64,000 nucleotides of DNA from Alphaproteobacteria bacterium HGW-Alphaproteobacteria-7. Lineage in GTDB: Bacteria; Pseudomonadota; Alphaproteobacteria; Sphingomonadales; Sphingomonadaceae. Location: contig PHEB01000002.1 in NCBI GenBank assembly GCA_002842735.1, positions 62,001 through 126,000 of the forward strand. Reading direction: 5' to 3'. The notes beneath the pieces were generated by a model, which was not told the DNA's origin, did not search any database, and worked only from the letters and a program-made list of their open reading frames with translations. The position numbers were made by a program, and so were the translations under genes. How positions within the stretch are numbered: the first letter of the stretch is position 1; each line of letters starts with the position of its first letter. Below, in pieces: positions 1 to 64,000 of this stretch.

Positions 1-180
1 TACCGCGGCAAACCCCGCCGATCCGCCAAACCCGGTCAGCCAGTTCAGCCGCTGGGCATAGTCACCGACATATTCGCTCATATGTTCATCGCTGATGGGG
101 ATGATGAACCCATCCACCCCGCGCCGCTTCAATTCTGCGCGCAGGGCGGCAAGGCGGGCTTCATGAGTTTGCATCAGCAT
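1..180 (-). CDS. pepP: Xaa-Pro aminopeptidase (M24 family), N-terminal part, truncated by window edge
   Basis: Reverse complement from ATG at 180 reads MLMQTHEARLAALRAELKRRGVDGFIIPISDEHMSEYVGDYAQRLNWLTGFGGSAGFAAV, typical aminopeptidase P N-terminus; no stop before position 1. Not in the ORF track because it is truncated. Confidence 0.85.
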   Translation of the reverse strand, partial: MLMQTHEARLAALRAELKRRGVDGFIIPISDEHMSEYVGDYAQRLNWLTGFGGSAGFAAV

Positions 181-300
181 CGGTTCAATCCTCAGGCGTG
201 GGCGCAGGCTCTTGCCGCGCGCGAATGTGTCGTTAGAACCGCCAACATAGGCCCAACCGGGCTGTGTTTCCACCCAGACCTAAGACAGGGATTGCCGCCA

Positions 301-2520
301 ATGACCACAAGGATCAGCACGCGCGCGCTTGCCATCGCGCTTGCCGCCACCACCTTTGCCCCTGCTGCGGCTATCGCCGCCCCCAACGAGGAACAAGCCC
401 GCGTGATCACATCTGCCGCCGCACCATCTACCGTTACCGAGATCAAGCCGCCCGTCGCTGAAAAGCGCGCACACACCTACACCCACCACGGGATCACCAT
501 CGAAGACCCGTATGACTGGCTGTATGATAAATCCTATCCGGTGGTGGATGATGAGGACGTGCTCAACCACGTGAAGGCCGAAAACGCCTATTTCGAAGCG
601 AAGATGGCAGCCCAGGCCCCGCTGACCGAGGCGCTGTTCACCGAAATGCGCGCGCGCATCAAGGAAGACGACAGCACCGTTCCGCAGAAGGATGGCGAGT
701 TCCTCTACTGGAGCGAGTTCGAGGAAGGCGCGCAATATCGCAAGCATTGGCGCAAACCGGCGGCGGGGGGCGAGGCACAACTGCTGCTCGATGAAAACAG
801 CCTGGCTGAGGGACTCGAATATTTCCGCCTTGGCGCAGCCTCGATCAGCCAGAACGGGCGGTTTCTCGCTTTTTCGACCGACACTTCGGGCGGTGAACGC
901 TACACCGCGCGGATCAAGGATTTGCAGACCGGCGAACTGTTGCCCGATGAACTCACCAACCTGCGCGGCGGGCTGACCTGGGCCGCGAATGATACAGCGC
1001 TGGTTTACGGCCCCTCGACCGAGGAATGGCGCACGCTCGAAGCCAGGCTGCACGTGATCGGCACCCCGGTGGAAAGCGACGTGACGCTCTACAAGGAAGA
1101 AGACCAGAGCTTCGGCGTCGGGGCGGGGCTATCGGCGCAGGAAGACTGGCTGATCATCGCCACCGGCGACAATGAAACCAGCGAGGTGCGCCTCGTCCCC
1201 GCCGCCAACCCCACGGCGGAACCGATTCTGGTGAAGGCGCGCAACAAGGGTGTCGAATATTCGGTCGATGTCAGGGATGGCGAGCTGTGGGTGTTGACCA
1301 ATGACGATCACATCAACTTCCGCCTCGCCAAGGCTGATCTGAAAACGCCCGGTGACTGGCAGACGGTGATCGCGGGGTCGGACGAATTTTATCTGACCGA
1401 GTTTGACCTGTTCAAGGATTTCTTCGTCACCGAGGGGCGATTGGGCGGGCTCGATCAGATCCAGCTGCGTTCCTACGCCGATCCGGCCAACATCACCCCG
1501 ATCACCTTTCCCGAGGCAAGCTATACCGCCGGCCTTTCGGACAATCCCGAATATGCGGTGAGCAAGCTGCGGCTGTCCTATCAGAGCATGGTCACGCCCA
1601 GCACGGTTTATGATTATGATGTCGCGACGGGCGGGCTGACGACACTGAAGACGCAGGAAATCCCCAGCGGTTACGATGCCAGCCTCTATACCACGCAGCG
1701 CCTCACTGTGCAGGCGCGCGATGGGACGATGGTGCCGGTCAGCATCGTGATGCGGAAAGACCGCGCGGACATCCTCAAGAAGGCCGGGATCGAAGGGCCG
1801 GGGCCGCTGCACCTTTATGCTTACGGTGCCTATGGCTATGCGATCCCGCCGGGCTTTTCGACAACGCGCCTTTCGCTTGTGGATCGCGGTTTTGCCTATG
1901 CCATCGCCCATATTCGCGGCGGCGATGATCTGGGGCGGCGCTGGTATCTGCAAGGCAAGCTGTTCGAACGCGCCAACACCTTCAACGATTTCGTTGATGC
2001 CGGGCGCGGGCTGATCGCGCAGGGCTTTACGGCGGAAGGCATGGTCACGGCGAGCGGCGGTTCGGCGGGCGGTGAGCTGATGGGCGCGATCATCAACCAG
2101 GACCCGGCGCAATACGGCGCAATTGTCGCGCACGTGCCGTTTGTCGATGTGCTGAACACGATGCTGAACAAGGATCTGCCGCTGACGCCGGGCGAATGGC
2201 AGGAATGGGGCAACCCGATCACCGACAAGGCGGCGTTTGCCTATATCCTGTCCTATTCGCCCTATGATCAGGTGGTGGCGCGCGATTACCCGCCGCTGAT
2301 GGTGACAGCGGGGCTGAACGATCCGCGCGTGACCTATTGGGAACCGGCCAAGTGGGTTGCGAAACTGCGCGAGTTGAAGACCGACGACAACCTGCTGCTG
2401 CTGAAGACCAACATGGGCGCGGGCCACGGCGGACAATCGGGCCGTTGGAACAGCCTCAAGGAAACGGCGGAGGAGTTCGCCTTCATCCTGTGGCAGATGG
2501 GGATGGCGGGGGAGCGGTGA
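301..2520 (+). CDS. S9 family peptidase (prolyl oligopeptidase / oligopeptidase B-like), secreted
   Basis: ORF 82..2520; start moved to ATG 301 (MTTRISTRALAIALAATTFAPAAAIAAP signal peptide). C-terminal GGSAGG nucleophile motif and YAYGAYG / HIRGGDDLGRRWY motifs of S9A. Confidence 0.9.
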   Translation: MTTRISTRALAIALAATTFAPAAAIAAPNEEQARVITSAAAPSTVTEIKPPVAEKRAHTYTHHGITIEDPYDWLYDKSYPVVDDEDVLNHVKAENAYFEAKMAAQAPLTEALFTEMRARIKEDDSTVPQKDGEFLYWSEFEEGAQYRKHWRKPAAGGEAQLLLDENSLAEGLEYFRLGAASISQNGRFLAFSTDTSGGERYTARIKDLQTGELLPDELTNLRGGLTWAANDTALVYGPSTEEWRTLEARLHVIGTPVESDVTLYKEEDQSFGVGAGLSAQEDWLIIATGDNETSEVRLVPAANPTAEPILVKARNKGVEYSVDVRDGELWVLTNDDHINFRLAKADLKTPGDWQTVIAGSDEFYLTEFDLFKDFFVTEGRLGGLDQIQLRSYADPANITPITFPEASYTAGLSDNPEYAVSKLRLSYQSMVTPSTVYDYDVATGGLTTLKTQEIPSGYDASLYTTQRLTVQARDGTMVPVSIVMRKDRADILKKAGIEGPGPLHLYAYGAYGYAIPPGFSTTRLSLVDRGFAYAIAHIRGGDDLGRRWYLQGKLFERANTFNDFVDAGRGLIAQGFTAEGMVTASGGSAGGELMGAIINQDPAQYGAIVAHVPFVDVLNTMLNKDLPLTPGEWQEWGNPITDKAAFAYILSYSPYDQVVARDYPPLMVTAGLNDPRVTYWEPAKWVAKLRELKTDDNLLLLKTNMGAGHGGQSGRWNSLKETAEEFAFILWQMGMAGER

Positions 2521-2921
2521 CTAAACCCGCCCACTTCACCCGCAGCTTCATGGCCGCGCCGCAGCACATCGATGAGCTCGGCCACGTCAACAACACCGTG
2601 TGGGTGCAGTGGATTCAGGATCTCGCCACCGCGCACTGGGAAGCGGCGGCGCGGCCCGAACACAAGGCGGCGTTCTTGTGGGTCGTGGTGCGGCACGAGA
2701 TCGATTATCGCGGCAATATTGCCGAGGGCGCGAGCGTTACCGGCACGACATGGATCGAAGGCGCAGCGCAGGGCGCGAAATCGCTGCGGCGCGTGGAATT
2801 CACCGATGCGGGCGGCAAGCGCCTCGTCAGCGCGGCGACCACTTGGGCGATGATCGACCGGGCGAGCGGGCGGCTGGCACGGGTGCGGCCCGAGGTTCTC
2901 GCGCCGTTTCAGGCCGATTAG
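2517..2921 (+). CDS. Acyl-CoA thioesterase, 4HBT hotdog family
   Basis: In-frame GTG at 2517 overlaps the upstream stop (gtga); HIDELGHVNNTVWVQWIQDLATAHW is characteristic of 4HBT thioesterases. Confidence 0.8.
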   Translation: MTKPAHFTRSFMAAPQHIDELGHVNNTVWVQWIQDLATAHWEAAARPEHKAAFLWVVVRHEIDYRGNIAEGASVTGTTWIEGAAQGAKSLRRVEFTDAGGKRLVSAATTWAMIDRASGRLARVRPEVLAPFQAD

Positions 2922-4687
2922 GCAGCCTTGTCCGCGGCCCTTCGTTTCCGGCGATTCTTGGGCGCGGTGTTGAATACGGTCAGGCGCGCATAGGCGAGCC
3001 GGTTGCGGCCGGCCGCCTTGGCTTCATACATCAGCGCATCGGCACGGGCGTAGAATTCGCTGAACGCCATCTTGTGGCGGTCGCCATCGGCCAGCACGAT
3101 TACGCCCATGCTGGCCGTCACCGGCAGGCTGAGCCCGGACACTTCCGTGGCAATGCGCTGCGGGATCGCCTGCCGCAAAGCCTCGGCGCGCTCCAACGTG
3201 CGTTCACCGCGCAGCAGCACCACAAATTCCTCTCCGCCCAATCGCACCGCAATCGAGTTCCGGTCTCCCTCAGTGCGCAGTGCGCCCGCACAGGCAACCA
3301 GCGCGGCATCACCGATCTGGTGGCCATGCAGATCATTGACCGACTTGAACCGATCAAGATCAACCAGCGCAAAGGTATGGAAACCCTGCGCCAACAGCTG
3401 ATCAAAGCGCGCTTCGATGGCGCGGCGGTTCATCAACCCGGTAAGCGAATCGCGGGTTGAAAGCTGTTCCAGCATCCGCGCCTCGGTCAGCGCGGCATCG
3501 CGTTCGCGCCGCAGCGCCAGGAAACGGTCGGCGATGGCGAGGCTGATCACCACCACTTCGATCCCCACCGCGATGTAAAGCATCTGATCAAGGCTTGGCG
3601 GGCCGACATACCAGCCCAGCCCGCGCAGCAGGCGTTCGACCGTGGCGATGATCACCGGCGTCCACGCCATTGCGATAAAGCGCGCCGAACGGCTGCCGCG
3701 CAGCAAGGCTTCGACCACTGCGGCGCTGATGATCACCAGCACCGGCAGGAAGGCGATCAGATAGGCCTGATCGTCAAACGGCTGGGTCGCATCGAACTGA
3801 AAGGCAAAGAACCCCGGCACGATGATGGTGAAATAGCCCACCATGATCGTGATCCGGCGCATCAGCCGCGACTGCGCGCCGCGTTCAAGGAAGGTGGCAA
3901 GAAAAATCGCCGACAACCCTATTCCGATGGCCGAGGAAAGCGCGGTGATGATCGCCATCGCCGCCACCGGCACCGTGACAAACGCGTTGATCAGCCCGCC
4001 TGCAAAGGTCACATAGACCATCATCGCGGCAACCATCATCGCGTGCAGAACCACAAATTTTTCGCGCAGCACGATGAAGAAATTGACGTCGAACAGCAGC
4101 GGCAGAACCAGCATCCCGACCACGAAAGCCAGCAGCAGCATATTGGTCTGCGACCATTCGGCCCGCGACTGATCATGGGTGATCCGCGCTTCGGTAAGCA
4201 GCGGCACCGAATGCGGCCCTTCGATCCGCACCATCAGCAGGCTTGTTTGCGGGGTAATTTCGGGCAGCGGCAGCTGGAACACCGGGCCTTCCGGAAAGGG
4301 TTGGCCATCGGCCTCGGCAAAGCGCGCTGTCCGCATCGTGCCATCAGTATCGAGCGCGTGGAAGGTGATCGCGTCGAACCGCGCAATCCGGCTGAAAAAC
4401 TGGCGCGGCGGCGATGCACCTTGCCAGCTATCCACCTCAAACCGCAGCCAGACTGCGGGCGAACCTGCGCGCCAGCCGTCATCCGAACAGGTCCACGAAG
4501 CGCGCGGCACCATCGCTTCGGCGGTCTGGTCAAGCGAAGTCGCGGCATGGCAGGCAGGCGCGAAGCTGGGCAACGTCCGATCTTCCGCCGACGCCGGTCG
4601 GACGACGAACATCGCCAGCAGCACAGCCGCGATACACAGTCGGATCAGAAGGCGCAGTCTTGCCATGCCGCGATGCCTACCATCCAA
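2918..4687 (-). CDS. Diguanylate cyclase, 7TMR-DISM-like membrane N-terminus plus GGDEF domain
   Basis: Signal peptide, multiple TM helices, then DSLTGLMNRRAIE ... RLGGEEFVVLL ... ADALMYEAKAAGRNR. Confidence 0.88.
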   Translation of the reverse strand: MDGRHRGMARLRLLIRLCIAAVLLAMFVVRPASAEDRTLPSFAPACHAATSLDQTAEAMVPRASWTCSDDGWRAGSPAVWLRFEVDSWQGASPPRQFFSRIARFDAITFHALDTDGTMRTARFAEADGQPFPEGPVFQLPLPEITPQTSLLMVRIEGPHSVPLLTEARITHDQSRAEWSQTNMLLLAFVVGMLVLPLLFDVNFFIVLREKFVVLHAMMVAAMMVYVTFAGGLINAFVTVPVAAMAIITALSSAIGIGLSAIFLATFLERGAQSRLMRRITIMVGYFTIIVPGFFAFQFDATQPFDDQAYLIAFLPVLVIISAAVVEALLRGSRSARFIAMAWTPVIIATVERLLRGLGWYVGPPSLDQMLYIAVGIEVVVISLAIADRFLALRRERDAALTEARMLEQLSTRDSLTGLMNRRAIEARFDQLLAQGFHTFALVDLDRFKSVNDLHGHQIGDAALVACAGALRTEGDRNSIAVRLGGEEFVVLLRGERTLERAEALRQAIPQRIATEVSGLSLPVTASMGVIVLADGDRHKMAFSEFYARADALMYEAKAAGRNRLAYARLTVFNTAPKNRRKRRAADKAA

Positions 4688-4789
4688 GCTCTTACGATGC
4701 TGTTAAGTCGCCCCACCATTTCGGAGCAAATTTCGCCGCAAGTCATGCGGTTGCGCCATATCAATGGGCTGACTTGATCGCCCCGGTTT

Positions 4790-4807
4790 TCGTCATATAG
4801 CTGTCAT
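4790..4807 (+). promoter_or_regulatory. Candidate PHO box (PhoB binding site)
   Basis: tcgtcatatagctgtcat: second half is a perfect CTGTCAT, first half TCGTCAT, 4-nt spacer; 45 bp upstream of the pstS-like start. Confidence 0.7.
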
Positions 4808-4851
4808 GTTTCAGGCCTACCGCGCCAATATACGAACGATCAGGATCAATC

Positions 4852-5916
4852 ATGTCACAGCACCGCATCACATCATTTGCCAAGTTTGGCACTGCCATGG
4901 CGCTGGCAAGCTTTGCGCTTTCCGCCTGCGATTCGGGCGGTGGCAGCGCGCGCAATTCGGTTCATGCGGTTGGATCGTCTACGGTCTATCCCTTCGCCAA
5001 GGTGGTGGCGGAAAATTTCGCCCGGTCGAACAAGGGTTCGCGATCGCCGCTGATCGAATCGACCGGCACCGGCAATGGGATCAAACTGTTCTGTTCCGGC
5101 CTTGGCCCCAACACCCCCGATATGGCCCATGCCTCGCGGCGGATGAAGGTTTCCGAATTCGAAGCCTGCGTTTCCAATAACGTGGCAGAGGTTATCGAAT
5201 TGCAGGTCGGGCTCGACGGGATCGCCTTTGCTTCGGCCAAGGGCGGGATCATGCTCAACCTGTCGCCCAAAACAGTTTACGAAGCGCTCGCGGCCAAGCC
5301 CTATGGCAAGCCGCAGACCGCCAAGACCTGGAAGGATGTTGACCCGTCGCTGCCAGCCGACCCGATCGTCGTTTATGGCCCGCCCAGCACATCGGGCACG
5401 CGCGATGCGTTGAAGGAACTGGTGCTCGAAGTTGGTTGCGCCACCAACCCGGAAATGAAGGCGCTCAAAGACAGCGACGAAGACAGCTACAAGCAGATTT
5501 GCACCGAAGTGCGCAGCGATGGCGGCTATGTCGATCAGGGTGAACAGGATAATCTGATCGTCCAGAAGATCATCGGCAATCCGCGCACGGTCGGGATTTT
5601 CGGGTTTTCCTATCTCGAAGAAAACAGCGACCGGGTGCAGGGGCTGCCGATGAACGGGGTCGACCCGACTTACGATAACATCTCCAGCTTTGCCTATCCG
5701 GGTGCCCGCCCGCTGTATATCTACGTCAAGAAAGCGCACATGCGCGCGATCCCTGGTCTTGAAAATTACATGCAGGAATGGGTCAAGAGCTGGGGCAAGG
5801 ATGGCCCGCTGGCGAAGATCGGGTTGGTGGCAATGTCGCCGGAAGCGATGCAGGCGAATGCCGCCAAGGTCAGCGAACAGCTGATCCTGACCAAGGAAGA
5901 ACTCGCCGCCAAATAA
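4852..5916 (+). CDS. Phosphate ABC transporter substrate-binding protein (PstS-like lipoprotein)
   Basis: Lipobox LSAC; VHAVGSSTVYPFAKVVAENFAR and GPPSTSGTRDALKELV typical of PstS-like proteins. Confidence 0.88.
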   Translation: MSQHRITSFAKFGTAMALASFALSACDSGGGSARNSVHAVGSSTVYPFAKVVAENFARSNKGSRSPLIESTGTGNGIKLFCSGLGPNTPDMAHASRRMKVSEFEACVSNNVAEVIELQVGLDGIAFASAKGGIMLNLSPKTVYEALAAKPYGKPQTAKTWKDVDPSLPADPIVVYGPPSTSGTRDALKELVLEVGCATNPEMKALKDSDEDSYKQICTEVRSDGGYVDQGEQDNLIVQKIIGNPRTVGIFGFSYLEENSDRVQGLPMNGVDPTYDNISSFAYPGARPLYIYVKKAHMRAIPGLENYMQEWVKSWGKDGPLAKIGLVAMSPEAMQANAAKVSEQLILTKEELAAK

Positions 5917-5955
5917 CCCGCAGTTGCGGCGCGTGCGCGGAGCGGGTAATCTGCC

Positions 5956-7110
5956 GTGATGAGCGCGCGCAAGATTGCCCTGTGGCACACCGTCGGCCTG
6001 ATCGACGCGGAGACGCGCGACCGGCTGCTCGCCTATGAAACCGCCCATTCCCGCCCGTTGGCATTATGGGCGGTGTTTGGGATTGGCGCGCTCGCTATCG
6101 CCTTGGGGCTGGTGTCGGTGGTGGCCGCCAATTGGGAGGACATCCCCGGCCAATTGCGGCTTGGCGTCCACCTTGCGCTGATTATCGCCGGATTGGCGGC
6201 GCTGTTCTGGCGTGAAGCGCGGCTGGCGGCGGCATCGCCGTGGGCGGTGGAGGCGCTGTTGTTCGTCACCGCCGCGCTGGGCCTCACCTTTTTCGGGCAT
6301 CTCGGGCAGGTTTACCAGACGTCCTCTCCGATGTGGAAACCGCTGGCGGTGTGGTTGGTGCTGTTCGCGCCGTTGTTGCTGATGATGGGCCGCAGCTGGC
6401 CCGCCGCGCTGGCGGTGCTGGGTGGCAGCGTGTGGTGCGTATGGGAATATGCCACCGCCAGCACCGATTATGGTGCGATGCGCGATCCGAGCACCGGGCG
6501 GCTGTTGTGGCTGGCATTTGTTACCGCACTGCCGGTGGGATTTGCGCCCTTTGCGGCGGGGCTTCGTGCCCGCAGCGCCCGGCCTGATTTCTGGCGGCGG
6601 CTGGAGCAGCTGGCCTTGGCCTATGCCGTGGCGGGAGCGTCGTTTGCGACTTTCATCGCCAGCATCGGAGAGTTCGGTGATACCCGGCTGGTGAGGGATC
6701 TGGCGAGCATGGTGATGGGCGGCGCGGTTGCGGTGCTGGCGGGGCTTGGCGTGGTGCTGGCGCGGCCGGGCATCTCGGGCCAGATGGCGGGCGCGATCAT
6801 TGCCGGCGCGGGGCTGGTGCTGCCGCTGGCCTACGGCGCGAATGATCTGACCGTCCCCGCCGCCGCGCTGTTCATGGCGCTGTGGGTCGGGATCGCGGCT
6901 GCGGCACTGACGGCGCATTGGCGCGGCGTGTTTCAGCTGGCGGTGGCGGTCATCGCGCTGCGGCTCATCATCCTCAGCTTTGAACTGGCGAGCGACCTGT
7001 TGCTCAGCGGTGCCGGGCTGATCATGGCAGGCCTGCTGATCCTCGGCATTGCATGGGCCGCGGTGCGGGTGTCGAAACGCTTCGCCCCCGATGTGGAGGG
7101 CGAGGCATGA
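5956..7110 (+). CDS. DUF2157 domain-containing polytopic membrane protein
   Basis: N-terminal LWHTVGLIDAETRDRLLAYE followed by many TM helices; downstream GDYXXLXY gene is the usual partner. Confidence 0.75.
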   Translation: MMSARKIALWHTVGLIDAETRDRLLAYETAHSRPLALWAVFGIGALAIALGLVSVVAANWEDIPGQLRLGVHLALIIAGLAALFWREARLAAASPWAVEALLFVTAALGLTFFGHLGQVYQTSSPMWKPLAVWLVLFAPLLLMMGRSWPAALAVLGGSVWCVWEYATASTDYGAMRDPSTGRLLWLAFVTALPVGFAPFAAGLRARSARPDFWRRLEQLALAYAVAGASFATFIASIGEFGDTRLVRDLASMVMGGAVAVLAGLGVVLARPGISGQMAGAIIAGAGLVLPLAYGANDLTVPAAALFMALWVGIAAAALTAHWRGVFQLAVAVIALRLIILSFELASDLLLSGAGLIMAGLLILGIAWAAVRVSKRFAPDVEGEA

Positions 7111-7655
7111 GGGCCGCCCGTCTCGCCGCTGCCGTCCTGCCGCTCCTCGGCCTCGGCGCCTTGTGGGCCACGAGCGAGCGCACTTACAACACGGGAACCG
7201 AGTGGCTCGTGCCGGTGCGGGGCTATGACCCACGCGATTACCTGCGCGGGCATTATGTCGAGTTCAGCTATGACTGGCCGGGAGAGGAAGACCTTAGCGA
7301 CATCGCATTAAGCGCGCTGTGTCTCGAAGGCGAAGCGCCGAATATTGCGCGCGTGCGATGGTTGCAGGAGGATGAGGCTTGCGATCATCCGCTGCGCGCC
7401 GATCTTTCGGGGGTCTATAGCTGGGATGCGCTGATGCGCGGACGCCTGTATGTCGGGCAAGACCGCGCGCTGGCGCTGGAGGAGGAACTGCGCAACCGTG
7501 ACCAGCGCGGGATCGTCACCATCCGCCAGCGCGAGGATGGCAGCTTCACGCCCATCGCCATCCGCTTCCGTCCGCTGACCCCCGCCGAACAGGCTGAACG
7601 CGATGCGCAGGATCAGCCGCCCACCATGCCGCCTGCGATCATGGACGCGCCCTAG
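7107..7655 (+). CDS. GDYXXLXY domain-containing protein
   Basis: ATGA overlap with DUF2157 gene; YDPRDYLRGHYVEFSYDW motif matches the GDYXXLXY family. Confidence 0.78.
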   Translation: MRAARLAAAVLPLLGLGALWATSERTYNTGTEWLVPVRGYDPRDYLRGHYVEFSYDWPGEEDLSDIALSALCLEGEAPNIARVRWLQEDEACDHPLRADLSGVYSWDALMRGRLYVGQDRALALEEELRNRDQRGIVTIRQREDGSFTPIAIRFRPLTPAEQAERDAQDQPPTMPPAIMDAP

Positions 7656-8596
7656 CGGAAATTCTCGCCCGTAGCGGCGATCCGCACCTTGAGCCCCGCC
7701 TGACAGATGTTCTGGATTTCAATCCCCGGATGGGCGTTGACCTCGATCACCAGCGGGCCATCATTGACGTCAAGCACGATATCCGCCCCGCAATAGCCCA
7801 GCCCCACGGCGGGGCCACAGCGTGAGGCGAGTTCCAGCACCCGCTCCCAGCCCGGAATCTCGAACCCGATCAGCAGCACGCCGGTATCGGGGTGATGGGT
7901 GATCGGCGTGCCTTTCACCACGGCGCGGGTGATCTTGCCGGTGACCATGTCGATCCCTGCGCCAATCGCGCGCTGATGGAGGTTGGCCTTGCCATCGGAT
8001 TCAAGCGTCGGCAGCCGCACCATCGCCATCAGTGGGGTGTAATGCAGGCTGATGACGCGCAGATCGGGCAGGCCTTCGGGCACAATGCTGGCCAGCGCCG
8101 GATCAGCGATGATCAGCGGTTCGATCAGCGCGGCATCCTCCGCTGCAGAATCGCCCGAAAAGCCGCCATCGACCACCTTCTGGATGTGATGCATCACCGC
8201 TTCTTCGGTCAGCGGCGCGCCCGATCCCTTGAACCAGGTATTGCCTTCGCGGCGCACCGCCAGAAGAATGCCGTCACCCTGCGATCCGCGTGCGGGCTTG
8301 ATCGCCCAGGCATCGGGCATATCGCGGCTCGGTTTGAATTCTGCCAGTTTCTGGTGGGTGTCGATCACCGCGACCGTGCCGGTGCAGGCGATCCCGGCAG
8401 CCTGCAGCGCCACCTTGGCCGCCACCTTGTCACGCGCACGCTCAATCGCGATGCGCGGATTATATTTCTGGATCAGCGCGTTGCGCATATTGATGCCGAG
8501 AATCTCGTCGATCCGGGCAAGCTGCGGGGGGCGCAGCTTGCTGAGCGCGTCATAATTCACCGTCTTTTTGCGTAATAGCCCGAACATATCAAACAT
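7652..8596 (-). CDS. RimK-like ATP-grasp protein (alpha-L-glutamate ligase-like family)
   Basis: Translation: NPRIAIERARDKVAAKVALQAAGI ... WAIKPARGSQGDGIL ... GYCGADIVLDVNDGPLVIEVNAHPGIEIQNICQAGL (ATP-grasp). Confidence 0.82.
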   Translation of the reverse strand: MFDMFGLLRKKTVNYDALSKLRPPQLARIDEILGINMRNALIQKYNPRIAIERARDKVAAKVALQAAGIACTGTVAVIDTHQKLAEFKPSRDMPDAWAIKPARGSQGDGILLAVRREGNTWFKGSGAPLTEEAVMHHIQKVVDGGFSGDSAAEDAALIEPLIIADPALASIVPEGLPDLRVISLHYTPLMAMVRLPTLESDGKANLHQRAIGAGIDMVTGKITRAVVKGTPITHHPDTGVLLIGFEIPGWERVLELASRCGPAVGLGYCGADIVLDVNDGPLVIEVNAHPGIEIQNICQAGLKVRIAATGENFR

Positions 8597-9638
8597 CCTC
8601 TGCCGTCCGGATGATCCAGGCGTTGTGAATCAGCGGCCGCCCGGATGCGTCAAGACGAGGCGCAAACTGCGCCTCCTTGTTGGGTTTGATCGGTTGCGGA
8701 ACCCGCCTTCGCCGCCCGGGGGTGAGATCCGCTGGCGAATCGATCACCCAAACGCCGTGGAGCGGAGGCGCGCGCTCCAGCGCTTCCTCCCGGCTGATCG
8801 GTTCAAGATCAAGTTCGAGCTGGTCGGGGTTGGCTTTTTGCCGCGCCTGCCGCCGCCGTTCGAGCCAGATCGGCGCAAACCGCCCGATTTCCGAAAGCCG
8901 CAAGCCGCGATAGCGGCCAAGCACCGCAATCGCGACACCTGTGAATGCCGGCATCAGCAGCGGCGACCATTCGATCAGCGCCAGCGCAAAATCCGACACC
9001 ATCACGAATTGGATGACCACCGCCAGAATGAAGGTGTTGAACGCCATCTTCGCCGCCGGTTTCGGCCCGTCCTTGTCCCATTGTTTGAACCAGCGTTCGA
9101 CAACCAGCGCGCAGACGATCACCGGGAAGGCATCGACCTGCAACTGGGTATCAAGGATCATCAGCAAGGCCACCAGCACCAGCACGATCAGCGAAATCAG
9201 CACGCCCAGAAACCCCACGCGCGTCATCCGCAATTTGAGCAAGGTGGGGGTGACAATCATGCCGGCCAGCACCGATGATCCCAGCACCACCGGCCCCATG
9301 ATCGGGCCGATTTGCAGGAACGCCAGCGCGATCAGCATCGGGGTGAACAGCCCGAACGCCTTCAACCCGATAAAGCTGCGCGCCAGCACCACCAGAAATG
9401 CGCCGAGCGGCAACACCATCAGCAGGTTCGATGGCTTCAGCCCCCAGATCGCCTGCGACGTCGCCACCCCTTCGAACGAAGATGGCAGGGCAAAGAAGGC
9501 CGAGGTATTGGCAAGGCCAAGCGCCACCAGCGCCGCGATGATCGCGCCGACAGCTATGCCTATGTAGAAAGGGCGCCTGACCTGCGGGGTTGCGCGCTTC
9601 CATATCTGGCTGAGTCTGGAGATCAGCTCAGAATGCAT
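8589..9638 (-). CDS. 7TM protein of the type usually fused to an inactive transglutaminase; here without the transglutaminase part
   Basis: Start taken at ATG 9638 (MHSELISRLSQIWKRATPQVRRPFYIG). TM helices plus ALVVERWFKQWDKDGPKPAAKMAFNTFILAVVIQF and GRYRGLRLSEIGRFAPIW. Overlaps neighbours by 8 and 11 bp. Confidence 0.72.
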   Translation of the reverse strand: MHSELISRLSQIWKRATPQVRRPFYIGIAVGAIIAALVALGLANTSAFFALPSSFEGVATSQAIWGLKPSNLLMVLPLGAFLVVLARSFIGLKAFGLFTPMLIALAFLQIGPIMGPVVLGSSVLAGMIVTPTLLKLRMTRVGFLGVLISLIVLVLVALLMILDTQLQVDAFPVIVCALVVERWFKQWDKDGPKPAAKMAFNTFILAVVIQFVMVSDFALALIEWSPLLMPAFTGVAIAVLGRYRGLRLSEIGRFAPIWLERRRQARQKANPDQLELDLEPISREEALERAPPLHGVWVIDSPADLTPGRRRRVPQPIKPNKEAQFAPRLDASGRPLIHNAWIIRTAEDV

Positions 9639-10542
9639 ATCCAACCGATAATGACAGCCGATAACCCTCGCGATCGCGGGCAGGTTCGTTGCTGCCGGCA
9701 AAGATGTATTTGGCCTCAGCCTCGATGCGCCACTTGCCCGGCCACCACAGCAGTTCGACTTCGGGGGCGACAAGGTTGTCGCGGCGCGGTTCACCATTAT
9801 CGGTGAGGCGGTTGTCGAACCGGGTGCGGATCACTTCGATGGCCGGGCGCACGCGCAGATCGGGGGTGATCGGGCGGGTATAGGCAACCCCGGCGGATTC
9901 GCGTTCAAAGCCGCGCCGCAGATCATCGGATTTGATCGATTCCGCGCGCAGATCAAACGCCAGATAGTGGTACCGCCCGAACCGGCGGCGATATTCCGCA
10001 TCAACGCGCGGGCCTTCGCCGGTGGTTTCGGCCAGCGCGCCATTGTCATATTCCCGCTCGCGCCAGGTGCCTTGCAGTCTGATGCGGTGTTTGCGATCGG
10101 ATTCCCACGTCAGCCGTGCAGAACCCTGCCATTCATCGGTGTCGTTGCTTTCCACCGAAACCATGTCATCGAAATGGCGGGCCTGAAGCTGGAGTTCCCA
10201 GTCCTTTTCGATATCGGTCTGGACGGTTGCGGTGAACCGGTCGCGGGCAATGTTGCGCCGCGCTTCGCCAAGCCGCAGCACCTCGATCCGGTCGGCTTCA
10301 AGCCGCAGCCGCACCCCGCGCTTTTCCAGCGCTACCCCCACTTGCCCGCGCACACTGATCGCTTCGCCATCAACGATCAGATCGCTGTCGCGGGTGGTGG
10401 TTTCGGCGCTGACCGTCTGCACTTCGATCCGCGCATCGGGTTCAAGCCGCCAGCCCCCATCTTGCGCGAAAGCAGGGTTGGCAACCAGCACAGCAAACAG
10501 CGCCGCCATCAGGGCGCTGAGCGCGCGCATGGAATGATTCAT
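9628..10542 (-). CDS. Predicted outer-membrane beta-barrel protein
   Basis: Signal peptide MRALSALMAALFAVLVANPAFAQ, alternating amphipathic strands, C-terminal aromatic strand RLSLSVGYAF. Confidence 0.65.
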   Translation of the reverse strand: MNHSMRALSALMAALFAVLVANPAFAQDGGWRLEPDARIEVQTVSAETTTRDSDLIVDGEAISVRGQVGVALEKRGVRLRLEADRIEVLRLGEARRNIARDRFTATVQTDIEKDWELQLQARHFDDMVSVESNDTDEWQGSARLTWESDRKHRIRLQGTWREREYDNGALAETTGEGPRVDAEYRRRFGRYHYLAFDLRAESIKSDDLRRGFERESAGVAYTRPITPDLRVRPAIEVIRTRFDNRLTDNGEPRRDNLVAPEVELLWWPGKWRIEAEAKYIFAGSNEPARDREGYRLSLSVGYAF

Positions 10543-10641
10543 TGAGTTAGCCCCCGTTGACTTACGTAGGGCTACGGCAAGGGTGTTTAGGAATTCCTAA
10601 CCACGGTCATAAACCATAGTCGGGATCGCCTCTTAGAACGC

Positions 10642-10678
10642 AAAAGGGGCGGAAGGCCGCTATCGGCCCTCCGCCCCT
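10642..10678 (-). terminator. Rho-independent terminator downstream of TonB-dependent receptor gene
   Basis: Inverted repeat aggggcggaaggccg-ctat-cggccctccgcccct with T-run on the minus strand. Confidence 0.75.
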
Positions 10679-10714
10679 CATGCCCAAGATCTTTGCTTGG
10701 GTCGGGTATTCCGA

Positions 10715-13093
10715 TCAGAAGCGGGCGGACACTTCCACCCCGTAAAACTGCGATTCTGCCGGAATGAAGGTGGGGATGGTGAAGGCTCCGCCGGTATTGC
10801 CCGCGTCGAGCAGGTATTTCTTGTCGAATGCATTGCGGATGAAGCCGGCAATTTCATAACGATCATCGCCAAAACTGACCCCGGCCCGCGCATTCACCAG
10901 CGTTACCGCCTTTTGCGAGATCAGCGGATTGTTCGGCACTTCAAAGAAGATGCGGCTGCGATGCGTGACGCTGGGCGTGGCGAAGAAGCGCATACCGTTG
11001 CCCATGTCATAATCGACGCTGAAACCGCCCGATGCCTGAAATTTGGGCTGCAGGCGGAACCGCGCGCCGGAGAAAGCGGGCGAGAACGCACCGTCCTTGT
11101 CGATGCCGCCGTCGATATAGCCGAAATTGCCGAACAGTTGCAGCCAGTCAGTAGCCTCGACCGACAATTCCCCCTCGATCCCGAGGTTCGATGCGCTGCC
11201 CGCGCTCTGGGTGACGAAGGCACCGGTCGGGTTGCCATCGTCATCAAGCTGCGCAACGCTGACCTGGAAGCCCTTATATTCCTGATAATAGACGCCCAGT
11301 GATCCCGAAACGGGGCCGCTGGCCAGCTTGATCCCACCTTCGTAGTTCCACACCGTTTCTTGCGGAACGTCAGTCCGGTTGGGGACGACATTGGCCCCGT
11401 CGCGCCGCGCGCCCAACTGCACCACCGGCGAGCGGCGGCCCTTGGAGACAGTGGCGAACACGTTGACGTCATCGTTGATCCGGTAAAGCGCGTTGAAGCG
11501 CGGCAGCCACGCGGTAAAGCTGTCCTTGGCGGTGAAGGTCTGGCCGCCGGTATCGATCTGGCCGGGGATCAGCGGGGCACCGCTCAGCACGCTGTTCGGG
11601 ACATTGGCAAAGAAGCCCGATTCGCGATCTTCATCAAGGAAGCGCAGGCCAGCGGTCAGCTCCAACGCATTTGTGGCGATCCAGGTGACGTCGGCGAACA
11701 CCGAATAGGCTTCGTTGCGGCCCTGATTTTCGAACACCGAAGCGTAGGGGATCGCCTGAAATGCGCCTGACGTCAAAAGGCCCGTGACAGCCGTTGACGG
11801 GACAGAACCGTCTGCCGCGACACAGGGGATGCCGGGGATCAGCGGCGCACCGAACAGGCCTGACAGGCATTGCAGGAACAACCCTTCCTCGGTCGCGAAG
11901 GGCACGTTCTGGCGGCCATCCTCGATAAAGATGTTCCACCCCGCGCTCGCGCGCAGAGCGCTGCCCTGATAGGTAAAGCGGCCTTCGTGGCTGACCTGCC
12001 AGCCATCCGCGATCTCGGTGAATTCAAGGAACGGGGCAGCCGTGCCATCGGCGTCGAACACTTCGCGGCTGTCGAATTCGCGGTAACCATTGACGGTGGT
12101 GAAGGTCCAACCGTCGGCAAACTGGTATTCGGCCGTGAGATTGAGGTCGTAAACTTCGCGGTTCAGGCCCAGCTGATCGTCGCCCAACACCGCCGCGCCC
12201 GCTGGATTGCCGCCGAGGTTGGCGGCCTCGAACGCATTGGCCGGGCCACCCGGCGCGCCTGCGAAGGCCGGGAAGGTGCCCGAAATGAACGGCGTGCCGC
12301 CATTGCGCTGCTGATCATAGGTGGCGATCAGATCGACCGTGAAATCGGCCGTGGGTGCATAGCGGATCGACCCGCGCACACCGAACTGATCCTGCGCGTA
12401 GAGTTCTTCTTCCTGCGCCGGGTTGAGGTTTTCGATAAAGCCATCGCGGGTGCGCCATTCAAACGCGATGCGCGCGGCCAGCACGTCCGACCCGGCGTTC
12501 AGGTGTCCGCCGAGCAAAGTCTGGTCGAAATTGCCATAGCCGCCGCGGATCTCGCCCGAAAACCCTTCGCGCGGGCGGGCCGAGACGAGGCTGATCGCGC
12601 CCACGGCGGATGCGGTGCCGAACAAGGTCGCCTGCGGGCCTTTGATCACCTCGACGCGTTCGAGATCGTAGATCGCCTGATACGACCCGCGCGAGCGCGA
12701 GATGTCGACGCCGTTGTAGTAAAGCGTGACACGCGGGCCTTGCTGCGAGGAACCGCTGTCCGAAGTGATGCCGCGGATAACAATGCCGGGGTTATTGGCG
12801 CTTTGTTCCTGAATCAGCAGGCCAGGGACGTAATTGGAAAGCTCATCCAGATCGGTAACGCCCAGCTGCCTGATCCGTTCGCCGCTGGTGGCGGTGATGG
12901 TGATCGGCACGTCCTGAACCCGCTGTTCGACCTTTTGGGCCGTCACAACAATCTGGTTGCCGTAAGTCTTTTCATCAGCCGCCGGGCCTTCGGCATCTTG
13001 CGCAAACGCGGCCTGAGAGGTGGTGGCAAGCGCGCCAGTCAACGAGGCGGTAAGCGCGATCAGAGAGACGCGCGAAAGCGGGGTGCGGAGCAT
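10715..13093 (-). CDS. TonB-dependent receptor
   Basis: Signal peptide, NQIVVTAQKVEQRVQDVPITI plug start, VEVIKGPQATLFGTASAVGAISLVSARP, C-terminal FYGVEVSARF. Confidence 0.93.
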   Translation of the reverse strand: MLRTPLSRVSLIALTASLTGALATTSQAAFAQDAEGPAADEKTYGNQIVVTAQKVEQRVQDVPITITATSGERIRQLGVTDLDELSNYVPGLLIQEQSANNPGIVIRGITSDSGSSQQGPRVTLYYNGVDISRSRGSYQAIYDLERVEVIKGPQATLFGTASAVGAISLVSARPREGFSGEIRGGYGNFDQTLLGGHLNAGSDVLAARIAFEWRTRDGFIENLNPAQEEELYAQDQFGVRGSIRYAPTADFTVDLIATYDQQRNGGTPFISGTFPAFAGAPGGPANAFEAANLGGNPAGAAVLGDDQLGLNREVYDLNLTAEYQFADGWTFTTVNGYREFDSREVFDADGTAAPFLEFTEIADGWQVSHEGRFTYQGSALRASAGWNIFIEDGRQNVPFATEEGLFLQCLSGLFGAPLIPGIPCVAADGSVPSTAVTGLLTSGAFQAIPYASVFENQGRNEAYSVFADVTWIATNALELTAGLRFLDEDRESGFFANVPNSVLSGAPLIPGQIDTGGQTFTAKDSFTAWLPRFNALYRINDDVNVFATVSKGRRSPVVQLGARRDGANVVPNRTDVPQETVWNYEGGIKLASGPVSGSLGVYYQEYKGFQVSVAQLDDDGNPTGAFVTQSAGSASNLGIEGELSVEATDWLQLFGNFGYIDGGIDKDGAFSPAFSGARFRLQPKFQASGGFSVDYDMGNGMRFFATPSVTHRSRIFFEVPNNPLISQKAVTLVNARAGVSFGDDRYEIAGFIRNAFDKKYLLDAGNTGGAFTIPTFIPAESQFYGVEVSARF

Positions 13094-13235
13094 CTAAGCA
13101 GGCCCTTCTTGGTGGAGAGAGGCCTTGCCCGTGGCAGGTGTTGGTGACGCCGCGGCGACGGTGTGATGAAGCGCGCGTTACAGCGGTTTTACAGTTCCAA
13201 GACGTTGCATTCCTGCATCGCCACGCCAGTCGGCA

Positions 13236-15632
13236 TCACAACGGGTTCCCATCCCGATCGCGGTAAATCTCGCGCCGCCCGACATGGTTGGCGGGGCCGA
13301 CAAGGCCGTCTTCCTCCATCCGCTCGATCCACTTGGCGGCGGTGTTGTAGCCCACGCCCATCTGGCGCTGGAGCCACGAACCCGATGCCTTCTGGTTTTC
13401 GATCACGATCTGGCAGGCCTGGCGATATTTGCGTTCTTCGGGGTTGTCCGAAGCGGTGAATTCGTCCTCGAACCCGAACCCGCCGTCTTCGGGTTCCTCG
13501 GTCACGGCGTCGACATATTCGGGCGCGCCCTGACCGCGCCAGAAATCGGCGACGGCTTCCACTTCCTCATCCGAAACGAACGGGCCGTGGACGCGCACCA
13601 TCGCGCCGGTGTTGGGTTTGTAGAGCATATCGCCCTTGCCCAGCAGCTGTTCCGCGCCCTGTTCGCCCAGAATCGTGCGGCTGTCGATCCGGCTGGTGAC
13701 TTTGAAGCTGATGCGGGTCGGCAGGTTGGCCTTGATCACCCCGGTGATGACATCGACCGAGGGGCGCTGGGTTGCCATGATCAGGTGGATACCCGCCGCG
13801 CGGCTTTTCTGGCTGAGGCGCTGGATCAGCACTTCGATTTCCTTGCCGATGGTGACCATCAGATCGGCGAGTTCGTCAACGATCAGCACGATCTGGGGCA
13901 GCGGCTGGTAATCGAGCTGTTCTTCCTCGAACATCTGTTCGCCGGTTTCAGGATCGAACCCGGTCTGCACCCGGCGGCCCAGCGGCTTGCCCTTGGCAAT
14001 TGCGGCGCTGACTTTTTCATTGAAGGAATGGATGTTGCGGCTGCTGACCGCGCTCATCATCCGGTAACGCCGCTCCATCTCCTCGACCGCCCATTTCAGC
14101 GCGCGCACCGATTTGTGCGGCTCTGTCACCACGGGGGAGAGCAGGTGCGGGATATCGTCATAGGTCTTGAGTTCGAGCACCTTGGGATCGATCAGGATCA
14201 GCCGCAGTTCGGATGGCGTGAAGCGATAGAGCAGGCTCAGCAGGATCACGTTCAGCCCGACCGACTTGCCCGATCCGGTGGTGCCCGCGACCAGCAAGTG
14301 CGGCATCGCGGCGAGATCGGCGATGATCGGTTCGCCCGCAATATCCTTGCCCAGAATGATCGGCAGGCTGCCCTTGGCCTCGGCAAAATCGGCGCAGGCG
14401 GCGAGTTCTTTCAGCATCACCATCTGGCGATCCTGATTGGGCAATTCGATGCCCATGACCGTGCGCCCGGGGATCGGCGCGACGCGCGCGCTGATGGCGC
14501 TCATGTTGCGGGCGATGTCTTCGGCAAGGCCAATCACCCGGCTGGCCTTGATCCCCGGCGCGGGTTCTAATTCATACATCGTCACCACCGGGCCGGTGCG
14601 CACGGCGGTAATTTCACCCTTCACATTGAAATCATCGAGCACATTTTCGAGCAGCCGGGCGTTGCGTTCCAGCGCCATCTTGTCGAGCTTTGGCGCTTTG
14701 TCGGCGGGCGGTTCGGCCAGCAGATCGAGGCTGGGCAGGTTGTAGGCGGCGAACATATCGGCCTGCGCGGTCTTGGGGGCCAGCGCGCGTTTTGGCGGGG
14801 CGGAGGGATCGCTGATTTCGGGCGCGCGGCGCGGGCGGTCATCGGCCGGGGGCGTTACACCCTTGGCAACGCGGCGCGGGCGGACGGTGGGGGCATCATC
14901 GTCATCCCCGGTGAACGCCAACGCGGCGGCGCGTTTGCGACCGGGCAGCGGCAGGCGGCGCAGCAGCCCGCCCAGCGATCCGCCGCCAAGGAAATCGGGC
15001 AGGCTGAGCAACATCCGCCAATCGATCGCGAAAATCCGGGTCAGCAATGCCACCCCGACCGCCAAACAGACAAACGCCGCGCCGAAGATCACCCAGCCCT
15101 GCGCCTCAGCACCGAACCGCGCCGCCACTGCCTGAATCGCTCCAGCGCCAAGCAGCCCGGCCAGCCCCCCCGCCTGTGCGGGCAAGGTGCCGCCCGGCGA
15201 CTGAAAAGCGAGCGCCAGCACAGCGGCGATCAGCGTCATCGCGATCAGCAGCAGGCCGGCGGGCAGCCACCACGGCGTGGTTTCGGGCGCGTCGCCATTC
15301 TCCACATCGCGCCACAGCTTGCGCGCCGAGATATACAGCAGCGGCAACAGCAGCACGCCGGGCAGGCCGAAAATCAGAAACACCCGGTCGGCCACCCATG
15401 CGCCGGGCGCGCCCATCCAGTTGGCGACCTGCGCCGGATCGGCGGCGGTCGACGGGCTGGGGTCTGTCTGGGTGTAGCTGATGAGCGCCAGCGCTAGGAA
15501 CACCGCTGCCGCCAGCAGCAGCCCCGCGCCTGTCATCTGCGCAAGGCGGCGCAACGACCGGCGCAGACCTGCGCGCCATTCGGCATCGGTCTTGCGACCG
15601 GGTTTGCTGGGTAGGGCCGCGCGGCTGGCCAT
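13236..15632 (-). CDS. ftsK: DNA translocase FtsK
   Basis: 4-TM N-terminus, Walker A LLVAGTTGSGKSVGLNVIL, winged-helix gamma domain SWLQRQMGVGYNTAAKWIERMEEDGLVGPA. Start set at MASRAALPSKPGR. Confidence 0.93.
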   Translation of the reverse strand: MASRAALPSKPGRKTDAEWRAGLRRSLRRLAQMTGAGLLLAAAVFLALALISYTQTDPSPSTAADPAQVANWMGAPGAWVADRVFLIFGLPGVLLLPLLYISARKLWRDVENGDAPETTPWWLPAGLLLIAMTLIAAVLALAFQSPGGTLPAQAGGLAGLLGAGAIQAVAARFGAEAQGWVIFGAAFVCLAVGVALLTRIFAIDWRMLLSLPDFLGGGSLGGLLRRLPLPGRKRAAALAFTGDDDDAPTVRPRRVAKGVTPPADDRPRRAPEISDPSAPPKRALAPKTAQADMFAAYNLPSLDLLAEPPADKAPKLDKMALERNARLLENVLDDFNVKGEITAVRTGPVVTMYELEPAPGIKASRVIGLAEDIARNMSAISARVAPIPGRTVMGIELPNQDRQMVMLKELAACADFAEAKGSLPIILGKDIAGEPIIADLAAMPHLLVAGTTGSGKSVGLNVILLSLLYRFTPSELRLILIDPKVLELKTYDDIPHLLSPVVTEPHKSVRALKWAVEEMERRYRMMSAVSSRNIHSFNEKVSAAIAKGKPLGRRVQTGFDPETGEQMFEEEQLDYQPLPQIVLIVDELADLMVTIGKEIEVLIQRLSQKSRAAGIHLIMATQRPSVDVITGVIKANLPTRISFKVTSRIDSRTILGEQGAEQLLGKGDMLYKPNTGAMVRVHGPFVSDEEVEAVADFWRGQGAPEYVDAVTEEPEDGGFGFEDEFTASDNPEERKYRQACQIVIENQKASGSWLQRQMGVGYNTAAKWIERMEEDGLVGPANHVGRREIYRDRDGNPL

Positions 15633-15708
15633 GTGTTTGTCTCCTGCGTGGAACACATCATGAATCCTACGCGAGTCCGGGTCAAGCGATGTGCGACAAA
15701 CCGTGCTC

Positions 15709-16242
15709 TTAACTCAACCCATCAATCGCCGCCCAGCGCCGCCAATCGAGTTCGCGGGCACGCTCTGCCGTCATGCCGCCAAGCGCGATCACCGGCATTT
15801 CGGCCTGCACGGCGAGTTCGCGAAACTTTTCGGGGCCAAAGCATTCGTCGCCGGGATGCGAGCGGGTCGGGAAGACGGGCGACAGGAACACCCCGTGCGC
15901 CCCGGCGCGGTTGGCGAGCGCAATCTCGCGCGCATCATGCGCCGTCGCGAGGCGCAGCAGGTCAGGGAGCTTGCCGAGCTTTTCCGGCGGGCCGTAGATT
16001 CCGTCCGCGCCCCATTCCTGCGCCAGTTCGGCCGGGCCGGACAGGATCACCAGATGGTCGCCCGCGCGCGCGGCTGCGGCAAGTGCATCGAACCGCTGGC
16101 GGCGGGCCTTGTCGTCAAGATGGTAGTGCCTGAACACAAAGGCATTGCCGCGCGGCAGGTGTGCGAGCGCGCGCTCCAGCACCGCGTCATTGCGTTCATC
16201 GCTCAGCAGCCACAGGGCGGGCAGGGGATTGGCGCGCGTCAT
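15709..16242 (-). CDS. Thiamine phosphate synthase-like protein
   Basis: MTRANPLPALWLLSDERND ... GAHGVFLSPVFPTRSHPGDECFGPEKFRELA ... MPVIALGGMTAERA, TMP synthase/TenI fold motifs. Confidence 0.75.
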   Translation of the reverse strand: MTRANPLPALWLLSDERNDAVLERALAHLPRGNAFVFRHYHLDDKARRQRFDALAAAARAGDHLVILSGPAELAQEWGADGIYGPPEKLGKLPDLLRLATAHDAREIALANRAGAHGVFLSPVFPTRSHPGDECFGPEKFRELAVQAEMPVIALGGMTAERARELDWRRWAAIDGLS

Positions 16243-16264
16243 TGACCCGCTATAGAGCGGCACC

Positions 16265-16927
16265 ATGAATAATGCAGCCTCCCGCCTCGAAACCGTCCGC
16301 GCCAATATCGCCAAGGTGTGCAAGCCCGCGCGGCGCGCGCCTGCGGATGTCACGTTGATCGCGGTCAGCAAGACCCACGGCCCCGAAACGATTGTCCCGC
16401 TGATCGCAGCGGGCCAGCGCGTGTTCGGCGAAAACCGGGTGCAGGAAGCAGCTGGCAAGTGGCCTGCCCTGCGCGCGGAATATCCCGATATTGAACTGCA
16501 TCTGATCGGCCAGTTGCAATCGAACAAGGCCGAAGAGGCGGTCGCGCTGTTCGATTATATTCACGCGCTCGACCGGCCGAGCCTGCTCGCCGCGCTGGCC
16601 AGGGCGATGGACAAGGCGGAGCGGCGCGTGCCGTGTTTCGTGCAGGTCAATATCGGCGATGAACCGCAGAAGGGCGGCTGCCCGATCAGCGAACTGCCCG
16701 CGTTCATTGCCGCCGTGCGCGCCGCCTATGTGCCGCTTGCCGGGCTGATGTGCATCCCGCCCGCCGACACCGAAGCTGCGCCGTTTTTTGCGCTGCTGGC
16801 GAAGCTGGCGGCGGATCATGGGATCACCGGCCTGAGCATGGGGATGAGCGGCGATTATGAAACTGCAGTGATGCTGGGTGCGACCCATGTAAGGGTCGGA
16901 ACCGCGCTGTTCGGCGCGCGGGTGTAA
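16265..16927 (+). CDS. YggS family pyridoxal phosphate-binding protein
   Basis: LIAVSKTHGPETIVPLIAAGQRVFGENRVQEA and LSMGMSGDYETAVMLGATHVRVGTALFG. Confidence 0.92.
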   Translation: MNNAASRLETVRANIAKVCKPARRAPADVTLIAVSKTHGPETIVPLIAAGQRVFGENRVQEAAGKWPALRAEYPDIELHLIGQLQSNKAEEAVALFDYIHALDRPSLLAALARAMDKAERRVPCFVQVNIGDEPQKGGCPISELPAFIAAVRAAYVPLAGLMCIPPADTEAAPFFALLAKLAADHGITGLSMGMSGDYETAVMLGATHVRVGTALFGARV

Positions 16928-16931
16928 ACCG

Positions 16932-17060
16932 CCTCAAGCAGCGCAGCGGTAGGCAGACAAGAACGCCTCAAGTAGCGAAGCGGTAGGCGAGCAAGAACAC
17001 CTCAAGTAGCGAAGCGGTAGGCGAGCAAGAACACCTCACGTAGCGAAGCGGTAGGCGACA
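16932..17060. repeat. Tandem repeat, 34-bp unit, about 3.8 copies
   Basis: cctcaagtagcgaagcggtaggcgagcaagaaca-type unit begins at 16932, 16966, 17000 and 17034, exact 34-bp period. Confidence 0.95.
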
Positions 17061-17090
17061 AAAAAGGGCGCCCCGTTGCCGGAGCGCCCC
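17060..17090 (-). terminator. Rho-independent terminator of TonB-dependent receptor gene
   Basis: Minus strand ggggcgctccggcaacggggcgccc followed by TTTTTT. Confidence 0.8.
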
Positions 17091-17114
17091 CTGTTGCGGG
17101 TGATTGCTAACCGC

Positions 17115-19823
17115 TTAGAACTTGCCGCGCACGGTCACACCGTAAGTCCGCGGCTCGGCCAGGAATGCCGAGAAGACTTGCTGCGGTGCGACGAACGGCG
17201 TGTTGATGGCAACCTGTGTGTAATCCTTGTTGAACAGGTTTTGCGCCCAGCCTTCGATCGAGAACCGGCCTGCGATATTGGTCAGGCCGATGCGCCCGTT
17301 GACGATGAAGAAACCGTCCTGCTCCTTGCCGAACAACAGATCGGAGCCGGTGTTGAAATCATCGACCATGCGTCCGTTGAAGAACACCAGCCCGCGCAAT
17401 CCGCCGCTCGTCAATTCCGGGGTCCACGAAACGGATGCAGTGGCGGTAATTTCCGGAGCATTCGAAAGATTGTCACCCGGCAACAGGCGCAAGGCCGGGT
17501 CAAGCGGTGCACCGGTCTCATTGCCGATCAGGTCATTTTCATAACTGGTATCGGAATAGGTCACGCCGAAGGTAAAGTTCAGATCGGCAGTCGGGTTGAC
17601 GGTCGTTTCGATTTCGAAGCCTTGGGCAACCACGCCGGGTTTAATGTCGTCTATCGCGCAGGCGCCAGTCGCTGCGCTGGCATCCATATCGGCGCCGCCC
17701 AGGCTGGTTCCGCAAGAATTGACATTCTGCACCAGGAACACCGCCCCATTGAATGTGTTCAATTGGAAGTTAGTGAATTCCTGACGGAATGCGGCAACAC
17801 TGATGCCGAATTCACGCGTGGAGTATTTCGCCCCGATTTCATAGGCTTCGACCTTTTCCTGGCCGAACTGCAGATTTCCGACATTGATATTGTTGGCATC
17901 GAAGAACACGGGGTTCGCCAGCGCCGACCGGTCAAGGTTGAACCCGCCGGCCTTGTAACCGCGCGAATAGGAACCGTAGGCCATCAGATCGGGTGTCGGT
18001 TTCCAACTGAGCACGGCGGTGCCGGTAAATTCATCTTCATCACGCGAATCCGAAATCGTGACCCCGTCAAGCTCGGAGGTCGAATTGCCCTGGCACGACA
18101 GAGCGATCAGGCCACCGGCAAGGCCAGCCAGTGCAGGCACGCCCAAAAACCCGTTCATCAGCGCCCGGTTCGCCGGACAGATCGTGTTGTCGTTGCTGAA
18201 GGCGCCGCGCAAATCCTTGCTTTCATCAGTATAGCGCAGGCCCACGGTCAGATCGACTGTATCGGTGATGTGCAGGATATTGTGGGTGAAAAATGCGAAG
18301 TTTTCACTTTTCTGGTTGAAGACATCATTAATTCCGCCAGCATCGCTGATGCTGCCCAGATTGTCGATTGCCGCAATGAAAGCGGGGGTGGCTGCGCCAA
18401 ATGCGCCCGCTCCGCCATTCGCACCGGTCAACGCGGCCACGTTCGGGCCAAGGCAGTTTTGCGCTGACGGGTTCACCAGTGCCGGATTGATGGCGATGGC
18501 GATGCGGCAAGCGACAAAGGTGCCATATTGGGTGCCGAACCGCAGGTTATCGCGCGTTTCCAGCTTTTCGTTCGAATAATAGCCGCCCACCAACCAGTCG
18601 AGCTTGTCATTAAACAAGGAGCCGTTGAGCCGCAGTTCCTGCGTGAAAGTCTTGAACTCACGCGCGCCTGCATCTTTGCCGGGTGTGCGGAACAGGATAT
18701 CGACGGTCGTGTAGTCGGTGTCCGACCCTTGCGTGTTTTCAAATTCGCGATAACCGGTGATCGACGTCAATTTGATCCCGCCGAAATCCCAGTTGATTTC
18801 AGCCGAAACGCCGAAATCTTCGGTTTCGCCTTCGTAGGAACGTCCGGCGGTGGGGTAGAGATCACGGTTGAAGGTGTCTTGTGTCAGGCCGCGCGGATCC
18901 TGACCCAGCGCCAGCAAAACCGGAATGATCGGGTTGCTCGTGCTGGTCAGGGCATCGCCCGTTGTGGGACGGGCAAAGGGATCAAATCCCGGACTGATCC
19001 GCGCGAGCGGGGCGAAATCAGGCTGGACGAACGTGGCCGCACAGCACGCTTCGGTCTTCTTGGAATAGTCGCCGACCAGACGAACGCTGAAATCGCTGGT
19101 GGGTTCGAACAGCACCTGCGTGCGAACCAGGTAACGATCCCGGTTGTTGATATCGGTATTGTTGGTCAGGTCTTTGTAGAAACCGTCACGCTTGAAAAAC
19201 ACGCCGTCAACACGCGCGGCCACAGTGTCGCTGAGCGGGGCATTGATCCCGCCTTCGAGACGGATGGAATCAAAGTTCCCGTAACTTGCAGCGCCATAGC
19301 CACTGAACTCGAATTCTGGCGGTGCGGTATAGATATTGATCATACCTGCGGTGGAATTGCGCCCGCTGAGCGTGCCTTGCGGGCCGCGCAGGATTTCAAT
19401 CCGGTCAATCGGGCCAAGTTCGCTCATCGCGTTGCCCGAACGTGACCGGTAAACGCCGTCGACGAATACTGTGACCGAGCTTTCAAGGCCGGGGTTGTCG
19501 CCCACTGTGCCGATACCGCGAATACGCGCCGAACCATTGGCTTCGTTGCCGGTTGACGACACGAGCAGCGACGGCGCCACCTGGGTCAGATCGCGAATGT
19601 CGCTAACGCCCGATTTTTCAAGCATATCAGCCGAAATGGCCGAAATTGCCACGGGGACATCAGCCAGCGATTGTGAGCGCCCTTGCGCGGTCACGACGAT
19701 GACGTTGCCCGAATAAGCATCGTCATCTTCCGCGCCAGCATCCTGTGCGAGCGCCGATTGCGGGGCCAGAACCATGCCTGCTCCCAGCATGGCGATTGCG
19801 CGAAGTGATGTGATACTTTTCAT
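17115..19823 (-). CDS. TonB-dependent receptor
   Basis: Signal peptide, NVIVVTAQGRSQSLADVPVAISAI, RIEILRGPQGTLSGRNSTAGMINIYTAPP, C-terminal TYGVTVRGKF. Confidence 0.93.
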   Translation of the reverse strand: MKSITSLRAIAMLGAGMVLAPQSALAQDAGAEDDDAYSGNVIVVTAQGRSQSLADVPVAISAISADMLEKSGVSDIRDLTQVAPSLLVSSTGNEANGSARIRGIGTVGDNPGLESSVTVFVDGVYRSRSGNAMSELGPIDRIEILRGPQGTLSGRNSTAGMINIYTAPPEFEFSGYGAASYGNFDSIRLEGGINAPLSDTVAARVDGVFFKRDGFYKDLTNNTDINNRDRYLVRTQVLFEPTSDFSVRLVGDYSKKTEACCAATFVQPDFAPLARISPGFDPFARPTTGDALTSTSNPIIPVLLALGQDPRGLTQDTFNRDLYPTAGRSYEGETEDFGVSAEINWDFGGIKLTSITGYREFENTQGSDTDYTTVDILFRTPGKDAGAREFKTFTQELRLNGSLFNDKLDWLVGGYYSNEKLETRDNLRFGTQYGTFVACRIAIAINPALVNPSAQNCLGPNVAALTGANGGAGAFGAATPAFIAAIDNLGSISDAGGINDVFNQKSENFAFFTHNILHITDTVDLTVGLRYTDESKDLRGAFSNDNTICPANRALMNGFLGVPALAGLAGGLIALSCQGNSTSELDGVTISDSRDEDEFTGTAVLSWKPTPDLMAYGSYSRGYKAGGFNLDRSALANPVFFDANNINVGNLQFGQEKVEAYEIGAKYSTREFGISVAAFRQEFTNFQLNTFNGAVFLVQNVNSCGTSLGGADMDASAATGACAIDDIKPGVVAQGFEIETTVNPTADLNFTFGVTYSDTSYENDLIGNETGAPLDPALRLLPGDNLSNAPEITATASVSWTPELTSGGLRGLVFFNGRMVDDFNTGSDLLFGKEQDGFFIVNGRIGLTNIAGRFSIEGWAQNLFNKDYTQVAINTPFVAPQQVFSAFLAEPRTYGVTVRGKF

Positions 19824-19936
19824 AAATTACCCCTCCTTTGAGAATTTTGTTCTTTGCATATCGAAATGCAACCGAGCCATCCGCAACGCAAACAATTCCT
19901 CGTCCGCCCGCCAAATTTGGCGATCACCTGTTGCCT

Positions 19937-22696
19937 CTATGCCTCTTCCATCTCCGCTTGCCGGCGATCACTCGCCGCGTCGAGCAGGGCCGTTTCGATA
20001 TCGGCCAGCCGGTCGGGCGCTTTTACCTTTTCGCCGGTCAGATCGGTGACATAAAACGTATCTGCCGCGGCTTCGCCATAGGCGGTGATATGCGCCGAAT
20101 GGACGATCAGGTTGGCCTTATACAGCGCATGGGCCAGGCGGTTGAGCAGCGCCGGTCGATCACGCGCGGTCACTTCGATCACGGTGAAATTGTTCGACGC
20201 GTCATTATCGAACCCGACCCGCGGGGCGACATCGAAGGCGCGCGCGCGCGAATGGGCGAGCGGGCGCGCCGCCAGCTTGGGCACCAGCTCGATCCGGGCG
20301 AGCAGCGCGTCGCGGATACCCTTGGCGATGCGGTCCATCTGCGCGGCTTCGCGGAAAGGCTGACCGTGCTGATCCTGCACCAGGAAATTGTCGAAAGCAT
20401 AGCCGCTTTTGGCGGTGTGGATGCGCGCATCGATGATGTTTGCGCCCGCCACGTGGATGCCGCCCGCCATGCGGTAGAACAGCCCCGGGTGGTCAGCCGC
20501 GATCACGCTGACGCGGGTTGCGCCGCGCGTCTCGTCAATCGCGCAGTGGATCGAAAGCTGTTCGCCCGCCGCGCGCGCGGCATCATATTGGGCAAGGTTG
20601 CTGGCGATGATGTCTTCGGGTTCGGCAATCCAGTAGGCATCGCCCAGCAGCGCTCCGGCACCATCGACCAGATCATCGCGATCGCCCAGCAGCCGTGCGA
20701 CCGCATCTTTCCGGGCGGCGACCCGCTGTTTGCGCCCGGTGCCCTTGTGGCCCAGCCGCAGGCGTTCCTGGGTGGCATCGTAAAGCTCACCCAAAAGCTG
20801 CGCTTTCCAGCTGTTCCAGGTACCCGGCCCGACTGCGCGGATATCCACCGCAGTCAGGATCGCGAGATTGCGCAGCCGTTCAAGGCTCTGCACCTCGCCC
20901 GCGAAATCATCGATCGTCTTGGGGTCGGTCAGATCGCGTTTCTGCGCGGTGCGGCTCATCAACAGGTGTTGCAGAACCAGCCACGCGACCAGATCGGTTT
21001 CCTTCTGGTCAAGGCCAAAGCGCGGGCATAGGCGGTGTGCGACATCCGCCCCCAGCACCGAATGATCGCCGCCGCGCCCCTTGGCGATATCGTGCAGCAG
21101 CACCGCGACATACAGCGCCCGGCGCGAGGCGAGTTTGGGAAATTCGCGGGCGGCGCGCGGGTGATCGGCGGTGAGCAGCCCACGTTCAATCTGGCTCAGC
21201 AGGCCGATCGCGCGGATGGTGTGTTCATCGACCGTGTAGTGGTGATACATATCGAACTGCATCTGCGCATTGACGCGCCCGAAATCGGGTGCGAAGCGGC
21301 CAAGCACCCCAGCCTCGTTCATCCAGCGCAGCGCGGGTTCGGGGTCTTTGCGTCCCGAAAGCAGGCTTAGGAACAGCGCATTGGCGCGCTTGTCACGGCG
21401 CACCTTGCTATCGATCAGCTTGGCATCGCGGCCAGCAAGTCGCATGGTTTCGGGGTGCACTTCCAGCCCTTCGGCCTCGGCCAGCTGGAACACTTCGACC
21501 AGCCGCACCGGGTCATCGCGAAACCAGTCATCGCCCGGCGCGCGCAATCGTCCGCCGTCGACGACATAGCCCTTGAATGCGCGCTTGCGCTGGGTCCACC
21601 CGGCAAAGAACCCGGTGCGCGGGCGCTTTTTGGCGAATTCCTCGTCAAGATGGGCAAGGAACACGCCGGTCAGGCTGCCGACCCGTTTCACCTGCAGGAA
21701 GTAATACTGCATGAAGCGTTCGACCGCGCTTTTGCCGGGACGATCAGCAAATTGCATCCGTTCAGCCACGGCGCGTTGCAGATCGAAGGTCAGGCGATCC
21801 TCGGCCCGGTCGGCAAGGATGTGCATGTGGCAGCGCACCGCCAGCAGAAACCCTTCGGCCCGGCGGAAGCTGCGATATTCGGATGCCGTTAGCAGCCCGA
21901 CATCGACCAGTTCGGCGGCACTGCCGACGCGGTGGACATATTTGCCGATCCAGTAGAGCGTTTGCAGGTCGCGCAGTGCGCCTTTGCCTTCCTTGATGTT
22001 GGGTTCAACGACATAGCGGCTATCGCCCATCCGTTTGTGCCGCGCGTCGCGTTCAGCCAGTTTCTGGGTGAGGAACTGGCGTTCGCTGCCCTTGACGACC
22101 TCACCCCAGAACCGCGTGCGCAGTTCTTCGTAAAGCACCTGATCGCCCCACACCAACCGCCCTTCGAGCAGCGCGGTGCAGATGGTGAGATCATCCTTCG
22201 CCATCCGCATCGTATCGATCACCGTGCGGCTCGAATGGCCGACTTTCAGGCCCAGGTCCCACAGCAGATACAGCATCGCCTCGATCACCTGTTCGCACCA
22301 CGGCGAACGGCGCATCGGGGTGATGAAGGCGATGTCGATATCCGAATGCGGCGCCATTTCGGCGCGCCCGTATCCGCCCACGGCCAGAATCGCGAGCCGT
22401 TCAGCCGCAGTGCGATTGGGGACGGGGTAGAGATGCGTGGTGACGTGATCGTGGATCACCCGCAGCAATTGATCGGTCAGGAAGGAATAGCCGCCGGTGA
22501 CATCGTGTCCGGCTGAGGGCGCATCCGCCAGCCTGCGCATGAGCTCGGCGCGACCATCGTCAAGCGCGCGGCGCAGCGCCTTGACGATATCACCGCGCGC
22601 GCCTTCGCTGTCCTCGGCGAACAGCGCGGCGACCTGCTCTGCCAAGGCGCGCCGGTCAATGATCGCGCGCTGATCGGGGACGCGCCGGGGCTTCAT
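19937..22696 (-). CDS. glnD: [Protein-PII] uridylyltransferase / uridylyl-removing enzyme
   Basis: Nucleotidyltransferase ILAVGGYGRAEMAPHSDIDIAFI, HD domain VAVLLHDIAKGRGGDHSVLGA, two C-terminal ACT domains. Confidence 0.95.
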   Translation of the reverse strand: MKPRRVPDQRAIIDRRALAEQVAALFAEDSEGARGDIVKALRRALDDGRAELMRRLADAPSAGHDVTGGYSFLTDQLLRVIHDHVTTHLYPVPNRTAAERLAILAVGGYGRAEMAPHSDIDIAFITPMRRSPWCEQVIEAMLYLLWDLGLKVGHSSRTVIDTMRMAKDDLTICTALLEGRLVWGDQVLYEELRTRFWGEVVKGSERQFLTQKLAERDARHKRMGDSRYVVEPNIKEGKGALRDLQTLYWIGKYVHRVGSAAELVDVGLLTASEYRSFRRAEGFLLAVRCHMHILADRAEDRLTFDLQRAVAERMQFADRPGKSAVERFMQYYFLQVKRVGSLTGVFLAHLDEEFAKKRPRTGFFAGWTQRKRAFKGYVVDGGRLRAPGDDWFRDDPVRLVEVFQLAEAEGLEVHPETMRLAGRDAKLIDSKVRRDKRANALFLSLLSGRKDPEPALRWMNEAGVLGRFAPDFGRVNAQMQFDMYHHYTVDEHTIRAIGLLSQIERGLLTADHPRAAREFPKLASRRALYVAVLLHDIAKGRGGDHSVLGADVAHRLCPRFGLDQKETDLVAWLVLQHLLMSRTAQKRDLTDPKTIDDFAGEVQSLERLRNLAILTAVDIRAVGPGTWNSWKAQLLGELYDATQERLRLGHKGTGRKQRVAARKDAVARLLGDRDDLVDGAGALLGDAYWIAEPEDIIASNLAQYDAARAAGEQLSIHCAIDETRGATRVSVIAADHPGLFYRMAGGIHVAGANIIDARIHTAKSGYAFDNFLVQDQHGQPFREAAQMDRIAKGIRDALLARIELVPKLAARPLAHSRARAFDVAPRVGFDNDASNNFTVIEVTARDRPALLNRLAHALYKANLIVHSAHITAYGEAAADTFYVTDLTGEKVKAPDRLADIETALLDAASDRRQAEMEEA

Positions 22697-22762
22697 GCCA
22701 AGGCGCTCCGCATCAGCCCGCCGACCCGGCGTTTGGAAATGCGACCCGCACAGATCAGCGGA

Positions 22763-24499
22763 TCAGGCCGTCGCCGTGGCATTGATATAACGCGCCTTGA
22801 CTGCGCGCTTGTCGATCTTCTGCGTGCCGAGCCGGGGCAGCGCCTCGTCAGTGATCCAGATCTGATGTTCGAGCGGCACCTTGAACGGCGCGATCCGTTC
22901 GAGCAGGAAGGCGCGCAGCTGTCCGGGGGTGATCGCGGCATGGCCTTCCTTCATCCGGTACACCGCCGCCGGGACTTCGCCAAAGCGTTCATCGGGCAGG
23001 CCGAATACCGAACATTCGCCGACATCGTCATGGGCATAGATCGCGTCTTCCACCTCGATGCAGGAGATATTCTCGCCGCCACGGATGATGATGTCTTTCT
23101 TGCGGTCGACGATGAACAGGTAGTCGTCTGCGTCGAGATAGCCCAGATCGCCGGTGCGGAAGAATCCGTTGTCGGTAAAGGCCGCCGCGGTTGCCTCGTC
23201 ATTCTTCCAGTAGCCGCGAAAATTGGCGACCGAACGGATGCAGATCTCGCCCACTTTACCATTGGCAAGTTCATTGCCGGCATCATCCAGAATGCGCAGA
23301 TCGACCATCGGTTTTGACGGGCGCCCGGTTGAACCCGGCTTGGCGAGGTAATTTTCGTTGAAATTGCCGCAGCCGATGGCGTTGGTTTCTGTCAGACCAT
23401 AACCCAGCAGCGGAAAGGCACCGGGGAAGGCTTCCTTGATCCGGGTGACGTGTTCAACCGGGCGCGGCGCACCGCCTGCGGCAAAGCTCTTGCACGCCGA
23501 CAGGTCGTAATTTTCGCGGTCGGGGTGATTGGCGATTTCATAGCTCATCAACGGCACGCCGACGAAATAGGACACCTTTTCCTCTGCCATCAGCCGGATC
23601 GCTAGCCCTGCGTCCCATTTGGGCATCAGCACCAGCTTTCGCCCAATCGCGAAGCTTTGCAGCATCAGCGGCACTTCGCCCGTCACATGGAACAGCGGCA
23701 CCGCGACCAGTGCGCAGGGCTGATCGCTCAACACGTCACCCTGGCTTTCCAGATGCACCTTGGCCATCGCGCTTTGGCAGACATAGTTCATGATGGCGTT
23801 GACAACGCCGCGATGATCCGACCACGCGCCCTTCGATTTGCCGGTCGAACCCGAGGTGTATAAGATGGTGGCCATGTCATCCGGGCCAAGCGTGCCCAGC
23901 ATCGCCATCGCCGCGCTGGTGCCTTCGGGCACGCGCCAGATCTGCGCTAGGCCTTGCGCGGGCTGATTGCTGTGAGTGAACAGCGCGAGCGCAGCCGGAT
24001 GATCGCGCCCTTCCAGTCGTGCGGCGCGGCCTTCATCAGCCAGCACCAGTTTGCATTCGGCCAGATCGATTGCGTAGGCGAGCTCTTCTCCCGACGAAAA
24101 GCCATTGAGCAGCGTCGCGCAGCCGCCCGCCATGATGATCCCCATATAGGCGATGATCCAGTTGGCCGAATTGCGCGCGGCGATACCCACCCGGTCGCCC
24201 TTTTCGATCCCGTGATCGTGCACCAGACTTTCCGCCACGCAGGTGGCCGCCGCATAGGTATCGCCAAAGCTGAGCCGCACATCGCCATCGACGAGAAACA
24301 GAGCATCTTTGTGTTCATTGGAGAAATACGCAAAATAATGCGCCAGTGTCGGCGGAGCGGCGACGAAGGCAGGCATTTCCACGCCGTCGCGCACAAATGG
24401 CGCGGTGGCAAACGGCTGGCCCGGTGCGGTCAGGCCGGTAACGATCGCTTCAAGCGCATTGTCCAGTGGGGTGGGCATGCGGTGTCCTTCCTCTCTCAT
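22763..24499 (-). CDS. Class I adenylate-forming enzyme (acyl-CoA synthetase, AMP-binding)
   Basis: AMP-binding motif ATILYTSGSTGKSKG, GYGLTETNAIG, GYLDADDYLFIVDRKKDIIIRGGENI. Confidence 0.9.
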   Translation of the reverse strand: MREEGHRMPTPLDNALEAIVTGLTAPGQPFATAPFVRDGVEMPAFVAAPPTLAHYFAYFSNEHKDALFLVDGDVRLSFGDTYAAATCVAESLVHDHGIEKGDRVGIAARNSANWIIAYMGIIMAGGCATLLNGFSSGEELAYAIDLAECKLVLADEGRAARLEGRDHPAALALFTHSNQPAQGLAQIWRVPEGTSAAMAMLGTLGPDDMATILYTSGSTGKSKGAWSDHRGVVNAIMNYVCQSAMAKVHLESQGDVLSDQPCALVAVPLFHVTGEVPLMLQSFAIGRKLVLMPKWDAGLAIRLMAEEKVSYFVGVPLMSYEIANHPDRENYDLSACKSFAAGGAPRPVEHVTRIKEAFPGAFPLLGYGLTETNAIGCGNFNENYLAKPGSTGRPSKPMVDLRILDDAGNELANGKVGEICIRSVANFRGYWKNDEATAAAFTDNGFFRTGDLGYLDADDYLFIVDRKKDIIIRGGENISCIEVEDAIYAHDDVGECSVFGLPDERFGEVPAAVYRMKEGHAAITPGQLRAFLLERIAPFKVPLEHQIWITDEALPRLGTQKIDKRAVKARYINATATA

Positions 24500-24673
24500 T
24501 TATAAACAAGTCCGGGCGCACATGGAGCGCGTCCCGGGCTGCGTGTCCCAAGCCTTGGTAGCAACCGAGCGCCCCTTCCCCTACCCCGCGCGCTGTGCCA
24601 GAAGCGCCAACGCGGCAAGGGCCATGTCCGGCCCGCCGATACGACTTCCCATTGTCATTAAGAGGTTCGCCCC

Positions 24674-25570
24674 GTGCTGTCACTACTTGCCGTAAGCGGC
24701 GCTGCCGATCCGATCTATTGGGCTGAACTGGGCCTGCGGCCGGGGATCGATCTGGGGTTTTTTACGCTGCGGTTCTATTCGCTGGCATACCTGATCGGGG
24801 TGATCTTTGCCTATTGGCATACCTCGAAAATGCTCAAGCAGCCCGGCGCACCGATGGCGCAGCGCCATGCCGATGATCTGTTTTTCTATTGCACGCTGGG
24901 GGTAATTATCGGCGGGCGGCTGGGCTATGCGGCGTTTTATACAGGGGGGGACACCGGCATCCCCAGCGCCTTCACCGATTTTTCGGGCGATGGTTTTGTC
25001 AGTTGGAAATTGCTGCGTTTGTGGGATGGCGGCATGGCGTTTCATGGCGGCCTGCTGGGCGTGGCGGCCGCGATGGCGTGGGTATCATGGCGCGACCGGC
25101 TGAATTTCATCCGGGTGGTGGATTATGTCGCGGTCGGCGTGCCGATGGGGATGCTGCTGGGGCGGCTCGCCAATTTCATCAATGGTGAACTGTGGGGGCG
25201 GGTGACCGACGTGCCTTGGGCGATGGTGTTCCCCGCCGCCGATGAACTGCCACGCCACCCCAGCCAATTGTATCAGGCCGGGCTGGAAGGGCTGGCGCTG
25301 CTGATCATCTTGATGCTGCTGTTCTGGAAAACCCGCGCGCGTTATCACCCCGGCCTGCTGGCGGGGGTGTTCACACTCGGCATCGGAATTGCGCGCTTCG
25401 TTAACGAGTTTTTTCGTCAGCCTGATGCACAACTGGCTGACTTTGCCGCCCGGACCGGGCTATCGATGGGCCAATGGCTGACTATACCGCTGATACTGAC
25501 TGGATTGATTGTCGTGTTCTTCGCGCTGCGGAACAAACCGCTGGCGAGCGGGGGCGTGCAACCGACCTGA
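24674..25570 (+). CDS. lgt: Prolipoprotein diacylglyceryl transferase
   Basis: GGRLGYAAFY, WDGGMAFHGGLLG, GRLANFINGELWGRVTD, RHPSQLYQAGLEG. Confidence 0.95.
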   Translation: MLSLLAVSGAADPIYWAELGLRPGIDLGFFTLRFYSLAYLIGVIFAYWHTSKMLKQPGAPMAQRHADDLFFYCTLGVIIGGRLGYAAFYTGGDTGIPSAFTDFSGDGFVSWKLLRLWDGGMAFHGGLLGVAAAMAWVSWRDRLNFIRVVDYVAVGVPMGMLLGRLANFINGELWGRVTDVPWAMVFPAADELPRHPSQLYQAGLEGLALLIILMLLFWKTRARYHPGLLAGVFTLGIGIARFVNEFFRQPDAQLADFAARTGLSMGQWLTIPLILTGLIVVFFALRNKPLASGGVQPT

Positions 25571-27522
25571 CCGCCGAGCCGGGGGCCGACGGTGCGCGCG
25601 CGTGGAAAAGCGCGCTACGGCTGATCGATCCCGAGCCTGAGGCTGATCGCGAAGCGGCGCGCGCGGCGGCAGAAGCTGCCGCCCGCGCCAAGGCGAATGC
25701 CGAAGCCAAGGCGCTTGCCGAGCAGCAAGCCCGCGAACAGGCCCAAGCCGAGGCGGAGGCACAGGCCAAAGCGGAGGCAAAGGCCAAAGCCGCCGCCGAA
25801 GCGCAGGACAAGGCCCGCCGCGAAGCCGAAACACGCCGGAAAGCCGAAGCCGAGGCCAAGGCTCGCGCGGAACGCGAAGCCCGCGAACGGGCTGCCGCCG
25901 AAGCCAAGGCCAAGGCAGAAGCAAAAGCTAAGGCAGAAGCAAAGGCTAAGGCGGACGCCGAGGCCAAGGCCAAGGCTAAGGCTAAGGCAGAGGCCGAAGA
26001 AAGGGCACGCAAGGAAACCGAAGCAAAGGCCAAAGCAGCGGCCAAAGCCAAGGCCGAGGCTGAAGAGCAAGCTCGCTGCAAGGCCGAAGCTGAGGCCAAG
26101 GCCGCCGCCGAGGAACAAGCTCGCCGCGAAGCCGAAGCGCGTAAACAAGCCGAAGCCGAAGCGCGCGCCAAAGCCAAGGCCGTCGCAGAAGCAAAAGCCC
26201 GCTCGGCAGCAGAGGAGAAAGCGCGCCGCGCAGCCGAGGCGCGCGCTGAACGCGAGGCTCGTGAAAAGGCAGCTGCCGAGGCCAAGGCCGCTGCTGAAGC
26301 CAAAGCCAAGGCAGAAGCCGAAGAGCGCGCCCGTCTGGAAGCCGAAGCTGCCGAAGCCGCTGCCTTGGCCGCCGCCCAAAAAGCCGCCGCCCAACAAGCC
26401 GCCGCCCAAGAAGCCGCCGCAGAGCAAGCCGCCGCCGAAGAACAGGCTCGGCTCGAAGCCGAAGTCGCCGCGCGCGCCAATGTCGACGTCGGCAAGACCC
26501 TGCGCCGCCTGATCCGCGAAACCGGCCCGATCAGCCTTGCGCATTACATGGGCGAAAGCAACGCGCGCTATTATGCCAGCCGCGATCCGCTGGGCGACCA
26601 AGGCGATTTCATCACCGCGCCCGAAGTCACCCAGATGTTTGGCGAACTGGTCGGGCTATGGCTGGCGGATCTGTGGGTGCGGATGGGCAGCCGCAAACAC
26701 ATCCACTTTGTCGAACTTGGCCCCGGCCGCGGCACGCTGGCGCGCGATGCGCTGAGCACGGCGGCGCGCTATGATTTCGCGCCGCAGGTGCATTTTGTCG
26801 AAACCTCAGCGACCTTGCGCAGGCTCCAGCGTGAGATATTTCCCGGCTGCCATCACCACCACGATCTTTCGACCTTGCCCGATGATGCCCCGCTGCTGGT
26901 TGTCGCCAACGAATTTTTCGATGCATTGCCGATCCATCAACTGGTGCGCTCGGCAGACGGCTGGTTTGAACGGGTAGTCGGGCTGGAAGGCGACGCCTTC
27001 ACCTTTGGCACGGGCAAGGAGCGGATGGATCACCTGGTGCCATCAGGCTGGGCGCGCGCCAGTCAGGGATCGATGATCGAAACCAGTCCGGCGGCCGTAG
27101 CGGTGATGGGCGAACTTGCGCAGCGCCTGACCAATCAAGGGGGGGCGGCGCTGATCATCGATTATGGCCAGACCGAATTGCGCGCCGGATCGACCTTGCA
27201 GGCGCTCAAGGCGCATCAGAAGGTCGATGTCTTCGCGCATCCGGGTGATGCGGATATCACCGCGCATGTTGATTTCGAACTGCTCCAGCAGATCGCCCGT
27301 CAGCACGGCGCTGACGTGATGGGGGTGCAGATGCAGGGCGAATGGCTCCGCCAGATGGGGATCGACACGCGGCTGGAAGCGCTCCAGCGGCGCAACCCCA
27401 AAGAGGCAGACAAGCTCAAACGCCAACGCGATCGGCTGGTGGAATCAACCCATATGGGCACCTTGTTCAAAGTGCTCGGTATGTGCGGGCGGCGCTGGCC
27501 GTTCGGGGTGGGGTTTGAATAA
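25474..27522 (+). CDS. MidA/NDUFAF7-like (DUF185) SAM-dependent methyltransferase with N-terminal Ala/Lys/Glu-rich extension
   Basis: C-terminal half: LRRLIRETGPISLAHYMGESNARYYASRDPLGDQGDFITAPEVTQMFGELVGLWL ... FVELGPGRGTLARDAL. The only ATG upstream of the repeat is 25474, 97 bp inside lgt; true start uncertain. Confidence 0.8.
   Translation: MADYTADTDWIDCRVLRAAEQTAGERGRATDLTAEPGADGARAWKSALRLIDPEPEADREAARAAAEAAARAKANAEAKALAEQQAREQAQAEAEAQAKAEAKAKAAAEAQDKARREAETRRKAEAEAKARAEREARERAAAEAKAKAEAKAKAEAKAKADAEAKAKAKAKAEAEERARKETEAKAKAAAKAKAEAEEQARCKAEAEAKAAAEEQARREAEARKQAEAEARAKAKAVAEAKARSAAEEKARRAAEARAEREAREKAAAEAKAAAEAKAKAEAEERARLEAEAAEAAALAAAQKAAAQQAAAQEAAAEQAAAEEQARLEAEVAARANVDVGKTLRRLIRETGPISLAHYMGESNARYYASRDPLGDQGDFITAPEVTQMFGELVGLWLADLWVRMGSRKHIHFVELGPGRGTLARDALSTAARYDFAPQVHFVETSATLRRLQREIFPGCHHHHDLSTLPDDAPLLVVANEFFDALPIHQLVRSADGWFERVVGLEGDAFTFGTGKERMDHLVPSGWARASQGSMIETSPAAVAVMGELAQRLTNQGGAALIIDYGQTELRAGSTLQALKAHQKVDVFAHPGDADITAHVDFELLQQIARQHGADVMGVQMQGEWLRQMGIDTRLEALQRRNPKEADKLKRQRDRLVESTHMGTLFKVLGMCGRRWPFGVGFE
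25640..26475 (+). repeat. Low-complexity coding repeat (AEAKAK / AEEQAR-type), includes 18-bp near-tandem units
   Basis: About 280 residues almost only A, K, E, R, Q; 18-bp near-repeats gccaaggcagaagcaaaa / gctaaggcagaagcaaag at 25909-25944. Confidence 0.9.
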
Positions 27523-27543
27523 GGCCTTGATACTCGGCCTGAT

Positions 27544-29082
27544 CTAAATCCCCGCTTTTACCGCCAATTGTGCCGCCGCCGCCTTGGGCGTCATTTTCGC
27601 CGCATCCTCACGGTCAACCGCAAGGTTGGCCTCGCGCATCGCCTCAACGCTGATCGCGCCGATCAGCGGGGTTAGCGCGGCGATCACGCCTTGATCCTGC
27701 GCAATCCGGGGCGACAGCATCAGCATCGCGTCATAGCTCGGCAGCGCGCCCTTGGGATCAGCCAGCACCAACAGCCTGTCAGCCGCGATCCGCCCATCGG
27801 AGGTATAGGCGCTGATCACATCCGCCTCACCCGATTGGAGCGCATTATACATAAACGTCGGCGCGAAATTGCGCGTTCCGGCGAAGCGCAAGCCATAGGC
27901 ATCGCGCACCGCGATCCATTCGGGCCGCTCGAAAAACTCCGGGTCGCCGCCGACGGTGAGACGCGGCGCGACGGCGACCAGATCGGTGAGCGAGGCCACC
28001 CCCAATTCCGCCGCCCGATTCTCGCGCATGGCGAAGGCATAGGCGTTTTCAAACCCCAGACGGCCCAGCACCTTGACCCCGTTTGTCTGCCACTCCCATT
28101 CGCGGATCGCGTCATACATCGCCTCACGCCCCGGATTGTCCGCACGTTTGAGGTAATTCGTCCAGACCGTGCCGGTGTAATCGACCGAAATGTCTATGGC
28201 GGAGGACGCGACTGCAGAATGCACCACCGCGCTGCCCAGCCCGTCGCGATATTCGACCGCGTGACCCGCTGCCTCCAGCCGCGCGCCGATCAATTGGGCG
28301 AGGATATATTGCTCGGAAAATTGCTTGGAGGCGATGACGATCCGGCGGTCGTCGCTGCCTGCGCCCTGCGCCCACAGCGCGGCGAGGATGCCCAGCATTA
28401 CCACCGCCACCCCGCCAAAGGTCTGGATGCGCGAACGCTTGGCCAGCCCGACCTCGATCACCCACAGCAGGTTATCCGCCGCCAGCGCCAGCCCCGCGCT
28501 TGCCACACAGCCCGCCAGCACCAGCGCCCAGTTCTGGGTTTGCAGCCCGGCGAAGATCGGATCGCCAAGGCTCGGCTGCCCGATGGTGGTGGCAAGCGTC
28601 GCTGCGCCAATTGTCCACACCGACGCCGTGCGGATGCCCGCCATGATGAAGGGCGCGGATAGCGGTGCTTCGACCAGCGCCAGTTTCTGCCAGCGGGTCA
28701 TGCCGACGCCGTCTGCCGCCTCCAGCACGCCGGGGTCGAGATTGGCCTGCGCCGTCACCGCGTTGCGCAGGATCGGCAGCAGCGCATAGAGCGTCAGCGC
28801 CATCAGCGCGGGCAGGAAGCCCAAGGTCGGCAGGCCTTCACCGAACACTGCGCGCAACGACAGCAGCAGCGGGAAAAACAGCGCCAGCAGCGCCAACGCG
28901 GGGATGGTTTGCACCAGACTCGCCAGCCCCAAGGTGATCCGCGCCACCACCGGCGAACGGCTGGCCCACACCGCCATCGGCAGCGCAATCAGCATGGCGA
29001 GCCCGATCGCGCTGGCTGAAAGCACTACGTGCGCGGCGAGCTTGTCACCCAGGCCGGGGAGGATGTCCCAGATATCGTTCAC
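27544..29082 (-). CDS. ABC transporter permease/substrate-binding fusion (osmoprotectant/glycine betaine-type)
   Basis: N-terminal permease ([51 protein letters not shown]), C-terminal OpuAC-like SBP ([44 protein letters not shown]). Confidence 0.9.
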
Positions 29083-29852
29083 GCCAACCGGCCTTCCATC
29101 GCGGCGAGCCGTTCGGCCTGTTCGCGCGGGACAGCGACGAGACCCTGCGCCACGTCGCCGCCTTCCCCCGCCAGCAGAGCACGCGGGGTTTCATCGGCGA
29201 CAATCCGCCCGCCATCCATCACCAGCACCCGGTCTGCCAGCAACAAGGCCTCGGCCATGTCATGCGTCACCATTACCGTGGTGAGGCCCAGCGCCCCGTG
29301 CAGTTCGCGCACCTTGTTGCCAAGCGCCGCGCGGGTGACGGGATCAAGCGCGCCGAAGGGTTCATCCATGATCAGCAGCTCCGGCTCCCCCGCCAGCGCC
29401 CGCGCCACCCCGACCCGCTGGCGCTGTCCGCCGCTGAGTTCATCGGGCATCCGGCGCGCCATCGCAGGATCGAGTTCGACCAGCGCCAGCAGTTCGGCGA
29501 TCCGTTCAGGCGGAAGCTTTTCGCCCGCAAGGCGCGGCCCGATGGCGATGTTTTCGCCCACCGGGAAATGCGGGAACAGGCCCACCCCCTGAAACACATA
29601 ACCGACCCGGCGGCGCAGGCGCGCAGGGTTGAGGGCGCTCACATCCTCACCGCCGAACAGCACCCGGCCTTCGGTTGGCGCAACCAGCGTGTTGACCGTT
29701 TTGAGCAGCGTCGACTTGCCCGATCCCGATGCGCCCACCAGCGCCACGAAACTGCCCGCCGCAATGACGCAGGTAACGCCGCCGACCGCGGTGATATCGC
29801 CAAAGCGGCAGATCACGCGATCGAACAGCAGAATGGGGGCGGCGGCAGTCAT
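29079..29852 (-). CDS. ABC transporter ATP-binding protein (osmoprotectant-type)
   Basis: Walker [40 protein letters not shown]; 4-bp overlap with permease gene. Confidence 0.92.
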
Positions 29853-29966
29853 CGGCGCGGGGTTAGCGGTGATCAGGCGATTGTGCCAGCTTTGCCCGAT
29901 TGGCCTTTGCAGCGCCGCTTGCTATGCGCATTGCCAGAACAATCATTACACCGCCGGGAACAAATC

Positions 29967-31133
29967 ATGCGCGCCACCCCCGATTTCGACTTCCAGCTTG
30001 GCGAGGCCGCCGAGATGATCCGCGACACCACCGCGCGCTTCGCCGATGAACAGATCGCGCCGCTGGCGGAACGCACAGACCGCGAAGACCGCTTCCCGCG
30101 CGAGCTGTGGGAACCGATGGGGGCATTGGGCCTGCACGGCATAACGGTTGAGGAAGAATGGGGCGGGCTGGGGCTGGGCTACCTCGAACACGTGATCGCG
30201 GTCGAGGAAGTCAGCCGCGCTTCGGCCAGCGTCGGCCTGTCCTATGGCGCGCATTCCAACCTGTGCCTCAACCAGATCCGCCGCTGGGGGAATGACGAGC
30301 AGAAGGCGAAATACCTCCCCAAACTGATCTCTGGCGAACACGTCGGCAGCCTCGCCATGTCCGAAGCGGGCGCGGGTAGCGACGTGGTTTCGATGAAGCT
30401 GAAGGCCGAGGAAGTGCAGGGCGGATACGTCCTCAACGGCACCAAGTTCTGGATCACCAACGCGCCCGAGGCCGATACGCTGGTGGTCTATGCCAAGACC
30501 GATGGCCACGCGGGCAGCCGCGGCATCACCGCCTTCCTGATCGAAAAGGGCGACGAGGGCTTCGCCATCGGCCAGAAAATCCACAAGGTCGGCATGAAAG
30601 GTTCCCCCACCGCCGAGCTGGTGTTCAGCGATTGCTTCATCCCCGAAGACCGCATCATGGGGCCGCTGAACGGCGGCGTCGGCGTGCTGATGAGCGGACT
30701 TGATTACGAGCGCGTGGTGCTCGCCGGGTTGCAGCTCGGCATCATGCAGGCGTGCCTCGACACGGTGATCCCCTATCTGCGCGAGAGGAAGCAGTTCGGA
30801 AAGGCGATTGGGTCGTTCCAGCTGATGCAGGCCAAGGTCGCCGATATGTATGTCGCCCTGCAATCGGCGCGCGCCTACACCTATGCGGTGGCCAAGGCGT
30901 GTGACGCCGGACAGACCACGCGGTTCGATGCGGCAGGCGTGATTTTGCTCGCGAGCGAAAACGCCTTCAAGGTCGCCGCCGAAAGCGTGCAGGCGCTGGG
31001 CGGGGCGGGCTACACCACCGACTGGCCGGTGGAACGCTATATGCGCGATGCCAAGCTGCTCGACATCGGCGCAGGCACGAACGAGATCAGGCGAATGCTG
31101 ATCGGACGCGAATTGATTGGAGCAGCAGGATGA
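29967..31133 (+). CDS. Acyl-CoA dehydrogenase, probably isovaleryl-CoA dehydrogenase
   Basis: Start moved to ATG 29967 ([41 protein letters not shown]). [43 protein letters not shown]; located before a carboxyltransferase gene. Confidence 0.88.
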
Positions 31134-31435
31134 GCGGCGACGAAGATTACGTTTACGACGAAGCGAGCGGCGAATGGATGGCTGCGTCGGAATTGGCGGC
31201 CAAACAGGCGGCGGAAAACCGGGTCGAGGTGCGCGATGCGGTCGGCAACATCCTTGCGGATGGTGACGCGGTGACGCTGATCAAGGACTTGGACGTCAAG
31301 GGCGCGGGCCAGACGCTCAAGCAAGGCACCCTGATCAAATCGATCCGCCTGACCGGCGACGCGCAGGAAATCGACTGCAAATATCCCGGCATCAAGGGCC
31401 TCGTGCTACGCGCCGAATTTGTGCGGAAACGGTAA
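31130..31435 (+). CDS. PhnA/YjdM-like protein lacking the N-terminal zinc ribbon
   Basis: [67 protein letters not shown] matches the PhnA C-terminal domain; the N-terminal 40 aa has no cysteine. Confidence 0.75.
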
Positions 31436-31455
31436 TGTTCTGCCTTGGCTATCTT

Positions 31456-31545
31456 GTCACCCTGAACTTGTTTCAGGGTCCATCCCGCGAACAAGAGCCT
31501 TCGGTGCGGACGGAGATATGGATGCTGAAACAAGTTCAGCATGAC
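31456..31545. repeat. REP-like palindromic extragenic element
   Basis: gtcaccctgaacttgtttcagggtcca ... tggatgctgaaacaagttcagcatgac: outer arms are inverted complements. Confidence 0.8.
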
Positions 31546-31558
31546 GGAGAGTTTTAGA

Positions 31559-33193
31559 ATGACCGCCCCCACCCTCACCTCGAAACTCGACCGCGAAAGC
31601 CCGGAGGCCACGGCCCGCTTCGCGCATAATCAGGCGCTGGCGCAGCAGCTTCGCGCCGCTGTGGCCGAAGCCGCGCTCGGCGGGCCGGAGAAGCATCGCG
31701 AACGCCACGTGTCGCGCGGCAAATTGCTCCCACGAGAACGCGTGGAGCGGCTGCTCGATCCCGGCTCGCCGTTCCTTGAGATCGGGCAGCTCGCCGCCAA
31801 CGGGATGTACGAAGGTGACGTCAACGGCGCCTCGATCATCTGCGGGGTGGGGCGCGTTTCGGGGCGGCAGTGCATGATCGTGTGCAATGATGCGACCGTG
31901 AAGGGCGGCACCTATTATCCGATGACGGTCAAGAAACACCTGCGCGCGCAAGAAATCGCGCAAGAGAACCGCCTGCCGTGCATCTATCTGGTGGACTCCG
32001 GCGGGGCAAACCTGCCGCATCAGGCGGAGGTCTTCCCCGACCGCGACCACTTCGGGCGGATCTTCTTCAATCAGGCCAATATGAGCGCGCTCGGCATCCC
32101 GCAGATTGCCTGCGTGATGGGGTCTTGCACCGCCGGGGGCGCATACGTTCCCGCCATGTCGGATGAGAGCGTGATTGTCCGCAACCAAGGCACGATCTTC
32201 CTCGCCGGGCCGCCACTGGTGAAGGCTGCGACGGGCGAGGAGATCAGTGCCGAGGATTTGGGTGGCGGCGATCTGCACGCCAGAAAATCGGGCGTGGTCG
32301 ATCACCTTGCCGAGAATGATGAGCACGCGCTCACCATCGTGCGCGATATTGTCTCGCATTTGGGAATCCCCACGAAGGTGGGGACCTCAGGCGGCAGTGT
32401 GCTTTCGCCTGAGGCCCCCGCCTTCGCGGGGGTGCGCCCGCCGAAATACGACGCGGATGATCTCTACGCCCTCATCCCCGATGATGTGCGCGCGCCCTAT
32501 GATGTGAAAGAAGTGATCGCGCGGCTGGTCGACGGCAGCGAGTTCCACGAGTTCAAACAACACTACGGTTCCACGCTGGTGTGCGGTTTTGCCCATATCT
32601 GGGGGATGCCCGTCGCGATCCTCGCCAATAACGGCGTGCTGTTCAGTGAAAGCGCACAGAAGGGCGCGCATTTCATCGAACTCGCCTGCCAGCGCCGCAT
32701 TCCGCTGCTGTTCCTCCAGAATATCAGCGGCTTCATGGTCGGCGGAAAATACGAGGCGGAAGGGATTGCCAAGCATGGCGCAAAGCTCGTCACCGCCGTG
32801 GCCACCGCGACCGTGCCGAAAGTCACCGTGGTGATCGGCGGCAGCTTTGGCGCGGGCAATTACGGCATGTGCGGGCGGGCCTATTCGCCGCGTTTCATGT
32901 TCACCTGGCCCAATGCACGCATCTCGGTGATGGGCGGCGAGCAGGCGGCATCCGTACTCGCCACCGTCCACCGCGACGCGGACTCGTGGGACGCTGACCA
33001 GACCGAAGCCTTCAAGGCCCCGATCCGCCAGAAATACGAGGATGAAGGCAACCCCTACTACGCCACCGCGCGGCTGTGGGACGACGGCGTGGTCGACCCG
33101 GCGCAGACCCGCGATGTGCTGGGGCTTGCGCTGGCGGCGTGTCTTGAGGCACCTATTGCAGAAGCGCCTCGCTTTGGCGTGTTCAGGATGTGA
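31559..33193 (+). CDS. Acyl-CoA carboxylase beta (carboxyltransferase) subunit, methylcrotonyl-CoA carboxylase type
   Basis: [90 protein letters not shown]. Follows isovaleryl-CoA dehydrogenase. Confidence 0.92.
32368..32431. repeat. REP/BIME-like palindrome inside the carboxyltransferase CDS
   Basis: Arms 32368-32393 and 32406-32431 are reverse complements at 23 of 26 positions with a 12-nt loop; each arm also contains its own hairpin. Confidence 0.88.
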
Positions 33194-33197
33194 TGGG

Positions 33198-33572
33198 ATG
33201 ATAGAAGGTTCAACGGCATTCGTTCTTATTGTTTTTGGCTATTTATTTTATCGGTCGGCGGATCAAGAAGCCAAATTTTCCCACATTCATTGGGTTGTAC
33301 TTGGAATTCGCTCTAGACGTGACCTGTTAGAGGGCGTTGGTAAGCATGAGGAAGCGAAAGGTCTCGGTCTACTTGCAAATGAACTTAGTTCTGCTGCTGG
33401 CCGTCTTTCACTGAAGGTTGCAAGCAGCCCCGATGCTTCGTTGCGAGCTTCGAAAGCTATTATGCTCGTTAATGGCGACGATTTTCTTTCGAAACTGGGC
33501 CTCCTTCCTGGATCAGCGGCTTTCTTGCCAACGAAGAATGCATTGCGCTGGCTTGCCAGCAAAGTCAGCTGA
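33198..33572 (+). CDS. Hypothetical protein with N-terminal TM helix; visibly AT-richer than neighbours
   Basis: MIEGSTAFVLIVFGYLFYRSADQEAKFSHIHW...; in-frame ATG 33198; no recognised family. Confidence 0.5.
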   Translation: MIEGSTAFVLIVFGYLFYRSADQEAKFSHIHWVVLGIRSRRDLLEGVGKHEEAKGLGLLANELSSAAGRLSLKVASSPDASLRASKAIMLVNGDDFLSKLGLLPGSAAFLPTKNALRWLASKVS

Positions 33573-33615
33573 TTAAGCTGAAACCCCCACACCGCCACTT
33601 GCGTATCTCCCTCGA

Positions 33616-34281
33616 TTGCGGGCAGACACGTATCGGAAGAGGGGCCAGACATTGCCGCACACCGTCATTCGCGAACCCACGCTGCTCTCGCGCATCGTGC
33701 GCCGGATCATTCTCGCCATCTGGCGCCTCAGGGGCTGGAAGATCGATGGCGGCCTGCCCCGGCACCTGAAAAAATACGTGATCGCAGGCGCGCCGCATAC
33801 TTCCAACTGGGATTTCGTGTTCTTCACCGGCGCGACTCACGAAGAAGGCGTGAAGCCCAACTTCATGGGCAAGCACACACTGTTCACCGGCATCATGCGC
33901 AACTTCATGCTCGACATGGGCGGCATCCCGATTGATCGCCGCAAGAGCGCCAACGCCACCGAACAGGTCGCCGCCGAATTCGCTGTCCGTGATGAACTGG
34001 CGCTGGTGATCGCCTGCGAGGGCACCCGCAAGAGCGATGGCAAGTGGCGTTCGGGCTTCTACCATATCGCGCGCGCGGCGAACGTCCCGATCGTCCCCGC
34101 CTTTGCCGATAATGCCAACCTGATCGTCAGCTTCGGCCCGCCAATGCTGCCGACCGGCAATTATGGTGAGGACTTGCTGAAAATCGCCGAATGGTTCCGC
34201 GCAAAGCTGCCCGATTACGAGCGGTTCAAAGTGCTTGAACAGCAGGCGCGCGATATTATCGCGGGCAAGAACGACGTTTGA
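33616..34281 (+). CDS. 1-acyl-sn-glycerol-3-phosphate acyltransferase-like (PlsC family)
   Basis: VIAGAPHTSNWDFVFFTGAT, GGIPIDRR, IACEGTRKSDGKWRSGFYHIARAANVPIVPAF. Start could be internal. Confidence 0.85.
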   Translation: MRADTYRKRGQTLPHTVIREPTLLSRIVRRIILAIWRLRGWKIDGGLPRHLKKYVIAGAPHTSNWDFVFFTGATHEEGVKPNFMGKHTLFTGIMRNFMLDMGGIPIDRRKSANATEQVAAEFAVRDELALVIACEGTRKSDGKWRSGFYHIARAANVPIVPAFADNANLIVSFGPPMLPTGNYGEDLLKIAEWFRAKLPDYERFKVLEQQARDIIAGKNDV

Positions 34282-34403
34282 ACTGCCGAAAGCCGCTCAA
34301 ATCGACCAACCGCCCTGTTTCGCCGCACAAATGGCACGTCGCGCCCTTTAAGCCAGCGGCCACTTCGCCTATGTTGAATCCCAGCAAGGAGGCGCGCTGA
34401 CCC

Positions 34404-35045
34404 ATGGCTCTCAACCCCACCCTACGCGAGGAAGAGCGTGAGCGGATTGCGCGCCATGTGCTCGATCTGGTGAAAGCGCGCGGATCAGAGATCCCGTGGA
34501 CTATCGCCATGGCCGAAAGCGGGCTGACGCGCGCACGGTTCGAAGCACTGTTTGCCGATTATGACGATCTGTTCGATGCGGTCGCCCAGACCTGGCTTGC
34601 CCCGCATATGGCGGTGATGGAGGAGGTGCTGGCGAGCAATCTCCCGCCTCCGCGCAAGATGTTCGAATTCTTCCGCCGTCGCTTCACCATATCGCAGGCG
34701 CGGTTCCGCGAAGACCCGGAACATTTCACTATCCTGTGCGAAATGGGCGCTGCCAATTTTGAAAAGGTGCGTTCCTATGTCGATCTGGCCGATCACTACC
34801 TGTGCGAGCTGATTGCAGAAGCCCAGGCCGAAGGGTTCTTTGCGGGGCTGGAAATTGATGAGGCGCTGTCGCTGATCAATCAGATGATGTCCAACTACAC
34901 CCTGCCCGATGCGCTGATCTATCTCGGTGAGAAGCTGACCGAGCAGAAACTCGCACGGATCGTCGACACGATGTTCATCGGCTTGTCGGGCGAGACCGGC
35001 ACGGATGCTTCGGGTGTCAACACGCTGAAAGTGGCGTCGTTCTGA
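34404..35045 (+). CDS. TetR/AcrR family transcriptional regulator
   Basis: ERIARHVLDLVKARGSEIPWTIAMAESGLTRARFEALFADYDDLFDAVAQTWL, TetR-like HTH then helical domain. Confidence 0.75.
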   Translation: MALNPTLREEERERIARHVLDLVKARGSEIPWTIAMAESGLTRARFEALFADYDDLFDAVAQTWLAPHMAVMEEVLASNLPPPRKMFEFFRRRFTISQARFREDPEHFTILCEMGAANFEKVRSYVDLADHYLCELIAEAQAEGFFAGLEIDEALSLINQMMSNYTLPDALIYLGEKLTEQKLARIVDTMFIGLSGETGTDASGVNTLKVASF

Positions 35046-35157
35046 AAGCGATTTATATCAGCGCGCTGAGATGCTTGCGCATCACGCGCTGGAAATGCGC
35101 GGGGCGCCGCACGGGCTTGACCAAAGCGCGATAAGTCAGGCTCATCGAGCTTTGGTA

Positions 35158-35934
35158 TTAGTCCCGGCGGAACTGCAGCACATTGGCGGGCCGTTTGGGC
35201 GGCGGCGGGCGCAGGCGCTGTTCGGCGAGCGCATATTTGAGCGCCGCGCCCACCATCAGCGCCGATACCAGCAGGATCGCCGCCGCCCAGAACCAGTGAG
35301 GCAGGCCCATTTCCGCAGCGATTTGTCCGGTGTCTGACAGTATTGACTGACCCTCGATCACCGCTTGTTCGGTGAACAGGTAATGGAAATCGCGCAGCAT
35401 GCTCATCGCGCCCAGCACACCTAAGAATTGCAGGGTAAAGCGCACGAACCCAGGCGAAGCGCGCCATGCAACCAGCACCAACACCGCAGCCACCAGCGGC
35501 AACATGGTATAGCCGACTGGCGACCGCACCCAGATCGCCACGCTCGCCATAATCGCCGCCGCCGATAGCCACAGTACGGGTCGCCACAGCCGCGGATGCG
35601 CGCTGGCGACGATCAGAAGGGCGCCGACCACGCTCGGCGCCAATGGCCCGCCGGCAGCAATCGCGGCGAGCGTGAAGCGTGAGGCATCAGCCGCGACCTG
35701 GCTCTGCGCGACGCCCGAACCACTGGCAAAGATCATCAATTGCTGAAATTGCTGCCCCAGCGCCAGCGCCGTCAGCCCATGGCCCATTTCGTGAAACCAG
35801 GTTGTCAGGATGGCGAAGGGATAGATCAGATAGGTGCCAAATGGCAGCGCAGGCAGCATCACCACCACCAACCCGGCCAGCACCAGCCGACCGACCGCTT
35901 CGCCCTGACTGCCGGGGGTAACAAGCGATCGCAT
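35158..35934 (-). CDS. M50 family metallopeptidase-like membrane protein
   Basis: TTWFHEMGHGLTALALGQQF (HEMGH zinc motif), multiple TM helices. Confidence 0.82.
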   Translation of the reverse strand: MRSLVTPGSQGEAVGRLVLAGLVVVMLPALPFGTYLIYPFAILTTWFHEMGHGLTALALGQQFQQLMIFASGSGVAQSQVAADASRFTLAAIAAGGPLAPSVVGALLIVASAHPRLWRPVLWLSAAAIMASVAIWVRSPVGYTMLPLVAAVLVLVAWRASPGFVRFTLQFLGVLGAMSMLRDFHYLFTEQAVIEGQSILSDTGQIAAEMGLPHWFWAAAILLVSALMVGAALKYALAEQRLRPPPPKRPANVLQFRRD

Positions 35935-35939
35935 CGGCC

Positions 35940-37127
35940 TCAGCCAGCCTCGGCAGGCGAGGGCCCTGCGCCCCTGTCCCCTGTGCCCTTGCCCCTTGCG
36001 TCCTTATCATCGGCATTCGGAACCCGCCCGGTCGCATCGACCGCGATTCGCAGTGCTTCCTCGTCCTCGTCACGCTGTTCGCGCAGGATCGACCAGCTGG
36101 CCAGAAACAGACCGGCGACCAGCGGGCCGAGGACAATTCCCGAAAACCCGGCCATGCTGATCCCGCCCAATGTGGTGATGAGGATGATCCAGTCAGGAAT
36201 ACCAGTATCGCGCCCGACCAGTATCGGGCGCAGCACATTATCGGCCGATGAGATGATGAAGAACCCGGTCAGCAGCACGAACAGGCCCTGCCAGTAATCA
36301 CCGATCAACAGCAGATACAGGCCCGCCGGCAACCACACCGCGCCCGATCCGATCACCGGAACCAGCGCGAAAATCGCCATGATCACCCCGAACAACAGTG
36401 CCGATGGCACGCCCGCAATCATCAGCGTGATCGTGCCCAGCGCGCCCTGCACCAACGCCACCACGCCGGTGCCCTTGATGGTCGCGCGCACGATCCCGAG
36501 GAACCGTTCAGACAGACGTTCGGCAATGCTGCGTTCAACCGGGATCGCCCGCAGCACCGTTCGCCCGATCCGTTCGCCATCGCGCAGCAGGAAATACATT
36601 ACATAAAGCGCGACGCCGAACGACAGGAGGAAGCCGAGTGCGCCGCTGCCGATCGAAACCGCCTGACCGGCAATCATCCCGGCGCTTTCGCTGAGCAATT
36701 CCTGTATTCGCGCCTGGACATTCGCCATGTCGGCCCAGCCGCTGCGGTCAAATGCTTCCTGCGCGGTTGCCGGCAGCATGTTGTAAACAGAATTGAACAG
36801 CGCAGCCAGATCGACCGGTTGCTGCTGCAAGGCGGCGACCAGCCTGATCGCTTGCTGCGCCACCAGCGCGGCAATCCACAGCGCGGGAACCATCACAACG
36901 AAGAAGATCACCAGCAGCGATACCCCCGCCGCCGGATTGCGCCGCCCGCCCATTCGCCGCAGGATATTGCGATACAGCGGCTGGAACATGATCGCTGCCA
37001 GCCCCGCCCACAATAGCGGCTGGGCAAACGGCAAGATGATGACAGCCATCAGCAGGCTGACCACCGCAAGGATTATCAGGAAGCTTGCGTGCTGCAATTC
37101 CTCGGTGCGGTGCGGCTGTTGATTCAT
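35940..37127 (-). CDS. AI-2E family transporter (PerM-like)
   Basis: Membrane protein with LVQGALGTITLMIAGVPSALLFGVIMAIFALVPVIGSGAVWLPAGLYLLLIGDYWQGLF and GGISMAGFSGIVLGPLVAGLFL. Confidence 0.88.
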   Translation of the reverse strand: MNQQPHRTEELQHASFLIILAVVSLLMAVIILPFAQPLLWAGLAAIMFQPLYRNILRRMGGRRNPAAGVSLLVIFFVVMVPALWIAALVAQQAIRLVAALQQQPVDLAALFNSVYNMLPATAQEAFDRSGWADMANVQARIQELLSESAGMIAGQAVSIGSGALGFLLSFGVALYVMYFLLRDGERIGRTVLRAIPVERSIAERLSERFLGIVRATIKGTGVVALVQGALGTITLMIAGVPSALLFGVIMAIFALVPVIGSGAVWLPAGLYLLLIGDYWQGLFVLLTGFFIISSADNVLRPILVGRDTGIPDWIILITTLGGISMAGFSGIVLGPLVAGLFLASWSILREQRDEDEEALRIAVDATGRVPNADDKDARGKGTGDRGAGPSPAEAG

Positions 37128-37154
37128 GGCCTTCGGTTCGTTCCCTGTAAGTGC

Positions 37155-39779
<2,625 letters not shown>

Positions 39780-39833
39780 TCATCCACAGGCGAATTCGTT
39801 ATGACAGCCTCGAAGTCATCTGGGAGTGCTGAC

Positions 39834-41261
39834 ATGAAGAAGCCGATTACCGCCCTTGCCGCTGCCGCACTGGTCGCGACGCCGCTGGCAGCACAGACGC
39901 CAACCGGCACCATGGGCGATTTGCGCCCCGACCAGCAGCAGTTCTTTGCTCTTTATAAGGAGCTGGTTGAAACCGACACCACGGTGTCCAGCGGCAGTTG
40001 CACCCAGGCATCGGCGCAGATCGCCACCCGGCTCAAGGCAGCGGGCTTTGCTGATGACCAGATCATCCAGTTTTCGGTTCCCGAGCACCCCAAGGATGGC
40101 GGGCTGGTAGCGGTGCTGCCGGGTACGTCAAAGTCGCTCAAGCCGATGCTGCTGCTCGCCCACATCGACGTGGTCGAAGCCAAGCGCGAAGATTGGGTGC
40201 GCGAACCGTTCAAGCTGATCGAGGAAGGTGGCTATTATTACGCGCGCGGGATCGCCGACGACAAGTTCATGGCCGCAACCTGGGCTGATGCGATGATCCG
40301 GCTGAAGGAGGCCAACGCCAAGCCCAAGCGCACGATCAAAATGGCGCTGACCTGCGGTGAGGAGACCGACACCGCATTCAATGGGGCGCAATACCTGTCC
40401 ACCCAAAAGCGCGACCTGATCGATGCCGCGTTCGCACTCAATGAAGGCGGCGGCGGGCGCACCGATGGCAAGGGCCATCTGATGGTTCAGACGGTGCAGG
40501 TCGGCGAAAAGGTCTATCAGGATTATAAGCTGGTGGTGACCAATCCGGGCGGGCACAGCTCACAGCCGGTGCCCGACAACGCGATCTACCGCATGGCGGA
40601 GGCGCTCGAAAAGATCGGTGCGCACGAATTTCCAGCCGAGCTCAACGACACCACCCGCGCCTTCTTCGCCAAGGCGGGCGCTTTGCGGCCCGACGCACTG
40701 GGCAAGGCGATGGTCGCGCTGACCGAGAACCTCGACAACCCAGAGGCGATGGCGCTGGTCAACAAGGACAAAGCGATGCATTCGATGCTGCGCACGACCT
40801 GCGTGGCGACGATGATCGAAGGCGGGCATGCGGTCAATGCGCTGCCGCAGCGGGTCGAAGCGAACGTCAACTGCCGGATTTTCCCCGGCCATAGCCCCGC
40901 CGAAATCAAGGATCAGCTGGCCGCTGTGGTCGATGACAACGCGGTCGCGATTTCGTTCGCGCGGGCTGACAAGCTGATCGCCACATCCCCGCCGCTCGAT
41001 CCCGCAATCATCGGTCCGATGGAAGCGCTGGCGGCGAAGTATTTTCCCGGCGTGCCGGTGATCCCGGCCATGTCGACCGGAGCGACCGATGCAGTTTACA
41101 TCGGCGGTGCGGGGATCCCCACCTACGGCGTTCCCGGCGCATGGGGCGATCCTGACGGCAATGGTGCCCATGGCCTCAACGAACGGCTTGAGGTCAAGGC
41201 GGTCTATACCGGACGCGATTATCTGTTCGACCTGGTCAAGGCGTTGGCGAATCCGAAATAA
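39834..41261 (+). CDS. M20/M25/M40 family metallo-hydrolase, secreted
   Basis: Start set at ATG 39834 (MKKPITALAAAALVATPLAAQ); MLLLAHIDVVEAKREDW, TCGEETD, MSTGATDAVYIGGAGIPTYG. Confidence 0.9.
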   Translation: MKKPITALAAAALVATPLAAQTPTGTMGDLRPDQQQFFALYKELVETDTTVSSGSCTQASAQIATRLKAAGFADDQIIQFSVPEHPKDGGLVAVLPGTSKSLKPMLLLAHIDVVEAKREDWVREPFKLIEEGGYYYARGIADDKFMAATWADAMIRLKEANAKPKRTIKMALTCGEETDTAFNGAQYLSTQKRDLIDAAFALNEGGGGRTDGKGHLMVQTVQVGEKVYQDYKLVVTNPGGHSSQPVPDNAIYRMAEALEKIGAHEFPAELNDTTRAFFAKAGALRPDALGKAMVALTENLDNPEAMALVNKDKAMHSMLRTTCVATMIEGGHAVNALPQRVEANVNCRIFPGHSPAEIKDQLAAVVDDNAVAISFARADKLIATSPPLDPAIIGPMEALAAKYFPGVPVIPAMSTGATDAVYIGGAGIPTYGVPGAWGDPDGNGAHGLNERLEVKAVYTGRDYLFDLVKALANPK

Positions 41262-41270
41262 ACTGGCGGC

Positions 41271-42080
41271 TCACTCCGCCGGTTTGGCGGGCGGCCAGTT
41301 GAACGGTCGCCCAAATGCTTCGCGAAAATGCACCGCGCCTTGCCAGATCGTCGCGTCGAACAGCGGCATCATCCCGGCGCGGGTGGCGGCGTCAAACTGG
41401 GTTTCGTGGCACTGCGCAGCGGCGCTGGCGGCGGCGAGATCGGCGGGGGTGTAGGCGATGCTTTCGGTCAGCAGCGCGGGGTCGGTGGTGGCCCATTGCG
41501 CCATTTCGGGCACCGGCGGCAAGCGTCCGGCGGGGATGCCGACATAAAGCAGCTTGGGGCGGGTCGCGGCGGGCATGGCCTGCACGACCTGTGTGGCAAG
41601 CGCGCTCACCATGCGGTGGTCGGCGTGGCCATAGCCGCCATCGGGGCCCCAGGTGAGGGCGATGTCAGCATCAGCGATTTGCGCGGATATTGAGGCAATA
41701 AGCGTGTCCGCTTGGGCCGCCTTTCCGCGTGCTTCCTGCCATAGCCGTCCGTCACCCCAGCCAAGGTTGTCTAAAAACGAAACCCCCAGTGCCGTGGCTG
41801 CGCACTGCGCCTCTTGGCGGCGGATCTTCGCCAACTGTTCGCCCGGAGCAAGATCGGAAACGCCCGGCCCGGCATCGCCCGCAGTGGCATGGATGATGGT
41901 GACAAAATGGCCCTGCCGCGACAGCGCAGCGAGCGCGGGGGCCATCGGCAGTTCGTCATCAGGATGCGCCAGCACGGCGGTCACCCGAAAATGCTCGGCA
42001 ACCTGTTCCTGTCCGCGCCCCGCCGCCGGGGTTATCGCCAATGCGGCCAGCGCCGCCACTATTGCTTGCCGGATCATCAT
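41271..42080 (-). CDS. PIG-L family deacetylase, secreted
   Basis: Start set at ATG 42080; signal peptide then VTAVLAHPDDELPMAPALAAL, GGYGHADHRMVSALA. Confidence 0.85.
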   Translation of the reverse strand: MMIRQAIVAALAALAITPAAGRGQEQVAEHFRVTAVLAHPDDELPMAPALAALSRQGHFVTIIHATAGDAGPGVSDLAPGEQLAKIRRQEAQCAATALGVSFLDNLGWGDGRLWQEARGKAAQADTLIASISAQIADADIALTWGPDGGYGHADHRMVSALATQVVQAMPAATRPKLLYVGIPAGRLPPVPEMAQWATTDPALLTESIAYTPADLAAASAAAQCHETQFDAATRAGMMPLFDATIWQGAVHFREAFGRPFNWPPAKPAE

Positions 42081-42122
42081 CACCCTCCTTTCAAACCCTT
42101 TGCGCTTGGCTTTGGCCCGGTT

Positions 42123-43688
42123 ATGCAGATTCGCATGAATACAGCAATCATGACCGCCCGCCTCGCCGAACCCTTCGGCTCCTTCCTCGATATCCTGATG
42201 GAATGGTCGCAGATCAAGGGGGATGACCTCGCCTTGGTGGACGAGCGACGCGAAGTGCATTGGGCCGAACTGGCTGAGCTGGTCGAGCGGCTGGCGGCGC
42301 GGCTGGTTGAGACCGGATTGCAGCGCGGGCAATCGGTGGCGATCCTGGGCACCTCCAGCGTCGAATACGCGCTGGTGTTCCTCGCCGCGGTGCGCGCGGG
42401 CGGGGTGGCTGCGCCGCTCACCACCAGCGCTTCGCCCGAACAGCTTGCGGGCATGGCGAAGGATTCGGGCGCGATCCATCTGTTCATCGACGCGGCCAAG
42501 GCGGCGGAACTCGGCCCCGATTTCATGGCTGACCTGATCCGCGTGCCCTTGGAGTCGATCGATCAGTGGATGGCGCCTACGGGAACCTGCGCGCCCGCCT
42601 TTACGCCCGATCCCAAAGATCCGTTCAACATCATCTATTCCAGCGGCACCACCGGCATTCCCAAGGGAATCGTCCATTCGCACCAGATGCGCTGGCGGCA
42701 GTTCGCGACGACCGCGTTGTCCTTTCTGGAAGCCGGAATCGCTGTCCGCTCGCTCGCTTCTACCCCGCTCTATTCCAACACCACGATGGTGGCGTTTCTG
42801 CCGGTGCTGCTGGCGGGCGGCTGTGTGCGGGTGATGGGCAAGTTCGATTGCGCCAAATGGCTAGCCCACGCGCAGACCGACCGCACCACCATCACCATGC
42901 TGGTGCCGGTGCAGTATCAACGGCTGATGGATTTTGCGGATTTCGACAGCTTCGACCTGTCGGCGCTCCAGCTCAAATATTGCACCTCCGCCCCCTTCCC
43001 GGCGGAATTGAAGCGCGAGGTGCTGCGGCGGATGCCGGGCGCGCTGATCGAGATTTATTCGATGACCGAAGGCGGTGTTGTATGCCTGCTGGCGTGCCAC
43101 GAATTCCCCGACAAGCTCCACACCGTGGGCCGCCCCGCGCCGGGCAGCGAGCTGAAGGTGCTTGACGATGAAGACCGCGAAGTGCCGCCCGGCACCCCCG
43201 GCAACCTGATTGGCCGCAGCCTGACCATGATGAGCGGCTACAAAAACCGCCCGGACAAGACGCACGAAGCGCAGTGGATTGATCCTGCCACGGGTGAGGC
43301 GTGGATGCGGATGGGCGATATTGGCCGGGTGGACGCCGATGGCTTTGTCGAACTGGTGGGCCGCGCCAAGGACATGATCATCTCGGGCGGGTTCAATATC
43401 TACCCCAGCGATCTGGAGGCGGAATTGCTGAAGGAGGCGGGCGTGATCGAGGCTGCGGTGGTGGGCGTGCCGTCACGCAACTGGGGGGAAAGCCCGGTCG
43501 GATTCGTCGTGCTGAACAATGGCACGGGTGACTGCGCTGCGATCATGGCGGCGGTGAACGCGCGGCTGGGCAAGACCCAGCGGCTCGCAGCGCTCTACGC
43601 CATCGCTGAAATGCCGCGTAGCCACATCGGCAAGCTGCTCAAGTCCGAGCTGCGCGAAGAAGCCGAGCGGCTGGGCGGGGTGGAATAG
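42123..43688 (+). CDS. Class I adenylate-forming acyl-CoA ligase
   Basis: FNIIYSSGTTGIPKGIVHSH, YSMTEGG, GDIGRVDADGFVELVGRAKDMIISGGFNIYPSDLE. Confidence 0.9.
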   Translation: MQIRMNTAIMTARLAEPFGSFLDILMEWSQIKGDDLALVDERREVHWAELAELVERLAARLVETGLQRGQSVAILGTSSVEYALVFLAAVRAGGVAAPLTTSASPEQLAGMAKDSGAIHLFIDAAKAAELGPDFMADLIRVPLESIDQWMAPTGTCAPAFTPDPKDPFNIIYSSGTTGIPKGIVHSHQMRWRQFATTALSFLEAGIAVRSLASTPLYSNTTMVAFLPVLLAGGCVRVMGKFDCAKWLAHAQTDRTTITMLVPVQYQRLMDFADFDSFDLSALQLKYCTSAPFPAELKREVLRRMPGALIEIYSMTEGGVVCLLACHEFPDKLHTVGRPAPGSELKVLDDEDREVPPGTPGNLIGRSLTMMSGYKNRPDKTHEAQWIDPATGEAWMRMGDIGRVDADGFVELVGRAKDMIISGGFNIYPSDLEAELLKEAGVIEAAVVGVPSRNWGESPVGFVVLNNGTGDCAAIMAAVNARLGKTQRLAALYAIAEMPRSHIGKLLKSELREEAERLGGVE

Positions 43689-43708
43689 GGCTCGCCCGAA
43701 AACAAGCC

Positions 43709-43738
43709 GGCCCGGCTACCCTGCTGGGCAACCGGGCC
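43709..43738. terminator. Terminator-like hairpin downstream of acyl-CoA ligase gene
   Basis: ggcccggctaccctgctgggcaaccgggcc: 7-bp outer stem plus inner CCC/GGG; no strong T-run. Confidence 0.4.
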
Positions 43739-43825
43739 GAATGTGGCTGTCGTTGGATGCACGTTATACCAGCGCGTGATGTGTTAGCATCTCAGCAGCC
43801 CGGTATCAGATGTCAGGTGCGGCTT

Positions 43826-43869
43826 GAGACGCGGCCACTATTCTAGGGGGGAGGGGGTGGCCGCGTCTC
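43826..43869 (+). other. Strong intergenic hairpin (terminator or structured RNA element)
   Basis: gagacgcggccac ... gtggccgcgtctc, perfect 13-bp stem with an 18-nt G-rich loop, followed by ttt. Confidence 0.6.
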
Positions 43870-44268
43870 TTTCGCTGCGTGCCCGAACCCTGAGGTGGCG
43901 AGCAATCGACTGAGCAGGATGGCCGAGCGAGGGGGAGGGCTGGCCAATCCTGCCGGTCAGGCAGGCGGGCAGACAGGCCGTATCCGGCCAGCACTGCCGA
44001 GCGATCATCTCGCAAAGAGAAGGCCGGTTTGGAGAGGGGGCCCGGCACCCGATCGCTTACGGTTGCAAATGGTGTTCGATTGCATCGAATTCAAATGCGA
44101 AAACGCCAAGTTTAGTTGCATGAAGCGCAACAATAGTGTGGTAACGCCTGTTGCGGCGCGGACTTTGTGCAGCGTGTCCATCGATGCGCTTCAACAGCGG
44201 TGCAAAATAATCCGTCCGCAGCGCAGCAGCGCTGGACAGCGCGGGTTGCCCTGCCGTAATTCGCGCCC

Positions 44269-45885
44269 ATGAACCCGCACCCTTCCCATCCTGCACCCGG
44301 CGATTCCCCTGCTTCGGCCAATGTCGTCTCGGATTGCATCCTGATCGTCGATTTCGGGTCGCAAGTGACCCAGTTGATCGCGCGCCGCGTGCGCGAAGCC
44401 GGGGTCTATTCCGAAATCGCCCCCTTCACCCAGGCCGAAGCGGCGTTCCACCGGTTGAAGCCCAGGGGGATCATCCTGTCCGGCTCCCCCGCCAGCGTGC
44501 CCGATGATGGCAGCCCCCGCGCGCCGCAGATACTGTTCGATGCGGGCGTGCCGATCCTTGGCATTTGTTATGGCCAGCAGGTGATGAGCCATCAGCTCGG
44601 CGGCGAAGTGCGACCGGGGCATGAGACGGGAGAGGGCGGCGAATTTGGCCGCGCCTTCCTCACCGTAACCGCCGAATGCGCGCTGTTTGACGGGCTGTGG
44701 GGCGTGGGCGAACGCCATCAGGTGTGGATGAGCCACGGCGACAAGGTAACGCAGTTCGCCCCCGGTTTCGAGATTGTCGCAACCTCCGATGGCGCACCCT
44801 TCGCCGTGATCGCTGACGAAGCGCGCAGGTTCTACGGCACCCAGTTCCACCCGGAAGTCGTCCACACCCCCGATGGCGGCAAGCTGATCGCCAATTTCGT
44901 TCGCCATGTCTGCGGGCTGGCAGGCGATTGGACGATGGCCGAATTCCGCAAGACCAAGATTGCCGAAATCCGTGCGCAGGTTGGTGATAAGCGGGTGATC
45001 TGCGGCCTGTCAGGCGGGGTCGATTCGGCGGTGGCGGCGGTGCTGATTCACGAAGCGATTGGTGATCAGCTGACCTGCGTATTTGTCGATCACGGGCTGA
45101 TGCGGATGAACGAGGCCGATCAGGTCGTCACTCTGTTCCGCGATCATTACAACATCCCGCTGGTGCATGTGGAGGCGGAGGAGCTGTTTCTGGGCGGGCT
45201 CGCGGGTCTCACCGATCCCGAAGCCAAGCGCAAGTTCATCGGCAAGACCTTCATCGACGTGTTCGAGACCGAGGCCAACAAGATCGGTGGCGCAGATTTC
45301 CTCGCGCAGGGCACGCTTTACCCCGATGTGATCGAAAGCGTCAGCTTCACCGGCGGGCCGAGCGTGACTATCAAGAGCCATCACAATGTCGGCGGCCTGC
45401 CCGAACGCATGAATATGCAGCTGGTCGAGCCGTTGCGCGAATTGTTCAAGGACGAGGTGCGCGATCTGGGGCGCGAATTGGGCCTGCCCGATGCTTTCGT
45501 CGGGCGTCACCCCTTCCCCGGCCCCGGCCTCGCGATCCGCATCCCCGGCGAAGTGACCAAGGATCGCTGCGATATCTTGCGCAAGGCCGACGCGATCTAC
45601 CTCGAAGAAATCCGCAACGCAGGGCTTTATGATGCAATTTGGCAGGCGTTTGCGGTGCTGCTGCCGGTTAAGACCGTGGGCGTGATGGGTGATAGCCGCA
45701 CCTATGATTGGGTCTGCGCGCTGCGCGCCGTCACCTCCACCGACGGGATGACGGCGGACGTGTTCCCCTACGACGCCGGGTTCTTGACCCGCGTGGCCAC
45801 CCGCATCGTCAACGAGGTCAAGGGCATCAACCGCGTGGTGTATGATTACACATCCAAGCCACCGGGGACGATTGAATGGGAGTGA
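44269..45885 (+). CDS. guaA: GMP synthase (glutamine-hydrolysing)
   Basis: [76 protein letters not shown], terminal [10 protein letters not shown]. Confidence 0.98.
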
Positions 45886-45886
45886 T

Positions 45887-46525
45887 TTGGTGCCTTCAAT
45901 TTATTTAAGTTGGATTACGCCCGGTGTTGGCAGCGCGATTTCAGGGGCTATGACGGCCTTGGGGGCGATCACTGCCGTGCTAATTGCACATCACTACTTT
46001 GGTGGAAAAGTTCGAAATGTAACCAACAGCCTGGATGAAATCCAAAACAAGATTTCTGGTTTTCAGAGCGTTATTGACGAGAGATTCTCACAAATTACGA
46101 GTAATATCGATGACCTTAACGCAGCGTTGGGCGGCGTCCAAGATACCGCTGCGCGGACGCAAGCAGCGGTTTATGAGAGCAGAGATTATGACGATTCTCA
46201 AGGCATTGAGGAAGGCCAAGCGCAAGGCAACAAGCAAGCAGTCGCGCTGATTTGGAATGAAGTTGCAAATTTAATCGAGAAAATCGCGAGCTCAGAAAAT
46301 ATTGATGGTAGAACACGGGCTAAATATGGCCGGATAGATAGAAGAAGTTATTATAATCTAATAAGTTCTTTGAACGATGATGGCCGATTGCTCGAACAAA
46401 TGGAAGCATTTAAGCGTGCGGCGCAAATTTGGTATTCGTGCAGAAGGGCTACGGATGTTTCTGATGAAATAAAAATGGAGATTCAAGTATTAAAAGATCA
46501 ACTAATTGCAGCCTTTTCGCGATAA
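45887..46525 (+). CDS. Hypothetical membrane-anchored protein, predicted coiled coil; AT-richer than neighbours
   Basis: Part of ORF 45842..46525; candidate TTG 45887 / GTG 45890 starts right after the guaA stop; one TM helix then NVTNSLDEIQNKISGFQSVIDERFSQITSNIDDLNAAL. No recognised family. Confidence 0.55.
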   Translation: MVPSIYLSWITPGVGSAISGAMTALGAITAVLIAHHYFGGKVRNVTNSLDEIQNKISGFQSVIDERFSQITSNIDDLNAALGGVQDTAARTQAAVYESRDYDDSQGIEEGQAQGNKQAVALIWNEVANLIEKIASSENIDGRTRAKYGRIDRRSYYNLISSLNDDGRLLEQMEAFKRAAQIWYSCRRATDVSDEIKMEIQVLKDQLIAAFSR

Positions 46526-46639
46526 CCTATTTCGCTGCACGAGCTTTGAATTTGGTGAAACGCATCCCCCTTCCTGCGGCACATCAATTCGCATATTCCC
46601 TACTCCCGAAATCACCCGCCTGAGAGGATTTTGCCCGTG

Positions 46640-47272
46640 ATGCAGATGTTCCGCCCTTTCGCACTTGCCGCCGCGCTCGCGCTCGGTCTGTCCGCCTGTG
46701 GCCAGCAGGCCAGCGTGCCCGCTGCCGAACAGGTCGCCCCGCTAACCGAAGGCGCATGGACGCTCGATCCGGCGGATTCGCGGCTTTCTTACGTCAGCAT
46801 CAAGGCGGGCGAGATTGCTGAGGCCAACCGGTTTGATTCGCTGGCGGGCAGCGTTGCGGCCGATGGCACGGCGACGCTCGACATTGATCTGGCCTCGGTC
46901 AACACCGGGATCGACATCCGTAACGAACGGATGCGCGAGATTTTCTTCGATGTGGCGGGCAATCCCAAGGCGGTGGTGACGGCAAAGCTTGACCCGGCAG
47001 CCTTCGCCGGACTGGCGGTCGGCCAGTCGATTACCCGCCTGCTGACGGCAAGTGTGGCGATCAAAGGTGTCGAGCAGGAAATCGAGACCGAAGTGCTTGT
47101 CACCCGCGTTTCGGCAGACCGCGTAACAGTGGTGCCGACCGCGCCGGTGATCATCAGCACTGACATGTTCGAACTGACCGATGAACTGGGCGAATTGCGC
47201 GCGCTGGCGCAGCTACCCTCGATCACGCCTGCGGTGCCAGTAACCTTCACGCTCTCGTTCACGCGTTCCTGA
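46640..47272 (+). CDS. YceI family lipoprotein
   Basis: Lipobox LSAC; WTLDPADSRLSYVSIKAGEIAEANRFDSLAGSVAADGTATLDIDLASVNTGIDIRNERMREIFFD. Confidence 0.87.
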   Translation: MQMFRPFALAAALALGLSACGQQASVPAAEQVAPLTEGAWTLDPADSRLSYVSIKAGEIAEANRFDSLAGSVAADGTATLDIDLASVNTGIDIRNERMREIFFDVAGNPKAVVTAKLDPAAFAGLAVGQSITRLLTASVAIKGVEQEIETEVLVTRVSADRVTVVPTAPVIISTDMFELTDELGELRALAQLPSITPAVPVTFTLSFTRS

Positions 47273-47398
47273 GCGGAGTTTGCGGTGGATCAATGTTGGC
47301 CTTCGCCGCGACAGGCATTATCTGGGTGCTGGGCGGATGAGAGGTGAGCCGATCCCATCGCATCTCCGCCGCCCGGCTCCGACACGAAAGGCGTGATG

Positions 47399-47614
47399 AT
47401 GAACCGACTGGCGCTTGTGCTTTTTCCGATGGTGGCGACAACCCTTATGGGAATCGCGATTATCGCGGTGCTGACGATGGACATCTGGGCGACCGGTCAG
47501 CCAATCCTGTGGGCGGCGACCGCCGGATTCGCGCTGTCGATCCCCGTTTCGTGGTGGATTGGCCGACAAATCACCGCGCTGACGGGTGAGCGCAAAGATC
47601 GCTCGCCCAACTGA
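47399..47614 (+). CDS. Small membrane protein, hypothetical
   Basis: Two predicted TM helices; no recognised family. Confidence 0.5.
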   Translation: MNRLALVLFPMVATTLMGIAIIAVLTMDIWATGQPILWAATAGFALSIPVSWWIGRQITALTGERKDRSPN

Positions 47615-47726
47615 CGCTACGGCGCGCAGCATTGCGGCGCGCCTTCGTCAAAAGCGGGGTTGAAAGCCTCTGCCAAACAGGCTTGTGTCCTACCCCAACG
47701 CAGCCTTGCACGGGAGAGCACACGTC

Positions 47727-48701
47727 ATGAAAACCGCCATTACCGAAATGTTCGGCATCCAGCATCCGATTATTCAGGGCGGGATGCACTATGTCGGCTT
47801 TGCCGAAATGGCAGCGGCGGTGTCCAATGCGGGCGGGCTGGGGATCATCACCGGGCTGACGCAGGGCTCGCCAGAAAAGCTCGCGAACGAAATCGCGCGC
47901 TGCAAGGACATGACCGATAAGCCGTTCGGCGTGAACCTCACCATCCTGCCGACCCTGACCCCGCCCGATTATCCGGGGCTGGTCAAAGCGGTGATCGACG
48001 GCGGCGTGAAGGTGGTGGAAACTGCCGGGCGCAACCCGGTCGAACTGCTGCCGCCGTTGAAGGACGCAGGGATCAAGGTGATCCACAAATGCACCAGCGT
48101 GCGCCACAGCCTCAAGGCGCAGGATATCGGCTGCGATGCGGTGAGCGTCGACGGGTTCGAATGTGGCGGCCATCCGGGGGAGGACGACGTGCCCAATTTC
48201 ATCCTGCTGCCGCGCGCGGCGGATGAACTCGAAATCCCATTCGTCTCGTCAGGCGGGATGGCCGATGGGCGCAGCCTGATCGCTAGCTTGGCGATGGGCG
48301 CGCAGGGGATGAACATGGGCACCCGCTTCATCGCGACGAAAGAGGCCCCGGTGCACGACAACGTGAAGCAAGCGATTCTCGCCGCGAGCGAACTCGACAC
48401 GCGGCTGGTGATGCGCTCGCTGAAGAACACTGAGCGTGTGCTCAACAACGCCGCTGTCGAACGCTTGATCATCAAGGAAAAGGAACTGGGCGATGCCATC
48501 ACCATTCAGGACATCCTGCCGGAAGTCGCCGGGGTTTACCCGTCGATCATGATGGAAGGCGATATGGACAAGGGCGCGTGGAGCTGCGGCATGGTTGCCG
48601 GGCTGATCCACGACATCCCGACCTGTCAGGAACTGATCGACCGGATCATGCTGCAGGCCGAGGAAATCATCGCCCGGATGCAGGTGATGGCGCGGGGCTA
48701 A
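47727..48701 (+). CDS. Nitronate monooxygenase family protein (2-nitropropane dioxygenase-like)
   Basis: MKTAITEMFGIQHPIIQGGMHYVGFAEMAAAVSNAGGLGIITGLT; DGFECGGHPGEDDV; GMNMGTRFIATKEAPVHDNVKQAI. Confidence 0.92.
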   Translation: MKTAITEMFGIQHPIIQGGMHYVGFAEMAAAVSNAGGLGIITGLTQGSPEKLANEIARCKDMTDKPFGVNLTILPTLTPPDYPGLVKAVIDGGVKVVETAGRNPVELLPPLKDAGIKVIHKCTSVRHSLKAQDIGCDAVSVDGFECGGHPGEDDVPNFILLPRAADELEIPFVSSGGMADGRSLIASLAMGAQGMNMGTRFIATKEAPVHDNVKQAILAASELDTRLVMRSLKNTERVLNNAAVERLIIKEKELGDAITIQDILPEVAGVYPSIMMEGDMDKGAWSCGMVAGLIHDIPTCQELIDRIMLQAEEIIARMQVMARG

Positions 48702-48718
48702 TAGGTTCTGCCCCTCGG

Positions 48719-49198
48719 TCAACCTTCGCCGGGCACATCCGCCTTGACCCGTGTATAAGGCACGAAATCGTCGAAGAAGACGACGCCGGTGAAAGTGCCG
48801 GTGAAGGAGTCGATGGTGGTGGCATTGTCGACCCGGCAAAGTTCGCTTGAATTGAAACGGTTGGTCACCAGCGTGTCGTTGCTATCGATTTGTTCAGGCG
48901 AGCGGGTGCGTTGAACATAGATGGTTTCGCCCCGACCATAGACATAGGCGGTGCGATCAATGGTCTGCATCTGTATGTTGCGCATGGTGCGGATACAGCT
49001 GACCGGCTCTCCCGCGACCCGGCCTTCGAGCAGCTTGGCGAGCCGCTTTTCGCCTTCGGTCATCGGTGCTGCATCAGCTTCTGCCTCAACTTCCGGCGCG
49101 CCCTCGGTCTGGGCGGCGACGGGCCAGGCGAGGCCAAGCGCGAACATGGCGGCCAAGCCGCCGATCATGGCGCGGGAACGGACAGGCAAACGGGGCAT
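48719..49198 (-). CDS. Hypothetical secreted protein
   Basis: Signal peptide MIGGLAAMFALGLAWPVAAQ; two cysteines (SCIRT, ELCRV); no recognised family. Confidence 0.6.
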   Translation of the reverse strand: MPRLPVRSRAMIGGLAAMFALGLAWPVAAQTEGAPEVEAEADAAPMTEGEKRLAKLLEGRVAGEPVSCIRTMRNIQMQTIDRTAYVYGRGETIYVQRTRSPEQIDSNDTLVTNRFNSSELCRVDNATTIDSFTGTFTGVVFFDDFVPYTRVKADVPGEG

Positions 49199-49268
49199 CG
49201 CACAATCTCCTCGCAGGGAAAACCAGACGATTCGTAACGCCCTGTGCCTTAACCGGCGCTGAGCGGAA

Positions 49269-49529
49269 TCAGGCGCGCGCCGGGCTGGCCCCCGCAGCTA
49301 TATCGGGCAAGGCCGCCTGATCAGCTCCATCGGCCGGGCCGCCGCGCAGCACGAACCGGCGGTCGCAATAGCCGCAATCGACATAGCCATGCTCGTCAAT
49401 CTCAAGGAAAACGCGCGGGTGGCCCAGCGCCGCAGGACGATAGCCAGCGCCGCCGCGGATGCCGCTGGAACCATCGCAGCTAACGCGCCGCGTATCGACC
49501 AGCAGGACTTCAGGTGGGGGAATGTTCAT
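49269..49529 (-). CDS. Zinc-finger domain-containing protein (NDUFS6-like)
   Basis: TRRVSCDGSSG...LGHPRVFLEIDEHGYVDCGYCDRRFVL. Confidence 0.85.
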   Translation of the reverse strand: MNIPPPEVLLVDTRRVSCDGSSGIRGGAGYRPAALGHPRVFLEIDEHGYVDCGYCDRRFVLRGGPADGADQAALPDIAAGASPARA

Positions 49530-49602
49530 GGATACAGCCGATACAGGGCGAAGGCGCTGAGTTCAATTGCCTTTGAAAGGCAGCTTGCCTAGGGCTGATC
49601 CC

Positions 49603-50556
49603 ATGACCGAAGCACCCGCCATCCGGATCGAAAATCTCGTCAAACGCTATGCCCCGGCCAAGGGTGCAAACGGCACGACGATAGAAGGCAAGCTCGCGCT
49701 GGGCGGCGTCAGTTTTGATGTGCCCGAAGGGTCGATCTTCGGCCTGCTTGGCCCCAATGGTGCGGGCAAATCGACGCTGATCAACATCCTTGCCGGGCTG
49801 GTCAACAAGACCAGCGGCGCGTGCGAAATCTGGGGTTTCGACATTGATCGCAACCGCCGCAATGCCAGCCGATCAATCGGAATTGTCCCGCAGGAAATCG
49901 TGTTCGACCCGTTTTTCACGCCCTATGAAGTGCTGGAAAATCAGGCGGGGTTCTACGGCGTTCCCGGCGCGCTTCGGCGCAGCGAGGAACTGCTGGCGGC
50001 GGTGCGGCTGGCGGATAAGCGCAACGCCTATGCCCGCACGCTGTCGGGCGGGATGAAACGGCGGCTGCTGGTGGCCAAGGCGATGGTGCATTCGCCGCCG
50101 ATTCTGGTGCTGGATGAACCCACCGCCGGAGTCGATGTCGAACTGCGCCGCCAATTGTGGGAGCTGGTCAGCGAGCTGAACCGCGAAGGGGTGACCGTGG
50201 TGCTGACCACGCATTATCTCGAAGAGGCCGAGGAATTGTGCGACCGCATCGCCATCATCAACCACGGGCAGCTGATCGCGAACAAGCCGACGCAGGAACT
50301 GATCGGCATGGCGCGCGAAAAGATCGTCGCGGTGACTGTCGCCGATGATCTTGCCGCCGCGCCCGCGCATGAGGCGTTCGTGCGCGTTGAATGGGGCGGC
50401 ACCCGCGCAGTTGAAGTGACCTATGACAAGGATCGCCTCAGCGCCGGACAAGTGCTCGCGATCTTGCAGGAACAGGGGCTTACCATCGAAGACGTCACCA
50501 CCCGTGAGGCGGATCTGGAAGATGTGTTTGTGCAGTTGACCGGCACCGCTGGCTGA
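49603..50556 (+). CDS. ABC transporter ATP-binding protein
   Basis: Start set at ATG 49603; GLLGPNGAGKSTLINILAGL, LSGGMKRRLLVAKAM, ILVLDEPTAGVD. Confidence 0.93.
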   Translation: MTEAPAIRIENLVKRYAPAKGANGTTIEGKLALGGVSFDVPEGSIFGLLGPNGAGKSTLINILAGLVNKTSGACEIWGFDIDRNRRNASRSIGIVPQEIVFDPFFTPYEVLENQAGFYGVPGALRRSEELLAAVRLADKRNAYARTLSGGMKRRLLVAKAMVHSPPILVLDEPTAGVDVELRRQLWELVSELNREGVTVVLTTHYLEEAEELCDRIAIINHGQLIANKPTQELIGMAREKIVAVTVADDLAAAPAHEAFVRVEWGGTRAVEVTYDKDRLSAGQVLAILQEQGLTIEDVTTREADLEDVFVQLTGTAG

Positions 50557-50581
50557 ACCGCGCGGCAGCCCGACGGCGGCA

Positions 50582-50833
50582 TCAGTCCTCGCGTTTGCGC
50601 CAGTCGCGGTGTCCGTGCCGCTGAACCGGTTCCCCGCAATGACGGCAGCTGCCGACATAGTGGCACCCATCCCAGGTCACATCGCGGCGCAAGGGCTGGT
50701 GGCGTCCTACCCGGCATCCGAAAAATGAAAATACGGACACGGCGGTCATGCTCCACTGAGAGAATCGTAACAGCCAGCAGGCGTGTTTGGTGATGATCAT
50801 CCGCGCCAGGCACTGCTGATTCGCGGGGGTCAT
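50582..50833 (-). CDS. Small Cys-containing (CxxC) protein, hypothetical
   Basis: C-terminal GRHQPLRRDVTWDGCHYVGSCRHCGEPVQRHGHRDWRK; start uncertain. Confidence 0.4.
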   Translation of the reverse strand: MTPANQQCLARMIITKHACWLLRFSQWSMTAVSVFSFFGCRVGRHQPLRRDVTWDGCHYVGSCRHCGEPVQRHGHRDWRKRED

Positions 50834-50951
50834 CAGGACAAAACAGCAGGCTGCACTGCTACCTTCGCATGATCACTACCTTTTGTTACTTAAGCCTGTG
50901 TTACAAAGCATCACACTTGCTCCACGCAGCGTTGCGCGTCATGGCACGGAC

Positions 50952-52553
50952 ATGACAATGCAGGATGCAAGCGGGCACGCGCATGACGTGGTGGTTATCG
51001 GTTCGGGTGCGGCCGGGCTGACGGCGGCGTTGGCGCTGGCGCAAACGCGCCGCGTGCTGGTGCTGGCCAAAGGCACGCTCACCGGCGGATCGACCGCCTG
51101 GGCGCAAGGCGGGATCGCCGCCGTGCTCGATACCGGCGACACTTTTGAAAACCACGTTCGCGATACGATGGTGGCGGGCGCGGGGCTGAATGACCGGGCC
51201 ACTGTCGAATTCGTGATCGAGCGCGCGCCAGCCTCGATCGACCGATTGTGCGAATTGGGCGTGCCGTTCAACCGCGATGCCGATTCGCTCCACCTGACGC
51301 GCGAAGGCGGTCATTCGCACCGTCGCATCGTCCATGTTGATGACGCGACCGGCTGGGCGGTGCAATCGGCGCTGCTGGCGGCGGCCAATGCCAACCCTAA
51401 CATCACCCTGCTGCCGGGCCGCACCTGCATCGACCTGATCACCGATCGCCACCGCGAACAGTTTTCGGCTGCCGGGCGCGTGTGGGGGGTCTATGCGCTC
51501 AACGAAGAAACCGGACACGCCGAACGCCATGTCGCGCGCGCCACCGTGCTGGCGACCGGGGGCGCGGGCCGCGTCTATCAATTCTCCACCGCCCCGCGCG
51601 GCGCGACCGGCGATGGCATCGCGATGGCGTGGCGGGCGGGCGCGCGAGTTTCCAACATGGAGATGATGCAGTTCCACCCGACTTGCCTTTACAGCCTTGA
51701 AATCAAGAACTTCCTGATCACCGAAGCGGTGCGGGGCGAAGGCGGGCGGCTGATCAACCCGCGCACCGGGCAGCGGTTCATGGAGCTATATGATGCAGAG
51801 CGCATGGAGCTTGCCCCGCGCGATGTCGTCGCCCGCGCGATCGATGCCGAGATCAAGCGCCACGGGCTCGATTACGTCCATCTCGACATCAGCCATCAGC
51901 CCGCCGATTTCGTGCGTGGACACTTCCCGACCATCCATGAAAAGCTGCTGACCATCGGCATCGACATGACCACGGCGCCAATTCCGGTGGTGCCCGCGCA
52001 GCATTATACCTGCGGCGGGGTGGTGGTGGACTTGGCCGCGCGCACCGATATGCCGGGCCTGTGGGCGGCGGGTGAATGCACCGAAAGCGGGCTGCACGGC
52101 GCCAACCGGCTGGCGTCGAACAGCTTGCTTGAATGCTTCGTGTTCGGCGAGGCTGCGGCGAAGGATATCCTTGCGCGCTGGGACAGCCTCGAAGAACCGC
52201 CGCCAATCCTGCCGTGGGACGAAAGCCGCGTCACCGATTCGGATGAGGAAGTGGTGATCAAGCAGAATTGGACCGAAATCCGCCGCTTCATGTGGAACTA
52301 TGTCGGCATCGTGCGGACGACCAAACGGTTGGAACGCGCCGCCCACCGCATCGCTCTGCTGCGCCGCGAGGTGGACGAATATTACGGCAGCTTCCGGGTG
52401 ACGACCGACCTGATTGAATTGCGTAACCTGCTGCAATCGGCGGAACTGATCGTGAAATCTGCGCTCACCCGCAAGGAAAGCCGCGGGCTGCACTACACGC
52501 TCGATTATCCCGAACTGGCGGATGAGCCGCGGGATACGGTGCTGGTGCCCTAA
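50952..52553 (+). CDS. nadB: L-aspartate oxidase
   Basis: HDVVVIGSGAAGLTAALALAQTRRVLVLAKG, GGSTAWAQGGIAAVL, HYTCGGVVVDLAARTDMPGLWAAGECTESGLHGANRLASNSLLE. Confidence 0.94.
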   Translation: MTMQDASGHAHDVVVIGSGAAGLTAALALAQTRRVLVLAKGTLTGGSTAWAQGGIAAVLDTGDTFENHVRDTMVAGAGLNDRATVEFVIERAPASIDRLCELGVPFNRDADSLHLTREGGHSHRRIVHVDDATGWAVQSALLAAANANPNITLLPGRTCIDLITDRHREQFSAAGRVWGVYALNEETGHAERHVARATVLATGGAGRVYQFSTAPRGATGDGIAMAWRAGARVSNMEMMQFHPTCLYSLEIKNFLITEAVRGEGGRLINPRTGQRFMELYDAERMELAPRDVVARAIDAEIKRHGLDYVHLDISHQPADFVRGHFPTIHEKLLTIGIDMTTAPIPVVPAQHYTCGGVVVDLAARTDMPGLWAAGECTESGLHGANRLASNSLLECFVFGEAAAKDILARWDSLEEPPPILPWDESRVTDSDEEVVIKQNWTEIRRFMWNYVGIVRTTKRLERAAHRIALLRREVDEYYGSFRVTTDLIELRNLLQSAELIVKSALTRKESRGLHYTLDYPELADEPRDTVLVP

Positions 52554-52588
52554 TGCGCGAACCCACTTGCAAACCCTAAACCCAAACC

Positions 52589-52679
52589 CGTTCGCCCTGA
52601 GCTTGTCGAAGGGCTGCTTTTCCCTTCAGAGCCTGGGTTGAAAGAAACTGCGGTGCTTCGACAAGCTCAGCACGAACGG
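52589..52679. repeat. REP-like palindromic extragenic element
   Basis: ccgttcgccctgagcttgtcgaagggc ... ggtgcttcgacaagctcagcacgaacgg, long imperfect inverted repeat. Confidence 0.88.
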
Positions 52680-52754
52680 AGGTAGGGAAATTCGGTCAGG
52701 GTTCATCTGTGCGGCGGTAGTAGCGCGCAAAACAACTTTCAAAGGGGCGCTGCG

Positions 52755-53681
52755 ATGACGAAGTTTCTGGGTTTGCTTTGCCTTGCCGCCCTGATCCCCA
52801 CCGTCGCGACCGCGCAGGACGATGCCGCATCCGAAAATTCCATTGTCGTCACCGCGCAGCGTTCCGGCGCGCCGATGTGGACGATTGATACGCCCACCGG
52901 CACCATCATTCTCGTCGGTGAGATCCGCGCGATCCCCAAGACCACCCCGTGGCAGCCTGACCGGTTAAAGGACGCGACCGGGCAGGCGCAGCGCGTGATC
53001 CTTGGCGCGCGGCCCAAGATTTCTCCGGGTGATATCCTGCGGCTGATGTTCAGCGGCTCGAAGTTTACCAAGCTGCCCAAAAAGACTGTCGCCAGCGATT
53101 ATCTTGATGACGCGCAATGGGCGCGGCTGGCGGCGCTGGGCGAGGCGCACAAGGAAGATTATGCGCGGCAGAGCTTCCTGTTCACCTCGTTCGAGATGCT
53201 GCGCAAGGAATTGCGTTTCAACCGCGACACCGCCGATGATGCGTCGGACGTGGTGAGCAAGGCGGCGGACAAGGCCAAAGTCCCCACCACCCGCGCTGCC
53301 ACTTTGCGCGGGGAGGATATCATCGACAACCTCGCCGATGCGCCGCCTGCCGCGCATATCCCATGCCTGACTGCGGCGATGGATGCGTTGGAAGCCGGCC
53401 CTGATATTGTCGAACAGCGAGGGAGCGACTGGCGGCGTTATGATATTCCGGCGGTGATGGCGAACCCGCTCGAACAGGCGTTGGGGCAGTGCTGGCCTTG
53501 GGCGGATGAGACGCTCGGCAGCGAATTACGCACCATCTGGGTCGACAATATCACTGCGGCGCAAGGGCAACCGGGAGTGACGCTCGCGGTGGTGCCGCTG
53601 CGGGTACTGGCAGAGACCGACGGCGTGCTCGACCGGCTTTCCGCGCAAGGCCTCGACATCAGCGGCCCGGCGTGGAAGTAA
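52755..53681 (+). CDS. TraB/GumN family protein, secreted
   Basis: Signal peptide MTKFLGLLCLAALIPTVATAQ; APMWTIDTPTGTIILVGEIRAIPK. Confidence 0.75.
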   Translation: MTKFLGLLCLAALIPTVATAQDDAASENSIVVTAQRSGAPMWTIDTPTGTIILVGEIRAIPKTTPWQPDRLKDATGQAQRVILGARPKISPGDILRLMFSGSKFTKLPKKTVASDYLDDAQWARLAALGEAHKEDYARQSFLFTSFEMLRKELRFNRDTADDASDVVSKAADKAKVPTTRAATLRGEDIIDNLADAPPAAHIPCLTAAMDALEAGPDIVEQRGSDWRRYDIPAVMANPLEQALGQCWPWADETLGSELRTIWVDNITAAQGQPGVTLAVVPLRVLAETDGVLDRLSAQGLDISGPAWK

Positions 53682-53719
53682 TCGCGTAACGACAACAAGC
53701 GCGAGAGGCCACGTCACCC

Positions 53720-54610
53720 ATGCCCACCATCACCACGTCCAACACCGGCATCGAAATCTTTTACGAAGACCACGGGAAACCCGAAAACGAGGCGATCCTG
53801 TTGGTGATGGGATTGGGCGCGCAATTGACGCTGTGGCCTGATGAACTGGTTGATGCGCTGGTGGGCGATGGTTTCCGCGTGATCCGCTACGACAATCGCG
53901 ACATTGGCCTTTCCCAGAAGATGGAAGGCGCGCGCGCGCCGTCGCTCGCCACGCAGGTGCTGCGCAAGAAGTTCGGCTGGCCTGCCAAGGTGCCCTACAC
54001 CCTCACCGACATGGCGCATGACGGGATCGGACTGCTTGATGCGCTGGAGATCGACACCGCGCATGTTGTGGGTGCATCGATGGGCGGGATGATCGCGCAG
54101 CTGATGGCAGTGCATCATGGCCCGCGCCTGCGTTCGCTCACCTCGATCATGTCGACCACCGGCAATGGCAAACTGCCGCAGGCGGAAAAGCACGCGATGG
54201 ACGCGCTGATCGCGCCCTTGACCGCGATGGATGAAGAAACGCTGGTGGCCCACGGGCTCAACATCGCGCGCAATATCGGCAGCCCCGGCTTCCCGTTCGA
54301 TCCGCAGCAGCAGCGCGAAAAGGTGCTGAAGAACGTGCGCCGCTCGGTCTATCCGGCGGGGCTCCCGCGTCAGCTTGCTGCGATCATCGACGATGGCTGC
54401 CGCCGCTTACGCCTAGCCGATGTGCGGGTGCCGACACTGGTACTGCACGGCGAGGATGATCCGCTGGTCAAGCTGGCGGCGGGTGAGGATACCGCGCGCC
54501 ATATCCCCGGTGCGCGGCTGGTGACGATCCCCGGATGGGGCCACGATATCCCGATGCCGCTGATTGATCGGATTGCGGGTGAAATCGTCACCCACGCACG
54601 CGGTGTTTGA
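53720..54610 (+). CDS. Alpha/beta hydrolase
   Basis: VMGLGAQLTLWPDELVDAL, RYDNRDIGLSQKM, VVGASMGGMIAQLMA nucleophile elbow, GWGHDIP. Confidence 0.9.
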   Translation: MPTITTSNTGIEIFYEDHGKPENEAILLVMGLGAQLTLWPDELVDALVGDGFRVIRYDNRDIGLSQKMEGARAPSLATQVLRKKFGWPAKVPYTLTDMAHDGIGLLDALEIDTAHVVGASMGGMIAQLMAVHHGPRLRSLTSIMSTTGNGKLPQAEKHAMDALIAPLTAMDEETLVAHGLNIARNIGSPGFPFDPQQQREKVLKNVRRSVYPAGLPRQLAAIIDDGCRRLRLADVRVPTLVLHGEDDPLVKLAAGEDTARHIPGARLVTIPGWGHDIPMPLIDRIAGEIVTHARGV

Positions 54611-54640
54611 GGCCGGCAGGGATTGGGTTGGGAGCTGACA

Positions 54641-54728
54641 TCCCGTCACCCCAGCGAAAGCTGGGGCCCAGGGCCGCAAGTGGCAGTGCTCCCCGCGTGA
54701 GAACCCAGCTTCCGCTGGGATGACTGAT
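54641..54728. repeat. REP-like palindromic extragenic element
   Basis: cgtcaccccagcgaaagctggggcccag ... cccagcttccgctgggatgac inverted repeat. Confidence 0.85.
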
Positions 54729-54782
54729 GGTAGCAGATTTTGGTATCGCGCCGTGTTGATTGGAATGACCAGGAAAGGGAGG

Positions 54783-55157
54783 TTAGCTGCCTTGCTCAGC
54801 AGCAGCCCGAGTTTGTGACAAAAACAAAGCAGGTAGCGGCCCGAGAACAGTTAAAGCACCCGCAACAACGATGACAGGATCGGTTTGTCCGATAATTACG
54901 ATCAACCAGATTGCCGATACGGCGAGCAGGTTGCCGGCCCTAAGCCAGATCGAGCCAGCCAACCTGCGACAAAGTCCGTTCGCGAGACACAAGGCTGCGA
55001 GCGGCGTGAGAAACGCAGCCCAGAAGGCCAAGAGCCAAACATCTTCCGGCTCTTCGGCGTAACGGCTCATTCCATGCGCCATTGAACCGATTGCGAGGAA
55101 CGCAGCAAGACACAGCGTGACGCCCAGCACCAGGTTGTAACCGCGGATGAGTGTCAT
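54783..55157 (-). CDS. Hypothetical small membrane protein
   Basis: Several predicted TM helices in 124 aa; no recognised family. Confidence 0.5.
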   Translation of the reverse strand: MTLIRGYNLVLGVTLCLAAFLAIGSMAHGMSRYAEEPEDVWLLAFWAAFLTPLAALCLANGLCRRLAGSIWLRAGNLLAVSAIWLIVIIGQTDPVIVVAGALTVLGPLPALFLSQTRAAAEQGS

Positions 55158-55252
55158 CGCACGAATTTACCTTGTTCCACGATTTCCGCAACGGGGTCGT
55201 AACCCGAAGCGCAGCTTTCGGTGCTCAAATCACGAAAACTGCCTTCGTTCCA

Positions 55253-56689
55253 TCAGCGCGGCAGTTCGCTGACCCCCATCAACGCTTCATCGACGCTGCG
55301 GGCGCATTGGCGGCCTTCGCGGATGGCCCACACCACCAGGCTTTGCCCGCGCCGCATATCACCGCAGGCGAAGACGCCGGGAACGCTGGTGGCATAGCTA
55401 TCAGTGTCGGCATCGACATTGCCGCGCGGGCTGAGCGCCACGCCCGCCTGTTCGAGCAGTCCGGCCTTCTTCGGCCCGACGAAGCCCATCGCCAGCAGGA
55501 TCAGATCAGCGGGAATGGTGAATTCACTGCCTGCGATTTCCTGCATCTGGCCGCCCGCCCATTCGACCCGCACGCATTCCAGCCCGGTCACCGCTTCGCC
55601 GTCGCCGATCACGCGCTTGGCCAGCACTGCCCAGTCGCGCTCCACGCCTTCCTGATGGCTGGAGGAGGTGCGCAGTTTCATCGGCCAATCGGGCCAGGTC
55701 AGCGCCTTGTCTTCTTTCTCCGGGGGCTTGGGCATAATTTCCAACTGGGTGACGCTTTTGGCGCCCTGCCGGTTTGATGTGCCCACACAGTCGCTGCCGG
55801 TATCACCGCCGCCCAGCACCACCACGTGCTTACCAGTGGCGAGCAGGCTACCGCGTGGGGCTGCGCGCAGTTCGTCGTCGCCCGCCACGCGCTTGTTCTG
55901 CTGGGTCAGGAACTCCATCGCCAGCCGCACGCCGGTCATTTCCGCGCCGGGGATGGTCAGCGGGCGCGCGTCTTCCGCGCCGCCGGACAGCACCACTGCA
56001 TCAAAGTTTTCCTGCAAGCTCTTGAACGAGATGTCGACGCCGACTTCCTTGGAGGTTTTGAACGTCACCCCTTCGGCTTCCATCTGCTGGCAGCGCCGGT
56101 TGATAAGGTGCTTTTCCATCTTGAAGTCAGGGATGCCGTAACGCAGCAAGCCGCCGATGCGGTCGTTCTTTTCGAACACCGTGACGCTGTGACCGGCACG
56201 CGCGAGTTGCTGCGCACAGGCCAGCCCCGCCGGGCCGGAGCCGACCACCGCCACCGATTTGCCGGTCTTGTGCGCGGGCACCTGCGGGCTGACCCAGCCA
56301 TCTTTCCACGCGCGATCGATGATTGCGCATTCGATCGATTTGATCGTCACTGGCTGATCGACGATGTTGAGCGTGCAGGCCGCCTCGCACGGGGCGGGGC
56401 AGATGCGCCCGGTAAACTCGGGAAAATTGTTGGTAGAATGGAGCATCGCCAGCGCGCGCTTCCAGTCCGCTTCGTAAACAAGGTGGTTCCAGTCGGGGAT
56501 CAGGTTGTTCACCGGACAGCCGTTGTGGCAGTAGGGAATCCCGCAATTCATGCAGCGCGAGGCCTGGCCCGCCAGCGTGCCTTCATCCGGCTGGATGATG
56601 AATTCGCGGTAATTCTTCAACCGCTCCTGCGGATCGAGATAATCCCGCTCGCGGCGGTCCAGCTCGAGAAATCCGGTTTCCTTGCCCAT
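55253..56689 (-). CDS. gltD: Glutamate synthase small subunit
   Basis: [98 protein letters not shown]. Confidence 0.96.
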
Positions 56690-56716
56690 GATTCTGTCTC
56701 GTTCCTCAGTTTACTT

Positions 56717-56817
56717 CGTCATTGCGAGGGGCCGCAGGCCCCGTGGCAATCCATGGCCCGTTGGTCGAAATCGAGGCGACCGGCCATGGATTGCTTCGCC
56801 TTCGGCTCGCAATGACG
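56717..56817. repeat. REP-like palindromic element between gltB and gltD
   Basis: cgtcattgcgagg ... ggcaatccatggcc ... ggccatggattgc ... ctcgcaatgacg, long imperfect inverted repeat. Confidence 0.88.
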
Positions 56818-56829
56818 AGAAAATAGTCA

Positions 56830-61470
<4,641 letters not shown>

Positions 61471-61737
61471 GGCAAAGTCCGATCTGTCAGATGCCGACAG
61501 GTGCGTTTGGTGGCGAAACGCCTGACGCACGCTTGGCGACGATTATTCCGGACAAGATTTACCGCAGGCGGCCTACCTCACCCGATTTCGGGCTTCTCAT
61601 GCCGACGCGAGACGGGTTTGGCAATGGCTTTGCGCGAAGTATTATTTCTCGCAGAGGTATTCAAACTATCGTTAGATTGCGTAACCTGCATCAGCTCGCC
61701 GGTTTGCTTGCAGCTTTTGCGCCTATTACCCGGTGGT

Positions 61738-62553
61738 TCAGGCCGCGCCGCGCAGACCTTGCAGCCGGGCGATGGCATCGCGCAGCGGCTCACCCTCAGG
61801 GGCCGCGCCGCGCTCCCCGCTCAGCGCCGCCAGCGCCTTCATCGCTTCGGCCAATGCGGCTTCGCGGGCGGCGATGTCGTGGCGGTTGCCCGCTGTGCCG
61901 GGGGCAGTGGTGCGGTGTTCGTGCAGCGCGCCAGCAAAGCGTTCGACCATCTGGATAACGCTCAATTCCTGCACTGGCATCGCGCGCAGACGCGTTAGCG
62001 CGGCGGTGCCGGGGTTCGCGGCTGGCGATGCGGGCGGTTCTTCAACCCACACCGCATTGCGGCCCGGCAGCTGCGCGAATTCCGCCAGATCAAGCGCACG
62101 CGGCGGCGGAAGTGCTAACACTGGCGCGTCTGCGACAGGAGAGGGCGCAGGAACAGGCGGAGCAAAGGGCATGGCCTCCAGCGGCTCGTCGAGGCTGGCG
62201 CTGCCAAGTTCGTGCTTGGGATCAATCGCGCGGACATGGGTTGCCGCGCGCGCGACGAGCGAGGGCGCATCGGCGCCGCCCCGTTCCGCACGGCTGGCGC
62301 GGCTGGCAATCATGAACAGCCCGCCGCCAAGCAGCAATGCGCTGCCGATAGCCAGCACGATCTGCGCCTGCTGTCCAAGCAGCATCAGAACAGTGCCTTT
62401 GCTGAACTGTGCGATCAGGACAGGGGGCATGACCATAATCGAAAGTCCGGCCAGCGCCGCCCCCCAGACACCAAACATTGGTGCAAAGGCCGGATGTGAC
62501 GACAGCTTGCGCGGCCTGCGCTGCGTCGGTTGATCCTGCTGCCCCGTGGTCAT
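61738..62553 (-). CDS. Hypothetical membrane protein with Pro/Ala-rich cytoplasmic part
   Basis: Two predicted TM helices (GVWGAALAGLSIMVMPPVLIAQF; IVLAIGSALLLGGGLFMIA); no recognised family. Confidence 0.6.
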   Translation of the reverse strand: MTTGQQDQPTQRRPRKLSSHPAFAPMFGVWGAALAGLSIMVMPPVLIAQFSKGTVLMLLGQQAQIVLAIGSALLLGGGLFMIASRASRAERGGADAPSLVARAATHVRAIDPKHELGSASLDEPLEAMPFAPPVPAPSPVADAPVLALPPPRALDLAEFAQLPGRNAVWVEEPPASPAANPGTAALTRLRAMPVQELSVIQMVERFAGALHEHRTTAPGTAGNRHDIAAREAALAEAMKALAALSGERGAAPEGEPLRDAIARLQGLRGAA

Positions 62554-62560
62554 TTGCGTG

Positions 62561-63823
62561 TCATCCCGCTGCTTGCGATGCGGCGCGTGCGCCGGACGTG
62601 CTGTTGCCTAGGCTTTGGGCTAACAAAAGATGGTAAACAGAATGATAATTCTGCGCATTGGCGGCCCAATCATGGTGAGCGCGCACATGGGCTTCGGCGC
62701 GATTGCGCATCGCGTCCCACCCCTCGCGCGCATCGAGCAGGCCTGCGAGCGCCGCAGCGCAGGCGGCGGGATCATCGGGCGCGAACAAGGTGCCGGTATC
62801 GCCATCGCTAATCAATTCGCGGTGCCCCCCCACGCTTGATGCCGCCACCAGCCGCCGCTGCGCCATCGCTTCCAATGGCTTTAACGGGGTGACCAGATCG
62901 GTCAGACGCTGCGCCTTCCTCGGATAGGCGAGCACATCGACCAGCGAATAATAGCGTTCCACCGTATCATGCGGAACGCGTCCGGTGAAGATCACCGCTT
63001 GCGGATCGGGCAGGGCCGCCGCCGCCGCGTGCCACGCGGCGTCCATCGGCCCCGCGCCCACCAGCAGCAACCGCGCCTGCGGGTGCGATTGCCTGAGCAT
63101 CGGCATCGCGGCGATCAGATCATCGACGCCTTCATAAGCATAAAAACTGCCGATATAGCCGATCACCGGAGTGCTCGGCGCGATCCCCAATGCCTTGGCC
63201 AGCGCATTGTCGCGCGGAACCGGCTGGCCGAACAGCGACAGGTCAACGCCGTTGCGCATCACTGTGATCTTGCCCGGCGCAATGCCGCGCCGCGCCAGAT
63301 CATCTTTCAGCCCTTCGCAAATCGTGAACAGCGCATCGGCGGTTTTCGCCACCCGCGTTTCCAGCGCGCGGGTGAGGCGGTATTTGATGCTGCCTTCGCT
63401 TCCGGTCAGGTTGCCGACTGCGGCATCTTCCCAAAAGGCGCGGATTTCATAGACGAAGGGGATGCCCAGCGCGCGCGCAGCACGTTGCGCCGCCGCACCG
63501 CATAGCGCGGGCGAATGGGCGTGGATGATATCGGGCCGCCAGTCTGCCGCCAGTGCGCGGATTGTGCGGTCAAGCGCATTGATTTCGCCCAGCTCGCGCA
63601 GTGCCGGCGGGCCTGCGGGAAGGCCTGCGGTGCGATGGAAGTTGAGGCCATCGGCAATCTCAGGCGATCCGCCGCCAGCGGCCTCAAGATTATGCCGCTG
63701 CCCGGTAATCCCGCGCACCTCCAGCCCCAGCCCTTGCTGCGCCTTCAAAATCGCACGGGTGCGGAAGGTGTAGCCGCTGTGGAGCGGCAACGAGTGGTCA
63801 AGGACATGGAGCACGCGGGTCAT
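62561..63823 (-). CDS. Glycosyltransferase, exosortase A system-associated type
   Basis: Start set at MTRVLHVLDHSLPLHSGYTFRTRAILKAQQGLGLEVRGITGQRH; GT4-like VIGYIGSFYAYEGVDDLIAAMP. Confidence 0.82.
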   Translation of the reverse strand: MTRVLHVLDHSLPLHSGYTFRTRAILKAQQGLGLEVRGITGQRHNLEAAGGGSPEIADGLNFHRTAGLPAGPPALRELGEINALDRTIRALAADWRPDIIHAHSPALCGAAAQRAARALGIPFVYEIRAFWEDAAVGNLTGSEGSIKYRLTRALETRVAKTADALFTICEGLKDDLARRGIAPGKITVMRNGVDLSLFGQPVPRDNALAKALGIAPSTPVIGYIGSFYAYEGVDDLIAAMPMLRQSHPQARLLLVGAGPMDAAWHAAAAALPDPQAVIFTGRVPHDTVERYYSLVDVLAYPRKAQRLTDLVTPLKPLEAMAQRRLVAASSVGGHRELISDGDTGTLFAPDDPAACAAALAGLLDAREGWDAMRNRAEAHVRAHHDWAANAQNYHSVYHLLLAQSLGNSTSGARAASQAAG

Positions 63824-63912
63824 GGCCCCAGCGCTTACCGCAGCTGTGCTTAACGCGGCGTCAACTGCATCGGCGTAAGGATGAGGGGTATCGCGGCCCG
63901 GAGCCACCTGAG

Positions 63913-64000
63913 ATGATCGATTATTTTGCACTAGCGCTGGGTCATGGCCTGATTGCCATTGCGTTGCTGCGGCTGGTGCTGCGCGATGGGCTGGATACCG
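63913..64000 (+). CDS. Hypothetical membrane protein, 5' part, truncated by window edge
   Basis: ATG 63913 open to window end: MIDYFALALGHGLIAIALLRLVLRDGLDT; hydrophobic N-terminus. Confidence 0.45.
   Translation, partial: MIDYFALALGHGLIAIALLRLVLRDGLDT

Follow-up and report, generated by a model that had tools for sequence, protein, structure and literature searches.

A barrel, a transglutaminase-less 7TM protein, and a RimK-related ligase encoded in a co-conserved gene trio related to RloB/RloC

Introduction

The closest studied relative of the genes described here is the rloABC operon of P. aeruginosa (PA1768-PA1767-PA1766), described in 2025, which encodes a secreted protease, a 7TM protein with an inactive transglutaminase domain, and an ATP-grasp protein (PMC12239564). 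RloA cleaves polyglutamate and needs runs of at least eight glutamates, and the defects caused by its loss are rescued by deleting either rloB or rloC (PMC12239564). Hypo-osmotic, biofilm, beta-lactam, and cell-shape phenotypes have been reported for the rlo genes (PMC12239564), which were also recovered in a suppressor screen of a hyper-biofilm colony type (PMC7314104). RimK, the ligase of the RimB-RimK pair, produces poly-alpha-glutamate (PMC11957791).

Here we analyse a trio of genes found in the window, the whole 64,000-nucleotide stretch of DNA under study, in which a 7TM protein and an ATP-grasp ligase are encoded together with an outer-membrane barrel. No earlier description of this barrel-7TM-ligase arrangement was found in the literature searched. 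Judged from sequence comparison, the trio is probably best explained as a reduced form of the RloB/RloC system that has a link to the outer membrane.

Results

The open reading frame list and the sequence place three minus-strand genes between positions 7652 and 10542, for a barrel, a 7TM protein, and a ligase, just as the original prediction had them (Table 1). The overlaps it had proposed between these genes, 11 bp and 8 bp, fared differently. The overlap of the barrel and 7TM genes is indeed 11 bp, with the ATG of the 7TM gene lying inside the terminal GlyTyrAlaPhe-stop codons of the barrel gene, and it is kept in 17 of the 22 loci compared, including two diverged cassettes; across relatives, the barrel ends in Gly-Tyr-x-Phe-stop codons at the overlap. 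In those of the 22 loci that lack it, the 7TM gene mostly starts just past the barrel stop. The 8-bp overlap between the 7TM gene and the ligase gene depends on use of the first ATG of the latter, and it is not firm because the next ATG (8587), one base after the 7TM stop, is common to more relatives. In four loci, the 7TM frame continues for approximately 90 to 240 bases beyond the start of ligase homology, in a different frame.

Table 1. Coordinates of the three genes and of the sequence elements upstream of them
Feature	Position	Strand	Remarks
RimK-related ATP-grasp ligase (RloC-like), 314 aa	7652..8596	-	311 aa if translation begins at 8587, the start common to more relatives
7TM_transglut protein, 349 aa	8589..9638	-	one N-terminal TM helix, short loop, PF14402 core, cytosolic tail of ~100 aa
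Outer-membrane beta-barrel, 304 aa	9628..10542	-	14 strands predicted after a signal peptide; Phe at the C-terminus
Short inverted repeat CGTAGCCCTACG in leader	10565..10576	-	read from the alignment
Near-palindrome GGTTAGGAATTCCTAAA	10586..10602	-	core kept across 16 aligned trio loci
Terminator-like stem with TTTT behind it, following the upstream TonB-receptor gene	10646..10677	-	read from the sequence

The expectation that a barrel with a signal peptide leads the operon was borne out by the AlphaFold model of the 9628-10542 product (mean pLDDT 70.5), which consists of a signal helix and 14 strands and ends in Phe. The signal peptide was judged by eye and from the N-terminal helix of the model, and the protein has the marks of an outer-membrane barrel in this peptide, its even strand number, and its C-terminal aromatic residue. 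No Pfam family scored over the cut-off. A fold search with the model returned OmpG and FadL as the best PDB matches, with AlgE and PgaA lower, and the likeness of the predicted fold to all of these is generic and porin-like. Diverged relatives of the barrel are also carried by twelve Erythrobacteraceae genomes that have no 7TM gene; there the barrel follows a response-regulator gene in at least six, and one that was scanned also has an Hpt-like domain. The barrel could therefore have another primary role, since its wider family also stands beside response regulators where neither 7TM protein nor ligase is encoded.

The protein encoded next was assigned to the 7TM_transglut family, as had been predicted, by a match to PF14402 (E=9.6e-27) that spans profile positions 58-247 of 248. 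Against the NCBIfam RloB model it scored 58.7 bits over the 7TM part only, where the cut-off is 900. Its structure model was poor, with a pLDDT of 47 that is too low to use. The cytosolic tail contains two W[VI]IxSxxD[LV]-like motifs (within 8589-8890), and most trio loci have one or two such motifs, one of them at the extreme C-terminus; they may serve as a docking peptide for the ligase. By eye, the 7TM core resembles PgsC/CapC (PF14102), a family that the Pfam scan did not match to it. In profile-profile comparisons with CapC, built on four CapC proteins only, some forward alignments scored slightly above the reversed controls, but not significantly, and given these scores and the Pfam result we do not claim the core as a PgsC/CapC homologue. 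Separately, four loci encode a protein of approximately 1,080 aa with two tandem CapC domains, which at least in L129 lies behind genes for a CHASE2 protein and a response regulator.

Two standard parts of the rlo operon had been expected to be missing, and both are. When aligned with full-length RloB-type proteins, the 7TM protein has only a short loop between its N-terminal helix and its core, at the position of the transglutaminase domain, leaving a clean gap. The 7TM protein has no match to PF14400, no transglutaminase half is encoded upstream, and a profile search of the genome, in which the control genomes were also without this family, found none elsewhere. As for the retropepsin-like protease, the only PF05618 gene of the genome is a cytosolic rimB without a signal peptide, located beside rimK on another contig. 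Of 16 classical genomes examined, 15 have a PF05618 gene adjoining the one for the 7TM protein; none of 12 trio genomes does, and there rimB is instead next to rimK. In a single case (L029), a trio is directly preceded by the rimB-rimK pair on the same strand. No TPR protein or other periplasmic bridge was seen at the trio loci.

The last gene encodes a RimK-related ATP-grasp ligase, an identification made in the original prediction and supported here by a PF14397 (ATPgrasp_ST) match with E=2.6e-61. The protein aligns over nearly its full length with TIGR02291 (alpha-L-glutamate ligase-like protein) at 262.4 bits, below the cut-off of 314.2, and its closest solved relatives are RimK-type ligases. 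The ATP-grasp lysines K57 and K100 and the metal residues D272, E285, and N287 are invariant, including in the RimK encoded by the same genome.

Upstream of the barrel gene, GGTTAGGAATTCCTAAA is followed by CGTA and the short inverted repeat, an order conserved in the 16 aligned loci. The GGTTAGGAATTCCTAAA element has no other exact match in the genome, and searches at the diverged cassettes and at the response-regulator-linked barrels did not find it there; it may act as a promoter or operator dedicated to the trio. The arms of CGTAGCCCTACG remain complementary with different letters in several relatives, as read from the alignment without statistics. The terminator-like stem further upstream, which does not appear in the list of a simple terminator scan, suggests by its position after the TonB-receptor gene that the trio forms its own transcription unit.

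To follow the trio among relatives, we surveyed 251 genomes of the order and counted every locus with a full-length transglutaminase-less PF14402 gene. The survey returned 14 such loci in 12 genomes, and in 14 of 14 the barrel gene lies directly upstream and the ligase gene directly downstream of the 7TM gene. The barrel is thus present in every complete locus, as the proposal of a conserved trio demanded, and the trio is a real unit that is co-conserved well beyond chance. Two genomes each carry a second cassette that is 34-49% identical and has different surroundings with the same gene order. The named relatives are Erythrobacter, Porphyrobacter, and Altererythrobacter, and in samples of the class and the phylum the transglutaminase-less 7TM proteins were seen only in the host's family. 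Presence is patchy within the genus, and one genome (G154) has a PF14402 fragment of approximately 65 aa with no barrel or ligase nearby, which is probably a remnant. Across all three genes dN/dS is 0.07-0.27, indicating purifying selection.

A second group of loci couples these functions to a barrel in another way. Four of them (L023, L024, L101, and L102) encode the transglutaminase, 7TM, and ATP-grasp parts in one polypeptide, and three (L103-L105) have the ligase as a separate gene; the fusion protein of L023 appears to be broken at its N-terminus. The transglutaminase domains have an intact Cys-His-Asp triad, and those that were scanned match PF01841. Where the contig is long enough, genes for a membrane-anchored TPR protein (~630-690 aa) and a barrel (~370-395 aa) follow, an arrangement seen behind transglutaminase-7TM-ligase genes in two other lineages. 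A profile of the trio barrel weakly finds three of these TPR-type barrels, in alphaproteobacterial loci, with E-values from 6e-6 to 4e-5 in one search and of 2.8e-4 in another. In the ligase tree, the trio and TPR-type ligases group together, apart from those of the classical rlo operons, with support of 87/98, a value that suggests a barrel-linked clade and is not decisive. The 7TM tree neither recovers nor rejects that clade (p-AU 0.22).

Discussion

From the parts, their conserved catalytic residues, their co-conservation, and the selection acting on them, we infer a path that would carry a product from the cytosol to the outer membrane, including its probable substrate, the contact between its proteins, the direction of movement, and the part played by the barrel. 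In the first step, the cytosolic RloC-like ligase would use ATP to attach an acidic amino acid, most likely glutamate, to an acceptor or to build it into a short peptide; a glutamate-like product is our best guess by analogy with RimK chemistry and RloA specificity. The 7TM protein in the inner membrane would bind the ligase from the cytosolic side and pass or present the product to the periplasm, and the two proteins probably touch, since four genomes encode a ligase fused to the 7TM domain. The 14-stranded barrel would then provide the outer-membrane step, as an exit or docking site, a role suggested by its place on the same transcript and by the TPR and barrel genes of the sister operons. 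RloA and the periplasmic transglutaminase domain would be dispensable in such a system, as its product would either exit the periplasm or no longer be trimmed there. The occurrence of barrel-plus-TPR operons in other lineages strengthens the path. Points against it are that the 7TM tree does not recover the barrel-linked clade, that the wider barrel family also stands beside a response regulator where the pair is missing, and that the trio loci show no TPR protein or other periplasmic bridge. For the model as a whole we estimate a probability of about 0.45.

The path had originally been framed, with no mention of rloABC, as peptide tailoring or export, which is narrower than the evidence, as modification of an envelope component could also fit. 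In that alternative, the ligase and the 7TM protein would add an amino acid to an envelope glycan, lipid, or protein, the barrel would be the target or a sensor, and no polymer would be exported. Pfam describes the ligase family as associated with sugar transfer, response regulators accompany a related barrel, and rlo mutants of P. aeruginosa show cell-shape and beta-lactam phenotypes, all of which would suit such a role. However, the TPR-plus-barrel operons elsewhere resemble outer-membrane export sets, and the need of RloA for runs of glutamates also speaks against it, so that we consider envelope modification a serious contender that is nevertheless somewhat unlikely. A bystander barrel, held by shared transcription beside a working 7TM-ligase pair and having its own role, for example in small-molecule uptake, would be consistent with the generic porin-like fold, for which OmpG and FadL were the best matches, and with the barrel relatives that occur without the pair. 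It seems quite improbable given that order and adjacency are the same in 14 of 14 loci, that the 11-bp overlap is kept even in the two diverged cassettes, and that barrels also follow ligase genes in other lineages. The loss of two standard parts, the patchy presence in the genus, and the remnant-like G154 fragment might suggest that the trio is what is left of a classical rlo operon in decay. This reading is hardly credible and was rejected on the purifying selection on all three genes (dN/dS 0.07-0.27), with invariant catalytic residues and a conserved leader element besides.

Together with its TPR-plus-barrel relatives, the trio could represent Gram-negative machines that make a non-ribosomal acidic peptide and carry it through the outer membrane in parallel to exopolysaccharide secretion, a generalization that we regard as speculative and unlikely as it stands. 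In Pseudomonas, the rloBC genes have been linked with osmotic survival, with biofilm, and with tolerance of antibiotics, and a barrel encoded with the 7TM-ligase pair points to a step that crosses the envelope; in the marine bacteria of the genus Erythrobacter, this linkage suggests a possible transfer of the product to the cell surface. With only three genes and no redundant proteases, the trio is a simple system in which to look for the RloB/RloC product. Loci with an intact transglutaminase triad, with an inactive transglutaminase and a protease, and with neither form a natural series with which the role of the periplasmic parts can be probed.

Among the known systems, rloABC resembles the trio in that a 7TM_transglut membrane protein precedes an ATP-grasp ligase, both from the Pfam families of their counterparts in the trio. 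In contrast to rloABC, which has an inactive transglutaminase domain and the secreted RloA, the trio has neither and is led by a barrel; because these two defining features, the domain and an adjacent RloA, are missing, the trio should not be filed as rloABC. The transglutaminase-7TM-ATP-grasp operons share with it the coupling of a barrel to a 7TM protein and a ligase, whereas they keep a Cys-His-Asp transglutaminase and a large TPR protein, four of them with the 7TM-ligase fusion. RimK has the catalytic residues of the trio ligase, to which it is approximately 25% identical, but RimB-RimK is a cytosolic ribosome-modifying pair that is encoded separately in the same genome. Poly-gamma-glutamate synthesis by PgsB/CapB and PgsC/CapC is built on the same idea of an amino-acid ligase with a membrane protein, although PgsC/CapC has no significant profile match to the 7TM core and the trio ligase is of the ATP-grasp type. 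The polysaccharide exporters PgaA and AlgE have a barrel fold like that of the trio, whose sister operons pair a TPR protein with a barrel, but the fold likeness is generic, with a TM of about 0.4-0.5, and the trio is without a glycosyltransferase.
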